Origin: Draconibacterium orientale | Lineage (GTDB): Bacteria; Bacteroidota; Bacteroidia; Bacteroidales; Prolixibacteraceae | DNA length: 64,000 bases | NCBI RefSeq assembly: GCF_000626635.1 | Contig: NZ_CP007451.1 | Coordinates: forward strand, 3,454,501 to 3,518,500 | Direction of reading: 5' to 3' | In this document: positions 1 to 64,000 of the stretch, piece by piece | Position numbering within the stretch: the first letter of the stretch is position 1 | How the letters are laid out: each line of letters begins with the position of its first letter | Program-made: the position numbers and the translations under genes | Notes under the pieces: model-generated | Database searches by the model: none | What the model was told of the DNA's origin: nothing | Seen by the model: the letters and a program-made list of their open reading frames with translations, nothing else

Positions 1-267
1 CGCATTTTTATTAAAAAGGTCGATAAAAGTGGGGAAGAGGTCGAGCCCCTTTATTTGTCCCGGCGTATGTTGCGCTAAAACCATGGTTTGTCCGCCGGTG
101 CCACAGCCAAGGTCAGCAATCTTTGCTTCTTCGCCAAGCTTTTCGATAAAACTCAGCGCTTTAATTGTTACTTCCGGGCTTCCCGGTCCCTGGCGTTCGA
201 GGTGTGAGAAATATTCGCAAATTAAACCTAAATCGAATTCGTGTATAGATGAATTATCGTTACTCAT
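1..267 (-). CDS. Class I SAM-dependent methyltransferase (N-terminal part, runs off the left edge)
   Basis: The reverse strand reads openly from an ATG at 267 to base 1, giving 89 residues with no stop, so the 3' end lies outside the window. Residues 52-58 read DLGCGTG, followed by GGQT: the glycine-rich SAM-binding motif I of Rossmann-fold methyltransferases. A second acidic motif (GLDLFP, about 74-79) fits the end of strand beta-2. The substrate cannot be told from this part; small-molecule methyltransferases of the ubiE/arsM type look similar. Gene class is well supported, specific role unknown. Confidence 0.75.
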
Positions 268-475
268 TTTTTTTGAAAGATTGTGCCAAAAACCACTCGT
301 TTGTAATGCTTTTGGGTTTTTGGCGGTTACTAAGAAAAAGATACAAAAAATTCACCGACAGGAAATTGTCAGCGTTTAACGAATTGATAATCAAAGGCGG
401 TTGCCAAAAATTATCTACTCTACGGAATCCAAATTAATTTTTAACATGCAAAATTTTTACGGGAACAAAATTAGT

Positions 476-483
476 TATTTTTG
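476..483 (+). promoter_or_regulatory. Bacteroidota-type -7 box (TATTTTTG)
   Basis: The octamer matches TAnnTTTG, the primary sigma -7 element of Bacteroidota. It lies about 75 bases before the ATG at 558. No convincing -33 TTG was found at the usual distance. The rest of 268-557 shows nothing else. Confidence 0.45.
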
Positions 484-557
484 CAAAAAAGTACGCGACG
501 CTCAACATTTTTCAAACTTATACGTTGGATTGAGACTGTTTGAATAGGAAGTTAAAA

Positions 558-1073
558 ATGACAATGAAAAAAAGGTATATTAGTTTATTTAGCGGCTTTA
601 TTGCCCTGTTTTTTGTTTTGAATGGTAATGCCCAGGACCACACCAACCACGATGCCCATGAGCACCATGACCATACGCACGGACACAAAACCGAAATAGG
701 AATTGGAAACTCGGCAGTGTATTTTTTTGGTGAAGAGGAATTTAGCTATGGAATGCATCTTCATGTAATTAGAAATATCGGTCATTCGAATTTTGGAATG
801 GGATTGGCTTACGAGCGTATTTTCGACGAACATACCCATAATACAATTGGTATTGTTGGCAGCTATACGCCTGTTGATCGGCTACATTTTGCATTAACGC
901 CGGGTATTGCTTTTGAAGGTGAAAACTGGGAAGAGAAAAACTTTGCGCTCCATTTTGAAACCGCTTACGATTTTCAGGTGGGTAACATCCATATGGGGCC
1001 AATGGTGGAGCTCGGCTACAATTTCGAGCATGTGCATTTAAGTATGGGATTACACATCGGTTTGGGGTTATAA
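558..1073 (+). CDS. Secreted His-rich outer-membrane beta-barrel-like protein
   Basis: About 171 residues. A signal peptide (MTMKKR, hydrophobic core, cleavage near GNAQ) is followed by a histidine/aspartate-rich stretch in which H or D occupies most positions for about 20 residues. The rest alternates polar and aromatic/glycine residues (for example GMGLAYERIF, HMGPMVELGYNF, LSMGLHIGLGL), as in small outer-membrane beta-barrels. The His-rich segment suggests divalent metal binding just after the membrane, but this is inference. I chose ATG 558 (or 564) over an upstream TTG at 540 because the signal peptide starts there. It stands alone, with a -7 box upstream. Confidence 0.7.
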   Translation: MTMKKRYISLFSGFIALFFVLNGNAQDHTNHDAHEHHDHTHGHKTEIGIGNSAVYFFGEEEFSYGMHLHVIRNIGHSNFGMGLAYERIFDEHTHNTIGIVGSYTPVDRLHFALTPGIAFEGENWEEKNFALHFETAYDFQVGNIHMGPMVELGYNFEHVHLSMGLHIGLGL

Positions 1074-1510
1074 GGCGATTGATAAAAAATGGAAGGACTG
1101 AGGGGTTGAAGGACTGAATGCTTTAATGCTTAAATGAGCAACGACTTTGTTAAACTCCATGCCTCCTTTGTGCTACTTTGTGGTTAGCTTTTTCAACTGA
1201 AAAATTGATAAATTGTTGAATAGTAAAATTACGAACTGCTATTTTGCCAATTGCCTACATGCCGCAGATTCAATAAGGTTGAAGAAAGTTAGCTTGCGAA
1301 TAGTAGCCTTTTTTTATCATTAATCGATTATCGTTCCTTCTATTGCCTTTTTGCTTGATCTCTCCTTGCCCTCCGATTGCCTCTCACGCAAAACTGTTTA
1401 CGGGGTAAGACCGGCCGCAGATAATGATCCGATTTATCCCTGTTCGTTTATGTAATAACTATCGTAGCCCTTACAAACATCGATTGTATGTGCCGAACCT
1501 GTGGTCCTGT

Positions 1511-1557
1511 TCGGGGCAAAGCCCCGAAACCTTTTAGCATCGTCTGTAAGGGCGATG
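1511..1557. repeat. Dispersed double-hairpin repeat, copy 1
   Basis: Two small hairpins in tandem: CGGGGC-AAA-GCCCCG at about 1512-1526 and a CATCG...CGATG palindrome at 1538-1557. The same order with near-identical sequence recurs at 37762-37806, so this is a family of intergenic repeats, perhaps a REP-like element. Confidence 0.6.
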
Positions 1558-1603
1558 TAAGATTTTCCTTGATTCATTCTTCATCCCCAATTTTTAACTC
1601 CGA

Positions 1604-1619
1604 TCCGTTGGCTGACGGA
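1604..1619. repeat. Short palindrome TCCG...CGGA (degenerate copy)
   Basis: Sixteen bases, TCCGT-tgGC-TGACGGA, resemble the perfect palindrome at 17639-17656 (two differences). A further relative lies near 30103-30118. Probably one family of small intergenic palindromes. Confidence 0.4.
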
Positions 1620-1835
1620 CCACCTCCTTTTGTAAAGGAAGACGAGCTTCGATGCAACACCACAGCAATCACGAGCTCGTAGCTACCCATCTAGCCTTTC
1701 TCCTTTTACCTTTTGCCTTGATTACTCCTTCATTCTTAATCACTAATCCTTCAAAAACCTGTAACCGACGACAGTTTCGTGCGTCTTTACACTATCTGGT
1801 TCATTCATTCACCGAAAACTAAAGCTATCGAAAAC

Positions 1836-4258
1836 ATGATTAAAAACTTATTGAAACACAGCCTGCGGGCGCTGAAGAAGCAGAAAGGATACGTTGCTAT
1901 CAACATATTTGGGTTAGCCATTGGCATTGCCTGCAGTATTATCATTACACTTTTTATTCTCCATGAGTTAAGTTACGATCAGTACAACGAAAACAAAGAC
2001 CGCCTGTACCGGGCAACGCTCGACGGAAAAATTGGCGAGCAGGAAGTAAATGCCTCGTACTCGGCAGCCGTACTTGGGCCAACGATGGTAAACGATTTCC
2101 CCGAAGTGGAAAAATTCTGTCGCCTGAATACCTGGGGCGAAACCATTATAAAAAAGGAAGATATCGCTTATGTGATCGACGATTTTGCCGAAGTAGATTC
2201 TACCTTTTTCGAGCTGTTTTCCATTCCGCTGTTAAAAGGCAACAGCAAAACCGTGCTGAACGAACCCAACACCATGGTGCTGTCGGAATCAACCGCAAAA
2301 AAGGTTTTTGGCAACGAAGATCCCATCAATAAAATGCTGCGCGTTAACACCGGGCAAGATCCGTATCGCATAACAGGTGTTATGGCCGACTTCCCCGAGG
2401 AAACGCATTTTAATGCCAACATCCTTACGTCGTTTATGACCAACCGACGAGCCAACGATCCAGAGTGGCTGAACAACAGTTTCTCCACCTATGTGTTACT
2501 AAAACCCAATACTTCGCCCGCAACAGTGGAAGAGAAGTTTGCCGGAATGATTACAAAATATGTTGGGCCGCGTGTGCAGGAAATGATGGGGATTGCCCTG
2601 GAGGATTTTATTGCGCAGGGCAACCGTTACAATTTTCACTTGCAGCCCGTAACAAAAATACACTTGCAGCCCGAGATCGAGCATGAAGTAAAACCTGCCA
2701 CCGACCCGAAATACCTGATCATTTTCAGCAGTGTGGCGATTCTGATAATCGTTATTGCCTCCATTAATTTCATGAACCTTTCTACCGCGCAGGCCACAAA
2801 ACGCGCCAAAGAAATTGGGATTAAAAAGGTGAGTGGTTCGTCAAAAGGAATGCTAATTCTGCAGTTCCTAACCGACTCAACGCTTATTTCTTTCATCGCG
2901 CTTATTCTGGCTGTGCTTATCGTTTTTGTGTCGCTGCCGTTTTTTAACGACGTTTTCGATACGCAGGTCAGTTTTAACCTCATCGAACATTTCTACTATA
3001 TTCCGCTGCTTATTGCCTTTGCCCTGTTTGTGGGTTTTGTTGCAGGCGCTTACCCGGCCTTTTATCTCTCGTCGTTCAATCCCAATGCGGTCTTACGCGG
3101 AAAGCTTCGCGACGGGGCAAAAAACGGGAAATTACGCCGCATCCTGGTGTCGGTGCAGTTTCTTATTTCCATTATTCTTATTGTGGGCACCATCATTATG
3201 TACCGCCAGCTAAGCTACATGGTAAATAAAGATGTTGGTTTTGGAAAAGACCGCTTGATGGTGATCGGAAGTGCCGGTTCTATTGGCGACCAGGTAAAGG
3301 CATTTAAACAGGAAATTCTGAAAATACCCGGAGTTCAGAATGTTTCGGCATCAACGGCTGTTCCCGGACGCAACAATAACAACAACGGTTATATGCTTGA
3401 AGGTCACGACGGACAAACCTATCTGATGCAAACCGCTTATGTTGATTACGATTTTCTGGAAACCTACAACATGAAACTCAGCGACGGCCGCTTTTTCGAC
3501 CGCGAATTTGGTGCCGACCGCGAAGCTTGCGTGGTGAATAAGAAAACCATTGAAGAGTTTGGTATCGACGATTATACACAAACCCGATTTATCGTTGTAT
3601 TTACCGGCGAGGGCGATAAGAAATTCATGCCCATTATCGGGGTGTGTAACAATTTTCATTTCGAATCGCTGCACAGTCGCATCAACCCGTATGTAATGCG
3701 TTTAAGGAGAACGACAATAACTGGGGCTATATTTCGGTAAAATTCAACACCGATACATCGGCCGCGGCCATTACGCAGATTGAAGACAGCTGGAAACGTT
3801 TTGCATCGAACAACCCGATGCGCTACTTTTTTATGGACGAAGATTTTGCGCACATGTATAAAGCCGAGCGGCAAAATGCCAAACTATCGGTGGTGTTTGC
3901 CATACTGGGTATTTTTATTGCCGCACTTGGTCTGTTCGGACTCACCTCGTTTACCATTGAGCAGCGCACCAAGGAAGTGGGCGTACGCAAAGCGCTGGGA
4001 GCTTCGGGATACAGTATTTTTTACCTCATTTCGAAAGAAATCATTATTCTGGTTTGTGTGGCAACGCTTATTGCAAGTCCGCTGGTGTATTGGGTGGCTA
4101 CCAACTGGCTGCATAATTATTACTACCGCATCCACCTCGGGGTGCTCGAGTTTATTGTTGGTTTTATCGCTGCCATTTCCATAGCACTGCTGACGATCAG
4201 TTATAAAACGCCGCAAACACTCAGGATTAACCCGGCGCATACCTTGCGTTATGAGTAG
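1836..4258 (+). pseudogene. FtsX/MacB-type ABC transporter permease, split by a one-base frameshift
   Basis: Two open frames (1836-3740 and onward to 4258) together encode about 807 residues, the usual length of Bacteroidota FtsX-family permeases with an N-terminal TM helix, periplasmic MacB_PCD domain, central FtsX core, second periplasmic domain and C-terminal FtsX core. The N-terminus (MIKNLLKHSLRALKKQKGY) and the C-terminal TSFTIEQRTKEVGVRKALGAS are hallmarks. Around 3701-3706 the frame changes from 0 to +2. Restoring one base in TTAAGGAG gives an uninterrupted VMRLKENDNNWG reading. Either the gene is broken or the base was lost in sequencing. ATG 1836 is preferred to a GTG at 1779 because family members begin MIKN. 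No ATPase subunit is nearby. Such permeases export lipoproteins, peptides or drugs; the substrate is unknown. Confidence 0.8.
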
Positions 4259-4622
4259 ATGTTAAGGGCTGAAGGATTGAGCGACTGATAAATTGATTAC
4301 AACTTTTATCTTATTGTGGCGTTCATTAATTTGGTGCAAATTAAAATTATATCGATTATAAGCCTGTTTTAGTGCATGTTGTAACGTTTGGTGCAAATTT
4401 ACGCTATGGCAAATATGCCAGTCGAATACAAATGAGTCATAAAATGTAACATTTGTATCATTGATAGGTAATTGGGGGCGAAGGTTCGTTATTCCGCATT
4501 TTAAATTGTACATAAAGAATAGTATATTGGTCGATTCTCCCCGGTTTGATGATTGAACCTACTATTGGGGAAAGGCTTATTTTTTAATGACATACGAATA
4601 CTGAAGAAAAAGAAAGATTACG
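4259..4622. other. Gene-free interval with a 13-bp direct repeat
   Basis: About 360 bases without a supported gene. The 13-mer TTTGGTGCAAATT occurs twice in direct orientation (4330-4342 and 4387-4399, 57 bases apart), perhaps a pair of regulator sites. An 83-codon minus-strand open frame here shows no family features. Confidence 0.5.
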
Positions 4623-5606
4623 ATGAAGACACGAACGTTAGGAAAGAATGGTTTTAATGTTAGTGAAGTTGGTTTGGGAACCTGGCAGATAGGAGCCGAT
4701 TGGGGAAAGAATTTCGCGAGCGAAAAGGCGCTTGCTATTTTAACCACAGCAGTAGAAAACGGAACTACTTTTTTTGATACCGCCGATGTGTATGGAGCCG
4801 GGCAAAGCGAAAAATTTATTGGTGAGTTTTTAAAACAAACGGATAAAGAAATTAAAGTAGCTACCAAGTTTGGTCGTGGCGGTGATGTATTTCCCGATTC
4901 GTACACAAAAGATGCCATGCGAAAATCGATTGACGGATCTTTGTCGAGGCTGGGAGTGGATGCGTTGGATTTGCTGCAACTGCACTGTATCCCAACCAGA
5001 GAACTGCAAAAAGGCGATGTTTTCGACTGGCTGCGCGATTTTAAAAACGAAGGCCTGATTAAAACGTTTGGGGCCAGTGTTGAATCGGTTGACGAAGGAT
5101 TGTTGTGCCTGGAGCAGGAAGGAATACAGTCGTTACAAGTGATATTTAATATTTTCAGGCAGAAACCGGTAACCGCTTTATTACCACAGGCCGAAGCAAA
5201 AGGCGTGGGGATTATTGTGCGTTTGCCGCTGGCCAGTGGTTTGCTCACCGGAAAGTTCAGTAAAAATACGACCTTTGAGAAAAACGATCACAGAAACTTT
5301 AATAAAGATGGCGAGGCGTTTAACGTAGGAGAGACTTTTGCCGGTTTGCCTTTTGAAAAAGGTGTTGAACTGGCCGGGGCGATAAAGGATTTTGTACCCG
5401 CCGATATGAACATGGTACAGTTGGCACTGCGATGGATTCTCGACCACAAAGCGGTTTCAACCATTATTCCCGGAGCAAGCTCTCCGGCACAGGTTACAGG
5501 AAATAGTGCGGCTTCAGAGCTGGCTCCGTTAGCCGATGAACTTCACGCTAGACTGTCGGAATTTTACGTGTCGCGTGTTCACGATTCAATTCGTGGAGTT
5601 TACTAA
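4623..5606 (+). CDS. Aldo/keto reductase
   Basis: 327 residues, the usual AKR length. It reduces carbonyl substrates with NAD(P)H in the cytosol. The start (MKTRTLGKNGFNVSEVGLGTWQIG) and the catalytic tetrad D52 (FFDTADVYG), Y57, K82 (VATKFG) and H121 (LLQLHC) are all present. The C-terminal region has the cofactor-binding ALRWILDHKAVSTIIPGAS segment. It resembles the large YajO/YghZ/AKR11-13 groups of bacterial oxidoreductases; the substrate cannot be read from the sequence. Monocistronic, with a terminator-like hairpin downstream that belongs to the convergent neighbour. Confidence 0.9.
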   Translation: MKTRTLGKNGFNVSEVGLGTWQIGADWGKNFASEKALAILTTAVENGTTFFDTADVYGAGQSEKFIGEFLKQTDKEIKVATKFGRGGDVFPDSYTKDAMRKSIDGSLSRLGVDALDLLQLHCIPTRELQKGDVFDWLRDFKNEGLIKTFGASVESVDEGLLCLEQEGIQSLQVIFNIFRQKPVTALLPQAEAKGVGIIVRLPLASGLLTGKFSKNTTFEKNDHRNFNKDGEAFNVGETFAGLPFEKGVELAGAIKDFVPADMNMVQLALRWILDHKAVSTIIPGASSPAQVTGNSAASELAPLADELHARLSEFYVSRVHDSIRGVY

Positions 5607-5716
5607 AATTTAATGGAAGCAATAGTCAATAAGGTTTTTTCGATTTGGCTAAGTGCCGGGTTAAGTTCTTTTTCGGTAACCAGAAAATGAATGTAACTGT
5701 AGATAGAAAATAAAAT

Positions 5717-5750
5717 AGGCCGTTTCGGTAACCTGGTTCCGAAACGGCCT
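5717..5750 (-). terminator. Rho-independent terminator of the TonB-C/TPR gene
   Basis: A perfect 12-bp stem (AGGCCGTTTCGG / CCGAAACGGCCT) with a 10-nt loop. On the minus strand it is followed by a T-rich tract (from AGATAGAAAATAAAAT), about 30 bases after the stop of the gene at 5780-6523. Confidence 0.85.
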
Positions 5751-5779
5751 GTGTAAAACCTTTTAGGTAATACGTTTAA

Positions 5780-6523
5780 TTATTTGGTTGCAAAAAGTTG
5801 CGAAAGTAGTTCGTAGCCATTAAGGCTTTTAACATCTTGTGCCAGATCTTGTTCCAGAATATTTTTATCGCCTCCCAGTTTGCTGAACCGGTCAACATAT
5901 TCCTGAGCTGCTTCTATATTTCCGCGGTCGGCTTCGCAAAGTGCCAGCATATATAAAGCACTTTGGTCGTATGGCCGGTAGCGAACGGCGGTCTCAAAAT
6001 GTTTAATTGCTTTTCTGGTTTTCTGGTCAAAGAATAATTTCTCAGATCCTTTGGTGAAATGCTCCCGTGCAATTTCGGTAAAGTCGCGGTTTTCTGCTAC
6101 CGATTCGGTCATTCCCAGTTTTACCTGAATGGCTACTTCTTTTTCCATGGCCACCGGAACTCCGTTGTTTTTGCCCGGCATCCACATGTTGTTGGTTTCT
6201 TCCAGAATACTTAATAAAAGTTTATCAACTGCCGGAGAAACACTGTTTACAACCTCAATATCCGACAAACTACCATCGGTATTAATGGTAAACCTTACCA
6301 CCTCGGTACCTTCTGTTGCCTCACCAAATTCGGCATCGTACTTAAAATTGTTGGCAATGTGGGTTTTTAGCGAATTTGTATTATCGCCGGGATTATACTT
6401 AACCGCTGTAAACTTGGGAGGTGTAACTTCCACATCGGTCATCATGTGCGTAGGTACATTTTCTTGTGCATAAGCAAACAGGCTTGCTAACATGCATACG
6501 AATAATAATTTAATTGTTTTCAT
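5780..6523 (-). CDS. Secreted protein with TonB C-terminal-like domain and TPR repeats
   Basis: 247 residues. A signal peptide (MKTIKLLFVCMLASLFAYAQ) is followed by a TonB_C-like domain at about 50-135 (GTEVVRFTINTDGSLSDIEVVNSVSPAVDKLLLSI is split by the typical strand-helix pattern and ends with W.PGKNNGVPV). A TPR region follows at about 165-215 (KAIKHFETAVRYRPYDQSALYMLALCEADRGN). Unlike true TonB it has no N-terminal TM anchor with a proline-rich linker, so it is probably a periplasmic protein that borrows the TonB_C fold for protein contacts. It sits alone with its own terminator. Confidence 0.75.
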   Translation of the reverse strand: MKTIKLLFVCMLASLFAYAQENVPTHMMTDVEVTPPKFTAVKYNPGDNTNSLKTHIANNFKYDAEFGEATEGTEVVRFTINTDGSLSDIEVVNSVSPAVDKLLLSILEETNNMWMPGKNNGVPVAMEKEVAIQVKLGMTESVAENRDFTEIAREHFTKGSEKLFFDQKTRKAIKHFETAVRYRPYDQSALYMLALCEADRGNIEAAQEYVDRFSKLGGDKNILEQDLAQDVKSLNGYELLSQLFATK

Positions 6524-6826
6524 GACTTTGAGTTTTAATAGTTTCCAATTTCTAATGTTTAATTGTCTCGTTTTCTACTTGTTTTCTGTTGTTTCTATAA
6601 TTATGTTTTCACTATTGTCAATCGCTCACCGAAAATTCTGTTAACCGGATGTTTGCGGATCTAACTAATCGTAAAAATAAATAGGGTTTGATGCTTTTGG
6701 GGTATTCTTCAATTTCTGATCCATTGAACTCTTACTTGCAAATTTACGGTACAAGAAAGGACAGGTGTTATCAATTTTGATTCAAAAAAAGATAAAAAAA
6801 GACCATTAAGTATTAAATAGGTTGAT
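6524..6826. other. Gene-free interval between two minus-strand genes
   Basis: About 300 AT-rich bases that should hold the promoter of the TonB-C/TPR gene and the terminator region of the AraC-type regulator. I see no clear -7 box, palindrome or hairpin. Confidence 0.4.
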
Positions 6827-7936
6827 TTATGCTTCTGCAAGAACCATTTGAAAGTCGGAAGGTGTTATGCCGTATTCTTTCTGAAAGCATTTTGAGAAGT
6901 AGGATGGGCTGCTAAAACCGGTATCGAATGCTATTTCGGAGATGTTCCCGCTCTTGTTTCGTAACATTTGTTTGGCACGATTAAGACGGTAGGTTTTAAT
7001 AAACGAATTTGGCGACTGGTTGGTCAGCGTTTTCATTTTTCGGTAAATCTGCGATTTGCTGCAACCCATATGGTGTTCGAGCATTGATGCATGCAGGTTG
7101 TGATTTTCCCAGTGTTTTTCCATGTAATCCATCAGCTGGGTGATGAAGCGCACATCATCGGGCGAAACCGATTTAATCCGGTCGCCTTTAATTACCACTT
7201 TCATACTTTCGCTTTGAAATAAATTGCGCACTTCGAGGGTAGCCAGTATTTGCGAGGCGGCAATGTAACACAAACGTTTAGCCAGTTTTACCGATTGTTC
7301 GAATTCAATAGTACTGATGTTTTTCAGGAAACATCCGCTTATGCCTATCTTCAGAAATATCTTTTGCTGCAGGTTTTTTAGGAAAGGGCTAAATTCTTTA
7401 TGAATTTTTAAGGCACAAAGAACTGCGGCACTGGCTGTGTCAAAAGTAAGCTGCGAGGCATATTGGTCGCGCAAAATAATGTTTCCTTTAAAATGATTGC
7501 AATGGTCGACCACCAACTTTCTGAACGCTTTAAGCAGGGCACGTCGTTCCGCTGTTTTCAGGTTGTACAAATCATTCGAATCGATACTTAGTACCATTAT
7601 TGTTGCCAGCGGATGGGTGCTGACACTTTCGATGTCAACCTTTTCAGATTGAGATTTGGTTTCAACTTGTTTGAGAAAAAAATCGATGATTCTGGAGTCA
7701 ACTTCAATAATATGGTTAGGAATATTGGCATGTTCTTGCCTGTGCAGTTGTTCGATGCATGAGCGATTGGGAGCCTCAAATAAACAAAAAGCGACCTTTC
7801 GTTTTTCGTCGAACCAGTACCCTAGTTTCCGGCAATGATACAGGTGTTGAACTTTTATATCCTTAAGGTGCTTTTCTGCTATTGTTTTGGTTTGGGTATC
7901 ACCATTTAGCTCGTGATTGTCGATAAAATAAGGCAT
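6827..7936 (-). CDS. AraC-family regulator with N-terminal DUF4242-like and cyclase-like domains
   Basis: 369 residues. Residues 1-85 resemble DUF4242 (nickel-binding SCO4226-like fold: MPYFIDNHEL, HLYHCRKLGYWFDEKRKVAFCLFEAPN, ...HANIPNHIIEV). Residues about 110-250 look like a degenerate class III nucleotide-cyclase domain (ATIMVLSID, FKGNIILRDQYASQLTFDTASAAVLCALKI, LKIGISGCFL). The C-terminal 100 residues are a canonical AraC/XylS double HTH ending in SPSYFSKCFQKEYGITPSDF. It is probably a transcription factor with a small-molecule or metal sensor. The 369-bp gap to the plus-strand gene at 8306 suggests divergent regulation of that gene, which is inference. Confidence 0.8.
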   Translation of the reverse strand: MPYFIDNHELNGDTQTKTIAEKHLKDIKVQHLYHCRKLGYWFDEKRKVAFCLFEAPNRSCIEQLHRQEHANIPNHIIEVDSRIIDFFLKQVETKSQSEKVDIESVSTHPLATIMVLSIDSNDLYNLKTAERRALLKAFRKLVVDHCNHFKGNIILRDQYASQLTFDTASAAVLCALKIHKEFSPFLKNLQQKIFLKIGISGCFLKNISTIEFEQSVKLAKRLCYIAASQILATLEVRNLFQSESMKVVIKGDRIKSVSPDDVRFITQLMDYMEKHWENHNLHASMLEHHMGCSKSQIYRKMKTLTNQSPNSFIKTYRLNRAKQMLRNKSGNISEIAFDTGFSSPSYFSKCFQKEYGITPSDFQMVLAEA

Positions 7937-8305
7937 ATTCTCAAGCTTTTAATTAATGGTTAAACACCGGGGATTTTCCAGAATGTATATAAGGATGACG
8001 GATTAACAGGATTATAGTGGTTGATTTAAAAACGCTTGCCTTGTTAAAATGTTCATTGTCAAAGTTTTATTTTTCAAAAGAACAGGCCTCGGGGGAATAT
8101 AAGCTTTTACAAGGCCCCGGCAAAGTACATACTGCACAAATAAGTTGTAGTTCATCAGGTCGGTTTTAACACTCAACAACAACGTCATCGTGTTCGCTGT
8201 ATAATAATACCTTGCTTGTCAGTTGTTTATTTCGTAACTTATTTAGTTGAAATTCGGACAGGCGGGGCAAGTCTGTTTTAGGGTATTAACTAAAATCAAA
8301 CAAAC
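7937..8305. other. Divergent intergenic region
   Basis: About 370 bases between the divergent AraC-type regulator and the small DUF gene at 8306. It must carry both promoters. I found no TAnnTTTG box with a good -33 and no strong palindrome. Confidence 0.4.
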
Positions 8306-8641
8306 ATGGAATGTTTTATCGAATTGTGGAGTGCACGAGATGCGTGGAAGCAACTTTCGCACAAAGAGCGGGCATTGTACCTCGAACAACTGGAGCCACA
8401 CATACAGGCCTTGCTCGAAAAAGGAGTGGAAATTATTGGCTGGGGTGTAAATGATGTGGCCACTACTCACCGGGCCAATTTCGACTTTTACGCGGTTTGG
8501 AAATTCCCAACACTGGATATGAAAAAAGAGTTTGAAGCCGTAGTAATGGAAGCCAACTGGTACAATTATTTTCACCAGGAAAATGTATCGGGAGAACTTA
8601 CTACACCCGGAGAAATTATTGGTAAACTAATTGTGATGTAA
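8306..8641 (+). CDS. Conserved hypothetical protein (DUF6616-like)
   Basis: 111 residues, no signal peptide or membrane segment. The sequence (MECFIELWSARDAWKQLSHKERALYLEQL... FDFYAVWKFPTLDMKKEFEAVVMEANWYNYF) resembles a small alpha/beta ferredoxin-like dimeric fold. I recall the DUF6616 family as similar, but this is memory and not a search. It precedes an NTF2-like lipoprotein by about 50 bases, and both may be targets of the divergent AraC/DUF4242 regulator. Function unknown. Confidence 0.65.
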   Translation: MECFIELWSARDAWKQLSHKERALYLEQLEPHIQALLEKGVEIIGWGVNDVATTHRANFDFYAVWKFPTLDMKKEFEAVVMEANWYNYFHQENVSGELTTPGEIIGKLIVM

Positions 8642-8690
8642 TGGTGAAACTTAATTTTCGTAACTCAATAAAATCTTAAACGCTAACCAA

Positions 8691-9196
8691 ATGAAAACCA
8701 TTTCAATTCTTTTAACCGCAGGTTTGTTCGTGCTTGCTGCTTGTACAAACAATGCTGAAAAGCCACTTTCTGAAACAGAAAAAGCAGATTTAGCCAAGAG
8801 GTGGAAACCACCATTAATACCATGATGGATGGGATGAAGAATATTGATGTTGAAGCAGCTTTTGAATCGAATTTTTTATTGGATGAGAATTTTAAGTACG
8901 TCGATATTTATGGAAAAACAATGAATTTCGGCGCGTTTGAAAAAGAAGTTCATAAGGTATTTGACAACCTCGAAAAAGTAGATTTTAGTTTCTCCGCACC
9001 CGATGTCCGAATTGTTACACGCGATGTTGCTATTGTTACCATGCCCTATAAAGGGAAATTTTATTTTCCGGGCTCCACTTTAAGTTTTCCTGAATGTGGA
9101 AGTACTCTGGTGCTGCAAAAGATCGATAATAAGTGGAAGGTAATCCACTTTCACGAGTCGTTGCAGGAATCGGAGTTTGTTACTACAGAATTGTAG
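8691..9196 (+). pseudogene. NTF2/SnoaL-like (DUF4440-type) lipoprotein, frameshifted
   Basis: ATG 8691 starts a lipoprotein signal (MKTISILLTAGLFVLAAC, lipobox L15-A-A-C18). The frame stops soon afterwards, while the rest of the protein continues in frame +2 from about 8797. Adding one base at GCCAAGAGG gives a smooth ...LAKEVETTINTMMDG reading of about 168 residues. The body (FLLDENFKYVDIYGK, VRIVTRDVAIVTMPYKGKF, GSTLVLQKIDNKWKVIHFHES) matches the cone-like NTF2/SnoaL fold of DUF4440 proteins. The downstream open frame could start at a GTG (8801), but that would remove the signal peptide. Broken gene or sequencing error; a strong terminator follows. Confidence 0.75.
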
Positions 9197-9216
9197 GATA
9201 TGGGATTCCCGATACA

Positions 9217-9252
9217 AAAACCTCCATAATTCGTGTGAATTATGGAGGTTTT
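9217..9252 (+). terminator. Rho-independent terminator; insertion landmark of the group II intron
   Basis: A perfect 16-bp stem (AAAACCTCCATAATTC / GAATTATGGAGGTTTT) with a GTGT loop, 20 bases after the lipoprotein stop. Six bases beyond it begins the group II intron, as expected for class C introns, which insert after terminator hairpins. Confidence 0.85.
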
Positions 9253-9669
9253 GTGTTGGTGTGCCGTGCATGGTAAATAGCTATAGGGTGAAAGTCCTGA
9301 ATGGGGGTTTGTAGTGCCAACCATTAGCCGAAGGCAAGGGTGTCCATCGTGAGGTGGAATATGAAGGAAGCTGAAAGCAAATTTCTGACCCGAGGAACAC
9401 GAACATCATTAGGCATTTCCAATGGGATAAGTTTGCCAAACAAAACGAAGTCCAAAACTACACGGACATTGGAGTGTAGATGGTGCGGGAGGATGGAATG
9501 AAAGTTATTTATCTTACCGCGGGAGGTCTCACGGAGGTGTGGAAACAGAGTATGAAACACGGTTGGAAAAGATTTATCGTGAGAAGTCAGCCGAGGCCAT
9601 AGTACCATAACCGACAACTTATGGGAAGGGCCGAACCTTAATGAGTGAGAAGTAAATGAATGTTACTCA

Positions 9670-11076
9670 ATGAAAGGAACAATGCAGAAAATCTTTGATG
9701 ATTCGAAGACCTGTCCGCAAAAGAATAGGACGGCATCCGAAGGCTATGCGGGAGGGCAGACTTTTATAGAGATAACAGAAAACAACCTCACTCCCAACTA
9801 TCAGTCAGAGAATGGATTGTTAGAACGTATCCTTTCATCCTCCAACCTAAACACAGCTTACAAACAAGTTAAGCGGAATAAAGGAGCAGGAGGTGTTGAT
9901 AAGATGCAAGTTGAATCCTTAAAGGATTATCTTGTCTGTCACAAGGATAAGTTACTGGCCTCTATTCATAAAGGTAAATACCGCCCCAATCCTGTGAGAC
10001 GGGTGGATATACCTAAAGAAAACGGGAAGAAGCGTCAGTTGGGTATCCCCACAGTCGTAGACAGGGTTATCCAACAAAGTATCGCACAACAACTACAGTT
10101 GATCTTTGCCCCCGAGTTTTCGGATCACAGTTACGGTTTCCGTCCAAAACACAGTGCCCATCAGGCACTTCAAAAATGGCAGGCTTACATCACGCAAGGT
10201 TGTGGTTATGCAGTTGATTTAGACCTCGAACGTTTCTTTGACACAGTATGCCACAGCAAACTCATTGAGGTATTATCCCGAAAGGTAAAAGATGGGCGGG
10301 TCATATCGCTTATCCATAAATACCTTAATGCAGGAGTGATGAAGGACGGTAAGTTTGAAGAAAGCTATGAAGGGGTGGCGCAGGGAGGACCGTTAAGTCC
10401 ATTATTGAGTAATATTTTTCTTAATGAACTGGACAGGGAACTAGAGAAGCGGGGCCATAAGTTTGTTCGCTACGCCGACGATCTGGTCATCTTCTGCCGA
10501 AGCCAACGAAGTGCCGAACGGACAATGAAGAACATCGTTCCTTTTATTGAAAAGAAATTGTTTTTAATAGTCAATCGGGACAAGAGTAAGGTTGCATCAA
10601 ACAGGAACATTAGGTTTCTTGGTTACTCTTTCTATAAATTTAGAGGGAAAGGCAGGCTGCGCATTCACCCGAGAAGTGTGGATAAGATGAGAGCTAGAAT
10701 CAGAGAACTTACATCCCGCAGTAACGGTTGGGGAAACGACCGAAGAAAGGTTGCGCTCCGGCAGTACGTCACTGGTTGGGTGCAATACTTCAAGCTGGCA
10801 GATATGCAGAAGCTTCTAATCAAAGTTGATGAATGGTATCGTCGAAGGTTGCGCATGGTTATTTGGAAACAATGGAAACGAATAAAGACCAAGGGTAAGA
10901 ACCTGATTAAGTTGGGTGTAAATAAGTACAAGGCATGGGAGTGGGCGAATACAAGGAAAGGCTATTGGCGATTAGCGCATAGCTGGATCCTTTCTACCTC
11001 CATTACCAATGAAAGGTTACGAATTACTGGCTACGTTTTCTTTTCGGATTGTTATCGTAAGGTAAGAAGTTGTTAA
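9670..11076 (+). CDS. ltrA: Group II intron reverse transcriptase/maturase
   Basis: 468 residues. The RT fingers/palm (about 60-300) carry NKGAGGVDKM, RQLGIPTVVDRVIQQ, SYGFRP...SAHQAL, DLDLERFFDTV and the catalytic Y268-A-D-D. The maturase X domain and a basic C-terminus (WANTRKGYWRLAHSWILSTSITNERL) follow. No HNH endonuclease zinc motif is seen, as in class C proteins that use terminators or single-stranded DNA as targets. The gene lies inside domain IV of the intron RNA. It supports splicing and retrotransposition, although its host RNA is interrupted downstream. Confidence 0.93.
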   Translation: MKGTMQKIFDDSKTCPQKNRTASEGYAGGQTFIEITENNLTPNYQSENGLLERILSSSNLNTAYKQVKRNKGAGGVDKMQVESLKDYLVCHKDKLLASIHKGKYRPNPVRRVDIPKENGKKRQLGIPTVVDRVIQQSIAQQLQLIFAPEFSDHSYGFRPKHSAHQALQKWQAYITQGCGYAVDLDLERFFDTVCHSKLIEVLSRKVKDGRVISLIHKYLNAGVMKDGKFEESYEGVAQGGPLSPLLSNIFLNELDRELEKRGHKFVRYADDLVIFCRSQRSAERTMKNIVPFIEKKLFLIVNRDKSKVASNRNIRFLGYSFYKFRGKGRLRIHPRSVDKMRARIRELTSRSNGWGNDRRKVALRQYVTGWVQYFKLADMQKLLIKVDEWYRRRLRMVIWKQWKRIKTKGKNLIKLGVNKYKAWEWANTRKGYWRLAHSWILSTSITNERLRITGYVFFSDCYRKVRSC

Positions 11077-11083
11077 TTAAGGA

Positions 11084-11116
11084 ACCGCCGTATACGAGAA
11101 CCGTACGTACGGTGGT
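11084..11116 (+). ncRNA. Group II intron domain V
   Basis: A 9-bp helix (ACCGCCGTA with TACGGTGGT, including one G-U) and an inner stem around ACGAGAACCGTACG. This is the most conserved catalytic hairpin of group II ribozymes. The CGC near its base instead of AGC supports class C. Confidence 0.75.
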
Positions 11117-11136
11117 GTGAGAGGTCGGAAAATAAA

Positions 11137-12917
11137 GTAGAGGCTGTCCAAAAAGGCGGTCTCTTTTTTTATGCTGCAATTTCAGAATAGTAGTTTTTCA
11201 TCCAGATTTTAGATTGTTGCTTTTTCAAGTTGTTGTTTTTTGTGCTTACTACTTCAAAAACAACAATAATGGCCCAAAAGACTGTTTTTCCCCGTTTTGA
11301 GGACATAATTATAGCTATTATCTTCCTCAGGTTATGCCCGATTGCCATTAAACCAAACTCGATTTCAACTTTGCTCAATCCCCGGAGGGTAAACCGGTTA
11401 AATTTGTTGTTCGATTTCAGCTGTCCGAATACAGCTTCGGGCTCAATGGGGCGTTTGCTCCGATGGTAAAGTCCTTCATCGCTCAACAGTTTATCGCGTG
11501 CAATTTGTCGTAAACGATTCAGGTTGTGGTTAACTTCGATTTTCCGATCTCCTTTGGCTTTGTGGCATTGCCCCCGTAGCGGACAGCCCGTGCAGTTTTG
11601 TGCCTGGTAAATACTCACCTGGTAATCGAATCCCAGCTCTGATTTCCGTTTTCCTTTACCTGCGTTATGCAGGTGTTGTCCCATGGGGCATACATAATAG
11701 TCCTGCTCCTGGTTGTAGTACAGGTTTGCCTGCAGAAAAACATTGTTCCTGTAGCTTCTTTTTTGTTCTTTATGAAAGTAGTTATACTTGACAAAAGCCT
11801 GGATATCTTTATTTTCCAGGTGCTGGTAATTTTCTTCGCTTCCATAGCCTGAGTCGGCCACAACGGTAGATGATTGTTTGTTGTAGAGTGCTTCAAACTG
11901 GTCGAGATGCGGAATTAGTGTAGCTGTATCGCCGGGGCGCTGGTGAAGTGAAAAGCCTGTAATAAACTGGTTTTCGGTACTGATTTGCGTGTTGTAAGCC
12001 GGCTTTAACTGGCCGTTTTTCATATGGTCTTCTTTCATGCGCATGAAAGTGGCATCGGTATCGGTTTTCGAGTAACTGTTACGGGTGCCCAGTGTTTCCA
12101 ATTGCTGTTCATACTTTTGAAGTCGTGGCAATGCATCTTCTTCCAGTTGTTTTACCTGTTTTTGCTGTTTCTTATCCAGTTTCGACCGTTGCTCGTTTAG
12201 TTGACCGATTTTCTTCTTAAGCAACACTGCATTAACTGGTTGCGGCTGATCGTCTTCTGTTTGTTCAGCAGAATCGACATCAATACTTGCCTCAATATCT
12301 TTTAAAACAGTCTGGATTTTATGTTCAAGTTTCTCCTTGTATTTTTCAACCGACCCACGCCAAACAAAAGTATAGCGGTTAGATGCTGCCTCGATTTTCG
12401 TCCCATCTATGTACTGAACATCGAGGCTCACATAGCCCATCTCTGCCATTAGCTGTACCATTTGGGCAAACAAGGTTTGGATCTGGTGTTTCAGTTTCTG
12501 ACTGCGAAAGTTGTTGATCGTTCGGAAATTAGGCGTTGCCTCGCCTGAAAGCCACATGTAATGGATGTTTTCTTCCAACTGGCGTGCAATCTTCCGGCAT
12601 GAATAAACATTGTTCAGATAGCTGTAGAACAGGATCTTAAGCATGATCCGAGGGTGATAAGAACTGGTGCCACCACCTTTGTAGGTCGATAAAATATCGT
12701 CGATGTTTAAACCATCAACTATCTGGTTAACAAGACGAACAGGGTGATTAGCCGCTATTTTATCGCTTAAATTACTTGGAAACAGCATCGATTGCTGGGA
12801 AGTAACGCTTTTAAATCGTACGTTTGATCTTATTGTCATATCCACCTTTAAGATACAAATCTTAAAGGGACAATAAAAACAAAGGCTGTCCAATTTTACT
12901 TTTTGGACAGCCTCTAC
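11137..12917. mobile_element. IS1182-family insertion sequence
   Basis: Perfect 18-19 bp terminal inverted repeats: the left one reads (G)TAGAGGCTGTCCAAAAAG from 11137/11138 and the right one its complement, ending at 12916/12917. One transposase gene on the minus strand fills the element. No direct target duplication is visible. The outermost bases of the right repeat coincide with intron domain VI sequence, so the exact boundary may be a few bases further in (GGCTGTCC...GGACAGCC). An 11-bp hairpin (12883-12893 with 12903-12913) sits at the transposase upstream end and may block read-through from outside. Confidence 0.85.
11169..12839 (-). CDS. IS1182-family DDE transposase
   Basis: 556 residues from ATG 12839 ([21 protein letters not shown]), inside the inverted repeats. 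A longer upstream reading would begin outside the element and is rejected. An N-terminal DUF772-like domain ([38 protein letters not shown] is its typical pattern) is followed by the DDE core: D145 (YIDGTKIEA), a second Asp in [13 protein letters not shown] and the Glu in [14 protein letters not shown] cysteine-containing insertion (CPMGQHLH... [17 protein letters not shown]) is typical of this family. The frame looks intact, so the element could be active. Confidence 0.92.
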
Positions 12918-13041
12918 TCGATTGCTGTTTCCCAAATAGTTAGGTTTGGAAAATTGTTTATAGAACGAATATAAATAGCATTTTTTGGTATCGAATGAAT
13001 GTGCTTCGTGACACATTCTGAATATTTGTCAAATATTTTTC

Positions 13042-13049
13042 TATTTTTG
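13042..13049 (+). promoter_or_regulatory. -7 box (TATTTTTG) of the PUR-family gene
   Basis: Matches TAnnTTTG, 37 bases upstream of ATG 13086. TTTG at 13025-13028 is too close to be a standard -33. Confidence 0.5.
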
Positions 13050-13085
13050 AAACCTAACTAAGTCCAAAAACCAAAATATTGAAGA

Positions 13086-13478
13086 ATGGAAAGCGGTGAT
13101 ATCAAGGAGGGAGCAAAGTTTAAAGACAGCAAGTTTAAGCAAGAGATTCATTCGAAAGTTATTCGTGCAGGAAAAAGAACTTATTTTTTCGATGTAAAAA
13201 GTACACGAAATGATGAGTATTACCTAACCATTACCGAAAGCAAAAAACGCTTTGGCGAAAACGGTAAATTCTCGTACGAGAAACACAAAATCTTTTTATA
13301 CCGGGAAGACTTCACTAAGTTCATCGAAAGTCTGCAGGAAGTGGTTGATTTTATTCACGGCAAACAACCTGAAGAGCTAAGAGAGGAAGTGGAACCAGTA
13401 GCCGAGACAGAGGAAGTCGGTGAAGAGGAAAAAGTTCCGGTTAAAGACTACACCGATGTAGAGTTCGAAGATATTTAA
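13086..13478 (+). CDS. PUR-family nucleic-acid-binding protein (DUF3276)
   Basis: 130 residues. One PUR repeat-like domain at about 10-95 (FKQEIHSKVIRAGKRTYFFDVKSTRNDEYYLTITESKKR... KHKIFLYREDFTKFIESLQEVVDFI, quoted here in part) matches the DUF3276/PUR-alpha family, widespread in Bacteroidota. It probably dimerises to bind single-stranded DNA or RNA. The C-terminal 35 residues are acidic and low-complexity (EELREEVEPVAETEEVGEEE), as in relatives. It is convergent with the ABC-F gene, with only 11 bases between stops, and has its own -7 box. Confidence 0.85.
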   Translation: MESGDIKEGAKFKDSKFKQEIHSKVIRAGKRTYFFDVKSTRNDEYYLTITESKKRFGENGKFSYEKHKIFLYREDFTKFIESLQEVVDFIHGKQPEELREEVEPVAETEEVGEEEKVPVKDYTDVEFEDI

Positions 13479-13489
13479 ACCGAGATTTT

Positions 13490-15376
13490 TTACCCCAACT
13501 CACTTAATTCCAGCCAGCGTAATTCTTTTTCGTCGAGCTGCGATTTCATGTCATCTAATTGCAACGATTTTTCATATAATTCGTCGTGCTTCAGCGTGCC
13601 CGAATTGAGCAAATCTTCCAATTCGCCAATCTGTTCTTCCAGTTCCGGGATTTCGTTTTCCAACTGCTCGAACTCGCGTTTTTCCTTAAACGATAATTTC
13701 TTTTTTGTTTGTGGTTGAGAAGGTTTCGCCACAGCTTCCGATTTTGCTTTGGCTTCCGCTTTCTTTTTCGCTTCGGCTTTGGCTTTTTGTTGCTCCTCTT
13801 CCTCCACTTTATTGCGGTAAACCGTGTAATTCCCTGGGAAGTCGGTAATCGCTCCTTCGCCTTCAAAAACAAAGAGGTGATCCACAATTTTATCCATAAA
13901 AAAGCGGTCGTGCGAAACCACCACCACGCAACCTGCAAACGACTGAAGATAATCTTCCAGCACATTCAGCGTCATAATATCCAGGTCGTTGGTTGGCTCA
14001 TCCAGGATGAGGAAATTCGGATTTTGCATCAACACCGTGCAAAGGTACAAGCGCCGCTGTTCGCCACCACTCAGCTTTTCAATGTAGTTGTATTGCGTTT
14101 CCGGCGGGAAAAGAAAATGTGTCAGCATTTGTGTCGCACTCATCTTCGTTCCATCCTCAAAATGAATAAACTCAGCAATTTTTTGCACGGCTTCAATTAC
14201 TTTTTCCCGCGGATCGAAAGCAATTCCTTCCTGGCGGTAGTACCCAAATTTTATGGTCTGACCGATTTCAATGGCACCTGAATCGGGCGTTAATGTTTGG
14301 GTCAACAGATTGAGGAAAGTCGATTTCCCGGTACCGTTTTTGCCCACGATTCCCACTTTCTCGAAACGTTGAAATTTATACGAAAAATCTTCGATCAGCT
14401 TAACGCCGGGGAACGATTTGGAGACATGCTCCAACTCGACAATCTTTTTGCCCAGTCGCGCCGATTTTACGTTCATTTCCACCTTGTCTTCCCGAATATT
14501 TTGCGAGGCTTTGTTTTTCAGATCCTGAAATGCATCAACGCGGTATTTTGCTTTGTGGCTTCTTGCTTTTGGCATGCGGCGCATCCACTCAATTTCGGTT
14601 CGCATCAGGTTTTTAGCCTTTGAAATGCTGGCCTGTTGCATGGCAATGCGTTCGTCGCGTTTTTCCAAGAAATAGGAGTAATTGCCCTGGTAACGATAAA
14701 TCTGGTTGTCCTCCATTTCGATGATCTCGTTGCAAACACGATCAAGGAAATAGCGGTCGTGCGTTACCATGAGTAGCGTCGATTTTGTTTTCTCGAGATA
14801 TGCTTCCAGCCATTCAATCATTTCCAGATCGAGGTGGTTGGTAGGCTCGTCAAGAATCAGTAAATCGGGTTGGTTAATCAGCACTTTTGCCAGTGCCAGT
14901 CGTTTTTGCTGCCCACCCGAAAGCTCCGAAACTTTCTGTTCAAGGAAATTAATCTTGAGCTCAGTAAGAATCTGTTTTATTTCCACTTCAATGGCCCAGG
15001 CATTCAGCTCGTCCATTTTTGCCGAAATAGCTGTAATTTCATCCTGTTTGTTGTGGGCCATAGCCAGCTCGAAAGCTTTTACTGTTTTTATCTTTTCGTT
15101 GTCGCTTTCAAAAACCTCCTCAATAACCGTGTTGTTCGGATTCAAGTCAGGAATCTGCTCGAAATAGCCCATTTTAACGTCGTTGCTGAGGGTAATGATG
15201 CCTTCGTCGGGCGATTCCTTACCGGCTAAAAGATCGAGCAGGGATGATTTTCCTGTTCCGTTTTTTGCAATCAAAGCAACTTTGGCTCCTTCAAAAACAG
15301 TGAAGGATATATTTTCGAAAAGCATTAACTCTCCCCAACGTTTCGAGAGGTTTTCGGCTTGTAAAAATGGTTTCAT
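13490..15376 (-). CDS. uup: ABC-F ATPase, Uup-like
   Basis: 628 residues with two ABC cassettes and no membrane part. Walker A motifs are AKNGTGKSS (about 37-45) and GKNGTGKST (second half); signatures are LSGGQQKR and LSGGEQRR; Walker B are LLILDEPTNHLDL and FLILDEPTNDLDI. A charged Lys/Ala-rich linker leads to a C-terminal coiled coil (about 560-625), the mark of Uup proteins. ABC-F proteins act on ribosomes; Uup also affects branched DNA and transposon excision in E. coli. The next gene upstream (15380) overlaps closely, suggesting co-transcription. Confidence 0.9.
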   Translation of the reverse strand: MKPFLQAENLSKRWGELMLFENISFTVFEGAKVALIAKNGTGKSSLLDLLAGKESPDEGIITLSNDVKMGYFEQIPDLNPNNTVIEEVFESDNEKIKTVKAFELAMAHNKQDEITAISAKMDELNAWAIEVEIKQILTELKINFLEQKVSELSGGQQKRLALAKVLINQPDLLILDEPTNHLDLEMIEWLEAYLEKTKSTLLMVTHDRYFLDRVCNEIIEMEDNQIYRYQGNYSYFLEKRDERIAMQQASISKAKNLMRTEIEWMRRMPKARSHKAKYRVDAFQDLKNKASQNIREDKVEMNVKSARLGKKIVELEHVSKSFPGVKLIEDFSYKFQRFEKVGIVGKNGTGKSTFLNLLTQTLTPDSGAIEIGQTIKFGYYRQEGIAFDPREKVIEAVQKIAEFIHFEDGTKMSATQMLTHFLFPPETQYNYIEKLSGGEQRRLYLCTVLMQNPNFLILDEPTNDLDIMTLNVLEDYLQSFAGCVVVVSHDRFFMDKIVDHLFVFEGEGAITDFPGNYTVYRNKVEEEEQQKAKAEAKKKAEAKAKSEAVAKPSQPQTKKKLSFKEKREFEQLENEIPELEEQIGELEDLLNSGTLKHDELYEKSLQLDDMKSQLDEKELRWLELSELG

Positions 15377-15379
15377 GAT

Positions 15380-16651
15380 TTACGATTTGTTTTGCGAAGA
15401 ATCGTCTTGTTGTTCTTCTTGTAAGGCCATGCTGTCTTTGTAATCAAACAACATATTCAGGAAAGTAGGAATGTTCTCAGCCGTGGCACTGTTGGGCGAA
15501 TTGCTTAAAATTGCAATACCAATATCTTCCTGGTCGCAAACGGCAATTTCAGCTTTGTAACCCAAAACATATCCGCCGTGGTAGGCAATTTCGCGACCTT
15601 TGTAATCAACAATTCGCCAGCCAATGCCGTATCGTTTTGATTTTACATCGCGGCCCCAGCTACGGAAATAGGTGCGTTTTAGCGGCGAATTTACCTGCGG
15701 CGTAAAAACCGTTTGACGGGCTTTTGTATCGAAAAGCTCCGAGTCATCGTCGGTTAAAGTACACAGAAAATTACCCAGATCGGAAATACTGGCGTTAACA
15801 CCGGCTGCCGGAGCAGTGGAGTAATAACGGTCGTTCAAACGCATTGGGCTGTAATGATTGTGCCCGCGATTGTAATGCGGATAGGCTTTGTTATTGTTGT
15901 TTTTAAAATCTTCGAAATTTACCGATGCATCGGCCATTCCAAATGGCTGAAACAGTTTTTCTTTCATCACCGATTCAAAAGTTTGCTGCGTTTTTGCACA
16001 CGTAATCGGATCGTAAATGCTGTAAACCACATTTTGGTAGGCATAAAGTTGCCCGGGAGCAGCAGTCTGGTCAACCTGGTCTAATCGCTCAATAATTTTT
16101 TCCAGCGGCACTTTGTCTTCAACCATCAGGTCGTATGCGTGTGGAATTAATCCGGAAGTGTGACTCAGTAAATGTCGAACGGTAAGTTGGTTGGTGTATT
16201 CCGGATTTTTTAGTTTGAAATTAGGAAGGTAATCAACAATGCGGTCGTCGAGTTTTACAATATTTTCTTCATCAAGAATTCCGGCCAAAACACCGGTTAC
16301 CGATTTTGAAACAGAAGCCAGGCGAAAAACAGTATTTTCATTTACGGGATTTTTCTCGCCCGCTTTACGAACGCCGAAGCATTTTACCAGTGCTATTTTT
16401 CCTTTGTAGGTAATTACAGCTGCAGCGCCAACAGTACCCGATTCTTTTAAATTTTGTTCCAGTAAACTATCAAAAAGTGTAACTGTATTCTCAATCTCAA
16501 CAACGGGATTATACTCGGGCTCAATAGTAGCCAGCTGCTGTGCGACTTGTGCTTCTGCCTTGTCTGTTCCAATAAACGACTGTAATTTGAAAGCCAGAAT
16601 TGCCAACCCTACTATTACCACAACTACGTAAATTCTTCTCTTCAAAACCAT
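15380..16651 (-). CDS. Membrane-anchored serine hydrolase (beta-lactamase/PBP4* family)
   Basis: 423 residues. An N-terminal TM anchor or uncleaved signal (RRIYVVVVIVGLAILAFKL) precedes a class C beta-lactamase/D-peptidase fold. The nucleophile motif is S113-V-S-K116 (FRLASVSKSVTG), the second motif YxN is in QLYAYQNVVYS, and the third is HGG in AYHGGYVLGY. Family members cleave peptidoglycan peptides or small esters/amides; the substrate is unknown. The C-terminus is low-complexity (QEEQQDDSSQNK). Only three bases separate it from uup. A -7 box lies about 20 bases upstream. Confidence 0.88.
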   Translation of the reverse strand: MVLKRRIYVVVVIVGLAILAFKLQSFIGTDKAEAQVAQQLATIEPEYNPVVEIENTVTLFDSLLEQNLKESGTVGAAAVITYKGKIALVKCFGVRKAGEKNPVNENTVFRLASVSKSVTGVLAGILDEENIVKLDDRIVDYLPNFKLKNPEYTNQLTVRHLLSHTSGLIPHAYDLMVEDKVPLEKIIERLDQVDQTAAPGQLYAYQNVVYSIYDPITCAKTQQTFESVMKEKLFQPFGMADASVNFEDFKNNNNKAYPHYNRGHNHYSPMRLNDRYYSTAPAAGVNASISDLGNFLCTLTDDDSELFDTKARQTVFTPQVNSPLKRTYFRSWGRDVKSKRYGIGWRIVDYKGREIAYHGGYVLGYKAEIAVCDQEDIGIAILSNSPNSATAENIPTFLNMLFDYKDSMALQEEQQDDSSQNKS

Positions 16652-16671
16652 TCCTCCTTCACAATTTCAAA

Positions 16672-16679
16672 CAAAAATA
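16672..16679 (-). promoter_or_regulatory. -7 box (TATTTTTG) of the serine-hydrolase gene
   Basis: CAAAAATA on the plus strand, read as TATTTTTG on the minus strand, 20 bases upstream of the start at 16651. Confidence 0.5.
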
Positions 16680-16916
16680 GAATTTATCTGCTTGATTTTT
16701 TAGGTCGAGGGGAATTTTCTCTGCATTTTTTATTCACGATGAAGTTTTAATAACCTACGAAAAAGGAAAAAGCCGGATGAACCGGACTTTTATTTTGCTA
16801 GTTTAATTATTACTTAAAACCATTTCACATAAGGGGGCGAAACGATGCTTAAGTAATTCTTATGATATGACTACGCTTATTTATTTTTGTTACAGCTGAT
16901 GGTAAAAAAAATCAGT

Positions 16917-16924
16917 TATTTTTG
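16917..16924 (+). promoter_or_regulatory. -7 box (TATTTTTG) of nth
   Basis: Matches TAnnTTTG, 14 bases upstream of ATG 16938, implying a very short leader. A second identical octamer lies at 16882-16889 and could be an alternative promoter. Confidence 0.5.
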
Positions 16925-16937
16925 AAAAAAACAGGAA

Positions 16938-17582
16938 ATGAGAAAAAAGGAACGCTTCGAATATATTATCGATTATTTTGAAAAATCAATGCCAATTGCT
17001 GAAACAGAGCTCGATTACGAAAATCCGTTTGAGTTGATTGTGGCAGTAATTTTATCGGCTCAATGCACCGACAAACGGGTAAATCAAATCACTCCGGAAT
17101 TGCTGAAACGTTTTCCAACACCTTACAAAATGGCGGAGGTGGAGCCGGCAGAAGTTTTCGATTACATTAGAAGTTGCTCGTACCCGAATAACAAAGCCAA
17201 GCACCTGGTTGGAATGGCACAAAAACTTATTGAGTTATTTGATGGAGAAGTGCCGAGCGATGTTGACGATTTACAGAAACTACCCGGTGTTGGACGAAAA
17301 ACTGCGAATGTAATTGCTTCGGTAGTTTACAATAAACCGGCGCTGGCTGTTGATACACATGTTTTTAGAGTAGCTGCCCGACTAGGTTTAAGTACAAACG
17401 CAAAAACACCTTTGGCAACCGAGCAGCAGTTAATGAAATACATTCCGGAAGAACTGGTGCCCAAAGCTCATCACTGGCTTATTCTGCACGGCCGTTACAC
17501 CTGTTTGGCCCGCAAACCAAAATGTGAGAAATGTGGTTTAACCGAGGTGTGTAAGTTTTATCAAAAGGAAGTGAAGAAGTAA
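16938..17582 (+). CDS. nth: Endonuclease III (DNA glycosylase/AP lyase)
   Basis: 214 residues, the normal length. It removes oxidised pyrimidines and nicks the abasic site in base-excision repair. The helix-hairpin-helix LPGVGRKTAN is at 115-124 with catalytic K121; the activating Asp is D139 in VDTHVFRVA. The C-terminal [4Fe-4S] loop has C189-x6-C196-x2-C199-x5-C205. All key residues are present. Monocistronic, with a -7 box just upstream. Confidence 0.96.
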   Translation: MRKKERFEYIIDYFEKSMPIAETELDYENPFELIVAVILSAQCTDKRVNQITPELLKRFPTPYKMAEVEPAEVFDYIRSCSYPNNKAKHLVGMAQKLIELFDGEVPSDVDDLQKLPGVGRKTANVIASVVYNKPALAVDTHVFRVAARLGLSTNAKTPLATEQQLMKYIPEELVPKAHHWLILHGRYTCLARKPKCEKCGLTEVCKFYQKEVKK

Positions 17583-17638
17583 TTTCTACTTATTCGATTC
17601 ATGAATGTTCGTTAAGAGTCATAATTAGTACGTACCCT

Positions 17639-17656
17639 ATCCGTCAGCTGACGGAT
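17639..17656. repeat. Perfect 18-bp palindrome ATCCGTCAGCTGACGGAT
   Basis: Self-complementary intergenic palindrome. Related degenerate copies are at 1604-1619 and about 30103-30118. Confidence 0.55.
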
Positions 17657-17698
17657 TCAGGGGCTTCATGTCAAATTGATGACTTTGAGTGATTAAAG

Positions 17699-17719
17699 AT
17701 GCTGAAACGAGTTCAGCAT
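17699..17719. repeat. Hairpin repeat ATGCTGAA-acgag-TTCAGCAT
   Basis: 8-bp arms and a 5-nt loop. The same arms with a different loop occur at 43722-43742, so this is a repeated intergenic hairpin family. Confidence 0.55.
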
Positions 17720-17761
17720 GACGTTGCAAAAATGATTATGATACAATACGGCTATTCAATT

Positions 17762-19231
17762 TCATTCTAAAGTTTTGGCCGTTTCCTGAATTATCTTCCA
17801 GGCATTGTTAACGTGCTTTTCTTCGCTATGTGTTTGCCCGATATTCATGCGAAGCACTACCTGCCCGTTTATTTTAGTATGGGTGAAAAAGATCTTGCCG
17901 GCTTCGTTGATGGTATTCATCAGTTTCAGGTTGAACGCATCGTCGGATTTATGACGGAAGCACACCAGGTTCATTGTTGTTGGAACAACCACTTCGAAAT
18001 CTTCAGAATCGTTTACCCGGTTTTCAAACGCTTTGGCAAGCCGGACATGTTCGTGAATAAGGTGCTGAAGTCCTTCAACGCCGTAATGACGAATTACAAA
18101 CCACAATTTTAGCGCCCGGAAACGTCGCCCCAGTTGAATGTGCCAGTCGCGGTAATCAAACACTTCGCCCGATTCGGTGGCTTTGTTGCGTAAATATTCG
18201 GGGAGAATTGAAAAGGTATTGATGAGTTCAGAACGGTTAGCCACCCAAAATACGTTACAGTCGAAGTTGGTAAACATCCATTTGTGTGGATTAAAACTGT
18301 AACTGTCGGCCAACTCAACGCCATCGGCTAAATGTCTGAATTCCGGGCAAAGCATAGCTGTTCCCAGAGACGCCGCATCAATATGGAACCAACACTTTTC
18401 CTGTTTACTGATTCTGCCAATCTCGGGCAGCGGATCAATAGCAGTTGATGAGGTGGTGCCAATGGTTCCGCAAACAAAAAACGGAATGAGTCCGTTGGCG
18501 CGGTCTTCTTTTATTTGTTGTTCGAGCAGGTCTGTCCGCATTGAGCAGTTTTCATCTACATCAATCAATCGCAAATTGGCCCGCCCGATTCCGGCAATTT
18601 TAATTCCTTTTTCTACCGATGAGTGCGTTTGCGACGAAACATAAGCCACCAACTTTTTATCCAGTCCGTCTTCGTTGGTTTTAAATCCGGTAACTCGTTC
18701 CCGTGCTGCAATAATCGCCGTTAAGGCGGCAGTTGATGCGGTATCCTGAATAACACCGCCACCCGACGATGTTGACCGGAATTGTTCGGGCATGTCCATC
18801 ATATCGGCCAGCCAGTCGAGTACGCGGGTTTCAACTTCCGTAGCTGCCGGACTGGTTGCCCACAGCATTCCCTGCACACCAAGTCCGGAGGAAACCAAAT
18901 CGCCTAAAATTGATGGGAAAGAAGTATTGGCATTAAAATAAGCGAAAAAGTTGGGCGACTGCCAGTGTGTAATTCCCGGCATAATTTTCTCATCCAGGTC
19001 TTTAATCATATCGTCGATGCTTTCGCCTTGTTGCGGTGCTGCATCCGGTAATGAGTTCAGAATATCGCCGGGTTTTACCTGCGAAAGAACAGGATAATCT
19101 TCAATCTGTTCGTAATAATCAGCAATCCAGTCGATAATCTTTTTGCCTTCTTTCCGAAACTGTTCCGGGCTCATATGGTAGTTAAGCTTTTCCAATTTTT
19201 TGTGGTTTTGATTGTTAGAATTGCGTTTCAC
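17762..19231 (-). CDS. PLP-dependent group II amino-acid decarboxylase (aromatic-L-amino-acid type)
   Basis: 489 residues. The fold and motifs match group II decarboxylases: HWQSPNFFAYF near 85-95, the substrate/PLP region GVIQDTASTAALTAIIAARE, QTHSSVEKGIKIAG, HIDAASLGTAMLCPEFR and the PLP lysine in DSYSFNPHKWMF. The layout is that of aromatic-amino-acid (Tyr/Phe/Trp/DOPA) decarboxylases rather than glutamate decarboxylase, but the exact substrate is not readable. Start choice is uncertain: the extra N-terminal MKRNSNNQNHKKLEKLNYH precedes a more conserved MSPEQFRKEGKKIIDWIADY. The acylphosphatase gene lies 18 bases upstream, so the two are probably co-transcribed. Confidence 0.88.
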   Translation of the reverse strand: MKRNSNNQNHKKLEKLNYHMSPEQFRKEGKKIIDWIADYYEQIEDYPVLSQVKPGDILNSLPDAAPQQGESIDDMIKDLDEKIMPGITHWQSPNFFAYFNANTSFPSILGDLVSSGLGVQGMLWATSPAATEVETRVLDWLADMMDMPEQFRSTSSGGGVIQDTASTAALTAIIAARERVTGFKTNEDGLDKKLVAYVSSQTHSSVEKGIKIAGIGRANLRLIDVDENCSMRTDLLEQQIKEDRANGLIPFFVCGTIGTTSSTAIDPLPEIGRISKQEKCWFHIDAASLGTAMLCPEFRHLADGVELADSYSFNPHKWMFTNFDCNVFWVANRSELINTFSILPEYLRNKATESGEVFDYRDWHIQLGRRFRALKLWFVIRHYGVEGLQHLIHEHVRLAKAFENRVNDSEDFEVVVPTTMNLVCFRHKSDDAFNLKLMNTINEAGKIFFTHTKINGQVVLRMNIGQTHSEEKHVNNAWKIIQETAKTLE

Positions 19232-19249
19232 GATAAGGGTGAAATCTTT

Positions 19250-19519
19250 TTACCTGACTTCAAAATGGGTATACGATTCAATAACATGAAGTTCGGTGTG
19301 GTGAACACTTTTTACAAGGGAGAGGGGAGGACCAACCCAAAGGTAATCAACTAGTGTTTTTACCGCAGGTTCGGGGCCTTGTGCCAGCACCATTACACCG
19401 CCATCGACTGTATTACGCACCCAACCGGTAACATTTAGTAATTTGGCCTGTTGCTGCACGTAGTAGCGAAAACCTACTCCCTGAACCCGGCCGGTAACTC
19501 TTATTTCGTATTGAACCAT
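19250..19519 (-). CDS. acyP: Acylphosphatase
   Basis: 89 residues from ATG 19519 (MVQYEIRVTGRVQGVGFRYY). Six codons upstream is another Met, but family members begin close to the beta-strand. The phosphate-binding loop RVQGVGFR includes catalytic R18, and N36 is in TGWVRN. It hydrolyses acyl phosphates such as carbamoyl or acetyl phosphate in the cytosol. It is immediately upstream of the decarboxylase gene (18-base gap). Confidence 0.93.
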   Translation of the reverse strand: MVQYEIRVTGRVQGVGFRYYVQQQAKLLNVTGWVRNTVDGGVMVLAQGPEPAVKTLVDYLWVGPPLSLVKSVHHTELHVIESYTHFEVR

Positions 19520-19572
19520 ATTTTTACACTCAAGCAAGCGTAAAAGTAATAAGAATAATGTTGAAAGTTTGC

Positions 19573-20490
19573 TTAAGCTTGTACCAAATAGTCGGTCAGT
19601 TCTTTTTTGGTTGCTTTGTATTTACCGGTTAAAGAGGAATCGGCCGAATGCAGTTGATTAACAATTCGTGAAACCTGGTTCAGAACATCCACGCATCCAT
19701 CGTACGAGCGGTTAATTTTGCTTTGAACTACCCAGTCCATAATTAGATTGTCGAAAAAGTAATCGGCAAAAGTAGTCAGTCCAACCAACTGTAAATCCAT
19801 TGAACTAACCTGGTTTATCTGAACGTCTTTAAGTTCGCGGTTGAATTTACGAAGCCAATACTGTACATCATGGATCAGTGCTTTTGCATCGTCCATTTTC
19901 GAGTGTTTTACTGCCGTTGCAATTAATCCTCCGCCAATCATATCAAATGTTCCCCAGTTCTGTGCTTTGCGCAAAGATTCCAATGCCAGCTTTAACCCTT
20001 TAATAGCCAATTCGCCGGCATGAATTGCTTCATTTACTTCTTTCTTTTGCGAAAAGTAGTTTCCAAGTAATTCTTCATATTTCTGAAGCGTACCATCGTT
20101 TGCGGCTTTCAAGTGCTGCTCTTTTTCCGATAAAAGCGCTTTGTAATCTTTTTCAGGATTTCCGCATTGCTGTAGTTCGCGAGTTAAACTATCAAGCTCT
20201 TGTTTCAGGTTGATAATCTGTTTTTGGCAATTCTCAAATTTTAGTTTGGCTGCCAGAAATTCCTGCCGCTCTTTATTAAGCTTCTTCTCTTTCGTTCCTA
20301 AAATATCATGAAAAAGGCTGGTTAATCCACCTTCTTCCAGTCGCTTTACATCTTCAAATTCTTTTTGTAGTTCCTTTTTTAGCCGAACTAATTTATCCTG
20401 TTCCTGTGTGAGTTCGTTTTGAGTACGGTGTAAAAGTTTCTCGATGCGGTTTTTTTCTTCCGCGCTTTCTTTCAATTGAATGAGGTTCAT
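19573..20490 (-). CDS. Hypothetical coiled-coil protein
   Basis: 305 residues, no signal peptide. The first 125 residues are a long heptad-rich, Lys/Glu/Gln-rich coiled coil, broken by a short GGLTSLFHDILGTKEKK segment. The C-terminal half (about 145-300) is helical and contains a glycine-rich turn (WGTFDMIGGGLIATAVKHSKMDDA) and aromatic positions (VQYWLRKFNREL, FADYFFDNLIMDWVV). I do not recognise a named family. It could be a cytosolic structural or membrane-associated scaffold. The acylphosphatase gene follows after 54 bases. Confidence 0.7.
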   Translation of the reverse strand: MNLIQLKESAEEKNRIEKLLHRTQNELTQEQDKLVRLKKELQKEFEDVKRLEEGGLTSLFHDILGTKEKKLNKERQEFLAAKLKFENCQKQIINLKQELDSLTRELQQCGNPEKDYKALLSEKEQHLKAANDGTLQKYEELLGNYFSQKKEVNEAIHAGELAIKGLKLALESLRKAQNWGTFDMIGGGLIATAVKHSKMDDAKALIHDVQYWLRKFNRELKDVQINQVSSMDLQLVGLTTFADYFFDNLIMDWVVQSKINRSYDGCVDVLNQVSRIVNQLHSADSSLTGKYKATKKELTDYLVQA

Positions 20491-20538
20491 GTTGAATTGA
20501 TTGTTTTTTGTAAAAATAGAAAAAGATTTTTCCCTGGG

Positions 20539-20895
20539 TTAATTTTTAAATACTTCTACATTCTCGGGTTGTACCAGTGCCCAGATTGAATAAACACCAA
20601 TTCCCGTTCCGATAGGGAAACTAAACAAATTCAGCACTGAAATAATGAGTGTGAGAATTCGTGCCCATTCTTTACGTTTGAATAAACCTATTCCGGCAAG
20701 TATGCCCGGCAAGCTCACAATAAACGCAACAATCATAATTACGTTGGCAATAATTGAAAGTACAAATTCTGCTTCGTGATCATCGGCAAAAGCTCCAATT
20801 ACGTGAAAAAGGATAAAAATAGCGGTGGCAATTATTAGCCCGAAAATGCTATAAACAATTTGCAGCGTAGCAACTACGTTAATGTGTTTTTCCAT
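20539..20895 (-). CDS. Small integral membrane protein, four predicted TM helices
   Basis: 118 residues with hydrophobic helices near 8-32, 44-66, 70-80 and 82-108. After the third comes a short GLFKRKEWARIL loop, common in small Bacteroidota DUF membrane proteins. The charged ADDHEAEF segment between helices 1 and 2 is probably extracytoplasmic. No catalytic motif. It lies upstream of the coiled-coil gene (48-base gap), so the two may be co-transcribed. Confidence 0.7.
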   Translation of the reverse strand: MEKHINVVATLQIVYSIFGLIIATAIFILFHVIGAFADDHEAEFVLSIIANVIMIVAFIVSLPGILAGIGLFKRKEWARILTLIISVLNLFSFPIGTGIGVYSIWALVQPENVEVFKN

Positions 20896-21021
20896 GATTT
20901 GTTGTTTTTTGTTTTTATGAATTTACAAAATTGAGGAGCAAGGCGGCGAAACTTTTAGACGAACAGCAACAATTTGCCGTTAAATTAGTTATTTAGATAA
21001 GCTTAGTTATTTAGAAAACTG

Positions 21022-21029
21022 TAATTTTG
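21022..21029 (+). promoter_or_regulatory. -7 box (TAATTTTG)
   Basis: Matches TAnnTTTG, 28 bases before ATG 21057. Confidence 0.5.
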
Positions 21030-21056
21030 CAGCGGAAATTTTGAAAAAATTAGAAT

Positions 21057-21305
21057 ATGGAAATATTGAAAGTTGTTTTATTAGCAGTGGCCTTGCTGGG
21101 AGTTGGAATGTTGGGGATGGCACTAAGGATTGTGTTTCTGAAAGGCGGAAAATTTCCGAATACGCACGTTGGAGGAAACGCGCATTTAAAGAAAAACGGT
21201 GTTTATTGTGCAACCACACAAGATAAATTGGCACAGCGCGATGCCCGAAAAGAACTGCAATTCAAAAAAATGAATTTAATAACAGATACGGAAGCCGGTA
21301 AATAA
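21057..21305 (+). CDS. Small membrane-anchored protein of the KFPNTHVGGN type
   Basis: 82 residues: an N-terminal TM helix (ILKVVLLAVALLGVGMLGMALRIVF), then a soluble part with GGKFPNTHVGGNAHLKKNGVYCATTQDK. I recall this motif in small Bacteroidota 'membrane or secreted' proteins encoded near apbE or Na+-NQR genes; here an apbE lies about 180 bases away, convergent. The single Cys (C51) and the KFPNTHVGGN block suggest a redox or cofactor role, but this is unproven. Confidence 0.72.
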   Translation: MEILKVVLLAVALLGVGMLGMALRIVFLKGGKFPNTHVGGNAHLKKNGVYCATTQDKLAQRDARKELQFKKMNLITDTEAGK

Positions 21306-21317
21306 CCGGCTTTTTTT
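21293..21317 (+). terminator. Terminator overlapping the stop codon of the small membrane protein gene
   Basis: AGCCGGT (21293-21299) pairs with ACCGGCT (21305-21311), with a run of T after it. The TAA stop (21303-21305) lies in the loop and stem. Confidence 0.8.
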
Positions 21318-21482
21318 ATTCAGTGAGCCCCAAATTACAGGAGTGAAACGAACTGTATTTTAATGGTCGAACTAATCCCGATAGTGGAGCGTATCGGGAT
21401 AAATGAGTCAATATTCCGATACTTCATCTTTTTAAGTAAAGGTTTTCCATATTGATACTTTGTAAGCTTGCAGCGAGATAGT

Positions 21483-22478
21483 TTATTTCCTGAGCATTTC
21501 TTCAAAACCTTCCGACATATAAACCTGGTTTTCACCATTCTCGTCGGCATAAATAAAATAGATTTCCATACCCGGCACCAGTCGTGCAATTTCAATACCC
21601 GCATCTTTACCCAATACCATAAACGCAGTGGCAAAAGCATCGGCGGTCATACAATCTCTGGCAATTACCGAAGCGCTTAATAAGCTGTGTTGTACCGGGT
21701 AACCCGAAATGGGGTCGATGGTGTGCGCATATTTTTTACCGTCTTCTTCGTAAAAGTTCAGGTAATTACCTGATGTTGCCATGGCGCGGTTATTCAGCAT
21801 TAATGCAGCACTTAACTCGTTCTCAAAAGGATTCTCGATGGGCTCGCGAATGCCGATTGTCCACACTTTATGTTTGTCGTTTACGCCTTTTGCCACAACT
21901 TCACCGCCAATGTCAACCATGTAATTCAAACAACCTTTCTTTTGCAGAAATTCGCCGATCAGGTCGCAGGTGTAACCTTTGGCAATGGCACTCATATTAA
22001 TCGTCATGTGCGGATTTTCTTTTACGATTTGGCCATTTTCGAAGCGGATTTTTTCATATCCACAAATTTGCTTTAACGAATCAACTTTTTCAGCTGTCAT
22101 TTTTTGGCGGTCTTCAGGGCCAAATCCCCACGCGTTTATTAGCGGACCGGCAGTAATATCGAAAGCTCCATGTGTAATTAGTGCAATTTCCTCTGCCTTT
22201 AAAAAGCAGGTTGTAAATTCTTGTTCAAGTTCAACCGGAGAATTGTTGTTTACTTTGGTAATGGTTGACTGCTTGTCGTAATGCGAAAAAATGCGCGACA
22301 GGCGTTGTAACTCTTCATCAATGGCTGGCTGCAGGTCTTCTCCCTTTGGGCTTTCATATTTTATGCTGTAGTAAGTGCCGTAAATCGTTCCGTTATTGGC
22401 AATGTATTTTGATGTGCTGGTAGTGCAGGCTTGAAAAATAAGGATCAATCCTAATAGGAGAAGTATTCGCTGATTCAT
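21483..22478 (-). CDS. apbE: FAD:protein FMN transferase (ApbE), lipoprotein
   Basis: 331 residues. Lipoprotein signal with lipobox FQAC (C18). The ApbE fold shows GTYYSIKYES, FDITAGPLINAWGFG, MTINMSAIAKGYTCDLI, VDIGGEVVAKG, SGNYLNFYEEDGKKYAHTIDPISGYP and the metal-binding end MTADAFATAFMVLG. It attaches FMN to Thr/Ser of extracytoplasmic flavoproteins such as NqrB/C or RnfG. No NqrC-like target is in the window, so this gene and the second apbE at 42121 have unknown partners. It is convergent with the KFPNTHVGGN membrane protein. Confidence 0.93.
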   Translation of the reverse strand: MNQRILLLLGLILIFQACTTSTSKYIANNGTIYGTYYSIKYESPKGEDLQPAIDEELQRLSRIFSHYDKQSTITKVNNNSPVELEQEFTTCFLKAEEIALITHGAFDITAGPLINAWGFGPEDRQKMTAEKVDSLKQICGYEKIRFENGQIVKENPHMTINMSAIAKGYTCDLIGEFLQKKGCLNYMVDIGGEVVAKGVNDKHKVWTIGIREPIENPFENELSAALMLNNRAMATSGNYLNFYEEDGKKYAHTIDPISGYPVQHSLLSASVIARDCMTADAFATAFMVLGKDAGIEIARLVPGMEIYFIYADENGENQVYMSEGFEEMLRK

Positions 22479-22577
22479 TTTTATGTAGTTGAATTTGCTG
22501 CGAATTTAGGAAATTTATGCGCAAGGAACGGTGATACGGAATGGAAATACGAAAGAAGTTTTTATAGAATGACCGGA

Positions 22578-23021
22578 TTATTGTTCAGTCATGGAATCAA
22601 TCAAGCGGTTGAGTTTCTCCCTTAAATCGATTAATTCTTCAACCGAGATTTTGTCGGTGTCGAGTTGGGCAACAAGCTTTTCCGGTATTTCTGCTGCCTG
22701 TGTGCGCAACTGCTGGCCTTTGTCGGTCAGGCTAACTGTTACTTTTCGTTCATCTTCTGCCGACCGGGTGCGTTTTACAATTCCCTGCACTTCCATTCGT
22801 TTTAAAAGCGGTGTAATGGTGTTGGTGTTCAGTATCAGTTTTTTGGCAATTGTGTTTACCGGCATGGAATCGTGTTCCCAAAGCACCATTAAAACCAGGT
22901 ATTGTGGGTAAGTAATTCCCAGTTTATCGAGCATTGGCTGATAGGTGCGTGTTATCAGGCGCGAGGCCGCATAAATGGGGAAACAAAGCTGGTTGCTGAG
23001 TTTTAACTGTTCAAATTCCAT
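22578..23021 (-). CDS. ohrR: OhrR-type MarR-family peroxide-sensing repressor
   Basis: 147 residues from ATG 23021 (MEFEQLKLSNQLCFPIY). The longer reading from 23039 is rejected because the -7 box (23037-23044) would lie inside it. The reactive Cys C13 and the two Tyr that hydrogen-bond to it (Y27, Y38) keep the spacing of B. subtilis OhrR C15/Y29/Y40. The winged helix follows (LNTNTITPLLKRMEVQGIV, RSAEDERKVTVSLT). The protein senses organic hydroperoxides by Cys oxidation. Its usual target, an ohr gene, is not present; two glutathione-peroxidase-family genes upstream are the likely targets instead. Confidence 0.85.
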   Translation of the reverse strand: MEFEQLKLSNQLCFPIYAASRLITRTYQPMLDKLGITYPQYLVLMVLWEHDSMPVNTIAKKLILNTNTITPLLKRMEVQGIVKRTRSAEDERKVTVSLTDKGQQLRTQAAEIPEKLVAQLDTDKISVEELIDLREKLNRLIDSMTEQ

Positions 23022-23036
23022 GTGATTTATTTTCTG

Positions 23037-23044
23037 CAAAGATA
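23037..23044 (-). promoter_or_regulatory. -7 box (TATCTTTG) of ohrR
   Basis: CAAAGATA on the plus strand. It is 16 bases from the ATG at 23021 and fixes that start. Confidence 0.6.
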
Positions 23045-23082
23045 AAAAATGAAGCCGCTATTGAAATGGTGTCAGCGGCTTC
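23045..23082 (-). terminator. Terminator between the secreted GPx gene and ohrR
   Basis: GAAGCCGCT (23051-23059) pairs with AGCGGCTTC (23074-23082). T-runs occur on both strands, so it could act in both directions. It ends the 23095-23715 gene and abuts the ohrR -7 box. Confidence 0.75.
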
Positions 23083-23094
23083 ATTTTTTATAGC

Positions 23095-23715
23095 TTAATT
23101 TTCGAACCATTCATCAAGCATCAATATTTCGCTTATAACGTTGGGAGCCAGCGAACCAATCAACTTTCCGTCTTCATCGATCAGGAATTTTTGGAAGTTC
23201 CATTCGATTTTGGTGTCAGCCACTCCGTTTAGCTCCTTTTTTGTGAGCCATTCGTAAATGGGATCGGTACTTACCTTTTCTGCTTTATTTTCATCGGGCG
23301 GGTACGCCGTGTAAATGTAATCGCAAACCGACACTTTATCCATCATCGGGAATGTTATACCGTAATTGGAGGTGCAAAATTCTAGAATTTCTTCGCTGGA
23401 ACCCGGATCTTGCTTTAAAAAGTTGTTGGCAGGAAATCCGATAATTTCAAATTTCTCCTTGTCCAGTGATTCGTAGAGTTTTTGCAATAGTTCGAATTGC
23501 GGTGTCAATCCGCATTTGCTAGCTGTGTTCACCACTAAAACCTTTTTGCCTTTTAGTTGGGCAAGGTCGAAATCGTTGCCGTTAATGTCTTTCACCACAA
23601 AATCGTGAAAGGTTTTTAGTGCAGGTTTGTCTTCGCCTTTTTCAGCAGAAAATGAAGGTGCTGCCTGAAATACAAGTAAAGTTGCAATAGTAAAAAATGC
23701 AAGTAACTGTTTCAT
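23095..23715 (-). CDS. Exported glutathione-peroxidase-family thiol peroxidase
   Basis: 206 residues with a cleavable signal peptide (QAAPSFSAEK). GPx motifs: [12 protein letters not shown] with peroxidatic C68, KQDPG (Q102), C114 as possible resolving Cys (EEILEFCTSNYGITFP), and W172-N173 in EWNFQKF. The normally conserved GFPCNQF reads GFPANNF, so the second motif Cys and Gln are changed. It probably reduces peroxides with thioredoxin in the periplasm. It is a paralogue of the next gene upstream, with a 59-base gap. Confidence 0.88.
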   Translation of the reverse strand: MKQLLAFFTIATLLVFQAAPSFSAEKGEDKPALKTFHDFVVKDINGNDFDLAQLKGKKVLVVNTASKCGLTPQFELLQKLYESLDKEKFEIIGFPANNFLKQDPGSSEEILEFCTSNYGITFPMMDKVSVCDYIYTAYPPDENKAEKVSTDPIYEWLTKKELNGVADTKIEWNFQKFLIDEDGKLIGSLAPNVISEILMLDEWFEN

Positions 23716-23774
23716 TTTAAAAGTCTTTTATCGGTTATTAATTTCTTCAAGAATTCAATTCTGTTGTTAACCAT

Positions 23775-24260
23775 TTAATTCTGCAAAAGTTTTGCGATGT
23801 GGCTTTCCAGTTTTTCGGGTTTTGTTGTTGGGGCGAATCGTTTTACCGGATTACCGTTAGCATCGATCAGGAACTTTGTAAAATTCCATTTGATCTTACT
23901 GCCCAAAGTTCCGCCCAGTTCTTTTTTCAGGTATTTGTAAATGGGGTGAGCATTATCGCCATTTACATCAATTTTCGAGAACATGGGAAAAGTAACGCCA
24001 TAATTAAGAAGACAACCTTCAGCAATCGATTTTTCATCGCCAGGCTCCTGATTGGCAAACTGGTTACACGGAAATCCCAGAATCACCAATCCTTTGTCCT
24101 TATAATCTTTATAGAGTTTTTCCAGCCCTTCAAATTGTGGTGTTAATCCACATTTACTGGCGGTGTTTACTACCAAAACTGTTTTCCCTTTGTAGTTGTC
24201 CATGGCAACTTCTTTGCCCTGTAAACTTGTTGCTTTAAATTGATAAAAATTGTTTTCCAT
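23775..24260 (-). CDS. Cytosolic glutathione-peroxidase-family thiol peroxidase
   Basis: 161 residues from ATG 24260 ([18 protein letters not shown]); an upstream in-frame Met would fall within the promoter and operators. Catalytic residues: C37 (NTASKCGLT), Q71 (NQEPG), W125-N126 (IKWNFTKF). GFPCNQF is intact (C65) and C83 may be the resolving Cys. It reduces H2O2 or organic peroxides using thioredoxin. Two palindromes flank the -7 box, suggesting peroxide-controlled expression by the nearby OhrR-like protein. Confidence 0.92.
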
Positions 24261-24291
24261 TGTATAATTGTTTTTATATGCTTTCTTAAAA

Positions 24292-24305
24292 TATCGTGCG
24301 CGATA
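24292..24305 (-). promoter_or_regulatory. Candidate redox operator 1 (TATCG-tgcg-CGATA)
   Basis: A 5-bp inverted repeat with a 4-nt spacer, just downstream of the -7 box (24306-24313), at the expected transcription start of the GPx gene. Confidence 0.5.
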
Positions 24306-24313
24306 CAAATATA
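24306..24313 (-). promoter_or_regulatory. -7 box (TATATTTG) of the cytosolic GPx gene
   Basis: CAAATATA on the plus strand; about 46 bases upstream of ATG 24260. Palindromes lie directly on both sides. Confidence 0.6.
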
Positions 24314-24324
24314 AGAATAATTCG

Positions 24325-24342
24325 ATATGTCGCAAGCGATAT
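24325..24342 (-). promoter_or_regulatory. Candidate redox operator 2 (ATATGTCGC-AAGCGATAT)
   Basis: The core TCGC-AA-GCGA is a perfect inverted repeat with AT-rich flanks. It covers the -33 region of the GPx promoter. Half-site GCGATA is shared with operator 1. Confidence 0.5.
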
Positions 24343-24390
24343 AAAACAAATCATAATAAAAAGAAGGGATAAATTCATATTTCGAAAAAC

Positions 24391-24410
24391 TGTTCGTACT
24401 TTTGCGAACA
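24391..24410 (+). promoter_or_regulatory. ArsR operator with embedded -7 box (first arsR)
   Basis: TGTTCG and CGAACA form a perfect 6-bp inverted repeat around exactly 8 nt, TACTTTTG, which is itself a TAnnTTTG -7 box. A repressor bound here would cover the promoter. Same geometry as at 29671-29690. Confidence 0.7.
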
Positions 24411-24425
24411 ACGAACAATGCACCC

Positions 24426-24480
24426 CCTATCTTCGTCCCTCAGATTGTCCCCCTAGAGGATGAATCGCAATGAAGATAGG
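24426..24480 (+). promoter_or_regulatory. Structured 5' leader of arsR 1
   Basis: CCTATCTTC (24426-24434) and GAAGATAGG (24472-24480) are perfect 9-bp inverted repeats bracketing a C-rich segment, inside the roughly 100-nt leader between the operator-promoter and ATG 24514. Possible regulatory hairpin or a small inserted palindromic element. Confidence 0.45.
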
Positions 24481-24513
24481 TCTGTAAGTGAATAAATAGA
24501 TAGCAAAAGATAG

Positions 24514-24813
24514 ATGGAAGAACAAATTATTTCAGATAAGCAACAAAAAATAGCCCGTTATGCAAAAGCGCTGGGACATCCGGTACGTGTGTATGTATTG
24601 CAATTACTGGGCAAACAAAGTTGTTGTTATAGTGGCGATTTAAGTGACGAGCTGCCAATTGCAAAGTCAACTTTATCGCAACATTTAAAAGAATTAAAGG
24701 ATGCAGGATTGATTCAGGGTGAAATTGAAGCTCCCCGAATTAAATATTGCGTGAACAAAGAAAACTGGGAAGAAGCGAAACAACTTTTTAGAGATTTTCT
24801 GAAATTGGATTAA
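24514..24813 (+). CDS. arsR: ArsR-family arsenical-responsive repressor (unit 1)
   Basis: 99 residues, a short winged-helix ArsR/SmtB protein. The DNA-recognition region is [18 protein letters not shown] (positions about 50-68), followed by the wing [15 protein letters not shown]. Adjacent cysteines C37-C38 ([10 protein letters not shown]), just before the recognition helices, and C79 (KYCVN) are candidate arsenic ligands. It opens the unit arsR-arsE-F-G-arsP-P5CR-like and lies behind the operator at 24391-24410, so autoregulation is likely. The spacing of Cys residues differs from E. coli ArsR, which may reflect specificity for organic arsenicals (inference). Confidence 0.9.
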
Positions 24814-24828
24814 AAAATATACGAAAAT

Positions 24829-24846
24829 AGTTTGTGTTTTCGCGGA
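24829..24846 (+). promoter_or_regulatory. Weak ArsR-like half-site pair upstream of the thioredoxin-like gene
   Basis: TTTG-8 nt-CGGA keeps the TTCG-N8-CGAA spacing with one mismatch per arm. No TAnnTTTG box in the spacer. Tentative. Confidence 0.25.
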
Positions 24847-24874
24847 CGATAAATCAAAAAAAACAACAATAAAA

Positions 24875-25105
24875 ATGGATATAAAAGTATTAGGAACCGG
24901 CTGTGCAAAGTGCAAAAAGCTGGAACAACTAACAAGAACTGCAGTGAGTGAATTGGGTATTGAAGCCACAATTGAAAAAGTGGAAGACATCTATAAAATC
25001 ATGCAGTTTGGAGTGATGAATACACCGGCGCTGGTAGTTGACGGGAAAGTTGTTATGAGTGGGCGACTTCCGGGAGATAAAGAATTGAAAGAACTTTTAT
25101 CGTAA
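24875..25105 (+). CDS. arsE: Small thioredoxin-fold redox protein, ArsE-like
   Basis: 76 residues: the minimal thioredoxin fold of the 'redox-active disulfide protein 2' type. The active site is C10-A-K-C13 (LGTGCAKCKKLEQL) and the cis-Pro loop is MNTPALVVDGKVV. It lies between arsR and an ArsF-like gene. In the arsEFG operon described in Shewanella, ArsE and ArsF together reduce nitrophenyl arsenicals and ArsG exports the aromatic amine arsenical; order and types match here. The symbol is assigned from context. Confidence 0.82.
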   Translation: MDIKVLGTGCAKCKKLEQLTRTAVSELGIEATIEKVEDIYKIMQFGVMNTPALVVDGKVVMSGRLPGDKELKELLS

Positions 25106-25166
25106 AAGCGAACGACAGAAACCGATTTAGTAATAAAAATTATCAACAACCTTTAACAGTAATATT

Positions 25167-25604
25167 ATGAAGAAATTAATCAATATTCTTAGTGTAATAT
25201 TTTTTGTTGGCGCAATGTCGGCAAATGCTCAATGTTGTTCAGGTGCAGCCAAAAGCGGGCCAAATGTATTGTGTGATGGCTGTGCTGTAGCTCCTCAATC
25301 CAGTGAAGTAAAAGCCTACTATTTTCATGCAACAAAACGTTGTGTTACCTGCCAGGCAGTGGAAAAAGTAGCTAAGGAAACGATTGAAGAGAACTACAAA
25401 GGGAAAGTAACTTTCGTGTCGATCAACCGTGAAGAGGAAAAAGATAATCCGTTGGTGAAAAAGTACAAAATTAGCGGACAAACATTGTTGCTGGTAAAAG
25501 GCGACGAAATGGTTGACCTTACCAGTTCGGCATTTATGAATGCACGCACCAACCCGGATAAATTTGAAAAGCGCTTAAAGTCTGAAATCGACGAACTGCT
25601 CTAA
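25167..25604 (+). CDS. arsF: Secreted ArsF-family protein (nitrophenyl-arsenical reductase subunit-like)
   Basis: 145 residues. The signal peptide ends at MSANAQ, followed by a Cys-rich N-terminus (C23-C24, C36, C39). A thioredoxin-like domain has C59-V-T-C62 (HATKRCVTCQAVEKVAKETI) and a cis-Pro-like region ISGQTLLLVKGDE. It matches the family annotated as nitrophenyl compound nitroreductase subunit ArsF. Preceded by the ArsE-like gene (61 bases) and followed after 5 bases by the ArsG-like permease, so it is clearly in one operon. The exact reaction is inferred from family knowledge. Confidence 0.85.
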   Translation: MKKLINILSVIFFVGAMSANAQCCSGAAKSGPNVLCDGCAVAPQSSEVKAYYFHATKRCVTCQAVEKVAKETIEENYKGKVTFVSINREEEKDNPLVKKYKISGQTLLLVKGDEMVDLTSSAFMNARTNPDKFEKRLKSEIDELL

Positions 25605-25609
25605 TTAGG

Positions 25610-26323
25610 ATGGAGGTATTACAAACAATTTTTGAGAACTCAGAAATTCCGATATTGTCGGCATTTATGCTGGGTCTTATGACTGCCATAAGCCCTTGCC
25701 CGCTGGCAACCAACATAACGGCAATCGGCTACATCAGTAAAGATATTACCAGCCAGAAAAAAGTATTTCTAAATGGCTTGGTTTATACTTTGGGACGTGC
25801 CTTTTCTTATACTGCCATTGGTTTGCTGTTCTTTTTGGGTGCCAGTCAGTTTGAGTTTTCTTCCTTTTTTCAGATCTGGGGCGAAAAAATTTTAGGTCCG
25901 TTACTGATAATAATTGGCCTTTTTATGCTTGGCGTTCTGAAGTTAACCATTCCGGGAATAGGCTCATTAACTGAAAAAATGCAAAACCGTTCGAACAGCG
26001 GATTTTGGGGTGTGTTATTGCTGGGAATTGTATTTGCACTGGCTTTTTGTCCGTACAGCGGAGTGCTTTATTTTGGAATACTGATTCCGATGACAATAAG
26101 CAGCGCCAGCGGCTTGTATCTGCCAATCGTTTTTGCGGTGGCTACAGGTATTCCCGTAATCATTTTTGCATGGCTAATTGCCTTCAGTATTGGCTCAATC
26201 GGTAACCTGTACAACAAAATGAAAACCTTTGAAATCTGGTTTCGCCGCTTAATTGCCGTGCTGTTTATTGGAGTTGGGATTTATTATATCCTGGTCATGT
26301 TTATTTTTCCTTGGTTGACGTAA
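25610..26323 (+). CDS. arsG: ArsG-like DsbD/CcdA-type membrane transporter
   Basis: 237 residues with six to seven TM helices of the DsbD/CcdA family. Key Cys-Pro motifs are AISPCPLATN near residue 25 and LAFCPYSGVLYFG near 145, as in electron-shuttling DsbD-type domains. The family variant next to ArsF is called ArsG, an aromatic aminobenzylarsenical efflux permease. Alternatively it could pass reducing equivalents to the secreted ArsF-like protein, which the paired Cys would permit. It starts 5 bases after arsF. Confidence 0.85.
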   Translation: MEVLQTIFENSEIPILSAFMLGLMTAISPCPLATNITAIGYISKDITSQKKVFLNGLVYTLGRAFSYTAIGLLFFLGASQFEFSSFFQIWGEKILGPLLIIIGLFMLGVLKLTIPGIGSLTEKMQNRSNSGFWGVLLLGIVFALAFCPYSGVLYFGILIPMTISSASGLYLPIVFAVATGIPVIIFAWLIAFSIGSIGNLYNKMKTFEIWFRRLIAVLFIGVGIYYILVMFIFPWLT

Positions 26324-26353
26324 TAAACGGTTGAAAAAAATTTAAAGAATTAG

Positions 26354-26369
26354 TTCGTAAAAATACGAA
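26354..26369 (+). promoter_or_regulatory. ArsR operator-like site at the arsP start
   Basis: TTCG-TAAAAATA-CGAA: a 4-bp inverted repeat with the same 8-nt spacer as the arsR operator at 24391-24410. It overlaps the first possible ATG of arsP (26369), which may favour the next ATG at 26381 as start. Confidence 0.5.
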
Positions 26370-27424
26370 TGGTAAAAGAGATGAGAGAGAAAGTGATTGC
26401 ATTAAACAGAAAAACAAACGGTTGGTTACTTCCGCTATTAATGTTACCCGTTTGGGTATTATTGTACATGAATCTGCAAAACATTGCCGATTTAATTATC
26501 GACGATGTGGTTGGGATGACGGCCGGAAAACATTTAACCGAAACGCTGCGCTTTTTTATTTTCGAAGTGCCAAAAGTAATGCTCCTGCTGGTGTTGATTA
26601 TTTTCGGTGTGGGAATAATCCGCAGCTATTTCTCCACCGAGAAGACGCGTAAAATGTTGCAGGGGAAATCCTTGTTAACCGGAAATGTAATGTCGGCACT
26701 GTTGGGTATTGTAACTCCTTTTTGCTCGTGTTCCGCAATTCCCTTGTTTTTGGGTTTTGTTGAAGCAGGCATTCCCATTGGTGTTACCTTTTCGTTTTTA
26801 ATTGCAGCACCTATGGTAAACGAGGTTGCGCTTGTTTTGTTGGTTGGTTTGTTTGGCTGGAAAGTGGCGCTAATTTATGTAGCCACCGGTTTAACGATTG
26901 CCATTCTTTCGGGTTGGCTGATCGGGAAATTGAAAATGGAAAAATACGTTGCCGACTGGGTTTACAACGTAAAAGCAAATGCCGAGGGCGTTGAAGAAGA
27001 AAGGCTTTCGTTTAGCGACCGTATTCAGAAAGGATTTGATTCGGTTCGCGAGATAGTGGGTAAAATCTGGATTTACATTATAATTGGTATCGCTGTTGGG
27101 GCCGGGGCGCACGGTTATGTTCCGGAAGATTTCCTTGGCTCGCTTCTTGGAAAAGAAAACTGGTACGGTGTTCCGCTGGCCATTTTAATGGGCGTTCCTA
27201 TGTATTCCAACGCAGCCGGAATTATCCCCATTGTTAGTGTACTGATCGAAAAAGGAGTGTCGCTGGGTACTGCCCTGGCATTTATGATGTCGGTAATTGC
27301 CTTATCGCTCCCCGAAATTATCATCCTGAAGAAGGTTTTAAAGTGGCAATTAATTGCTGCATTTGTGGGCATTGTTGCTGCAGGAATTGTAATCGTAGGT
27401 TTCATTTTTAACTATGTGATGTAA
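26369..27424 (+). CDS. arsP: ArsP-family organoarsenical permease
   Basis: 351 residues, eight or more TM helices, DUF318/YraQ-ArsP family. The signature TPFCSCSAIP is at 116-125 and a second conserved block is ILMGVPMYSNAAGIIPIV. ArsP exports trivalent organoarsenicals such as methylarsenite or roxarsone(III). It is the fifth gene of the unit, 45 bases after arsG, with an ArsR-like site in between. The start may be 26369 or 26381. It complements the ArsG-like transporter, so the unit seems aimed at organic rather than inorganic arsenic. Confidence 0.88.
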   Translation: MVKEMREKVIALNRKTNGWLLPLLMLPVWVLLYMNLQNIADLIIDDVVGMTAGKHLTETLRFFIFEVPKVMLLLVLIIFGVGIIRSYFSTEKTRKMLQGKSLLTGNVMSALLGIVTPFCSCSAIPLFLGFVEAGIPIGVTFSFLIAAPMVNEVALVLLVGLFGWKVALIYVATGLTIAILSGWLIGKLKMEKYVADWVYNVKANAEGVEEERLSFSDRIQKGFDSVREIVGKIWIYIIIGIAVGAGAHGYVPEDFLGSLLGKENWYGVPLAILMGVPMYSNAAGIIPIVSVLIEKGVSLGTALAFMMSVIALSLPEIIILKKVLKWQLIAAFVGIVAAGIVIVGFIFNYVM

Positions 27425-27453
27425 TTGTTTCAACTAACGATAAAACTCAAAAA

Positions 27454-28227
27454 ATGAAAACAAAAACCATTGGATTTATTGGTGGCGGAAGGATCACAAA
27501 GATCTTTCTGCAGGCGTTTAAAAACAAAAAAGTTGTTTTTGAGAACGTTAAAGTATTTGAACCAAACAGCGAAACGCTGAGTGCACTGCAAAATTTATTT
27601 CCGGATATTGACGTTGCCGATTCGGCACAAGAGGCCGCCCAGCAGAAATTGGTAGTTTTAGCTGTTCATCCGCCGGTAATGGCCGAAACACTGGCGGCCA
27701 TAAAAGATATGGTTACAGAAGATACGCAGGTACTTTCGCTGGCACCAAAAGTTACTATTGAGAAAATTGCCGCTGCTTTGGGAACTTCAAAGGTTGTTCG
27801 CATGATTCCTAATGCAACGTCCTTTATCAACAAAGGATATAATCCTGTGGCTTTTCACCCGGAAACTGATAAAAGGGCCAAAAAGAGTTTCATGAAACTG
27901 GTTAAAGCTTTAGGCAAAAACTTTGAGGTTGCAGAGAACAAACTGGAAGGATACGCCATTGTTTCGGCCATGTTGCCAACCTATTTCTGGTTTCAGTGGG
28001 AAGAGATGCTAAAAGTAGCTGTAGTCACTGGTTTGGATGAGAAAGAAGCAAAAAAAGCTGTGGAGGCCACATTGAAAAAATCGCTGTCAATTTTCTTTAA
28101 ATCCGGATTAACAGCCGATGAGGTAAAAGATCTGATTCCGGTAAAACCAATTGGCGATGCAGAAGAGCAGATTAAGGAAATTTACGAGACTAAACTGTTG
28201 GGTTTATATGATAAGATCAAGGCTTAA
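27454..28227 (+). CDS. Pyrroline-5-carboxylate-reductase-like NAD(P)-binding protein
   Basis: 257 residues. N-terminal Rossmann motif GFIGGGRITK (7-16), the P5CR-type segments LAVHPPVMAETL, VLSLAPKVTIEKI and VVRMIPNATSFINKG, then a helical C-terminal domain. The C-terminal catalytic block differs from true ProC (no typical GSGPAY/TV); YAIVSAMLPTYFWFQWEEML takes its place. Hence the substrate is probably not pyrroline-5-carboxylate. It lies 29 bases after arsP, inside the organoarsenical unit, and is followed by a terminator. Its link with arsenic is from context only. Confidence 0.8.
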   Translation: MKTKTIGFIGGGRITKIFLQAFKNKKVVFENVKVFEPNSETLSALQNLFPDIDVADSAQEAAQQKLVVLAVHPPVMAETLAAIKDMVTEDTQVLSLAPKVTIEKIAAALGTSKVVRMIPNATSFINKGYNPVAFHPETDKRAKKSFMKLVKALGKNFEVAENKLEGYAIVSAMLPTYFWFQWEEMLKVAVVTGLDEKEAKKAVEATLKKSLSIFFKSGLTADEVKDLIPVKPIGDAEEQIKEIYETKLLGLYDKIKA

Positions 28228-28254
28228 TAAAGTTACTGATTTGATGAAATTGAA

Positions 28255-28287
28255 GGAGGGTCGCCTAAAGGGTTACCCTCTTTTTTT
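28255..28287 (+). terminator. Terminator of arsenic unit 1
   Basis: GAGGGT (28256-28261) pairs with ACCCTC (28275-28280), followed by seven T. 28 bases after the P5CR-like stop. Confidence 0.85.
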
Positions 28288-28373
28288 GATCTCCGAAACC
28301 ATAAATATTTTGGGCTTTAAGAGTTCGTTAACATATTTTTTAGAACAAAGGCCGGGTTTTGGCCGTTTAAAAT

Positions 28374-28381
28374 TACCTTTG
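28374..28381 (+). promoter_or_regulatory. -7 box (TACCTTTG) of corA
   Basis: Matches TAnnTTTG; predicts a leader of about 120 nt before ATG 28507, which contains the switchable hairpins at 28452-28503. Confidence 0.5.
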
Positions 28382-28451
28382 CATGCGAATAAAAAAAAAC
28401 GAAAATTAATATGGACGAAGGCCCGTATCATAGAGAATTAAAAAATAACTC

Positions 28452-28503
28452 TTACCGCTAGGAGCCAAATTACCTCCTGCCGGTAACAAACAGAGGAGGT
28501 AAT
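28452..28503 (+). promoter_or_regulatory. corA leader with two mutually exclusive helices, one hiding the ribosome-binding site
   Basis: Helix A: TTACCG (28452-28457) with CGGTAA (28481-28486), plus AGGAG (28460-28464) with CTCCT (28474-28478) and a U-G pair. Helix B: ATTACCTCCT (28469-28478) with AGGAGGTAAT (28494-28503), a perfect 10-bp stem. CTCCT is used by both, so only one can form. Helix B buries AGGAGG, a perfect Shine-Dalgarno six bases before ATG 28507; helix A frees it. Does not look like the M-box. Confidence 0.65.
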
Positions 28504-28506
28504 ACC

Positions 28507-29439
28507 ATGTTGAAAATTTTCAAAACCTTTGGTGGATACAACGAAATTGAAAAGCCGGAAAGCGGTTGCTGGATTAATGTTACGCAACCCAACGCCAACG
28601 AAATAGAACTACTTACTAAAGACTTTAATGTGCCACAGGATGTTGTGCGCGATATTCTCGATACCGATGAGCGTTCGAGGATTGAGCACGATGACGACTG
28701 GTCGCTGATTATTATCCGTATTCCGGTGCCCGACAAGGACAACGGAGTTCCGTATTTTACGGTGCCGCTCGGGATATTTATGACCGATAGTTTTACCATT
28801 ACTATTTGTCAGGTGGAAAACGAGGTGCTACCTTACGATAGCCCGTCGCTGTACCGCGATAATGTTCGGCCGGTGAAAGACGTACTGAATTTTGCGTTGA
28901 AACTATTCCTGCGCACCGCCAATACTTATTTACGTTACCTGAAATACATTAACCAGCAAACCGCCATTATTGAGCAGGATCTGGAAAAATCGATCCGAAA
29001 TAAGGAATTGAACCGACTGCTGAAAATGGAAAAATGCCTGGTGTTTTTTATTACATCGATAAAAGCCAACGAACTGGTTTTGGCCAAGCTAAAAAATGGA
29101 AACCGACGCTCGATTAGTGAGATCAACGAAGATTTGCTGGAAGATGCCATAATCGAAAACAAACAGGCGCTTGATATGGCACAGATTTATTCCGACATTC
29201 AAAGTGGAATGATGGATGCTTTTGCTTCGGTTATTTCAAACAACCTGAACGTGGTAATGAAACAGCTGGCTTCCATTTCCATTATTTTAATGATCCCGAC
29301 ACTTGTAGCCAGTTTTTACGGAATGAACGTACCAAACAATTTGGAAACACATCGTTGGGCATTTTTTCTCATCCTCGGAATTTCGGTAGTTCTGGCACTT
29401 ATCGGTATCCTGATTTTCCGAAAACGAGAGTGGTTCTAA
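28507..29439 (+). CDS. corA: CorA-family magnesium/divalent cation transporter
   Basis: 310 residues. A large cytoplasmic N-terminal domain (about 1-245) is followed by two C-terminal TM helices with the selectivity signature Y-GMN in ASFYGMNVPNN and a short basic tail (FRKREWF). Homopentameric channel for Mg2+ (or Co2+/Ni2+/Zn2+ in relatives). It is not part of the ars operons, from which it is separated by terminators on both sides. Translation starts behind a perfect AGGAGG, rare in Bacteroidota, inside a switchable leader RNA, suggesting cation-responsive translation (inference). Confidence 0.92.
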   Translation: MLKIFKTFGGYNEIEKPESGCWINVTQPNANEIELLTKDFNVPQDVVRDILDTDERSRIEHDDDWSLIIIRIPVPDKDNGVPYFTVPLGIFMTDSFTITICQVENEVLPYDSPSLYRDNVRPVKDVLNFALKLFLRTANTYLRYLKYINQQTAIIEQDLEKSIRNKELNRLLKMEKCLVFFITSIKANELVLAKLKNGNRRSISEINEDLLEDAIIENKQALDMAQIYSDIQSGMMDAFASVISNNLNVVMKQLASISIILMIPTLVASFYGMNVPNNLETHRWAFFLILGISVVLALIGILIFRKREWF

Positions 29440-29537
29440 AATCAATATACCTTTAGTAAATAATTCACTTTAACCGATTATCCTTTCAATAAAATTTTTT
29501 GGGACTTTTACTCCAACCCTGAAGGGTGAAACCAAAA

Positions 29538-29587
29538 AAATCAATCTGGTTCCCTTTAGTGTTTAGGGTAAAACAGATTGAATTTTT
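29538..29587 (+). terminator. Terminator of corA
   Basis: TCAATCTG (29541-29548) pairs with CAGATTGA (29574-29581), with an inner CCCT/AGGG pair; a T-run follows at 29583-29587. Confidence 0.75.
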
Positions 29588-29670
29588 CAATGAATCTGTT
29601 AAAGTAGCAATAATCAGTTTACCGTAATTTAATGATTTGTTTGGATGTATATATACGTCGGATTTGTTTT

Positions 29671-29690
29671 TTGACGTATATTTGCGTCAA
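29671..29690 (+). promoter_or_regulatory. ArsR operator with embedded -7 box (second arsR)
   Basis: TTGACG and CGTCAA form a perfect 6-bp inverted repeat around TATATTTG, exactly 8 nt and a perfect TAnnTTTG box. ATG 29702 is 11 bases on. Same geometry but different arm sequence from 24391-24410. Further ACGTCG-like half site at about 29655. Confidence 0.72.
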
Positions 29691-29701
29691 AACAAGCAAC
29701 A

Positions 29702-30034
29702 ATGGTACAATCAAAGACAGAATTATTTGAGGAGGAGCTAAAAACACAGGCTGCCTGGTTTAAGGTGTTGGCGCACCCGGCACGTTTAAAAATATTGCAG
29801 TACCTGTCGGAAGCCAACAGTTGCATTACCGGTGATCTTTCGGAAGAATTACCATTGGGCAGAACCACCGTAAATCAGCACATTAAAGAGTTGAAAGAAG
29901 CAGGTTTGATACAAGGGCATATCGAAGGTGTTCGGACTAAATATTGTTTGAACCCGGAGAAAATTGCTGAGGTGAAAGCCGTAATCGAAGAATTCTTAAG
30001 TGCCCTGAATGCTGGTGATTATGAATGTAAATAA
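29702..30034 (+). CDS. arsR: ArsR-family arsenite-responsive repressor (unit 2)
   Basis: 110 residues, ArsR/SmtB winged helix. The recognition region is GRTTVNQHIKELKEAGLI and the wing IEGVRTKYCLNPEKI. Cys at 39 (ANSCITGDL), 83 (KYCLN) and the C-terminal ECK are possible As(III) ligands. It shares its overall plan with the first ArsR (KYCxN, HIKELKEAGLIQG) but its DNA site has other arm bases, so the two units are probably controlled independently. It opens arsC-arsM-acr3. Confidence 0.9.
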   Translation: MVQSKTELFEEELKTQAAWFKVLAHPARLKILQYLSEANSCITGDLSEELPLGRTTVNQHIKELKEAGLIQGHIEGVRTKYCLNPEKIAEVKAVIEEFLSALNAGDYECK

Positions 30035-30084
30035 GCGTGATATGTATAGCTGTATTTTACTAAAAATGAATATACATATTAAAT

Positions 30085-30152
30085 ATCAATTCGTTTACGC
30101 TTATCCGCCAGCGGGTGGAAGCGAATTGATTGTTACTGGTCCCTTTAGGGAC
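30085..30152. repeat. Intergenic hairpins between arsR 2 and arsC
   Basis: ATCAATTCG (30085-30093) pairs with CGAATTGAT (30122-30130), enclosing a TCCGCCAGCGGG-type palindrome; GTCCC-TTTA-GGGAC follows at 30139-30152. Member of the small intergenic palindrome families seen elsewhere. Confidence 0.5.
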
Positions 30153-30232
30153 GGGGTAGTCAGTGATAATCAATTTGCAGAATAGGAATTAGCTGAAATT
30201 CAATCATAGCCAAAAAATAAATAATTTATAAA

Positions 30233-30658
30233 ATGAAAGTATTAATTCTTTGTACAGGTAATAGCTGCCGCAGCCAGATGGCACACGGCTTTTTACAATC
30301 GTTCGATGCGCGTATTCAGGTAGAATCGGGAGGCACCGAAGCTTCCGGAAAACTCAACCGAAAAGCCGTGAAAGCAATGGCCGAAATTGGGATCGATATC
30401 AGCGGACATACTTCCGATTCGGTTCAGAAATTCTTAAACGACAAATGGGATTATGTAATTACCGTTTGTGGTGGTGCCAACGAAAATTGCCCGGCTTTTT
30501 TCGGTGAAGTGAAAAACCGCCTGCACATTGGTTTCGACGATCCGTCGCATGCCACCGGCACCGACGAGTTTATCTGGAGCGAGTTTATCCGGGTGCGCGA
30601 CGAAATAAAAGAACGGTTTTTTAAACTATACGAGGACGAGATTAAACCGCAATTATAA
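30233..30658 (+). CDS. arsC: Thioredoxin-coupled arsenate reductase (LMW-PTP fold)
   Basis: 141 residues. The phosphatase-like loop C7-x5-R13 (ILCTGNSCRS) begins the protein. The redox relay cysteines C79 and C86 (TVCGGANENCP) keep the 7-residue spacing of S. aureus pI258 ArsC C82/C89. It reduces arsenate to arsenite, with thioredoxin restoring the final disulfide. The arsenite is then methylated by ArsM or exported by Acr3 encoded downstream. Confidence 0.95.
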   Translation: MKVLILCTGNSCRSQMAHGFLQSFDARIQVESGGTEASGKLNRKAVKAMAEIGIDISGHTSDSVQKFLNDKWDYVITVCGGANENCPAFFGEVKNRLHIGFDDPSHATGTDEFIWSEFIRVRDEIKERFFKLYEDEIKPQL

Positions 30659-30777
30659 CAGGAACATGAATTTTCATTCTTTAAATTCATAAAAAGAAGA
30701 ACGAAAATTGGCTCAGGACGAACTTCGTTTCACCGGGAGTCAGATTGAATACGACTGAAATAAACAATTTTTAGGAA

Positions 30778-31587
30778 ATGAAAGCAGAGGACTTAAAGCT
30801 TATTGTAAAAGAAAAATACGGCGAAATTGCTTCGAAAAGTAATTTGCTGAAAGAAAATTCTTGTTGCGGCGTTTCGGGTTGTTGTGGCGACTTCGAGTTC
30901 AGTATGATTGGCGAAGAGTATAACAATATTGCAGGGCACAATCCTGATGCCGACCTTGCATTGGGCTGTGGATTGCCAACGCAATATGCCGGAATAAAAA
31001 TCGGCGATAGTGTTTTAGACCTTGGATCGGGAGCCGGAAACGATTGTTTTGTTGCACGCGCTATTGTTGGCGAAACAGGGCATGTTACAGGAATTGATTT
31101 TACCGATGAGATGTTGAAAAAAGCCTTCCAAAACCTAAAAAAATCAGGAATTAAAAATATGGATTTCGTTAAAGGCGACATTGAAAATATGCCTTTAAAC
31201 GACAACACATTCGATGTTGTGATCAGCAATTGTGTGCTTAATCTTGTTCCCGATAAACAACGGGCATTCAGCGAAATTTACCGGGTATTAAAATCGGGCG
31301 GGCATTTCTGTATTTCTGACGTGGTAGCATTGGGTAATTTGCCACAAAAATTACGTGAAGCTGCCGAAATGTATGCAGGTTGCGTTTCCGGGGCGATTCT
31401 TAAGGAGGAATACCTGGCGCTGATAAAAGAGCAGGGTTTTGCTGATGTTGAAGTAAAAGCAGAAAGGGAGATTAAAATTCCTGAGGATGTTTTGTCGAAA
31501 TACATTTCTTCCGAAACCATCAATGAGATTCAGCAAAACAAAGTAGGGATTTTTAGTATTACGGTTAATGGAACAAAAAATGGGTAA
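30778..31587 (+). CDS. arsM: Arsenite S-adenosylmethionine methyltransferase
   Basis: 269 residues. SAM motif [12 protein letters not shown] at about 79-89. The three arsenic-binding cysteines match known ArsM: C64 (LGCGLPT), C152 (ISNCVLNLV) and C202 (YAGCVSGA), with the 50-residue C152-C202 distance as in algal ArsM. An N-terminal CC...CC cluster (C29-C30, C35-C36) is common in Bacteroidota forms. It methylates As(III) to mono-, di- and trimethyl species. Its stop overlaps the acr3 start, showing translational coupling. Methylated product may be handled by the ArsP/ArsG unit upstream. Confidence 0.95.
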
Positions 31588-32611
31588 CAGCAAAAAACAA
31601 ATCGGATTTTTTGAAAAATACCTCAGTTTGTGGGTGGCAATTTGTATTGCTGTTGGAATTGGCATTGGGCACCTGGCCGGAGACAGTATACAGGTATTGA
31701 GTAATATGGAAATTTACAAGGTGAATATTCCGGTTGCTGTTTTAATCTGGATGATGATTTACCCCATGATGCTTCAGGTTGATTTTTCGAGCATCAGGAA
31801 TGTGGGGAAACGCCCCAAAGGTTTAATCCTTACTTTAATTGTAAACTGGCTGATAAAACCTTTTACCATGGCATTTTTTGCCTGGATATTTTTCTCCAAA
31901 CTATATTCAGCTTTTATCTCGCCCGAACAGGCAGGTGAATACATTGCCGGCGCGATACTGCTGGGAGCAGCGCCATGTACCGCAATGGTATTTGTATGGA
32001 GCTATTTAACCAACGGAGACCCGAATTACACCCTGGTACAGGTTTCGGTTAACGACCTGATTATTTTGGTTGCGTTTATCCCGATCGTTGGTTTTCTTTT
32101 GGGCATAACAAATATTACCATTCCGTACGACACGCTGGTTGCCAGTATTATAGTATTTGTGGTAGTGCCGCTTCTGGCGGGTTATTTCACTCATAAAGTA
32201 CTTGTTAAACGTAAGGGGGAAGAATGGTTTAAAAACACGTTTCTTCCGAAGTTTAAACCGGTTTCAATAATTGCCTTGTTGCTTACACTGGTTTTGTTGT
32301 TTGCTTTTCAGGGAAATATTATCGTTAATAACCCGCTGATTATTGTGCTGGTGGCCATTCCGCTGGTTATTCAAACCTACTTTATCTTTTTTATTGCCTG
32401 GTTTGGTGGAAGGAAATTGAAATTACCGCACGCCATTTGTTCTCCGGCAGCAATGATCGGTGCCAGTAATTTTTTCGAATTGGCCGTGGCTGTTGCAATT
32501 GCTTTGTTCGGGTTACAATCGCCGGCGGCAATGGTTACAGTGGTAGGTGTTTTGGTTGAAGTGCCGGTAATGCTCTCGCTGGTGAAGCTGGCCAATAAGT
32601 GGAAGTATTAA
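31568..32611 (+). CDS. acr3: ACR3-family arsenite efflux permease
   Basis: 347 residues, ten TM helices of the BART superfamily. Conserved C137 lies in [14 protein letters not shown] and the functional Glu region in [18 protein letters not shown]. It exports As(III) with proton motive force and needs no ArsA. The ATG at 31568 overlaps arsM by 20 bases; an alternative in-frame ATG is 31580. Last gene of unit 2. Downstream are REP-like sequences, a 21-bp hairpin and an IS1595 insertion. Confidence 0.94.
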
Positions 32612-32663
32612 ACCATGCCCTGATGAAAAGAATGAGTTAATGTGATTATCTATCATCAGGGGG

Positions 32664-32831
32664 CACTAAACAAGAAAGAGATTCCTCGCTTTGCTCGGAA
32701 TGACAAAGGGTTAGACATTTTAGATTGTTGGGGGATGTTTTGGCGGCCTTGCCGCCAAAACATCCCCCAACCTAAACTCTCTCACTAGTTGTCATTCTGA
32801 GCGAAATAAAATGAAGCGAAAGAATCTTTAA
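32664..32831. repeat. REP-like GTCATTC...GAATC elements flanking a hairpin
   Basis: Left arm AGATTCCTCGCTTTGCTCGGAATGAC-like (32672-32697) and right arm GTCATTCTGAGCGAAATAAA...GAAAGAATCTTTAA (32792-32831) are inverted relatives of a widespread bacterial intergenic repeat. Weaker copies occur near 49960-50020 and 63312-63345. The IS1595 element inserted at the right end. Confidence 0.5.
32727..32771 (+). terminator. Strong 21-bp hairpin after acr3
   Basis: GTTGGGGGATGTTTTGGCGG and its complement form a perfect 21-bp stem with a 3-nt loop. No long T-run follows, so termination is possible but not certain; may also be a repeat element. Confidence 0.5.
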
Positions 32832-33826
32832 TTGAATATCCGTATTTAGTCATAGTCCAGTAATTCCAGCAATAACCAGCCTGTCAAAGAGTTTTTCTCC
32901 AAAATACCTCCGGTTTAGCTTGTAGACGAACTCATTCAAATACATTTGAAGGTATTTCCCCTTAATCTTGTGGTAATTACCAAGGAAGTTTCGTTTAGCA
33001 TTGCTTATTGTAATATGAACCCAACGCAATGTTTCTTTGGTGAGCTTTTCGCTTGACTTTTCAGAAAAATGAAGTTCCACATAATCCGAAATATCAACAT
33101 AAGACGTACTGTCGTCGGTAAATACAATACTTTTTTCATCAAAAGATTCCCTGACCGTATCATTAATTTCATCTGCATGGTGACTCTCAAGAACCCTGGC
33201 TTTGAAGTAACGGCATTGACTTGTTTTTTCCCCGGTCTCTACATCTTCAAGCTGAGCCGACTCTGCCATTACTGATACCGGCGACTTGCCTGCAGCACCA
33301 CGTCCTCTTTTCCCTCTCGACTTTTCCACTTCAGAAGATTCTACTGTAAAATATCCCTCGTCCATTTCAATCATCCCCTCCAAGGTATAACGCGCATCGC
33401 GGTTACCCATGGCTTTACGAAGTTTGTGTACCATTGCCCAAACAGGCTCATAGCGTTTCATTCCAAGTTGCTTTTGGATTTCCTTGCTGGAAAAACCTTT
33501 TTTGGTGGCAGTCATTAAGAACATGGTTTTGTACCAGATCATGAACGATAGGTTTGATCCCTGCATTATAGTGCCACTACGCAATGAAGTACGGTGTCTA
33601 CACTTTTTGCACTCGTAACTCCAGCGACTTTTTATCCAGTAATGCTCTGTATGTCCACATTCCTTGCAGACTACACCTACCTTGTCCCTTTCCTCTTTAA
33701 AATGGTTTCGGCAAGCTTCCTCGCTATCAAAATGTGCTGTGAAAGTAAATAGGTTCATCTATATCGTTTTAACTACCTTAAAGATAATGAAATAAATCAA
33801 ATTATGAGTATTTACGGATATTCAAT
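32832..33826. mobile_element. IS1595-family insertion sequence with 8-bp target duplication
   Basis: Ends share an imperfect inverted repeat: TTGAATATCCGTA at the left and TACGGATATTCAA(T) at the right, extending to ATGA/TCAT. Target duplication ATCTTTAA(T) is at 32824-32831 and 33827-33834, the 8 bp typical of IS1595. Contains one transposase gene. The intact duplication indicates a fairly recent insertion. Confidence 0.85.
32850..33758 (-). CDS. IS1595-family transposase
   Basis: 302 residues. N-terminal zinc ribbon CKECGHTEHYW...YECKKCRHRTSLRSGTIM, then an ISXO2-like DDE/N domain: D in GMIEMDEGYF, D in IVFTDDSTSY and the C-terminal NAKRNFLGNYHKIKGKYLQMYLNEF-type motif (Asn/His in place of Glu). 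The frame is intact. Lies within the inverted repeats of the element; catalyses its movement. Confidence 0.93.
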   Translation of the reverse strand: MNLFTFTAHFDSEEACRNHFKEERDKVGVVCKECGHTEHYWIKSRWSYECKKCRHRTSLRSGTIMQGSNLSFMIWYKTMFLMTATKKGFSSKEIQKQLGMKRYEPVWAMVHKLRKAMGNRDARYTLEGMIEMDEGYFTVESSEVEKSRGKRGRGAAGKSPVSVMAESAQLEDVETGEKTSQCRYFKARVLESHHADEINDTVRESFDEKSIVFTDDSTSYVDISDYVELHFSEKSSEKLTKETLRWVHITISNAKRNFLGNYHKIKGKYLQMYLNEFVYKLNRRYFGEKLFDRLVIAGITGL

Positions 33827-33887
33827 ATCTTTAATATTATATAATCATTAGTGGACAGCGATTTCATTCAATCCCTCATATTAAAAG

Positions 33888-33935
33888 AACAGGTAATAGG
33901 TAGCTGATGAGCTAAATGTTACCTGTTTTTTGTTT
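33888..33935 (+). terminator. Terminator beyond the IS1595 element
   Basis: AACAGGTAA (33888-33896) pairs with TTACCTGTT (33919-33927), then a T-rich run. No plus-strand gene lies immediately upstream; it probably terminated the acr3 transcript before IS1595 inserted. Confidence 0.65.
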
Positions 33936-33981
33936 TACCCCTTTCGCAGAAACTCAAAAGGAGTGTTCTCATTGCAACTGC

Positions 33982-33989
33982 TATCTTTG
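33982..33989 (+). promoter_or_regulatory. -7 box (TATCTTTG) of the ferredoxin-nitroreductase gene
   Basis: Matches TAnnTTTG, 24 bases before ATG 34013. Confidence 0.55.
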
Positions 33990-34012
33990 TACTACCAAAA
34001 ACAAAAACCAAA

Positions 34013-34843
34013 ATGATCGATTTTATAATAGATAAGCAGAAATGTACCCAATGTGGTTTGTGCGCTGCCGATTGCCCAACACTGGTAATCAACCCAAAAA
34101 GTGAATACCCTGAAATAAAAGAAGGCAAAGAAGCGCTGTGTATAAAATGTCAGCATTGTTTGGCGATTTGTCCAACTGGTGCACTGTCAATCTTGGGGAA
34201 GAAGCCGGAAGACAGCATTCCGGTTAAAAAGAATATTGTCGATCCGGAGGCACTGGCGCAGCTGGTGAAAACACGCCGCTCGATCAGAAAATTCAAAGCC
34301 GATGAGTTGGCGCCTGAATTTATTCACGAATTGCTGGAAACAGCCGCTTATGCGCCAACCGGGCACAACAAAAATGCGGTGCTGCTATCGGTAGTCGATA
34401 ACAAGAATGATCTGGCAAAATTTAGAGAACATGCATATGCCGGTATCAAAAAGGCTTCCGACGAAGGAAAACTTCCTGCACCGATGGCATTTATGAACGA
34501 TTTTCAGCGTTTGTGGTACAGCAAACAAATTGATGTTGTTTTCCGCAATGCTCCGCATTTATTGATTGCATCAGCACCAAAAACAATTGCCACGCCCGAA
34601 ACCGATGGCACCATTGCTTTAAGCTATTTCGAACTGCTGGCCAACAGTAACGGCATCGGAACGCTGTGGAATGGTTTTGTAAAATGGATAATTCGCGATA
34701 TCGTTCCTGAATTAGGACGGAAAATTGGTCTTCCCGAAGATCATGTAATCGCAGGTGTGTTGCTTTTCGGAAAACCCGCCGTGAAATATGCACGCTCTGT
34801 TCAAAGCGAAGGACTGCACCTGAACCGGATTAAACTGCAGTAA
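34013..34843 (+). CDS. Ferredoxin-nitroreductase fusion protein
   Basis: 276 residues. Residues 1-60 hold two [4Fe-4S] motifs (C-T-Q-C-G-L-C-A-A-D-C and C-I-K-C-Q-H-C-L-A-I-C). Residues about 80-265 are an FMN-dependent nitroreductase (TRRSIRKFKADELAP, AYAPTGHNKNAVLLSV, LLANSNGIGTLWNGF, AGVLLFGKPAVKYAR). The fused ferredoxin feeds electrons to FMN, so it needs no NAD(P)H site. Substrate unknown. Despite nearby ars genes it has its own promoter and lies beyond an IS and a terminator, so an arsenic role is not supported. Confidence 0.92.
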   Translation: MIDFIIDKQKCTQCGLCAADCPTLVINPKSEYPEIKEGKEALCIKCQHCLAICPTGALSILGKKPEDSIPVKKNIVDPEALAQLVKTRRSIRKFKADELAPEFIHELLETAAYAPTGHNKNAVLLSVVDNKNDLAKFREHAYAGIKKASDEGKLPAPMAFMNDFQRLWYSKQIDVVFRNAPHLLIASAPKTIATPETDGTIALSYFELLANSNGIGTLWNGFVKWIIRDIVPELGRKIGLPEDHVIAGVLLFGKPAVKYARSVQSEGLHLNRIKLQ

Positions 34844-34889
34844 AATTGAAATTGCCGGAGGTATAAAGTTTATCTTTTAAATAAGTGGT

Positions 34890-34897
34890 TATATTTG
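34890..34897 (+). promoter_or_regulatory. -7 box (TATATTTG) of the fabF-like gene
   Basis: Matches TAnnTTTG, about 100 bases before ATG 34995. Confidence 0.5.
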
Positions 34898-34994
34898 CCT
34901 CCTTAACACAATAGCCGCAAAAGGTATTGTGGACAAACTAAAAACTAAATCAGAAAAATTATGCATGCCACTTAATGGCAATGCCGTTTTATTT

Positions 34995-36245
34995 ATGGAA
35001 AAACGACGAGTTGTAATTACCGGGCTTGGAGCACTTACGCCTATCGGAAATAATATTAACGAATTTTGGAAAAATGCAGTGGCCGGAACCAGCGGTGCAG
35101 CACTTATTACCAAATTCGATACATCTAATTTTAAAACAAAATTTGCCTGCGAGCTCAAAGAGTTTGATGCAAAGGAACATCTCGACCGGTCGGATATTAA
35201 ATGTACCGACCTGTTTTCGCAATACGCGCTGGTTACCACCTGCGAAGCTTTGAGGGATAGTGGCCTGGATCTGGCAAGCATCGATCCGTACGACATTGGC
35301 GTGATATGGGGCTCGGGCCAGGGAGGCATGGACTATTACGAAAAAGAAGCAAAAGTTTATGCCCAAACCGGCATTCCTCGTTTTAGTCCGATGTTGGGGC
35401 CAAAAACCCTTATAAATATGGCATCGGGAATGATTTCGCTAAAGTATGGTCTGAAAGGAATGAGCTTTACCACATCGTCGGCTTGTGCCACCTCGAACAC
35501 GGCAATTATGGATGCCTACAGCTACATAAAACTGGGAAAAGCCAAGGTTTTTGTAACCGGAGGATCGGAAGCCGGGATTATTGAAATGGGAATCGGTGGT
35601 TTTAATTCCATGCGTGCTTTGTCAGTAAACAACGAGCACTCTGAGCTGGCATCGCGGCCGTTTGATGTAAACCGCGATGGCTTTGTGATGGGAGAGGGCG
35701 CAGGAACGCTGATTCTGGAAGATTACGAACACGCCAAAAAACGTGGTGCAAAAATTTATGCCGAAATTGTTGGCGCTGCCATGACTTCGGATGCCTACCA
35801 TGTAGCTGCATCGCATCCCGATGGCGAAGGCGCTGCCAAATCGATGGAGTTGGCATTATACGAGGCCGGAATAAAACCCGATGAGGTGGATTACCTGAAT
35901 GCGCACGCAACATCGACACCCATTGGCGATATCAGCGAAATAAATGCGGTGCGCCGCTTGTTTGGCGAAAATCCGCAGAACCTGAAAATCGGTGCATCAA
36001 AATCGATGACGGGCCATTTGTTGGGAGCTGCCGGAGCCGTTGAATCGATTCTTTGTATAAAAGCCATCGAAAACGGAATAATCCCACCTACGATCAATAC
36101 CACCGTTATCGATCCTTTAATTCCGGACACGATAAATATTGTTACCGGAGAAAGTATTCATGCCAAAGTTGATGTGGCTATTACCAACAGTTTTGGTTTT
36201 GGCGGGCATAATGCTACTTTGGTGTTTAAAAAGTGGGTGGAATAG
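34995..36245 (+). CDS. fabF: Beta-ketoacyl-ACP synthase II
   Basis: 416 residues from ATG 34995 (MEKRRVVITGLGALTPIGNN); the upstream in-frame extension lacks family similarity. Catalytic triad C164 (TTSSACATSN), H304 (LNAHATSTPIGD) and H341 (MTGHLLGAAGAVE) complete. Condenses malonyl-ACP with acyl-ACP in fatty-acid elongation. No acpP or other fab gene is adjacent, so this may be a second copy with a special role. Own -7 box about 100 bases upstream. Confidence 0.93.
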   Translation: MEKRRVVITGLGALTPIGNNINEFWKNAVAGTSGAALITKFDTSNFKTKFACELKEFDAKEHLDRSDIKCTDLFSQYALVTTCEALRDSGLDLASIDPYDIGVIWGSGQGGMDYYEKEAKVYAQTGIPRFSPMLGPKTLINMASGMISLKYGLKGMSFTTSSACATSNTAIMDAYSYIKLGKAKVFVTGGSEAGIIEMGIGGFNSMRALSVNNEHSELASRPFDVNRDGFVMGEGAGTLILEDYEHAKKRGAKIYAEIVGAAMTSDAYHVAASHPDGEGAAKSMELALYEAGIKPDEVDYLNAHATSTPIGDISEINAVRRLFGENPQNLKIGASKSMTGHLLGAAGAVESILCIKAIENGIIPPTINTTVIDPLIPDTINIVTGESIHAKVDVAITNSFGFGGHNATLVFKKWVE

Positions 36246-36315
36246 GTTGCACGCAGAGTTCGCAGATAACCGCTGATTTATTTCATCCGTGTAATTCTGC
36301 GAAATCTGCGAGAAA

Positions 36316-37419
36316 CTATTTCTGTGCTTCCTGTAAGCGGAAAATATCGTACTGTTTCCGGTCGTATGGATAATCCCAGCAACCCATTCGGTGGTACAGA
36401 TTGCCGCCAAAACCTTTTTTGTAAATATGCACACCGTGTAAAGGGTGACTGCTGTCTAGGTTAGGTGCCGAGCCAAACATATCGTATTCGGTGCAACCCC
36501 ATTCTTTCGAGATGCGTATCGACTCCCATTGCAGCGCATAACTGGCCATTAAATTGTCTTTACACGAGGTGGAGGCGCCATACAAATAGGTGCCGCGTTT
36601 TCGCGATAATACCAAAAACATCGACGACAGAAAACGCCCGTCAATATCGGCCATTAGCATTTTTACTGTTACGCCGTTTTTGCTGTTGTCCTGGTTTTTC
36701 AAAATCGACGAAAAATACTCCTGACTTTGCATAGCCATGTTATGACGTATGGCCGTATCGTAATACAATTTATACCAGTCGCCAATTTGCTCCAGCCCGT
36801 ATTCGCGCACCCGAATCCCTTTTTTATTGGCCTTGCGTACGTTGTAGCGGGTATTGTAGCGCATGTTGTACATTAACTCCTGCTCGTTTAAAGTAAGGTC
36901 GAGAAAGAAGGTATTTTTTGGCAGGTTGTCCTCGATACTCTTCTTTACATTACCGGTAACGGTGTTAAAATTTAGCCGGTATTCCTGTGTATGGGCGGGT
37001 GGCGGACCAATCCAGTTTCCCTGCTCATCAAAATAATCATCTTCGGCGGCCCACTGGTTTTCCCAGGTCAGGTCGTAACGGATAAAAATACAGTTAGCAG
37101 GCAGGTGCGGTCGTATCGATTCGGATAACTGCTCTAAAAGCAGCCCCTGGTTTTCAAAGGTGGGTTCCATTTTCGGGCCATACGGAACATAGGCAAAACA
37201 AGCATTGGGGTTTACATACTTGATGAGTACCAGCAAATCTTCGCCTTTTTTCTCCAGCGAATTGGCGCTGGTAACCAATAAATCGCGCGAAATAGTGAGC
37301 TCAAAACCTTTCGGAATAAAACCCTGGTTGCGTTTTATACGGCCCCAAAAAGTGGTTTGTGGTAAAATGTTTGTTGTCTGAAGTTCCTCAATGTCTTTCT
37401 TCGCCAGCTCGCAAATCAT
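36316..37419 (-). CDS. FemAB-like peptidyltransferase (GNAT fold)
   Basis: 367 residues. The double GNAT-like fold of FemX/FemAB is visible: N-terminal TTFWGRIKRNQGF, PYGPKMEPTFENQG, central LDLTLNEQELMYNMRYNTRYNVRKANKKGI and C-terminal AYALQWESIRISKEWGCTEYDMFG-type block with HIYKKGFGGNLYHRMGCWDYP (quoted in part). Such enzymes add amino acids from aminoacyl-tRNA to lipid II interpeptides or to other acceptors. Unlike staphylococcal FemA there is no coiled-coil arm. Exact acceptor unknown. Convergent with fabF. Confidence 0.85.
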   Translation of the reverse strand: MICELAKKDIEELQTTNILPQTTFWGRIKRNQGFIPKGFELTISRDLLVTSANSLEKKGEDLLVLIKYVNPNACFAYVPYGPKMEPTFENQGLLLEQLSESIRPHLPANCIFIRYDLTWENQWAAEDDYFDEQGNWIGPPPAHTQEYRLNFNTVTGNVKKSIEDNLPKNTFFLDLTLNEQELMYNMRYNTRYNVRKANKKGIRVREYGLEQIGDWYKLYYDTAIRHNMAMQSQEYFSSILKNQDNSKNGVTVKMLMADIDGRFLSSMFLVLSRKRGTYLYGASTSCKDNLMASYALQWESIRISKEWGCTEYDMFGSAPNLDSSHPLHGVHIYKKGFGGNLYHRMGCWDYPYDRKQYDIFRLQEAQK

Positions 37420-37866
37420 ACTTCCCTGATTATAATTTTGTTTTGGCCCGCGAAACTATACAAATCATTAGCGAATAAAAATTGTGGAGGGGTGATTTTT
37501 AAGAAGTTAAACTTGAGATAACATGCTGTTTAGGCTGCTAAGTGCTCGATGATTTCATAATTAATCTTATCATTCTAGGTGTTTTTATGATGTCTCCATC
37601 CTGTTTAGGAATAGTAGATGAGATCCGGAGGATTTATAGAAAAACATTGTTTGAGATGATTAAATATGGGATGTTGCCTTATGTGCATCCCTTTTTTCTA
37701 ACCAAGTAGCTCTTGCGGACTACTCTAAAAAGTAGCGGACTTTCAGTCCTTTGCCAGCTGAGGGGTAAAGCCCCGGCACATTATAGCATCGTCCGTAAGG
37801 GCGATGATTACGGATTGAATAGCAGAATTGGCTTTTTCCCACCGGGCTAAAACCACGGTGCAAAAA
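37420..37866. other. Gene-free interval with repeats
   Basis: About 450 bases. Holds the second copy of the double-hairpin repeat (37762-37806) and no supported gene. Confidence 0.6.
37762..37806. repeat. Dispersed double-hairpin repeat, copy 2
   Basis: GGGG-TAAAG-CCCC hairpin followed by the CATCG(tccgtaaggg)CGATG palindrome (37787-37806). The 20-base palindrome differs by one base from the copy at 1538-1557. Confidence 0.6.
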
Positions 37867-38382
37867 TTAAAATTCAATTCCCTTACGCGCCTGCACACCT
37901 TTTTGGTAGTAGTGTTTTACTTCTTTCATTTCGGTAACCAGGTCGGCCAGTTCAATAATTTCGTCGGGAGCATAACGGCCGGTAAGCACCAGCTCCAGGT
38001 TGGCGGGTTTGTTGGTAATCAACTCAATTACTGCTTCAATAGAAATGAGTTTATAATGCAGCGCAATAAAAATTTCATCAAGAATAATTAAATCGTAGCG
38101 CTCCGATTTAACCAGCACTGCAATTTCATTTAAACCATGTTGAGTCGCTTCAATATCAGCATCAGTAGGCTCTTTTACAATAAAACATCCGCGGCCGTAT
38201 TGTTTTAAATCAACCTCAGGGAGATAGTTTTCTATGGCTTTAATTTCCGAGTAAGGCTTTCCTTTAACAAATTGTGCGATAAATACTTTTTTCTCGGCTC
38301 CTGAGGCCCGCAAAGCCAGTCCAAACGCTGCTGTTGTTTTGCCTTTTCCGTTTCCGGTGTATATGTGTACGTAACCTTTCAT
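37867..38382 (-). CDS. cobO: Cob(I)alamin adenosyltransferase (CobO/BtuR type)
   Basis: 171 residues. P-loop GNGKGKTTAAFGLALRA at about 10-26, then FIAQFVKGKPYSE, LIILDEIFIALHYKLI (Walker B-like) and VLTGRYAPDEIIELADLVTEM. It transfers adenosyl from ATP to cob(I)alamin to make coenzyme B12. Other cobalamin genes are not in the window. Intact family length. Confidence 0.93.
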   Translation of the reverse strand: MKGYVHIYTGNGKGKTTAAFGLALRASGAEKKVFIAQFVKGKPYSEIKAIENYLPEVDLKQYGRGCFIVKEPTDADIEATQHGLNEIAVLVKSERYDLIILDEIFIALHYKLISIEAVIELITNKPANLELVLTGRYAPDEIIELADLVTEMKEVKHYYQKGVQARKGIEF

Positions 38383-38751
38383 TGTCTGTGATTTGTTTTT
38401 TGGTAAAAGTAGTTTCTTTCGGAGGGTTTTAAAAATAATTGTGATTGGAGAAGAAATGTATTAACCAGAATTAAATGCTTTACCTTTTTGTCCCTGATGT
38501 AAAGTACGGGATTTGGCTGTGGCCGATTTTCAATTCGCAAGCTCAACTGTCGGCATTTTCCCTTAAGAAGGGAAAATGGTTTTTGGGATTAGCAGATATG
38601 AGGTTTGATTCGGTAGCTGAAATTTGCTATAGTTAGTGTTAGCCGGCTCCCCTTGTTGAGGGGAGCTCCCGAAAGGCTGTATGTTTGTAAAAGTGCATAA
38701 GCATCCAAGTTTTGTAAATTAGTTTTTGCGAAACAAAAAAGATGAACACTT
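38383..38751. other. Left flank of the IS110-family element
   Basis: Contains direct-repeat copy A (38477-38576), a CCGGCTCCCC/GGGGAGCTCC hairpin at about 38643-38668 and the non-coding 5' region of the IS110 gene. No other gene. Confidence 0.55.
38477..38576 (+). repeat. ~100-bp direct repeat, copy A
   Basis: About 94 percent identical by eye (six differences including one indel) to copy B at 40270-40370, in the same orientation. The IS110 element lies between them. Similar hairpin-rich sequence (CCGGCTCC...) follows each copy. Confidence 0.85.
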
Positions 38752-39831
38752 ATGCAAGGGAAAGTTAAAACAATTAGTTTTCATGGACAAAACATTTATA
38801 TAGGAATCGATGCCCATTTAAAAAATTGGACAGTAACGGCAATGACTGAAAATAGTTTAACCAAGACGATATCACAAAATCCTGATGCAGGGACTTTGTA
38901 TACTTACCTTCAACGTACTTTTCCCGGGGGTAATTATTTATCTGCTTATGAAGCTGGTTTCTGTGGATTCAGCGCTCACCGAAATTTAGAGAAGTATGGT
39001 ATAAAAAGTATTGTAGTCAATCCAGCCGAAATTCCGACTACAGATAAAGAACGCAAACAAAAAGAAGATCGTCGCGATAGTCGTAAGATAGCCCGTTCAT
39101 TAAAGAACGGGGAACTCACCGGTATTCATGTCCCTGATAAAGAAACAGAAGAACTAAGGTCGCTGGTACGTTACCGTAAAACATTGGTAAAAGAAATATC
39201 AAGACATAAAAGCCGGATAAAATCACATCTTCATTGTTTTGGTATTGCGATTCCCAGCCCGCTGGCCCAGGCTTCCACATACTGGTCCGGGAAATTTACC
39301 CAATGGCTCGAAGAGGTACAACAGTCTACTCCTTATGGAGGTATGGTTTTACAAAGCACATTGGCAACAGTAAAACATTTAAGGGCAGAGCTGTTAAAAA
39401 TAAACCGTAAGTTAAGAGAGCTGGAGAAAGAAGTGATGTATGGTTTTAAGATCAAGCTACTCAGGAGTATTCCTGGTATAGGCTTGATAGTAGCAGTTAC
39501 CCTGCTTTCAGAACTTGAAACTATTTTACGGTTCAAGAACCTTGATAAATTGTGTTCATTTGTTGGGCTTGTGCCCAGAACAAATACATCAGGAGAGAAT
39601 GATAAAACAGGAAAGATTACTTCTCGTTCAAACAAGCCACTTAGAGGCATAATTATAGAAGCCGCCTGGATAGCTTCACGGAACGATCCGGCTTTGGCAC
39701 AGTGTTACTTAGAACTTTGTAAAAGAATGAAGCCCAACAAGGCAATTATAAAAATTGCAAAGAAATTACTGAACAGGATAAGATATGTAATGAAAAATGA
39801 AAAAGAATATGTGCATTCAGTTGTACAGTAA
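38752..39831 (+). CDS. IS110-family transposase (DEDD recombinase)
   Basis: 359 residues. N-terminal RuvC-like DEDD domain: D in YIGIDAHLKNWTV, E in YEAGFCGFSAHRNL, DD in KEDRRDSRKIARSL. C-terminal Tnp_20-like domain with the catalytic Ser region LLRSIPGIGLIVAVTLLSEL and SFVGLVPRTNTSGENDKTGKITSRSNKPLR (in part). IS110 enzymes use a bridge RNA from the non-coding ends of the element to pick donor and target DNA. The frame is intact; the element's exact ends were not determined. Confidence 0.93.
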   Translation: MQGKVKTISFHGQNIYIGIDAHLKNWTVTAMTENSLTKTISQNPDAGTLYTYLQRTFPGGNYLSAYEAGFCGFSAHRNLEKYGIKSIVVNPAEIPTTDKERKQKEDRRDSRKIARSLKNGELTGIHVPDKETEELRSLVRYRKTLVKEISRHKSRIKSHLHCFGIAIPSPLAQASTYWSGKFTQWLEEVQQSTPYGGMVLQSTLATVKHLRAELLKINRKLRELEKEVMYGFKIKLLRSIPGIGLIVAVTLLSELETILRFKNLDKLCSFVGLVPRTNTSGENDKTGKITSRSNKPLRGIIIEAAWIASRNDPALAQCYLELCKRMKPNKAIIKIAKKLLNRIRYVMKNEKEYVHSVVQ

Positions 39832-40269
39832 AATCCAGACTGGTGCTAAAAACACTTCAATGATAAAGAGACCGTTACTTTGCCCTTGCAGCCCGTAAGG
39901 TGTCTGTTTCCGAGAGGCTGCGGCTCTTATCTATAATAAATTGAACACAGGTATGCGGCCCGTTTTTAGGTGTCCGTTAATAGAAGGGTGTTTTTATAGA
40001 CCGGATTTGGAAAACCAGGAGGGGTAACCAACGGCGAAATTTTATACCGAAGGTTACTTCAAATCCTTAGCGGGCATCGAACCCGCTAAGGATTTAACCA
40101 GGAGAGGAAAACCTGCTGGCTCTGTATTGCCCGAAGGTATTATTTTGAAGAAATACAAATAGCTAATAATGAGCAAAATACTAAAAATAAAATTTGGATT
40201 ACAACATAGAAGGGTGAGGGGTAACGGATTATAATTTTCTATTTTGAATAGCAAGTCTTTTACTGTTTT
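39832..40269 (+). other. Non-coding right end of the IS110 element, possible bridge RNA region
   Basis: About 440 bases with no gene, rich in hairpin potential: CCGAGAGGCTGCGGCTCTT at about 39912-39930 and a perfect 14-bp stem at 40061-40095. IS1111-type members carry their bridge RNA after the transposase, IS110-type before it. Which applies here is not decided. Confidence 0.4.
40061..40095. repeat. Perfect 14-bp hairpin downstream of the IS110 transposase
   Basis: AAATCCTTAGCGGG (40061-40074), 7-nt loop, CCCGCTAAGGATTT (40082-40095). Not followed by a T-run, so unlikely to be a terminator. Confidence 0.6.
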
Positions 40270-40370
40270 GCTTTATCCTTTTTGTCCCCGACGTAAAGTA
40301 CGGGATTTGGCTGTGGCCGATTTTCAATTCGCAAGCTCAACTGTCGACATTTTCCCTTAAAAAGGGAAAA
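40270..40370 (+). repeat. ~100-bp direct repeat, copy B
   Basis: Near-identical to copy A at 38477-38576. The two bracket 1.7 kb that includes the IS110 gene. Confidence 0.85.
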
Positions 40371-40492
40371 CAGCTTTGTTGATTAGCCAGCAAAGTATTG
40401 ATTTTGCTCCAGCAATATACTTAGCTTGTTTTTATCCGGCTCCTCTGATGAACTCTCGAGAAGGGGAGGGCGAAAGCTCTTCAAAACAAAAA

Positions 40493-40533
40493 AGCCCGGG
40501 GCTGTATGCGTAAAATCAATACAGCCCCGGGCT
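40493..40533 (-). terminator. Terminator of the thioredoxin-ApbE-DUF4266-DUF3570 operon
   Basis: AGCCCGGGGCTGTAT pairs perfectly with ATACAGCCCCGGGCT (15 bp, 11-nt loop); on the minus strand a T-run (TTTTTGTTTT) follows. 24 bases after the DUF3570 stop. Confidence 0.9.
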
Positions 40534-40556
40534 AGAATTTTGGAGTTTCCGGTTTC

Positions 40557-41888
40557 TTAATCAACCACAAACTTCACCCCAAACGAAAACATTGATGCGG
40601 TGAACGCCGAATCGCGATCGTATTTGTGGTATTTCAAATCGATGCTTTTTAAGCCCAGTTTCCAGATATGTCCTTTGGTAAACACATCGGTGTAGCTAAT
40701 ACCAAAACCGTAGTTGTTGGCCGAAAATTCCGACAGGTCGTAGTCCGAGGTGTAAAATTCCTCGGTAGATAAATGCTTGTTGTACGGCGCAAAATAGTCG
40801 GCAGCCGTTTGGTAGTAAAACCGGTACGACGGATACACCGTAAACTTATCGGTAATTTTTACCGGAATTTCCAGGCTTGCCGTGTGCGAAGTAATTCCCC
40901 AGTCGTCGGTGTAATAGCGGTAAAAGGTGCGCAGCGTTACCCGGTGGTTTACAAAATAGTTGAGGCGGGCCCCCAGTGCAATTTTAAAGCGCGAGTCGGG
41001 CAGGCGCTCCACGTCGTCGGCCAAATGGAAGTTTTCGTAAAAATAGTCCTCCTTGTCGGCAAAATATACGCGGTGGTATGGAGTGGAAAGCAATCCATCC
41101 TGCAGAATAAAATCGGCAGAAACATAAGCTGTCATTCGGCTCGAAAGGATTTGAGAAAGACCAATACTTGCCGAGTAGGAGTTTCGTCCTTTGCTCTGAT
41201 GCTCGGTAAACGACGGTTCGTAACCCAGAACTATTAGTTCGAAGGTGCTGCCGTTAAAGTCGTCTTCGTCATCCATCATATAATCATCTTCATCCGGTTC
41301 ATCATTCCCCGGAGGACGAAGTTCGATAGGGTAGATGAGGCTCCAGGTGTCGAGATAAACATTTGCGTTCAGCGATAATTCGGTGTTTTTCTCGTTGAAT
41401 AACCAGGTACGGCCTGCGCCAAAACCAAATGAGGTGTAGTCAAATTCAGCCGAAACCGATAAGTTGGCATTCCACAGCCGGTTTCTATCGTCGGAGCTGT
41501 GGCTGTAACTTCCCACCACATTTCCCCATACATCCGATTTTGAGGCACCACTGCTGGCCACAAATGGATCGGCCGGCTGTTTGCCATCAAAAGGATTAAT
41601 GTTACTCGACGAGGCCGAAGTGTAGGCCGAAATATTCGCGTTAATGGTCAGTACATCGTCGTCGTTCAACGGAACAGCTACAACAATTGTTGGCGAAAGA
41701 TCTTGTAATTCTTCTGTTCCTTGGCCACCGGTAACAGCGGCATTCTCTCCGTCCTGCTCGTAATAGTTTAGCAGGAAATCTATCTCGGTATGTTCCAGTA
41801 CACGTTTTTTGTATTCGCCCTGATTGTCGTCCTGGGCTTTTACAGCCAGCACTGAAACAAACAATATTAAACTAAATAAATATTTCAT
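40557..41888 (-). CDS. DUF3570 outer-membrane beta-barrel protein
   Basis: 443 residues. Signal peptide (MKYLFSLILFVSVLAVKAQ), then alternating amphipathic strands with many aromatic girdle residues through to a C-terminal FSFGVKFVVD, typical of outer-membrane barrels. Residues about 205-235 form an acidic Asp/Glu/Met-rich loop (GNDEPDEDDYMMDDEDDF), which could bind cations. It is the last gene of the operon, 14 bases after the DUF4266 gene. A barrel with a redox lipoprotein partner suggests electron or metal transfer across the outer membrane, an inference. Confidence 0.85.
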   Translation of the reverse strand: MKYLFSLILFVSVLAVKAQDDNQGEYKKRVLEHTEIDFLLNYYEQDGENAAVTGGQGTEELQDLSPTIVVAVPLNDDDVLTINANISAYTSASSSNINPFDGKQPADPFVASSGASKSDVWGNVVGSYSHSSDDRNRLWNANLSVSAEFDYTSFGFGAGRTWLFNEKNTELSLNANVYLDTWSLIYPIELRPPGNDEPDEDDYMMDDEDDFNGSTFELIVLGYEPSFTEHQSKGRNSYSASIGLSQILSSRMTAYVSADFILQDGLLSTPYHRVYFADKEDYFYENFHLADDVERLPDSRFKIALGARLNYFVNHRVTLRTFYRYYTDDWGITSHTASLEIPVKITDKFTVYPSYRFYYQTAADYFAPYNKHLSTEEFYTSDYDLSEFSANNYGFGISYTDVFTKGHIWKLGLKSIDLKYHKYDRDSAFTASMFSFGVKFVVD

Positions 41889-41902
41889 GTTTTAAATTCG
41901 AT

Positions 41903-42124
41903 TTAATTGCAGCCGCATCCGCCACCGGTTTTACCTCCGTTTGCTCCCGATGCAGCTTCCCGGTACGATTGAAAAGTAGTTTGGAATTTGTCGATCTTGC
42001 GGTCGGCCAGTGCCATATCCGGATCGTTTATATTTACCTTCTCGTACTCTTTAAGCACTGTGCACGAACTGAAAAGCATCATGCCCAGTCCGGCGAGTAA
42101 AATGATTTTCTTCTTTAGCGTCAT
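41903..42124 (-). CDS. DUF4266 small lipoprotein with C-terminal GGGCGCN
   Basis: 73 residues. Lipobox SSC with C21, then about 35 polar helical residues (VNINDPDMALADRKIDKFQTTFQSYREA in part) and a glycine-rich tail ending G-G-G-C70-G-C72-N73. The Cys-Gly-Cys tail is the notable feature and could bind metal or form a redox pair; no canonical ApbE flavinylation motif (DxxTGAT-like) is seen. ATG overlaps the ApbE stop by four bases (ATGA), so the two are translationally coupled. Confidence 0.82.
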   Translation of the reverse strand: MTLKKKIILLAGLGMMLFSSCTVLKEYEKVNINDPDMALADRKIDKFQTTFQSYREAASGANGGKTGGGCGCN

Positions 42125-43107
42125 TCTGTTTCGATTTTAATATGATCTGATTGATGGATATTTCCTTTATCGTCAACGATTATACATTCTATTTGAGGCA
42201 GCTGGTTTATACGGTCGAGCCCTACCTCAATTCCCATTACAAAAATTGATGTTGCCAGTGCATCGGCCAGTTCGGCCATAGGCGCAAATACGGTTGCACT
42301 GATGATGCCGTGCGCCGGATAACCGGTTCGCGGATCGATGATGTGTGCGTAACGAATTCCGTTAAACTTCACATATTTTTCGTAGTCGCCGGAAGTAACC
42401 ACCGCACCATTTTTTATAGGTAGAAGTGCAAAAGCCTTGTTTTTGTTCATCGGGTTGGTAATAGCCACTTTCCAGTAACTACCGTCGGGTTGTTTGCCCC
42501 AGGTATTCATATCGCCCGATGCGTTGATGATGCCAGCGCTCACTCCTTGGCTCATCAGCAATGCTTTGGCTTTGTCGGCAGCATAACCTTTACCAATGGC
42601 ACCAAACCCGATCTTCATTCCTTGTTTTTTCAGGAAAACGGTTGAAGCTGTTTTATCCAAAACAATGTTCTGATAGCCGACCTTTGCCACCGATGCTGCA
42701 ATGGTTTCTTCCGAAGGCATCCCGGTCATACTTCCATCGAAATGCCAGATGCGATCCATCGAAGCGTAGCTGATGTCGAAAGCACCATCGGTGAGTTCCG
42801 AAATACGAATGGCACGTTCGATCAGCGCAAAAAGTTCGGGCGATACTTTTACAGCCTGTATTCCTGCATTTTTATTTATCGCCGACGTTTCGGAGTTGAC
42901 ATCCCACGATGAGATCAGCTTTTCAATGCGCTGAATTTCAGTAATTGCCAGATCAATATAGCCGTTTCCTTCCTGTTCGTTGTTGGCAACAACGGTAATG
43001 TCGAAGCGGCTTCCCATAAGTTTTAGCGTTCGTTTATAAGGTTGCTGGCCAAAAACCGGCAGCCCCAATGTCGCTAAAACCAATAGTATTACCATGTGGC
43101 GAACCAT
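42121..43107 (-). CDS. apbE: FAD:protein FMN transferase (ApbE), second copy
   Basis: 328 residues with signal peptide (GLPVFGQQ). Motifs: GSRFDITVV, LTDGAFDISYASMDRIWHFDG (in part), IGFGAIGKGYAADKAKALL, INASGDMNTWG, SGDYEKYVKFNGIRYAHIIDPRTGYP and the metal site MAELADALATSIFVMG. Attaches FMN to Ser/Thr of an exported protein. In this operon its natural substrate would be the DUF4266 or DUF3570 protein, but neither shows the standard motif. Overlaps the thioredoxin gene stop by one base. Paralogue of 21483-22478. Confidence 0.92.
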   Translation of the reverse strand: MVRHMVILLVLATLGLPVFGQQPYKRTLKLMGSRFDITVVANNEQEGNGYIDLAITEIQRIEKLISSWDVNSETSAINKNAGIQAVKVSPELFALIERAIRISELTDGAFDISYASMDRIWHFDGSMTGMPSEETIAASVAKVGYQNIVLDKTASTVFLKKQGMKIGFGAIGKGYAADKAKALLMSQGVSAGIINASGDMNTWGKQPDGSYWKVAITNPMNKNKAFALLPIKNGAVVTSGDYEKYVKFNGIRYAHIIDPRTGYPAHGIISATVFAPMAELADALATSIFVMGIEVGLDRINQLPQIECIIVDDKGNIHQSDHIKIETE

Positions 43108-43565
43108 TAGTTCACAAAGGTTTCAATATGTTTAATGTATTCGTTGGGCGAGAGTTTTTTGTAGCCCGTTTCGCCCAGCACCTTGCCGTTTTTATCCAAC
43201 ACTACCACCAGCGGGAAAAAACCTTTCTGATTGTACTTTTCGGCCAGTTGTTTGTTGGCTTTCACCTGTTCGCTGTCGGGCTGGTTCTTTTTTTGGCGCG
43301 GAAAATCGGCTTTATAAAGCACGAAATGTTTTGCCGAATAGATTTTAAATTCATCTGAATTCCAGATCTCGTTCTCCAGTTTCATGCACGGCGCACACCA
43401 ATCCGATCCTGAAAATACAAGGATTACGGGTTTGTCTTCTGCTTGTGCCGTTTGTAATGATTGCTGAAAATCGCTTTGCCAGTTTTGACCAAACGAGATA
43501 CCCGAAAAAATAAGGGTAAGTAGAAAAGTCAATGAGGCAATTTTTAAAATTAGTTGTTTGCTCAT
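43107..43565 (-). CDS. Periplasmic thioredoxin-like protein
   Basis: 152 residues. Signal peptide (MSKQLILKIASLTFLLTLIF in part), then a thioredoxin_7-type domain with active site W56-C57-A-P-C60 (GSDWCAPCMKLENE), cis-Pro in KGFFPLVVVLDKNG. First gene of the four-gene operon; it would keep the cysteines of the DUF4266 tail or other partners reduced or properly paired (inference). Upstream is a long inverted repeat (43718-43783). Confidence 0.9.
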   Translation of the reverse strand: MSKQLILKIASLTFLLTLIFSGISFGQNWQSDFQQSLQTAQAEDKPVILVFSGSDWCAPCMKLENEIWNSDEFKIYSAKHFVLYKADFPRQKKNQPDSEQVKANKQLAEKYNQKGFFPLVVVLDKNGKVLGETGYKKLSPNEYIKHIETFVN

Positions 43566-43717
43566 TGTTCTATATTATAAAGATTATCGAATCATGTGGA
43601 TAATTCGATATGTATAACTGTTGATTTCCTAAAATGTTTTGTGAGATTGGAAATTTAACAGAATTTAAATGTCGAAGATCAGTGGGATAGAGCTAGTTCG
43701 AATCAATAATGCTGTTT

Positions 43718-43783
43718 CGTCATGCTGAATTTATTTCAGCATCTCAATTTTGAGAAAGATTCCGAAATAAATTCGGCATGACG
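43718..43783. repeat. 66-bp near-perfect inverted repeat
   Basis: CGTCATGCTGAATTTATTTC and its complement (one mismatch of 20) are separated by 26 nt that contain a smaller TTCAGCAT-type hairpin. Lies between the lipoprotein gene and the thioredoxin operon. Arms share ATGCTGAA/TTCAGCAT with 17699-17719. MITE- or REP-like. Confidence 0.75.
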
Positions 43784-43810
43784 GCCTGACTATGTTCAAT
43801 TTACATGACA

Positions 43811-44167
43811 TTAATCTTCCAATGGAATATTATTTTGGCCGTTAACAATAAGGTGAAACCCTAGCTGTTCTGCCTTGCCAACATCATTTTCGGCAATCCG
43901 GATTACAATTAAATTACCGGTAGAACATGAGCAAGCCAAACAAACCGGGCCTGAATAGTAATTGATTTTTTGAACCGAATAAACTGCAATGTTATTGTTT
44001 TCGAGATAGGCTGTTACAGCATGTCTATAATCGTCGGTGCCCTCGTAAAAGTCGTCCCAGCCATTCATGCATCCGGTTTCAACAATGTCCATTTCAATAC
44101 CTTTTTCGTCGTTGCAGGCAGCAATAACAAATAGAAGTGCGGAAAGAATCAGGAGAATACGTTTCAT
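43811..44167 (-). CDS. Hypothetical lipoprotein with conserved-looking cysteines
   Basis: 118 residues. Lipoprotein signal with lipobox IAAC (C18). Mature part has C33 (ETGCMNGWDDFYEGTDD) and a C-L-A-C-S-C cluster (VCLACSCSTGNL, about 77-83), which could hold a metal or disulfides. I do not recognise the family. It faces the same way as the thioredoxin operon downstream (245 bases away), so a functional link is possible but unproven. Confidence 0.7.
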   Translation of the reverse strand: MKRILLILSALLFVIAACNDEKGIEMDIVETGCMNGWDDFYEGTDDYRHAVTAYLENNNIAVYSVQKINYYSGPVCLACSCSTGNLIVIRIAENDVGKAEQLGFHLIVNGQNNIPLED

Positions 44168-44200
44168 AACTGCAGTTTGGGTTAAGATGGTTTTATACGA

Positions 44201-45118
44201 TTAAAGGTTGCGTTGTTGGGGTTCGGTTACTTCGCCGGCTTTATAAAAACGTGTTGTAGGATAAGCAAATTGAATATCCGTTTCTTTATTGAATGCGGTA
44301 AGAATGTTTTGCCACAGTATATTTTCCGATCCGCGACGTTGCCGTGGATTGCACAGGTAGCGAATGGTTAAGCGCACGCCAAAGTCCATTACTCTGGTAT
44401 ATACAATTGGTGTGAGGTGCTTGTAATAAATCATATAGTTTTTACTGGCTTCCTGAATTTCTTTTTGTGCCTTAATGTGAATGTCTTTCGAATAATCGTG
44501 AATAATCGTGTCCAATATATCTTTGGCTTTTTCCCAGTTGCTTTCAAAAGTAACGTTCACTTTTATTTCGTTCCAGATGTACTCAAAACCGGTGCTGAAA
44601 TTGGCCTGCGGCTCAAGGAAAACCTTGCCATTGGGCATATGAATAATGCGGCCTGTGCTTTGGTCGGCGTCAACCCAGTTCCCGATTTCGAGAATGGTAA
44701 ACTGAAAAAGCCTGATATCGATAACATCGCCGGTGTGCGGGCCAACCTGCACGCGGTCGCCTACATGAAAAGGCTTACGAACTACAATAAAAAACCACCC
44801 GGCCAGGTTGGTCAGCGGGTCTTTCAAGGCAATGGCGATACCGGCGGTGAATAACCCGAGAAAAGTTCCGAATTCTTCAAAGGCATGGATCCAAACCGCA
44901 CTAATCAATATTAATCCGGCAAAAGGAATGATAAACGAGAGGGTGCGTTTCCATGAGTAGCGGATTTTTACATTTTCTGTTTGCCGCCAAACAATACGCA
45001 GTATAAGCAGTCGAGTAATCGAAAGAAAGATCAGGATGATGATCGAGATAATTATTTTATGCTGGGTGGCAGCACTTAGTCCTGTTTGGTTGGTAATAAA
45101 TTCGTTTATCTCTCTCAT
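44201..45118 (-). CDS. mscS: MscS-family mechanosensitive channel
   Basis: 305 residues. Two or three N-terminal TM helices (18-40, 60-85), the pore-lining TM3 region (LGLFTAGIAIALKDPLTNLAGWFFIVVRKPFHVGDRVQVG, quoted in part) and the beta-domain GDVIDIRLFQFTILEIGNW...IHMPNGKVF. Opens under membrane tension to release solutes on osmotic downshock. Shorter helical TM1-2 region than E. coli MscS. Downstream of the SLC12-type transporter (73 bases), perhaps same unit. Confidence 0.9.
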   Translation of the reverse strand: MREINEFITNQTGLSAATQHKIIISIIILIFLSITRLLILRIVWRQTENVKIRYSWKRTLSFIIPFAGLILISAVWIHAFEEFGTFLGLFTAGIAIALKDPLTNLAGWFFIVVRKPFHVGDRVQVGPHTGDVIDIRLFQFTILEIGNWVDADQSTGRIIHMPNGKVFLEPQANFSTGFEYIWNEIKVNVTFESNWEKAKDILDTIIHDYSKDIHIKAQKEIQEASKNYMIYYKHLTPIVYTRVMDFGVRLTIRYLCNPRQRRGSENILWQNILTAFNKETDIQFAYPTTRFYKAGEVTEPQQRNL

Positions 45119-45190
45119 TTCTATCGCTATTAGCGTTTAGCAGAAGTTACGAAATATTTTGTTTTGTGCAGCAACACCTCTAAGAATGCA

Positions 45191-47407
45191 TTATTCAATG
45201 GCTTTTTGTTCTTTCGAGTGAACAAACAAAATTGTACCCAAATCGTCGTAGCCGGCAAAAGTGTTTTCTTTTTCATGTTTTACCATTTCTTCGCGCAGCC
45301 CCACCAAAATTAAACCGGCATCTTTCGATGTTTTATTAATGATTGCCCGTGTACTTATTTCGTCGGTACGCTGAATGATTTTGATATTCTTTTCGGTAAT
45401 CGGCATTCTGCCCGATAATACCAGCTTTTTCATTTCATCCTTCGATTGTTTTACTTCGTTTTCGTGGCAAACCACAAAAATTTCGATGCTCGCCTTTTTC
45501 AAATCGGGGTGGCCCAGAATTATAAAACTCAGTAGAATCATCAGGTTGGCATTTTCGGTGTCGAACGAATTGATCCATACGTGGATGCCATTCTGTATTT
45601 TCATCTTTTTTTGCGACGATGCCAGTACGCAAATATCAAAATCGCCACTGTTTACCAATGCGAAATTCTCGATTATTCTACCCAGATTAACGGGTTTTTC
45701 TTTGTTGTATTCAAAAATAACCATGTTATTCTCCATTCCTGCAACACCCGGAATTTGTATGGCTTGTGCAATTGCCGAGGTGTACGATGGCGAAATAATG
45801 GTATCGATGTAAACATAGCTTTCTTCATCTGCTTCATCAAGCATCAGGTTTAGCATATCATCCGCCTTTTCAACGGTTTTTGAGGAATAATACCCTTCGA
45901 TGAGGTACAGGAAAGTTCCGAATCCGTATCTGTACGATATCCAGCTTAACAATTGAAAAGCGCGGTTGTTGTGCGTGGTTTTATCCGAAATACAAATGGC
46001 ACTGGGGCGCCACTCGTTTTGTTTTACCATTTTTTTGCGTTTCTGTAAGTGTACCTGCAACTTCCGGTTCAGCTGAAAAAGCGAGTTGGCAAACAGCGAT
46101 GCAAAATCTTTGCGGTTTTTGTGGTAGTGGTTAATGTACAGGTAAATTAGTGTCATGGCACCGGCTGACAGCAAAGCGTATGAGGTGCTGATTTTAAACA
46201 TCACCCAAATAGATACCAGGAACCCAACCAGCGAAAGGTACCAGCGCGACCGGAAAGTGGGGCGGTACGATGGCGATGCTCCAAAATGATTCAGAAAAGA
46301 GATCAGGCACAGCGATCCGTAGGTAACCATAAAAAACATAGAAATGATTGAAGCAACGGCGTTAACATCACCAAGTGCCACAAAAACAAAAGCAATGGCC
46401 ACGGTTACTATCGAGGCATTTTGAGGCTCGTTGTCGGCCGGGTTTGCTTTGCTCAGCCAGCGGTTAATTCGTTTCGATGGAAAAGCATGATCGAGTGCCA
46501 GCGCCTGCAACGTACGCGGAGCTACCATAACCGAACCTAATGCCGAAGAAATGGTGGATGCCGCCAAACCAAGCGGAACGATTACCGCCCCGGCAATGGC
46601 AATTTTACCCATTATCAACTGGTGTTCCGTTAAATCTTCGATGGAGGCCGACATAGTGAGTTTATAAACGATAAAAACGTAAAGTATCATGCCGGAAACC
46701 GTTGCCAGTACCGTTCCCATGGGAATGGATTTCGATGGGTTTTTTAAATCGCCCGATAAGCCAACTCCGGCCGTCATTCCGGTAAATGCCGGAAAAATAA
46801 TGGCGAAAACCACAAAGAAATTCTCGAAGTTTCGAAACTGATCTTTTGAAAAAGTCAGATGAGCGGATTGCGAAAATTCTGTCGATCCGAGAAAGAACAT
46901 AATGATGGAAATAAACAAAATAGCCACCACAAAATAAAGCGCTTTCACGCCTAAATTGGCTCCTTTTTTTATAATCAGAAGAGCCAGGCCGGCCATAACA
47001 GGCAAGCTGATAACCTGCCGCGGCAGAAGAATGTCGTATTTATCGGCCAGCAGGTTAAAAAGAAATTCAAATGCCTCGGTAAAAGCAATCACATAAAATG
47101 CCACACTAATGGCTTGCGAAAAGAAAAGTGCAATACCGATTGTTGCGCCAATATTCAAGCCAAACGAGCGCGAGATGATAAAGTATTCGCCGCCGCCTTC
47201 AACACGTTTGTTGGTGGCAATCTCGGAAATGGCAAGCGCCGTAGGAATGGTTACCAGGTGCCCGACGAAAATGATGAGGATTACACCCCAAAAGCCCAGC
47301 GTACCCACGGCATAACCAAAACGAAGAAATAAAATTGCGCCTAAAATGGTTGATATTGCTGTGAGAAATACCGGCGCTGTTCCAAACTTGTTGCTTTGTG
47401 TAGTCAT
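45191..47407 (-). CDS. APC/SLC12-type (cation-chloride-cotransporter-like) permease
   Basis: 738 residues. About 12 TM helices in residues 10-440 with the first-helix pattern FLTAISTILGAILFLRFGYAVG and the GGGEYFIISRSFGLNIG loop, features of Na-K-Cl cotransporters (SLC12) rather than ordinary amino-acid permeases. The C-terminal 300 residues form a soluble domain with UspA-like or CCC-type segments (AICISDKTTHNNRAFQLLSWISYRYGFGTFLYLIEGYYS in part). Substrate (K+/Na+/Cl- or amino acids) uncertain. Neighbouring MscS suggests an osmotic or ion homeostasis role. Confidence 0.85.
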   Translation of the reverse strand: MTTQSNKFGTAPVFLTAISTILGAILFLRFGYAVGTLGFWGVILIIFVGHLVTIPTALAISEIATNKRVEGGGEYFIISRSFGLNIGATIGIALFFSQAISVAFYVIAFTEAFEFLFNLLADKYDILLPRQVISLPVMAGLALLIIKKGANLGVKALYFVVAILFISIIMFFLGSTEFSQSAHLTFSKDQFRNFENFFVVFAIIFPAFTGMTAGVGLSGDLKNPSKSIPMGTVLATVSGMILYVFIVYKLTMSASIEDLTEHQLIMGKIAIAGAVIVPLGLAASTISSALGSVMVAPRTLQALALDHAFPSKRINRWLSKANPADNEPQNASIVTVAIAFVFVALGDVNAVASIISMFFMVTYGSLCLISFLNHFGASPSYRPTFRSRWYLSLVGFLVSIWVMFKISTSYALLSAGAMTLIYLYINHYHKNRKDFASLFANSLFQLNRKLQVHLQKRKKMVKQNEWRPSAICISDKTTHNNRAFQLLSWISYRYGFGTFLYLIEGYYSSKTVEKADDMLNLMLDEADEESYVYIDTIISPSYTSAIAQAIQIPGVAGMENNMVIFEYNKEKPVNLGRIIENFALVNSGDFDICVLASSQKKMKIQNGIHVWINSFDTENANLMILLSFIILGHPDLKKASIEIFVVCHENEVKQSKDEMKKLVLSGRMPITEKNIKIIQRTDEISTRAIINKTSKDAGLILVGLREEMVKHEKENTFAGYDDLGTILFVHSKEQKAIE

Positions 47408-47471
47408 AAATATTCGTTACAAATCTGCGTTCAAAAGATAGAATGTTTTTTGTTATTTATGCTAAACGAAA

Positions 47472-47822
47472 TCAATATTCTGCATAAACAGCAAAACCTT
47501 TTTCTACCAGTTCATCGTTAAGTGTTTGCGCGTTGTCGGCCAAACGGATAACTCCAATATAACGGCCGAACTTACCCACATCCTTGTCGGTTTCAACAAT
47601 CACTTCGTTGTCATTGTTCGCTATCCGCTCAATAACAAATGCTTTTGCTTTCATGCCGTTTTTATATTCTTCCGAATCTTTTTTTACACGGTACGTTTCG
47701 GGGGTGTTTATACCACGAAGACGAATACGCTGAAAAGTGGTGATTTTAAATCCGAGATCGATAACCAGGTCGATGGTGTCGCCGTCAACCACACGATCAA
47801 CCGTTGCTTTGTAGGTGTACAT
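47472..47822 (-). CDS. Thermonuclease-like (SNase fold) protein
   Basis: 116 residues from ATG 47822 (MYTYKATVDRVVDGDTIDLVID); eight upstream codons lack family similarity. SNase features: DGDTIDL, RIRLRGINTPET (catalytic Arg), KGM-like KNGMKAKAFV, GKFGRYIGVIRL (second Arg), LNDELVEKGFAVY. No signal peptide, so cytosolic, unlike secreted staphylococcal nuclease. Cleaves nucleic acids in a Ca2+-dependent manner if active. Confidence 0.88.
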   Translation of the reverse strand: MYTYKATVDRVVDGDTIDLVIDLGFKITTFQRIRLRGINTPETYRVKKDSEEYKNGMKAKAFVIERIANNDNEVIVETDKDVGKFGRYIGVIRLADNAQTLNDELVEKGFAVYAEY

Positions 47823-47996
47823 AGTTATGTGTTTTGTTCCCCTCAAGATACGGATTTGGAACTTAATATAGTAGTTTATTTCCTGGTTTTTCAGAAAAGA
47901 TATGCGCCTGCTCTTATTCGCAATCGGGCGTTTAGTTCTGATAGTTGCTTTGGGTGTAAGTTGTAATATTGTGATTCGTCGATCACAGAGTTAGGA

Positions 47997-48878
47997 CTAC
48001 CATAGCGGAAGTTCCCTGATGATATTTGCAATAATCGGGTTTGAAGCATACAAAACCCCCCGATGATTCATAAAGGTAGAATCGCCACGGTTCAGGTCGA
48101 GGGCAGTGCCATCGAAACTGCTTGCCGGAGCGCCAAGCTCGTTAAAAATACATGCTGTTGCGGCAAAGTCCCAAAGGCTTCCTCCGCCGGGTGTTGGTTT
48201 CGGAAGTTTAAAATAGCAGCCCGGAGCCTGATCGAGTGACCAGATGGCGTTTAAAACTCCGCCGGCCAGTTTTTGTAGTTGCAATTCGTTGATAGATAGT
48301 TCTTGCAACTGGTCTTCAAGACTGGTAATAAATTCATCGTAATGCTCGTATTTCGGGAACGTGCGATCCATGTGCAGGGTGAAAGTACTTTTGCCTTCCA
48401 GCTGCAAATCAGGTTGCCAGCTTTTGTGGTTTTTAAAAGCTCCCTGGCCTTTTACTGCGTAATAAAGGTTCTGTGTAACCGGATCGAAAACAACGCCGAT
48501 AAGCGGTTCTCCCGTTTTTGAAACCAGTGCAATGGAAACAGCATAACCGGGTGTTTTTTCGGTAAATGCCAGTGTTCCGTCCATTGGGTCGATACACCAG
48601 AAATAGTCTTTTTCGAAACGGCTTTTATCGTCAACACTTTCTTCGGTGAGCAAAGCCAGATCGTATGTTGTAAGTGAGGGAGAAAGTACTTCCAGTATTG
48701 TGTTTTGTGCTTTAACATCCACTTCGGTAACCACCTGAGCGGCCAGGCTGTCGGCAGCTTCTTTATTCTTTACTTCCACATCTTTTGTGAAATATTCGCT
48801 GATTAAAGCACCTGCTTTTTTAGCCGCTTCAATAGCCAGTTGTGAGAGTGCAAGCAAGGCGTTTGTTGTTAAATGCAT
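47997..48878 (-). CDS. Inositol-monophosphatase-family phosphatase
   Basis: 293 residues. Metal-site motifs: TEESVDD (E), WCIDPMDGTLAF (D-x-x-D-G-T) and the C-terminal GGGSLWDFAATACIFNELG. The IMPase/FBPase/CysQ fold hydrolyses sugar phosphates or 3'-phosphoadenosine phosphates with Mg2+. The unusual feature is MDGT in place of LDGT. The extra N-terminal helix (ALLALSQLAIEAAKKAGALI) is standard. Exact substrate unknown. Adjacent kinase-like gene (48936) faces the same way. Confidence 0.9.
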   Translation of the reverse strand: MHLTTNALLALSQLAIEAAKKAGALISEYFTKDVEVKNKEAADSLAAQVVTEVDVKAQNTILEVLSPSLTTYDLALLTEESVDDKSRFEKDYFWCIDPMDGTLAFTEKTPGYAVSIALVSKTGEPLIGVVFDPVTQNLYYAVKGQGAFKNHKSWQPDLQLEGKSTFTLHMDRTFPKYEHYDEFITSLEDQLQELSINELQLQKLAGGVLNAIWSLDQAPGCYFKLPKPTPGGGSLWDFAATACIFNELGAPASSFDGTALDLNRGDSTFMNHRGVLYASNPIIANIIRELPLW

Positions 48879-48935
48879 AGGCCGAATTGATTGGTGAATA
48901 AAAAAATAGTGTGCTAAAGTTACACAAAGTTGTGT

Positions 48936-49916
48936 TTACACCGAAAGCTTTTCAATGACTTCGCGCGAAACTCGTTCGCTGTACGAATTGATTTTCCAGT
49001 GCCCCGGATGCCAGCCTTTTAAAAAGCGGTGAAAATCGGCCCAGGCAAGGTGGTATAATTCGCGCCAGTTGGTTTCCAAAGCTTTGCCATCAATAGGGGT
49101 ATTTTGCTTTTGAAGGGCTCCTTGCAAATGCGAAAAATATAGATCAAGGAGTTTGTTTTCGTATTTTTCGCAGTCGTGTTCGCTCATGCAGCTGCCAATA
49201 AAATAAGCCAGGTCTTTCATGCCACAACCACCTCCAACATACTGAAAATCGACAGCTGCCACATTTTTGCCATCGTTTGAAAAACAGAAGTTGGCCAGTT
49301 TGGCATCGCCGTGCACCAGCGTTTGAAAAGGACTTTCGCTTAGTTTTTTATCAATAGCGCTCGCGGCATTTTTTAAGGGCAGATCATCCATTACCTCCAG
49401 CTCCTCGGGACGGGTTTCAAGGTGCCAGTAAGTTCCGGTTTTCCATAAACCTTCGGGTTTTTCTCCCATGAAAGTTGCATGAAAACTGGCCAGCCAACGG
49501 ATACAGGCATTTATATTATCCCAGTTAACCGAAGAGTTTAACCGTTTAGGGAAGCCGGTGCTGTCGAGGTCTTCAAGAACCATCAAAACCTCGTTGCCCT
49601 TTGCTTCCAGCGCGTAACAGTGTGGAGTTTTACAATCGTTGTTGCCCTTTTCGTTAAACGCTTTGTACCACTCTGTTTCCACTTTGTACGATTTTAGTTT
49701 ACGCTGATGCGAAAGGTTGGTGTTCCATCCGCGCGGATGCGAACCTCCTTCGGGTAGGTTTACATGTTTTACCACTACACTTTCAAGTTCGGAACCTTCC
49801 AGTCCGAAACGTACGATTTCGCCGTAACCGCTCCATAGGCTCTGAATAACTTCAATTTCGTAGAGGCTTTCAGCTCCGGTTGACTCAAGTATTATATTTT
49901 GAAAATGTTGATCCAT
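48936..49916 (-). CDS. Aminoglycoside-phosphotransferase/ecdysteroid-kinase-like protein
   Basis: 326 residues. Protein-kinase-like APH fold: N-lobe [19 protein letters not shown] with Lys, hinge [14 protein letters not shown], catalytic loop [13 protein letters not shown] (HxD...N) and metal loop [21 protein letters not shown]. Such kinases phosphorylate small molecules (choline, sugars, ecdysteroid-like or drugs). No resistance context; probably metabolic. 57 bases upstream of the IMPase-like gene; kinase plus phosphatase may share a metabolite. Confidence 0.85.
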
Positions 49917-50016
49917 GTTTTATTTACTAAACGATGTTATTTCGACGACTTTGGAGAAGAAATCCCTTACAATGAAAAGATTTCTCACCCTCATTCTTCG
50001 GGATTCGAAATGACAG

Positions 50017-51438
50017 CTATTTTAGGTTACTATTGAACAGTTTGCGGTTGCCGGCCATTTCGCCCAGCGAAGCAGGCCCGTTAATACAGCCACCTTCACA
50101 AACCATAAATTCAATAAAGTTTGCCGGTGCTTTTCCACGTGCATAAGCCTTCATCATTCCAACAGCTTTTTTGTCAACACCGTTTATTACCAGTTCTTTA
50201 ATGTTGGCCTCAGGGCGTTCGGCTTTAACAGCGGCGGCTACACCTCCCGAAAGCGCAAATCCGCGATCGAGAGTTTTAATATTATTACGGTTTTCGTTAT
50301 CAGGCACTGCTCCCAAATCAATATCCAGACCAACGATAAGTGCATTCAGTTCCTCAAACGACATTACATGATCAACTTTTTCGTTGCGTCGGGCTTCTTT
50401 CCGTTTGCCAATACACGGTCCGATAAAAACCACTTTTGTGCCCGGATTCTTTTCGCGTGCAATATCGGCGGCATACATCATTGGCGATGGAGTATCCGAT
50501 ACAAAAGGCTTTAATCCTTTTACGTGTTTTTCAACGGTTTCCACATAACTTGGGCAGCAGCTGGTGGTCATAAACGGTGCACCTTCATCAAGTCGTTCCA
50601 AAAATTCTGCCGATTCGTGCTCTACCGTTTTACGTGCTCCATCGGCAACTTCTACCACTTCGTTAAAACCAATTTCTTTTAAAAGGTTTTCAATTTGCCC
50701 GGTTGTCAGGTTAAACTGGCCGTGAATGGCCGGCGCAAAAATTGCTGTGGTGTGCTCTTCTTTTCGGATACACATGAGAATATCGATAAGCTGACTCACT
50801 TCGAAAATACTGCCAAACGGACAGGCGACCATACATTTTCCGCAATAGATACATTTATCGTCGTCGATATGCTCAACGCCGTATTCGTCTTTCGAAATGG
50901 CGCCAACCGGGCAAGCCGCCTCGCAGGGGATAGGCACGTGGATAATGGCGTGGTACTGGCACTGCTTTTGGCAAATACCGCAGTTAATACATTTGCTGTT
51001 GTTAATTTGTGCCTGGCCGTTCACCATTGAAATGGCATCTTTCGGGCAGTTCATCATACACGGACGCGCCACGCAGCCACGGCAAAGGTTACTTACCACA
51101 TACTGTGCTTTTACACAACTTGTGCAGGCTTCGTCAACCACGGTCATTATTTCTTTTTTTACCTGGGTGCGGTTCTGGGCATTTTCGGCGTAAACACTAA
51201 GTGGGGTTAGTTCATCTTTTTCGTCGTCAACCGTGTAGCCCAATAAAGGAAACAGTTTGTATTTTATCACCGCCCGTTCTTTATGAATACAACAGCGGTT
51301 TTGCGCTTTCTGGCGCTTGGGCACCATTTGGAGCGGGATCCGGTCGATCTCCTCAACCAGTTTACCATCGGCAAAAAGCCTGACAATATGTTTTAGTAAA
51401 TCCCGTCTAATAATCAGTGTGTTACTTGTGTATCCCAT
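50017..51438 (-). CDS. Orphan [FeFe]-hydrogenase-like protein (group B-like)
   Basis: 473 residues. Ferredoxin-like Cys blocks: C119-x2-C-x4-C-x3-C131, C150-x2-C-x2-C-x3-C160, C172-x3-C176 and C196-x2-C-x2-C-x3-C206, plus C105/C108. H-cluster loops: L1 TSCCPSY (292-298), L2 GPCIGKRKE (340-348), L3 VCEGGCINGP (446-455). These keep all H-cluster Cys but deviate from the classical TSCCPxW/MPCxxKxxE/MACxxGCxxGGGxP motifs, as in the poorly studied group B. HydE/F/G maturases are absent from the window. H2 oxidation, H2 production or sensing is possible. Confidence 0.82.
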   Translation of the reverse strand: MGYTSNTLIIRRDLLKHIVRLFADGKLVEEIDRIPLQMVPKRQKAQNRCCIHKERAVIKYKLFPLLGYTVDDEKDELTPLSVYAENAQNRTQVKKEIMTVVDEACTSCVKAQYVVSNLCRGCVARPCMMNCPKDAISMVNGQAQINNSKCINCGICQKQCQYHAIIHVPIPCEAACPVGAISKDEYGVEHIDDDKCIYCGKCMVACPFGSIFEVSQLIDILMCIRKEEHTTAIFAPAIHGQFNLTTGQIENLLKEIGFNEVVEVADGARKTVEHESAEFLERLDEGAPFMTTSCCPSYVETVEKHVKGLKPFVSDTPSPMMYAADIAREKNPGTKVVFIGPCIGKRKEARRNEKVDHVMSFEELNALIVGLDIDLGAVPDNENRNNIKTLDRGFALSGGVAAAVKAERPEANIKELVINGVDKKAVGMMKAYARGKAPANFIEFMVCEGGCINGPASLGEMAGNRKLFNSNLK

Positions 51439-51463
51439 GTTGCCTTTATTTTAATGGACGCCG

Positions 51464-51471
51464 CAAAAGTA
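51464..51471 (-). promoter_or_regulatory. -7 box (TACTTTTG) of the hydrogenase-like gene
   Basis: CAAAAGTA on the plus strand, 26 bases before ATG 51438. Confidence 0.5.
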
Positions 51472-51707
51472 CTGCCTTTTTATGTTCCGTAACATCTTTT
51501 TAGTGATTAGTTGATTCTTGTTAAGTCAGGGTTAAACGAAGAGCGACCAGCAATTCGGGCAACTACCCGGAAAAGTTTGAAATGTGGTGTTATTATCATA
51601 AATTTAGTAGGTGAAAGCAATTCGGAATGGCTTTTTTATAAATTTGAAAATTGTGGTGTGTTTCACACATCTTAGAAATAAAATTAACTGACATAAAATT
51701 TAATCTT

Positions 51708-52925
51708 ATGAAATCTTTCAAAACTTACTACCCGTTTTTATTCTTGCTTGTTTTAGTTGTTACAGCATGTAATTCAACGCCAAAAGAATCGAAAACAAAC
51801 ACCAGTGCGGTTGTGGCCGATTCGTTGGCAGCAGCAGAAAATCTTATTCAGCAATACATTGATAAAGGTGAGTTAGCGGGTTTTTCGGCACTGATTATTA
51901 AGGATGGAGAAGAGGTTTTTAGGATGAACAAAGGTTATGCCGACCGGGAAAATAACAAGCCAATTGAAACGAATACGATTTACCGGATTTTTTCGATGAG
52001 TAAACCCGTTACGGCAGTAGCTTTGATGACTTTATACGATGAAGGAAAGTTTGAGCTGGATGATAAAGTGTCGGATTATATTCCGAAATATGCCAATTGT
52101 AAAGTTTACACCCCAAACGAAAATGGGTTTAGTCTGGAGCCTCAGGAAAACGAAATGACGATCCGGCATTTGCTCACCCACACTTCCGGAATATCGTATG
52201 GATGGAATCCAACTTATGTTGACTCGCTTTACAGGGTAAATAATGTCAGCGGTTGGGATGGAAACCTGGAAGACAAAATGCTTGCCTTGACCGATATGCC
52301 CCTTAATTTTCAACCCGGAACCCAGTGGTTATACGGGCTTTCGATTGATGTGGCCGGCTACCTCGTGGAAGTGATTTCAGGAATGCCTTTTGATGAATAC
52401 CTGCAGGAGCACGTTTTTGGACCGCTAAAAATGGACGATACCGGATTTTATGTGCCCGAAGAAAAGCACGATCGTTTTTGCAATCTTTATAATCAGGGAG
52501 AAGATAAAATGCTGGCACCTGCACAAGGCTTTTTTACCGATGGATTTAAACAACCGGTAACACTTTTTTCGGGTGGTGGCGGACTGGTTTCAACCGTTGA
52601 TGACTATGCCCGTTTTTGTAAAATGTTGTTGAACAAAGGTGAACTGGATGGCGCAAAAATAGTAGAACCAGAGACGGTTAATCTGATTATGAGCAACCAG
52701 TTACCCGAAACAGCGACCTACGAAAATGGCCAAAAGGGATTTGGGCTGGCAGGAGCTGTTGATTTTGAAACCGGAGAATACAGCTGGGCAGGAGCGGCTA
52801 CCACAAATTTTTGGATCAATCCAACCGACCAGCTCATAATTATTACAGCTACGCAAATTATGCCAAGTAATTACCAATATGCCAACGAATTTAAATCAAT
52901 AATCGACAATACTTTTACGAAATAG
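51708..52925 (+). CDS. Serine hydrolase lipoprotein (beta-lactamase family)
   Basis: 405 residues from ATG 51708 (MKSFKTYYPFLF). Lipobox VTAC (C21). Active site S96-M-S-K99 (IFSMSKPVTAVALMTL), followed by the typical TIRHLLTHTSGISYG segment. YGLSIDVAGYLVE marks the second motif region (Tyr) and GGGGLVSTVDDYARFCKMLL the structural block. The HxG triad is replaced near GAATTNFWINP, as in the EstB/PBP-like branch. Acts on peptides, esters or lactams outside the inner membrane. Twelve bases before the DUF1080 lipoprotein: likely a two-gene unit. Confidence 0.88.
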   Translation: MKSFKTYYPFLFLLVLVVTACNSTPKESKTNTSAVVADSLAAAENLIQQYIDKGELAGFSALIIKDGEEVFRMNKGYADRENNKPIETNTIYRIFSMSKPVTAVALMTLYDEGKFELDDKVSDYIPKYANCKVYTPNENGFSLEPQENEMTIRHLLTHTSGISYGWNPTYVDSLYRVNNVSGWDGNLEDKMLALTDMPLNFQPGTQWLYGLSIDVAGYLVEVISGMPFDEYLQEHVFGPLKMDDTGFYVPEEKHDRFCNLYNQGEDKMLAPAQGFFTDGFKQPVTLFSGGGGLVSTVDDYARFCKMLLNKGELDGAKIVEPETVNLIMSNQLPETATYENGQKGFGLAGAVDFETGEYSWAGAATTNFWINPTDQLIIITATQIMPSNYQYANEFKSIIDNTFTK

Positions 52926-52937
52926 CAACTATAAAAG

Positions 52938-53804
52938 ATGAGAAATTCAATCCTGCTTCTTCTGTTTACGTTTATACTCCTGTCGTGCAATACAACTAAC
53001 GAGTGGGAAACCTTACTGGATAACGACCTTTCTAAATGGGACCGGTATTTAAGTTATAAGCACCAGTTGGGCTACGACGGGCAACAGCCAAAGGATGCCG
53101 ATGGTAATTTAATTGAACCGATTGGATTAAACAAAGAGGGCTATAATGTTTTTACGGTAACAGAAGAGGCGGGCGAGGATGTTTTAAAAATAAGCGGCGA
53201 GATTTATGGCTGCCTGGTAACCCAAAAAGAATATCGCAATTACCATTTGCGGCTAAAAATGAAATGGGGTAATAAAAAGTTCGATCCGCGTAAAAAACTG
53301 CTGAAAGATTCGGGGATTCTGTATCATTCAATCGGGCCATTGGGGGCCGAGTATTGGCGCACGTGGATGCTTTCGCAGGAGTTTCAGGTAATGGAAGGGC
53401 ACCTGGGCGATTACTGGAGCCAGATGACTTCAGCCATCGACATCCGCGCTTACCTGCCTGAATATATTATGAATCCGGTTGCCGATGCCAGCCAGCCATT
53501 TTTGCCGATGGGGCAGAACGAAGAAATTCAGGGATTTTGCCTGCGTAGCGGAAATTATGAAAAAGCGCCGGGCGAGTGGAATTTGCTGGAGCTGATTTGT
53601 TACGACGGAAACAGTATTCATATGGTGAATGGCGAGGTGGTAATGGTTTTACGCAACTCGCGTTACATTAAAGACGGCGAAACCTTGCCCCTGGATAAGG
53701 GGAAAATACAGCTGCAAAGCGAGGCGGCCGAGGTTTTTTATAAAGAAATTGAGATTCGGGAGCTGGAGGAAATGCCGGAATATTTTGCGCGGTATTTCAA
53801 TTAA
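52938..53804 (+). CDS. DUF1080 lipoprotein (3-keto-disaccharide hydrolase/LamG-like)
   Basis: 288 residues. Lipobox LLSC (C16/C17 region). The mature part has the concanavalin-like beta-sandwich of DUF1080: EWETLLDNDLSKWDRYL near the start, EYRNYHLRLKMKWG, DSGILYHSIG, EFQVMEGHLGDYW, WNLLELICYDGNSIHMVNGEVV and GKIQLQSEAAEVFYKEIEIREL. These proteins act on 3-keto-glycosides or bind polysaccharides. Its 3' end overlaps the convergent DUF4230 gene by four bases. Confidence 0.88.
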   Translation: MRNSILLLLFTFILLSCNTTNEWETLLDNDLSKWDRYLSYKHQLGYDGQQPKDADGNLIEPIGLNKEGYNVFTVTEEAGEDVLKISGEIYGCLVTQKEYRNYHLRLKMKWGNKKFDPRKKLLKDSGILYHSIGPLGAEYWRTWMLSQEFQVMEGHLGDYWSQMTSAIDIRAYLPEYIMNPVADASQPFLPMGQNEEIQGFCLRSGNYEKAPGEWNLLELICYDGNSIHMVNGEVVMVLRNSRYIKDGETLPLDKGKIQLQSEAAEVFYKEIEIRELEEMPEYFARYFN

Positions 53805-54421
53805 TCTTTTAATAGCTCTTTCACTTTAGTAGCGCTAATTTTACGGTGTTCGGTTTCAAATTCCCAGCCTACCGATTCAATTAACCGTTGCACCAGTGCA
53901 ATGGTGTCGTTCGCCTGGTCTTTTGCAATTTGCACGAGGTGGCTTTCTTCCACTTTTTCACGAATAAATTCTTTCGAGCGTTTATTCATGTTGGTTAAAT
54001 CCGATTCGTTTAACTTGTTAATGATACCTTTTTGTATGTCGTAATATTCCAGGTCGCTGTCGATGCTAAGGATTTCGGGCTCGGGAAAACGTGATAGCTC
54101 AACCCGTTTTTTATGCGGATTTACATCGATATTAATTTTTGTGAGGTCGAAACCGATCATCACTTTGGCTTTAACAATTAGTAAAGCTTTTTTTTCGGTT
54201 TGAAAAAGTTTGAAGAACAGCTGTTTTTCGTCGCGGTGTGTGTAAAGCTCAGAGAATTCGCCTTCAACGGTAATTAGTTTGCAAACCTGTTTTATTTGTT
54301 CAAGCAAAATAACCGACTGGTCGTGCAGTTGTTTCTCGTTGCGGTTTTTGTAAAAAAAAATCGTTCCGAAAATTCCGGCAGCCAGCCCAATAAGTATTCC
54401 CAAAAAAATAAGGGTTTCCAT
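53801..54421 (-). CDS. DUF4230 membrane-anchored protein
   Basis: 206 residues. One N-terminal TM helix (LIFLGILIGLAAGIFGTIFFY) anchors a soluble domain with KQVCKLITVEGEFSELYTHRDEKQLFF, KALLIVKAKVMIGFDLTKINIDV (each quoted in part) and a C-terminal helical tail. Matches DUF4230, a beta-rich envelope domain common in Bacteroidota, function unknown. Stop codons of this gene and the DUF1080 gene overlap. Confidence 0.82.
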   Translation of the reverse strand: METLIFLGILIGLAAGIFGTIFFYKNRNEKQLHDQSVILLEQIKQVCKLITVEGEFSELYTHRDEKQLFFKLFQTEKKALLIVKAKVMIGFDLTKINIDVNPHKKRVELSRFPEPEILSIDSDLEYYDIQKGIINKLNESDLTNMNKRSKEFIREKVEESHLVQIAKDQANDTIALVQRLIESVGWEFETEHRKISATKVKELLKD

Positions 54422-54498
54422 AAAAAGCTTTGTTTTTGAATATCTAAAATAAAACTTTTTATAGAAACCCCGTGTATTGCAGTTGCGAAAAGAGAATT

Positions 54499-55620
54499 CT
54501 ATTCTTCGCTTTTCTCCGGTTTTGGCAGAAAGATGTCGGCCAGTTTAAAAATGGTAGAATTGCTTCGTTCCTGGGTAAGGTTGGTTGTAATTGCCACAAC
54601 CAGCTCTTCTTTCGGGTAAATAAGAACCGATGAACTACCACCGTGCACCGAACCTTCGCGACCATAAATTACATTTCCTTCGCGGTCGTGTAAAATTAGC
54701 CAGCCGTTGGCAAATTGCGCAACCTGATTGTTGTTCAGCTCAACCGGATCAAAAAGATGAGCCCGGGTGCTATCGTTCAGGTAATCGGAATTGAAGTAGA
54801 TATCGGTGAGTTTTACCAAATCTTCGGCACTTGATAAAAGTCCTTCGGATGGCGCCCGCCAGCGTAAATCGGTAGTCATGGCGTTTACCACCTGCGAAAT
54901 AATATTGTGATCGTGAAAATTACTACGTCCTTTGATTGTTGAAAACGGATTATCGGGGCAGGTATTTTCGAAATGCAGCGTGTCGGTTACATATTCCTGC
55001 AGCAGTTCACTGAATCGCTTCCCTGATGCTTTCTCCATGATGGCGCCAAGCAGGTTAAAATTCAGGCGACTTTCCCGGTGGAATTCTCCGGGAGGAGCCA
55101 TTAATTCATCATCCTGAAAAGTTTCCAAACCTTTCTGCAGCGAAATATTTGTTGCCTGCCAATTCTCTTCGCTGGTATTCAGTTCCCTGAATCCCGAGGT
55201 GTGATCTTTCAGGTTTTTGATGGTAACGGGAAGGCGTTTTTCCGGGAAATCAGGGAGATAATGCTGTATGGTTGAATCGGGAATAAGTGTGCCGTCTTCC
55301 ACCATTTTTAAATAAATAAGTGTGGTGTACAATTCGGATAAGTCACCGATCCGGAATTTGGTATCGCGGGTAACTTTCACTTCCAGGTCGGTAGAGGCAA
55401 GGCCAATTCCCTCGGAATAAATAAGTTTCCCGTTTTTGGCAATGGCGATTTGTGCCCCCGGAATAAAGTTTGTACTTAAGTAAAAGGAGAGTTCTTTTCT
55501 AACTTCTTTAATCTCGTCGATGTACTTTTTGTCGTACAGAATGTTGTTGTTTGCTTTTCTACAGTTTGTTAGCGTTACCACAACAAAAAACAAAATAAAA
55601 ATCTGGATTACTCGCTTCAT
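54499..55620 (-). CDS. Beta-lactamase-fold lipoprotein lacking the catalytic Ser and Lys
   Basis: 373 residues. Lipobox LTNC (C20). The fold is clear: GAQIAIAKNGKLIYSEGIG, LKDHTSGFRELN, LNFNLLGAIMEKASGKRF, SSAEDLVKLTDIYFN and a preserved HGG (GSVHGGSSSVLIYP). But the active-site motif reads IG-D93-L-S-E96 where the family has IG-S-x-S/T-K, so both nucleophile and general base are replaced. Checked on the DNA (GGT GAC TTA TCC GAA). Probably a non-catalytic binding or regulatory protein. -7 box about 45 bases upstream. Confidence 0.85.
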   Translation of the reverse strand: MKRVIQIFILFFVVVTLTNCRKANNNILYDKKYIDEIKEVRKELSFYLSTNFIPGAQIAIAKNGKLIYSEGIGLASTDLEVKVTRDTKFRIGDLSELYTTLIYLKMVEDGTLIPDSTIQHYLPDFPEKRLPVTIKNLKDHTSGFRELNTSEENWQATNISLQKGLETFQDDELMAPPGEFHRESRLNFNLLGAIMEKASGKRFSELLQEYVTDTLHFENTCPDNPFSTIKGRSNFHDHNIISQVVNAMTTDLRWRAPSEGLLSSAEDLVKLTDIYFNSDYLNDSTRAHLFDPVELNNNQVAQFANGWLILHDREGNVIYGREGSVHGGSSSVLIYPKEELVVAITTNLTQERSNSTIFKLADIFLPKPEKSEE

Positions 55621-55664
55621 TTTTACTGGGTTTTTAACCTGTTTTAAACTCTAAAAAACAGCTG

Positions 55665-55672
55665 CAAAAATA
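55665..55672 (-). promoter_or_regulatory. -7 box (TATTTTTG) of the inactive serine-hydrolase paralogue
   Basis: CAAAAATA on the plus strand, 45 bases before ATG 55620. Confidence 0.5.
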
Positions 55673-55734
55673 AAAAAAATGAAAAAGTGTGTACGTGAAA
55701 TTTTGTTAAAAAGGTGCGGAATTGTCGGTGTCAG

Positions 55735-56472
55735 CTAGAGAAAATTCTTTCGCTGCAACAGGTTGTTGAAAGCAATTTTATAGGTGCTGCTAACCGGTAT
55801 CAATTTGTCTTTTATTTTAATGGTATTGTTTTCAATGTAGTCGATCTTATCGATTGAAATGATGTACGATTTATGCACGCGAATAAATTTCTGATCATCC
55901 AGCAATTCCTGCATTTTTTTGAAATTCAGGAGCGTCATAATCCGGCTGTCTTCGGTGTGAATTTGCAGGTAATCGCGCTGCCCTTCAATGTATAAAATCT
56001 TATCGAAATACACTTTAACCGTTTTGTTGCCCGATTTTATGAAGGTATATTCGGGGTGATCGTTATTTTCCGGCTGATGTTGCGTTGGCGCCGGAGCAAG
56101 GTTGTTCTGGTCTTTTAAAAAGCGGGCATAAACTTTTTCGGTGGCTTTTACAAAACGCTCGAAAGGAATGGGTTTTAAAAGGTAATCTATCACATCTAAC
56201 TCGTAGGCTTTTAGTGCATATTCGTCAAAAGCCGTGGTTAAAATTACGTATGGCGGATCTTTTAAGGTTTCGAGCAACTGGATGCCGGTAAATTCATCCA
56301 TTTGAATATCGAGGAAAATGAGATCGACTTTGTTCTCGCGCAAAAATGAAAAGGTTGACAAAGCATTATCGAAGGTGCCCAAAAGATTGAGGTAATCAAT
56401 TTTTTCGGCAAAACGTTCAATCTTTTTTAAGGCCAGAAGTTCATCGTCAACAGCTATGCAGTTCATCTTCAT
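55735..56472 (-). CDS. LytTR-family response regulator
   Basis: 245 residues. Receiver domain with acidic pair D9-D10, phospho-acceptor D55 (LIFLDIQMDEF), T in LTTAF and K in LLKPIPF. A linker of about 25 residues leads to a LytTR DNA-binding domain (TFIKSGNKTVKVYFDKILYIEGQRDYLQIHTEDSRIMTL... FIRVHKSYIISIDKIDYIENNTIKI, in part). The sensor kinase gene lies 18 bases upstream, so they form one operon. Targets unknown. Confidence 0.93.
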   Translation of the reverse strand: MKMNCIAVDDELLALKKIERFAEKIDYLNLLGTFDNALSTFSFLRENKVDLIFLDIQMDEFTGIQLLETLKDPPYVILTTAFDEYALKAYELDVIDYLLKPIPFERFVKATEKVYARFLKDQNNLAPAPTQHQPENNDHPEYTFIKSGNKTVKVYFDKILYIEGQRDYLQIHTEDSRIMTLLNFKKMQELLDDQKFIRVHKSYIISIDKIDYIENNTIKIKDKLIPVSSTYKIAFNNLLQRKNFL

Positions 56473-56490
56473 ATCATTCGCATTTATCTA

Positions 56491-57507
56491 TTACACCGGC
56501 ACTTTTATGTGCACATCAAATTTATCCATATCCTTTTTAATATCAAAAGTAAAATTACTGCCATAAAGGAGTTTCAGGCGCTTTTCAACATTTTTCAATC
56601 CCGTTCCGGTGCCACTGTCGGGTAGTTTAAAATTGTTGCGTTTTACCGAGTTCGATGTGCGCAGTTCAATGCAATCGCTATCGATGGAAAAGTTAATTTT
56701 TACACCGGGCGATTCCGATTGTTTATTGCAATGTTTTACGGCGTTTTCTATTATCGGGATAAACAAAAGCGGCGGTACAAATTGTGAATTGGGAGCTCCT
56801 TTTTGTTCAAATTCCAAAAAATCAGGATCGGCAAAGCTTAGTTTCGCCAACTCCAGGTAGTCTTGAATATAGCTGAGTTCCTTGTCCAGTTTCACCATTT
56901 CGTGCGTTGATTCCTGCAACATGTAACGCATAATTTTCGAAAGCAACACAATGGCATTCGATGCCTTTTCTTTATCCTCGTAAATAAGCGCATCAATATT
57001 ATTCAGCACATTAAAAAGAAAATGCGGATTTACCTGCGAGCGTAAAATTCCCAGTTCCGACTGCACGGTTTTGCGCTCCAGTTCCGATTGTGTTAACTGA
57101 AATTTGTACGAATAGCTGAACAACTTAAAGGCAGTTGCTGTACCAATAATCATAAAATTGTTAAGCAAGGCCGAGAACATTTCGGAACTAAAGGGGCGGC
57201 GTACCACCCAAAATCCCAGTAATGGCTGGATGTTCAACTTTATAAATTGCGAGATCGCAATATTGAGTGCGATGATTACTGCTGTGCCTAAAATAAAAAT
57301 CTCAAAACGCCGCTTTTTAAATACAAAGCGCGGAATGAGGTATTCGATTACAATGTAAACGCCAATAATGTCGATGGGGATGTAGATGATATTTATAAAA
57401 GCCTCAATTACAAAGCCATACGACAAAAGGTAAGGAACGGTGTAAAAGGTAAAAATAAATATCCAAAACAGGATGTGGTTAAGAACCCGGTACTTAAAGA
57501 TTTTCAT
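56491..57507 (-). CDS. LytS/YehU-type sensor histidine kinase
   Basis: 338 residues from ATG 57507 (MKIFKYRVLNHILFWIFIFTF); 13 further N-terminal codons are less likely. Four TM helices (about 12-130), then a His_kinase domain with the phospho-His in LRSQVNPHFLFNVLNNIDALI and an HATPase with PLLFIPIIENAVKHCNK and SGTGTGLKNVEKRLKLLYG. No large periplasmic sensor domain. Pairs with the LytTR regulator at 55735. Confidence 0.92.
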   Translation of the reverse strand: MKIFKYRVLNHILFWIFIFTFYTVPYLLSYGFVIEAFINIIYIPIDIIGVYIVIEYLIPRFVFKKRRFEIFILGTAVIIALNIAISQFIKLNIQPLLGFWVVRRPFSSEMFSALLNNFMIIGTATAFKLFSYSYKFQLTQSELERKTVQSELGILRSQVNPHFLFNVLNNIDALIYEDKEKASNAIVLLSKIMRYMLQESTHEMVKLDKELSYIQDYLELAKLSFADPDFLEFEQKGAPNSQFVPPLLFIPIIENAVKHCNKQSESPGVKINFSIDSDCIELRTSNSVKRNNFKLPDSGTGTGLKNVEKRLKLLYGSNFTFDIKKDMDKFDVHIKVPV

Positions 57508-57728
57508 TGTGTTGTTACATGCATTTACAATACAATGGTAAGCCATTTATTTGAATAATCCACTGATATTCTGCCAATAAGCGAATAAATTCGTCTAGTA
57601 TTGCAGCTTTAAAAGAATCTGGATTATGCCGATTAAAAGGTGCTTTTTGCAGATGATTATGTGTTGTTCGCAGTTGATCTTGATTGAAAAGAGCATCTGC
57701 ATTAAAAAATAATAAATGAATATGTTTT

Positions 57729-58955
57729 TTAAATGGCTACGCTGGTTTCCTCATTTTCTGAGCGGGCTACAGTTACCGCTCCGCAACTGTCGCTCCACAC
57801 ATTTACGGCGGTGCGTATCATATCCAGAATCCGGTCAACGGCTAAAATAAGCCCGATTCCTTCGAGCGGCAATCCTACGGCAGTCAGAACAACGGTAATC
57901 ATAACCAGTCCGGCCATTGGTATTCCGGCAGCACCAATCGATGCAAGCAGCGCTGTAACCACCACAAAAACCTGCTGGGTAAACGACAAATCAACGCCGT
58001 AAGCCTGCGCAATAAACATGGCTGCCACACATTCGTAAAGTGCCGTTCCGTCCATATTTATAGTCGCTCCCAGGGGCAGCGTAAAACTGGTAATTTTATT
58101 CGATACGCCGCTGTTGTGTTCCAGCGCTTCCATGGTTAATGGCAGTGTGGCACTCGACGATGATGTTGAAAACGCAGTAAGCAGGGGAGTGGCCATATTT
58201 TTTAAGTGGGCGTATGGTTTTGCCTTGCCGATAAAGCGTACTATTAGTGGCAGAATTACAAGCGCATGAATAAGCAGACCAACAATAACACACAAACTGT
58301 AAATGGCCAGGCTTCCGGCAATATTGGCCAGTTGCTCTGAGTTGCGCGCTACTTCTGCGGCAACAATTCCGAAAATTCCGAGCGGCGTGAATTTGATAAT
58401 AAACAGGGTTACTTTCATCATCACTTCAAAAACGGCATCGAAAAAGGTTTTTAGCGAGTTTTTATACGGTTCGTCAACTTTTGTAATGAAGTAACCAAAA
58501 ACAATGGCAAAAAAGATCACCGACAAAATGGTTCCCTGCGCCATTGCATCAACAATATTATCAGGCACAAGACGATACAGAATATCTTTTACCGATCCGG
58601 CTTGTTCGGTCAGTCCTTCTACCGATTGGGTAAAACCAAGTTCAACACCAACGCCGGGTTTTACCAGGTTTACGATGATTAAACCTGTTAAAATGGCCAA
58701 CGTGCTTGTGCCCAGGTAATAAAGCATTGTTTTTAATCCCAGCCTTCCGAGGTTTTTGCCCTCACCCATGCTGGTTACTCCGCTGATAATCGAACTCAGA
58801 ATAAGCGGAATAATCACCATTTTTAATGCGCGAAGAAAAATATCGCCCATCCACGCGGTGTAATCGGTTGCGTTTGGTGCAAAATAGCCAAACAACACAG
58901 CCAGTACAAGCGCGATAAGAATTTGCCAGTGTAATTTAATTTTCAGAATCTTCAT
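57729..58955 (-). CDS. Dicarboxylate/amino-acid:cation symporter (DAACS family)
   Basis: 408 residues, eight TM helices and two hairpins of the GltP/DctA fold. Motifs: TAFSTSSSSATLPLTMEALE (HP1 serine-rich), TLPLGATINMDGTALYECVAAMFIAQAYG (TM7 NMDGT) and GAAGIPMAGLVMITVVLTAVGLP (HP2). Takes up glutamate, aspartate or C4-dicarboxylates with Na+ or H+. TM8 has LAVDRILDMIRTAVNVWSDSCGAVTVA; the R/D pattern (DRILDMIRT) suits either substrate class. -7 box about 140 bases upstream. Confidence 0.93.
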   Translation of the reverse strand: MKILKIKLHWQILIALVLAVLFGYFAPNATDYTAWMGDIFLRALKMVIIPLILSSIISGVTSMGEGKNLGRLGLKTMLYYLGTSTLAILTGLIIVNLVKPGVGVELGFTQSVEGLTEQAGSVKDILYRLVPDNIVDAMAQGTILSVIFFAIVFGYFITKVDEPYKNSLKTFFDAVFEVMMKVTLFIIKFTPLGIFGIVAAEVARNSEQLANIAGSLAIYSLCVIVGLLIHALVILPLIVRFIGKAKPYAHLKNMATPLLTAFSTSSSSATLPLTMEALEHNSGVSNKITSFTLPLGATINMDGTALYECVAAMFIAQAYGVDLSFTQQVFVVVTALLASIGAAGIPMAGLVMITVVLTAVGLPLEGIGLILAVDRILDMIRTAVNVWSDSCGAVTVARSENEETSVAI

Positions 58956-59095
58956 GCCCTTTTATTGCCATTTTTTGGATTGAAAAACCAAATCTTCATG
59001 CAATGAATCAATTTCGCTTTTCGTGATGGTTCTTTAATTTGATGTCGGTTTAATTAAGGAGTCGCTAATTTATTCTTTTTCGCCAATGTGGCAAA

Positions 59096-59103
59096 CAAAA
59101 CTA
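59096..59103 (-). promoter_or_regulatory. -7 box (TAGTTTTG) of the symporter gene
   Basis: CAAAACTA on the plus strand; predicts a leader of about 135 nt before ATG 58955. Confidence 0.45.
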
Positions 59104-59163
59104 ACGACCAGCCTTGCCGGAAATGAAAAATTGCCAGGTTTTAAGCTGTTTTGTGGAAATCGA

Positions 59164-60423
59164 TCAAATTAAAAACTGAAAGAGATCAGCCTTTTCATTC
59201 AGGTACTCGTAAATGAAACCATTTTCATCCATACGTTTTACAAGACCATTAAAATCTTCTTTTTTCTGCACTTCAATGCCGATAACAGCCGGGCCTTTTT
59301 CGCGGTTGGTTTTTTTCGAGTATTCAAAATGGGTAACATCGTCGGTGGGGCCAAGCACCACATCAACGAATGTGCGCAGTGCACCTGCACGTTGCGGGAA
59401 ACGTACAATGAAATAGTGTTTCAGCCCTTCGTAAAGCAGCGAACGTTCTTTTATCTCTTCGGTGCGGGTAATGTCGTTGTTACTGCCGCTAACGATACAC
59501 ACTACGTTTTTCCCTTTAATTTCTTCACGGTAAAAATCAAGAGCGGCAATCGACAGTGCTCCGGCCGGCTCAATAACTATGGCATCGCGGTTATACAACT
59601 CCAGAATTTTAGTACAGATTTTTCCTTCCGGAACCGATTGGTATTCGTCAACTACTTGTTTACATATTTCGAAAGTAATTTCGCCAACGCGCTGAACTGC
59701 TGCACCGTCAACAAACTTATCGATGTTTTCCAGCTTAATAACGCTGTTGGCTTCCAGCGACTTTTGCATCGATGGAGCACCCGCAGGTTCCACTCCAATA
59801 ATTTTAGTGTTCGGACTGATTTGTTTTATGTAGGCTCCAACACCGGCAGCCAAACCGCCACCTCCTATGGGAACGAACAAATAGTCGATGGTTTCGGTGG
59901 AATCCTGCAAAATCTCCATTCCAACCGTTGCCTGGCCTTCAATAATTTGCGGATCGTCGAACGGATGGATGAACGACATGCCTGTTTTCTGGCAATCTTC
60001 CAACGCAGCACGGTGGGCATCGTCGTAGGTATCGCCGGTAATAATCACTTCAACATGCGTTTTACCAAACATTTTAACCTGTTTTATTTTTTGCTTGGGC
60101 GTTGTGGTGGGCATGTAAATTTTGCCTTCAATTCCTAACAGGCGGCACGAGTAGGCAACGCCCTGCGCATGATTTCCGGCACTGGCACAAACCACTCCTT
60201 TTTTGCGCTCAGCATCCGAAAGTTGCGCTATTTTATTGTAAGCACCACGAATTTTGTACGATCGAACGATTTGCAGGTCTTCGCGTTTTAAAAATACGTT
60301 GGCATTGAATTCTTCCGATAAATTCAGGTTTTTCTGAAGTGGTGTGTGCAATACTATTTCGCTCAGGTTGTGCTTTGCTGTGGTGATATCTTGCAGTTGG
60401 GGAAAATATTTGGTGTCGTTCAT
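59164..60423 (-). CDS. ilvA: Threonine ammonia-lyase (threonine dehydratase)
   Basis: 419 residues. PLP fold type II: KREDLQIVRSYKIRGAYNKI with the Schiff-base Lys in SYKIRGA, SAGNHAQGVAYSC, phosphate loop GGGGLAAGVG and CIVSGSNNDITR. The C-terminal ACT-like regulatory domain (HYFIVRFPQRAGALRTFVDVVLGPTDDVTHFEY in part) is single rather than double, as in the shorter form of the enzyme. Makes 2-oxobutanoate for isoleucine synthesis, usually feedback-inhibited by isoleucine. No other ilv genes nearby. Confidence 0.94.
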   Translation of the reverse strand: MNDTKYFPQLQDITTAKHNLSEIVLHTPLQKNLNLSEEFNANVFLKREDLQIVRSYKIRGAYNKIAQLSDAERKKGVVCASAGNHAQGVAYSCRLLGIEGKIYMPTTTPKQKIKQVKMFGKTHVEVIITGDTYDDAHRAALEDCQKTGMSFIHPFDDPQIIEGQATVGMEILQDSTETIDYLFVPIGGGGLAAGVGAYIKQISPNTKIIGVEPAGAPSMQKSLEANSVIKLENIDKFVDGAAVQRVGEITFEICKQVVDEYQSVPEGKICTKILELYNRDAIVIEPAGALSIAALDFYREEIKGKNVVCIVSGSNNDITRTEEIKERSLLYEGLKHYFIVRFPQRAGALRTFVDVVLGPTDDVTHFEYSKKTNREKGPAVIGIEVQKKEDFNGLVKRMDENGFIYEYLNEKADLFQFLI

Positions 60424-60494
60424 TGTGCTCTTTTTTTTGTAAAGATATATGGGACACCGCTAAATGCAAGCTTCCCGGACAGATTTTATGACTT

Positions 60495-60845
60495 TTAACA
60501 GAAGATAACCAGGGCAATTATTGCAGCCATAACAGAAACGATTAGAACTGCAGCTGCAGAAATATCTTTTATGATTTTGATCTGCCTGTTTTTTTCCGGA
60601 GAAACAACATCACAAATGCGCTCAATAGCTGAATTAAATGCTTCGGCGCCCAGTACAATTCCAACACAAACTATGATCATCATCCATTTGGTTCGGGTAA
60701 TTTCTACGAGCCAACCCAAAGCTGCCACAAGAATACCAGCAAAAATGTGAATTCGGAAATTTATTTCCTTTTTCCATAAGTGCCATATTCCGTTAAGTGC
60801 ATTTTCAAAGCTGTGTAGCCTTTTTGCTAAAAATTGGTTTTTCAT
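60495..60845 (-). CDS. dgkA: Diacylglycerol kinase (DgkA/undecaprenol kinase family)
   Basis: 116 residues from ATG 60845 (MKNQFLAKRLHSFENALNGI); six codons upstream are another Met. Three TM helices and the signature EAFNSAIERICD (general-base Glu). Phosphorylates diacylglycerol or, in Gram-positive-like members, undecaprenol. Family length normal. Downstream of creD (37 bases or so), perhaps read-through. Confidence 0.92.
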   Translation of the reverse strand: MKNQFLAKRLHSFENALNGIWHLWKKEINFRIHIFAGILVAALGWLVEITRTKWMMIIVCVGIVLGAEAFNSAIERICDVVSPEKNRQIKIIKDISAAAVLIVSVMAAIIALVIFC

Positions 60846-60900
60846 GGCGATTATTTTAGGCATTTCCTCCTGAATTGTTTCAGGAGGAAATGTGTGATTC

Positions 60901-62241
60901 TTATTCTTTATACCAATTTACTTTTCGGGTTGAATACATTAATGCAGCCAGTAGTACAAACAATCCGATACTTCCGGTAAGTAATGCAAACGATTCGAGT
61001 TGTAGCAGGATAAAAATGAATAGGTAACAGCCTGCCAACCCGAAACTGGTTCCCAGCTGGGTTTTAAGTTCTGGCATAAAACTGCGCGTGTAAAAGAGCA
61101 CCAGAATAATTACAGCCAACGCGGCAACCAGGTACGCGAGGTTAAAACCTAAATGCTCGGAGATTGACAGTAGCAGCAAATAGAAAATGCTGATTGCCGA
61201 GCCCACCATAATGTACTGAAACGGGTGGATGCGCTGTTTCGACAACACTTCGAACATAAAAAACACTACAAACGTGATGATAATGATCAGGATGGCGTAT
61301 TTGGCGCTACGGACATTCTTTTGGTAATGATCAGCAAGGCTCACCATTTCAACACCGAATTTCGAATTTTCAATATCGTTTTGGTTTAGTGTGTTGTTGG
61401 TGCTTATCCATTGTTGCGGGTAGTTGCGGTTAAAATGCAAAACGCTCCAGTCGGCCTGAAAGCCTTTGTCATCAACGTTGCGGTCGGCAGGCAGGTAGTT
61501 GCCTGTAAAACCCGGGTCGTTCCAGGTCGATTCCAAACGAACCGAGGTTTGCTCGCCCAGCGGAGTAAACATCAGGTTTTGGCTGCCTTTTAACTGCAGT
61601 TTGATCGAAAATACTCCGTTCAGGTCGCTGGTGTAAAGTTCTTTTAGCGGAATGGAAACACCGCTGTGCCCGATCGGCGATGAGGTTTTTCCGGGCGAAA
61701 ATGTATAAGCTTTGTCATTCCAGCGCAGTTCCAGTCCGTTGTTTATACCTCTCAGGTCGCTGATTGATAATTGCAACTGGGCATCGTCCCAGATTATGTC
61801 CGAAGATTCGATGTTCAGTTTCTCCAGGTCGATGTCCTTGAAATTTCCGGTTATTGCAAGTTCTGCCTCGTAAACATCAACATTATAAATGCTGCGCTGC
61901 AATTTTATAGGTAGCAGTGTGCCGTTAACCGATAATTCTTTGGGAAGAAAAGTCGCGTAGCGTGTAACTTCGTTGTACGTGTCGTCCTCTTCGTTGTAAA
62001 TTTTCTTTTTTAAAGGAACAAAGAGCACAGGGCCGCTAATGAGCTGTTCGTTCGACCATTTACTCATCACTTCGTTCACAACCTGAAAGGAATTGCTCTG
62101 GCGCTCGCCAATCAGCTCCATAATCATTACTTTGGGTATCAGCAGAATTAGGATGAGCATCCCGATCACTAAAAGTTTGAACGACAAAGTCCGGTGAAAG
62201 CTGATTCCAAGGCGGTCTAAAATGTTGTCTTGTTTTTCCAT
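60901..62241 (-). CDS. creD: CreD-family inner-membrane protein
   Basis: 446 residues from ATG 62241 (MEKQDNILDRLGISFHRTLSFKLLVIG), start chosen by the operator-like motif just upstream (62255-62277). N-terminal TM helix, a large periplasmic beta-rich domain (about 55-300, e.g. YATFLPKELSVNGTLLPIKLQRSIYNVDVYEAEL in part) and five to six C-terminal TM helices beginning near YAILIIIITFVVFFMFEVLS. CreD affects envelope integrity and colicin/beta-lactam tolerance in other bacteria. It shares a 23-bp motif with the regulator operon next door. Confidence 0.92.
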   Translation of the reverse strand: MEKQDNILDRLGISFHRTLSFKLLVIGMLILILLIPKVMIMELIGERQSNSFQVVNEVMSKWSNEQLISGPVLFVPLKKKIYNEEDDTYNEVTRYATFLPKELSVNGTLLPIKLQRSIYNVDVYEAELAITGNFKDIDLEKLNIESSDIIWDDAQLQLSISDLRGINNGLELRWNDKAYTFSPGKTSSPIGHSGVSIPLKELYTSDLNGVFSIKLQLKGSQNLMFTPLGEQTSVRLESTWNDPGFTGNYLPADRNVDDKGFQADWSVLHFNRNYPQQWISTNNTLNQNDIENSKFGVEMVSLADHYQKNVRSAKYAILIIIITFVVFFMFEVLSKQRIHPFQYIMVGSAISIFYLLLLSISEHLGFNLAYLVAALAVIILVLFYTRSFMPELKTQLGTSFGLAGCYLFIFILLQLESFALLTGSIGLFVLLAALMYSTRKVNWYKE

Positions 62242-62254
62242 GTTTAATTGTTTT

Positions 62255-62277
62255 AAAAGTACTTTCAAATACAAAGT
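62255..62277 (-). promoter_or_regulatory. Shared operator-like motif upstream of creD
   Basis: AAAAGTACTTTCAAATACAAAGT, 14 bases before ATG 62241 (shown here only as its key parts AAAGTACTTT and CAAAGT). Differs by one base (C for G) from the motif at 63228-63250. Confidence 0.65.
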
Positions 62278-62292
62278 AGAATGATAAAAAAA

Positions 62293-62604
62293 TTATTTGT
62301 TTGTAATATTCTGATTCTTTATTAAATCTTCCAATGCTTTTAAATGTAGCTCAAAAGCTTTACTCCCGCTTGACGTAACGGCATAAGTCGTATTGGGTTT
62401 TTTGCCCACAAAGGTTTTGTTCACCGAAATGAATCGTTCCTTTTCCAATGCTTTAATGTGGCTGGCCAGGTTGCCGTCGGTTAATTCGAGCAAGTCTTTG
62501 AGTTCGTTAAAACTTAAGCGCGAATTTACCATTAAAGCCGCCATAACGCCCAGCCTCACTTTGTTCTCAAAGGCCTTATTCAGATTTTGAATCGGATTCT
62601 TCAC
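62293..62604 (-). CDS. Winged-helix transcriptional regulator (transcription factor of the creD locus)
   Basis: 103 residues. Winged helix of the ArsR/MarR-like 'DNA-binding transcriptional regulator' type: AFENKVRLGVMAALMVN, LSFNELKDLLELTDGNLASHIKALEKERFI (recognition helix region DGNLASHIKALE) and KTFVGKKPNTTYAVTSSG as wing. No metal-binding Cys. It is downstream of and overlaps the membrane protein gene by four bases (62601/62604), and creD follows after 51 bases. Probably recognises the motif shared by the two promoters. Confidence 0.88.
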   Translation of the reverse strand: MKNPIQNLNKAFENKVRLGVMAALMVNSRLSFNELKDLLELTDGNLASHIKALEKERFISVNKTFVGKKPNTTYAVTSSGSKAFELHLKALEDLIKNQNITNK

Positions 62605-63224
62605 GCTTCTGAATTTTTGTTTTCACGATTTAAAAACATGAATCCGTAAATAATGTGAAGGATACCAAAGCCGATGGCCCAGAAATACAGGCCATAACCC
62701 GGAAATGTGGCCGCCAGTAATCCTAAAACGATCTCAACCAAACCAAGGCTTAAAATCTCGGGGCGGGTATATTTTGCAGCGTTTACCAATGCCAATCCGT
62801 AAAAAATAAGAAAGCACGGACTTACAATGCCGTAGTAGCCGCGTAATGCCAGTATAGTTGTTAATATTCCGCCTGTTGCCAGTGGTATGAGCAGATTGAT
62901 GAGTAGCAGTTTTGAGCCCGGTCCCCAAATGGGTTTTTGCTCTTTTTTAGCTTGTTTTACCGTTAAAACGTAAATGGTGAAAAGCGACAGAATCAATACA
63001 GTTATACCGATAACAAAAACGGAGGTGAGCACGTCGTTTAAATGCTCTTCTGGTATAGCATAGGGAAACTGATGCACGATACGGTTGGCAAAGAATGCGC
63101 CAACAAGGGCATAGATTCCCACCAAAATACCCGATAATCCGCTGAGAGACAGGAAACGGCTTGAGCGTTCCATTATGTTGCGGATGTCTTTTAATTCGCT
63201 TAAAAGCTTTTCTGATTCATTCAT
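62601..63224 (-). CDS. Multi-TM membrane protein co-encoded with the winged-helix regulator
   Basis: 207 residues: an N-terminal amphipathic segment (SEKLLSELKDIRNIMERSSRF), then six TM helices (about 25-45, 65-90, 105-125, 130-150, 155-175, 178-198). No catalytic motif seen. The -7-like TACTTTTG lies two bases before ATG 63224 on the minus strand, so transcription may start inside this reading frame; Met18 (MERSSRF) is then an alternative start. With its regulator and creD it forms an envelope-linked cluster. The shared motif suggests joint control. Confidence 0.8.
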   Translation of the reverse strand: MNESEKLLSELKDIRNIMERSSRFLSLSGLSGILVGIYALVGAFFANRIVHQFPYAIPEEHLNDVLTSVFVIGITVLILSLFTIYVLTVKQAKKEQKPIWGPGSKLLLINLLIPLATGGILTTILALRGYYGIVSPCFLIFYGLALVNAAKYTRPEILSLGLVEIVLGLLAATFPGYGLYFWAIGFGILHIIYGFMFLNRENKNSEA

Positions 63225-63533
63225 TTCAAAAGTACTTTGAAATACAAAGTTGGTAATTATTTATCAGAAATAAAATAGTTGGTGCATTTTTTTTGCATTC
63301 AGCCTCCATAGTCACTTGTCATTCCGAACATAGCGGGGAATCGAAATCACCTGCAGAGAACACTATTAGTTTGATGAAATAAAATTTATATCGGATAGAA
63401 TTAGATTTAGTAAAATGAGGAGGTGTATTTTGTCCTAAACAGCAATTTCTTATTTATCAGAATTTTTTTTATAACGACAATATAATTATATTGGCTGGCA
63501 ATAAAACTAATGAAAAACTACTCTTAATAGAAC
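63225..63533. other. Intergenic region before the last gene
   Basis: About 310 bases. Apart from the operator motif it holds a GTCATTCCGAAC...GGGGAATCGAAATC REP-like remnant near 63317-63345, and otherwise AT-rich DNA. No gene seen. Confidence 0.5.
63228..63250 (-). promoter_or_regulatory. Shared operator-like motif upstream of the regulator operon
   Basis: Same 23-bp element as at 62255-62277 with one change; contains ACTTTG-AAATA-CAAAGT (perfect inverted repeat) and, on the minus strand, a TACTTTTG -7-like box. Confidence 0.65.
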
Positions 63534-64000
63534 ATGAAAACTTTCTTTGTCATCTCATGTCTCCTCCTGGCCTCCAATGTTATGTTTGGGCAAAACTCGT
63601 GGTTGTTAATAAGTAAGGGAGATACGCTGAATGCTTCAATTCAAATTAAAAAAAAGAAATCGGAAGACCTTATATTTTTTAAATATGCTTATCATCACGA
63701 CTGGCATTTAATAACGGCCGATAATGCCGAAGCTGTTGAGCTGCCCGGAAAGGAAAAATATATTTCGGTAAAACTTCCGAAGGTAGAAAAGAAAGTTTGG
63801 GCAAAGTGTTTGTTTGATGGCACGTATAAATTGGTTAAATATAAACTGGCGTATTATATTATTACCGAAACTGATGTGTACTTGCTTGAACCGCCGACGA
63901 ATAATAAATCCAAACACCGGTTTAAAGGAGTATATGGATCGCTGTTTTTCGAGGATATTGATTTTGATGTTAATAGCCTGAGTTACAATTCTCAGTCGCT
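63534..64000 (+). CDS. Secreted hypothetical protein (N-terminal part, runs off the right edge)
   Basis: 155 residues readable with no stop. A signal peptide (MKTFFVISCLLLASNVMFGQ) is followed by a Lys-rich, beta-strand-like region: LLISKGDTLNASIQIKKKKSED, FKYAYHHDWHLITADNAEAVELPG, KYISVKLPKVEKKVWAKCLFDG (each quoted in part), a typical opening of Bacteroidota periplasmic or outer-membrane-associated proteins of unknown function. No -7 box was found just upstream. The 3' part lies outside the window, so the family is not identified. Confidence 0.75.
   Translation, partial: MKTFFVISCLLLASNVMFGQNSWLLISKGDTLNASIQIKKKKSEDLIFFKYAYHHDWHLITADNAEAVELPGKEKYISVKLPKVEKKVWAKCLFDGTYKLVKYKLAYYIITETDVYLLEPPTNNKSKHRFKGVYGSLFFEDIDFDVNSLSYNSQS

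Follow-up and report, generated by a model that had tools for sequence, protein, structure and literature searches.

Mg2+ transporter genes can be preceded by leaders that adopt mutually exclusive structures, as in the M-box and mgtA-leader riboswitch classes. In other cases, a short upstream open reading frame (uORF) takes part in the control. Ribosomes translating the EPDP sequence of MgtL drop off in low Mg2+ (EttA paper). In E. coli, translation of corL is inversely related to expression of corA (PMC11552253). In Salmonella mgtQ, Asp2 and Glu5 impede the translation of the uORF itself, and alternative stems expose the ribosome-binding site (RBS) of mgtB (PMC8092293). Of the four segments of the mgtQ leader, numbered 1 to 4, region 1 carries the uORF; occupancy of the uORF by a ribosome promotes the open state, and mgtB falls when the uORF start is lost. 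A conserved corA leader from Gammaproteobacteria and metagenomic DNA, the corA motif, was proposed as a riboswitch candidate (PMC6429828). Further literature was also drawn on (PMC9976891, PMC11282234, PMC9718836, PMC7366714, PMC6847099).

No corA uORF in Bacteroidota is described in the literature searched, with subscription papers and supplements outside the search. A published map of Bacteroides thetaiotaomicron mentions small ORFs in long 5′ UTRs in its supplement, and a uORF of this type may simply be listed there. As far as these searches go, leaders of this kind (acidic-peptide Mg2+ leaders) are known, and the family, the phylum and the translational design at corA are new.

The corA Locus of Draconibacterium orientale

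The window, that is, the whole 64,000-nucleotide stretch of D. orientale DNA analysed here, contains a corA gene preceded by a leader of about 120 nt, as counted from the predicted promoter. The features of this region, all on the + strand, are the following.

28374..28381, +, predicted Bacteroidota-type -7 promoter element TAnnTTTG (TACCTTTG), read in the sequence
28411..28461, +, uORF (putative leader peptide MDEGPYHRELKNNSYR, 16 codons), with its TAG stop at 28459-28461, within the 5′ arm of helix A
28414..28425, +, Asp-Glu-Gly-Pro at the beginning of the peptide, acidic with a proline, where ribosomes are proposed to abort or pause, from the charge-blind uORF comparison
28452..28464, +, 5′ arm of helix A (TTACCGCTAGGAG), overlapping the last uORF codons and the stop
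28469..28478, +, 5′ arm of helix B, or anti-Shine-Dalgarno arm (ATTACCTCCT), overlapping the 3′ arm of helix A at 28474-28478
28474..28486, +, 3′ arm of helix A (CTCCTGCCGGTAA); own-partner pairing, 0/5000 permutations
28494..28503, +, 3′ arm of helix B (AGGAGGTAAT), with the Shine-Dalgarno (SD) sequence AGGAGG at 28494-28499; own-partner pairing, 0/5000
28507..29439, +, corA, encoding a 310-aa CorA-type Mg2+ transporter (by family) with a GMN motif (PF01544, E 2.2e-51)

The product of corA matches PF01544 with 175.3 bits, for a Pfam cut-off of 27, and TIGR00383 with 128.3, under the cut-off of 200.75 of that model. An alignment of CorA proteins shows the YGMN motif. The protein is thus assigned as a Mg2+ transporter by family only, from PF01544 and the GMN motif.

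Several neighbouring elements may be mentioned for themselves. An arsenic-type cluster lies directly 3′ of corA (29702-32611, +), with an ArsR-family regulator, an LMWPc protein, a SAM methyltransferase and an SBF-family transporter, and is adjoined by an IS1595-type transposase (PF12762; 32853-33758, -). On the 5′ side are an ArsP_1 permease (26369-27421) and an ORF at 24514 that is ArsR-like by eye. Farther away, 13772-15352 (-) encodes an ABC-F-like protein with two ABC domains, which scores 484 bits against the EttA model, below its cut-off, the match above the cut-off lying elsewhere in the genome. Group II intron domain matches at 9343-9631 (+; RF02001, 137.5 bits; RF01998, 51.6 bits) indicate that a group II intron is probably present. 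An intrinsic terminator in the corA leader was considered and rejected, the three found in 27500-30000 being all on the - strand.

Two Competing Helices in the Leader

Reading the sequence bears out the two helices where the original prediction had placed them. Helix A has 12 pairs (one of them G-T) with one C.C mismatch, and helix B has 10 perfect pairs covering AGGAGG; CTCCT at 28474-28478 is common to both. The spacing between AGGAGG and the ATG of corA (28507) had been given as six bases and is in fact 7. The RBS of corA thus sits in a perfect 10-bp helix that competes with helix A (an RNA thermometer would hold its RBS in an imperfect, heat-labile helix). Folding 71 nt of the window leader yields helix A (z -2.12), and folding 161 nt yields helix B (z -2.66). 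As evidence against chance, folding of one sequence is only suggestive, and weaker than the comparative test described below.

An Upstream ORF With an Acidic Start Precedes corA in Many Bacteroidota

The uORF begins 5′ of helix A with ATG GAC GAA GGC CCG TAT CAT. Two sets of corA leaders were compared, one of 128 (26 from the genus, 60 from the order and 42 from the class or phylum) and one of 79 from named records, making 207 in total. These sets overlap (L206 and L015, for example); the counts over 207 are therefore not independent, and 81 non-redundant representatives were used. Left out were L113 (same place as L071), L141 (a match from residue 35 at a record end), the G014 fragment, a partial match in G284 and weaker CorA paralogues.

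A uORF was scored if it starts with M-[D/E]-[D/E] 45-140 nt 5′ of corA and ends before corA. By this rule, 143/207 corA leaders have one. In the first set, the proportion is 23/26 in the genus, 43/60 in the order and 15/42 in the class or phylum (81/128 together), and it is 62/79 in the named loci. Dinucleotide-shuffled leaders give 23/6400. Among the window ORFs of at least 120 aa, only 1/59 is preceded by such a uORF, namely corA, and the 60 matches among 263 ORFs of the compared loci are all corA, as judged from N-termini. The corA orthologs of the genus have leaders with the same uORF and re-made helices. TAnnTTTG, which we take to be the Bacteroidota-type -7 promoter consensus, is found at most 70 nt 5′ of the uORF in 68/81 representative leaders, against 309/8100 mononucleotide shuffles.

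Named carriers include Bacteroides oleiciplenus, Mediterranea massiliensis, Phocaeicola plebeius, a Parabacteroides, an Odoribacter MAG, Flavobacterium johnsoniae CI04, Prolixibacter bellariivorans and Mariniphaga anaerophila. Some named records are MAGs that may be misassigned, chiefly those labelled Ignavibacteriales and Kapabacteria, among which carriers also occur and whose labels could be binning errors. Near variants were not counted: MESDPYPGEY (L015, L016, L206), MDAGPKY (L209) and MDGVPDN (L041). Yeosuana marina (L190), also uncounted, retains the codons for DEGPYH, but preceded by TTG in place of ATG; this is a naturally occurring form of the uORF with a weak start.

No M[DE][DE] uORF was found in 64/207 leaders, including those of the one named Chlorobiaceae, two named Desulfobacter-type records and four Bacteroides (L131, L133, L134, L137). 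In three of these Bacteroides (L131, L133, L134), the hairpin and the SD are kept and TAnnTTTG lies near the hairpin, with the acidic uORF absent; this may be a natural loss of the sensor. In L013, which belongs to the same genus as D. orientale and has a 2.2-Mb genome, the uORF start has decayed (ATGATCCGTATCAT) and the hairpin region is partly kept.

A genus leader model (R1) built from 17 leaders gives strong matches in 27/37 genus genomes, each at corA or its fragment (G014), the 17 leaders behind the model matching by construction. R1 thus points to no regulon beyond corA in the 37 genus genomes, the other matches having E >0.015. The pattern TTTG-N19-33-ATGGANGA has 96 matches in the D. 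orientale genome against 70 for the reversed control, which gives no evidence of further members there.

Selection Acts on the Charge of the Leader Peptide

The uORF was also defined by a charge-blind rule, as the first ATG 12-45 nt after TAnnTTTG and -140 to -60 from corA. Such a uORF is found in 127/207 leaders, 116/127 of them (62/67 non-redundant) with an acidic amino acid at both residue 2 and residue 3; in three of the 11 exceptions, the only difference is a start at an ATG lying 5′ of the same MDE frame. At codon 3 of these uORFs, variation is 0.48 for the third base, compared with 0.07 and 0.04 for the first two, and at codons 4-8 all bases vary. This repeat is to be preferred to the third-base count made at codons 2, 3 and 5 under the acidic rule, which is partly circular (the rule fixes GA and the grouping fixes CC). 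Among the 81 representatives, D occupies residue 2 in 79 (E in 2) and residue 3 in 58 (E in 23). K or R occurs at residues 4-5 in 1/81, proline among residues 2-8 in 52/81, and at least three acidic residues among residues 2-8 in 25/81, most uORFs having only about two. Residues 4-7 are semi-conserved, with Y or P in 78/81, and uORF length ranges from 8 to 25 codons. From the codon patterns, the constraint on the peptide is at the level of charge, with D and E interchangeable.

Codon 2 is GAC in 75/81. Base-level conservation was rejected as the explanation; avoidance of an out-of-frame ATG, which GAT would create before G, is likelier, and other ATGs within 12 nt still occur in 14/81. Bacteroidetes, according to published work, avoid AUG in the neighbourhood of start codons. 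Together, the out-of-frame ATG that GAT would make and this avoidance suggest that the ATG of the uORF is used. An amino-acid starvation attenuator was also rejected, the listed uORFs sharing no single-codon run. A modest enrichment of A 5′ of the uORF may reflect background.

Both Helices Are Conserved and Mutually Exclusive

Pairing was evaluated by comparing, for a fixed upstream window, its own partner window with the windows of other leaders, over the 81 non-redundant leaders. For helix A, the own partner gives -13.40 kcal/mol and others -7.58 (0/5000 permutations), and for helix B -15.06 and -10.43 (0/5000). The representatives are not phylogenetically independent; control windows, which guard against that, give 3911/5000 and 389/5000, the latter control being itself low and reaching 209/5000 in the SD subset. 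The fixed windows replace an earlier mate test for helix A that was biased, with the split chosen per leader. An ungapped pairing count shows a small difference in the same comparison, 9.20 vs 8.57 of 12 pairs (64 leaders; 0/5000). The types of pairs flanking GGAG differ on both sides (tabulated for 49 of the 64 leaders that have GGAG). The 3′ arm of helix A and the 5′ arm of helix B overlap by at least 4 nt in 45/50 order-level representatives. In the 64 leaders without a uORF, helix A gives 0/5000 and helix B 1008/5000.

The original prediction had named conservation in relatives as its check, and both helices are indeed kept. The comparison thus gives good support to the view that the two helices are real, conserved and mutually exclusive, and that one of them hides the RBS.

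A Strong Shine-Dalgarno Sequence in a Phylum Reported Not to Use It

According to published work, Bacteroidia ribosomes make no use of SD sequences except at rpsU and certain ribosomal-protein genes. A strong SD had been called unusual in this setting, and this holds within the window: GGAGG or AGGAG at -20 to -4 precedes only corA among the 47 ORFs of at least 150 aa, and 0/46 of the others. The same motifs are found in 61/81 corA leaders with a uORF and in 9/64 without. In Flavobacterium leaders, which lack the SD, helix B seems to extend as far as the start codon. For helix B, SD-less Flavobacterium-like leaders give 1024/2000 (6 leaders) when the window ends before the start codon, and SD-less leaders give 12/5000 (13 representatives) when the start codon is in the window.

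Register of the uORF Stop and Helix A

The 5′ arm of helix A starts between -15 and +5 nt from the end of the uORF stop in 78/81 leaders, whereas 5000 permutations give a mean of 50.3 and a maximum of 62. With the leading edge of the ribosome set at 15-16 nt, the published toeprint distance, helix A is clear of a ribosome that has codon 3 in the P site, starting at least 22 nt past the uORF ATG in 80/81. It starts at most 9 nt beyond the stop in 81/81, and a terminating ribosome would therefore cover it.

Folding was then constrained by ribosome footprints. With the ribosome at the stop rather than at codon 3, the SD/start region is less open in 39/81 leaders, more open in 6 and about equal in 36. 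When the ribosome-free RNA is compared with the stop state, this region is more open in 21/81, less open in 10 and similar in 50. In the window leader, openness is 0.15 with no ribosome, 0.38 with the ribosome at codon 3 and 0.25 at the stop. The free leader of the window is thus not predicted to be open, and its longer fold contains helix B, so that the step turning corA on would need either a paused ribosome or the formation of helix A first, during transcription. Because of this result for free RNA, our confidence that corA is off after full translation of the uORF was lowered slightly.

A Ribosome-Operated Switch as the Preferred Reading

In the mechanism that we propose, ribosomes would initiate at 28411 and make the acidic leader peptide. 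A ribosome arriving at the TAG (28459-28461) would cover the 5′ arm of helix A; the shared strand would then pair with the SD in helix B and corA would be off. If translation were aborted or paused near codons 2-5, helix A would stay, the anti-SD strand would be held and the SD would be free, so that corA would be on. This supposes that helix A, being transcribed first, is also able to fold first. Low cytosolic Mg2+ would be the most likely cause of ribosome failure, by intrinsic ribosome destabilisation as on MgtL, and the importer would be made when Mg2+ is short. It is from the MgtL, mgtQ and corL precedents that we infer this input.

Sequence and comparison support the architecture well, namely the uORF with its constraint on charge, the two exclusive helices and the register of the stop with helix A. 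The corA leader is very probably a uORF-controlled translational switch, and full translation of the uORF probably turns corA off. That Mg2+ is the main input, through the acidic peptide, is by analogy somewhat favoured. Taken whole, with the uORF switch, the on/off direction and the low-Mg2+ input, this explanation has our moderate confidence. Some evidence tells against it. In 36/81 leaders, folding changes little between the two ribosome positions. The 64/207 leaders that lack the uORF, the low value of one control pairing and the SD-less Flavobacterium-like leaders belong on this side too. The acidity of these uORF peptides is modest, which counts against the Mg2+ input. According to the EttA paper, di-acidic residues alone are insufficient, and in the IRD paper, which concerns yeast here, abortion is roughly proportional to the number of D/E, most ORFs that carry 4 D/E showing it only weakly. 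The latter source also describes that high Mg2+ counteracts the destabilisation of ribosomes by acidic residues.

Alternative Readings of the Leader

The architecture had been taken in the original prediction for that of a translational riboswitch or cation-sensing leader. The translational switch with exclusive helices is supported; an RNA aptamer such as the M-box is probably not the sensor, the conserved uORF (28411-28461) having been missed. The view that no known class is recognised agrees with the search of Rfam, which gives no match at gathering score near the leader, those listed at E up to 10 being far under that score (best E 0.28). An RNA-only sensor, either a Mg2+ aptamer or an RNA thermometer, with an incidental uORF, would have in its favour that two exclusive helices could switch ribosome-free and that free-RNA folds vary with the length folded. 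Such a sensor is nonetheless very improbable, since the conserved 5′ part is kept as amino-acid charge and not as bases, since no Rfam class applies and since the uORF stop tracks helix A. Hence the sensor is probably, by analogy with the leaders cited above, the translating ribosome with its nascent acidic peptide.

If the ribosome reads the uORF, what it reports may still be debated. The same switch could have another input, the uORF reporting the general state of translation (initiation rate, drop-off factors, ABC-F or bL31 level, ribosome supply), with Mg2+ as one of many influences. In E. coli, destabilisation depends also on bL31 and EttA, and an EttA-type ABC-F above the cut-off is present in the D. 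orientale genome; but strong matches of the genus model are confined to a Mg2+ transporter gene, and the precedents likewise serve Mg2+ importers, which makes this reading unlikely. A sequence-specific arrest peptide, whose nascent chain would stall the ribosome at a defined codon, possibly assisted by a metal ion or some other cofactor, and thereby select the helix, seems slightly less probable again. The semi-conservation of residues 4-7 would fit it, whereas the near-universal feature is the charge at residues 2-3 and the remainder drifts, with MDEGPYH, MDDYHPD, MDDSNPR and MDDYYSL types. Moreover, a chain of 3-7 residues is scarcely at the tunnel contacts used by known arrest peptides. The leader might also sense ribosomes with an exposed anti-SD, for instance those without bS21, as proposed for Flavobacterium rpsU. 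Such a sensor would account for a strong SD in three quarters of the leaders (61/81) of organisms whose ribosomes are described as blind to it. It is however highly doubtful, because Flavobacterium leaders without an SD still keep the switch, and because use of the SD explains the output, not the uORF.

Comparison With Described Leaders

The proposed ribosome-operated switch resembles the three uORF systems in different respects. Like mgtQ-mgtB, it would combine a very short acidic uORF with alternative stems, which leave the RBS of a gene for a Mg2+ transporter either exposed or hidden, under translational control, the comparison being made by description (PMC8092293). It differs in that mgtQ-mgtB is intergenic, not promoter-proximal, and controls another transporter family (MgtB); in contrast to mgtQ, a ribosome finishing the corA uORF of Draconibacterium should close the RBS. 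As in corL-corA of E. coli and Salmonella, a uORF precedes corA and two structures are exclusive, being Mg2+-responsive there (PMC11552253), but corL-corA involves Rho-dependent transcription termination and a three-way junction, whereas here a short leader hides the SD or the start codon. With mgtL-mgtA of E. coli and Salmonella, it shares an acidic/proline start, which in mgtL (EPDP) aborts translation in low Mg2+ and turns the leader on; that control is at the level of transcription (Rho), with a different peptide and different structures. The resemblance to mgtL and mgtQ is claimed no further than acidic residues. Finally, the M-box and mgtA-leader classes are metal-binding RNA sensors, and their Rfam covariance models do not match here.

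Whether these leaders form a Bacteroidota-wide Mg2+ gauge, based on ribosome instability on an acidic start peptide and apparently independent of enterobacterial mgtL, corL and mgtQ, is in our view evenly balanced. If they do, destabilisation by acidic peptides would be a general bacterial sensor of Mg2+, found here where ribosomes are thought to ignore an exposed SD, and intrinsic ribosome destabilisation would recur as a Mg2+ sensor outside enterobacteria, including in gut Bacteroides and in Flavobacterium johnsoniae, for which genetics is available. The leaders would also supply a naturally occurring collection of acidic start peptides with which to test what destabilises ribosomes, and the strong Shine-Dalgarno sequence kept together with its own lock in Bacteroidota would make SD use testable beyond ribosomal-protein genes.
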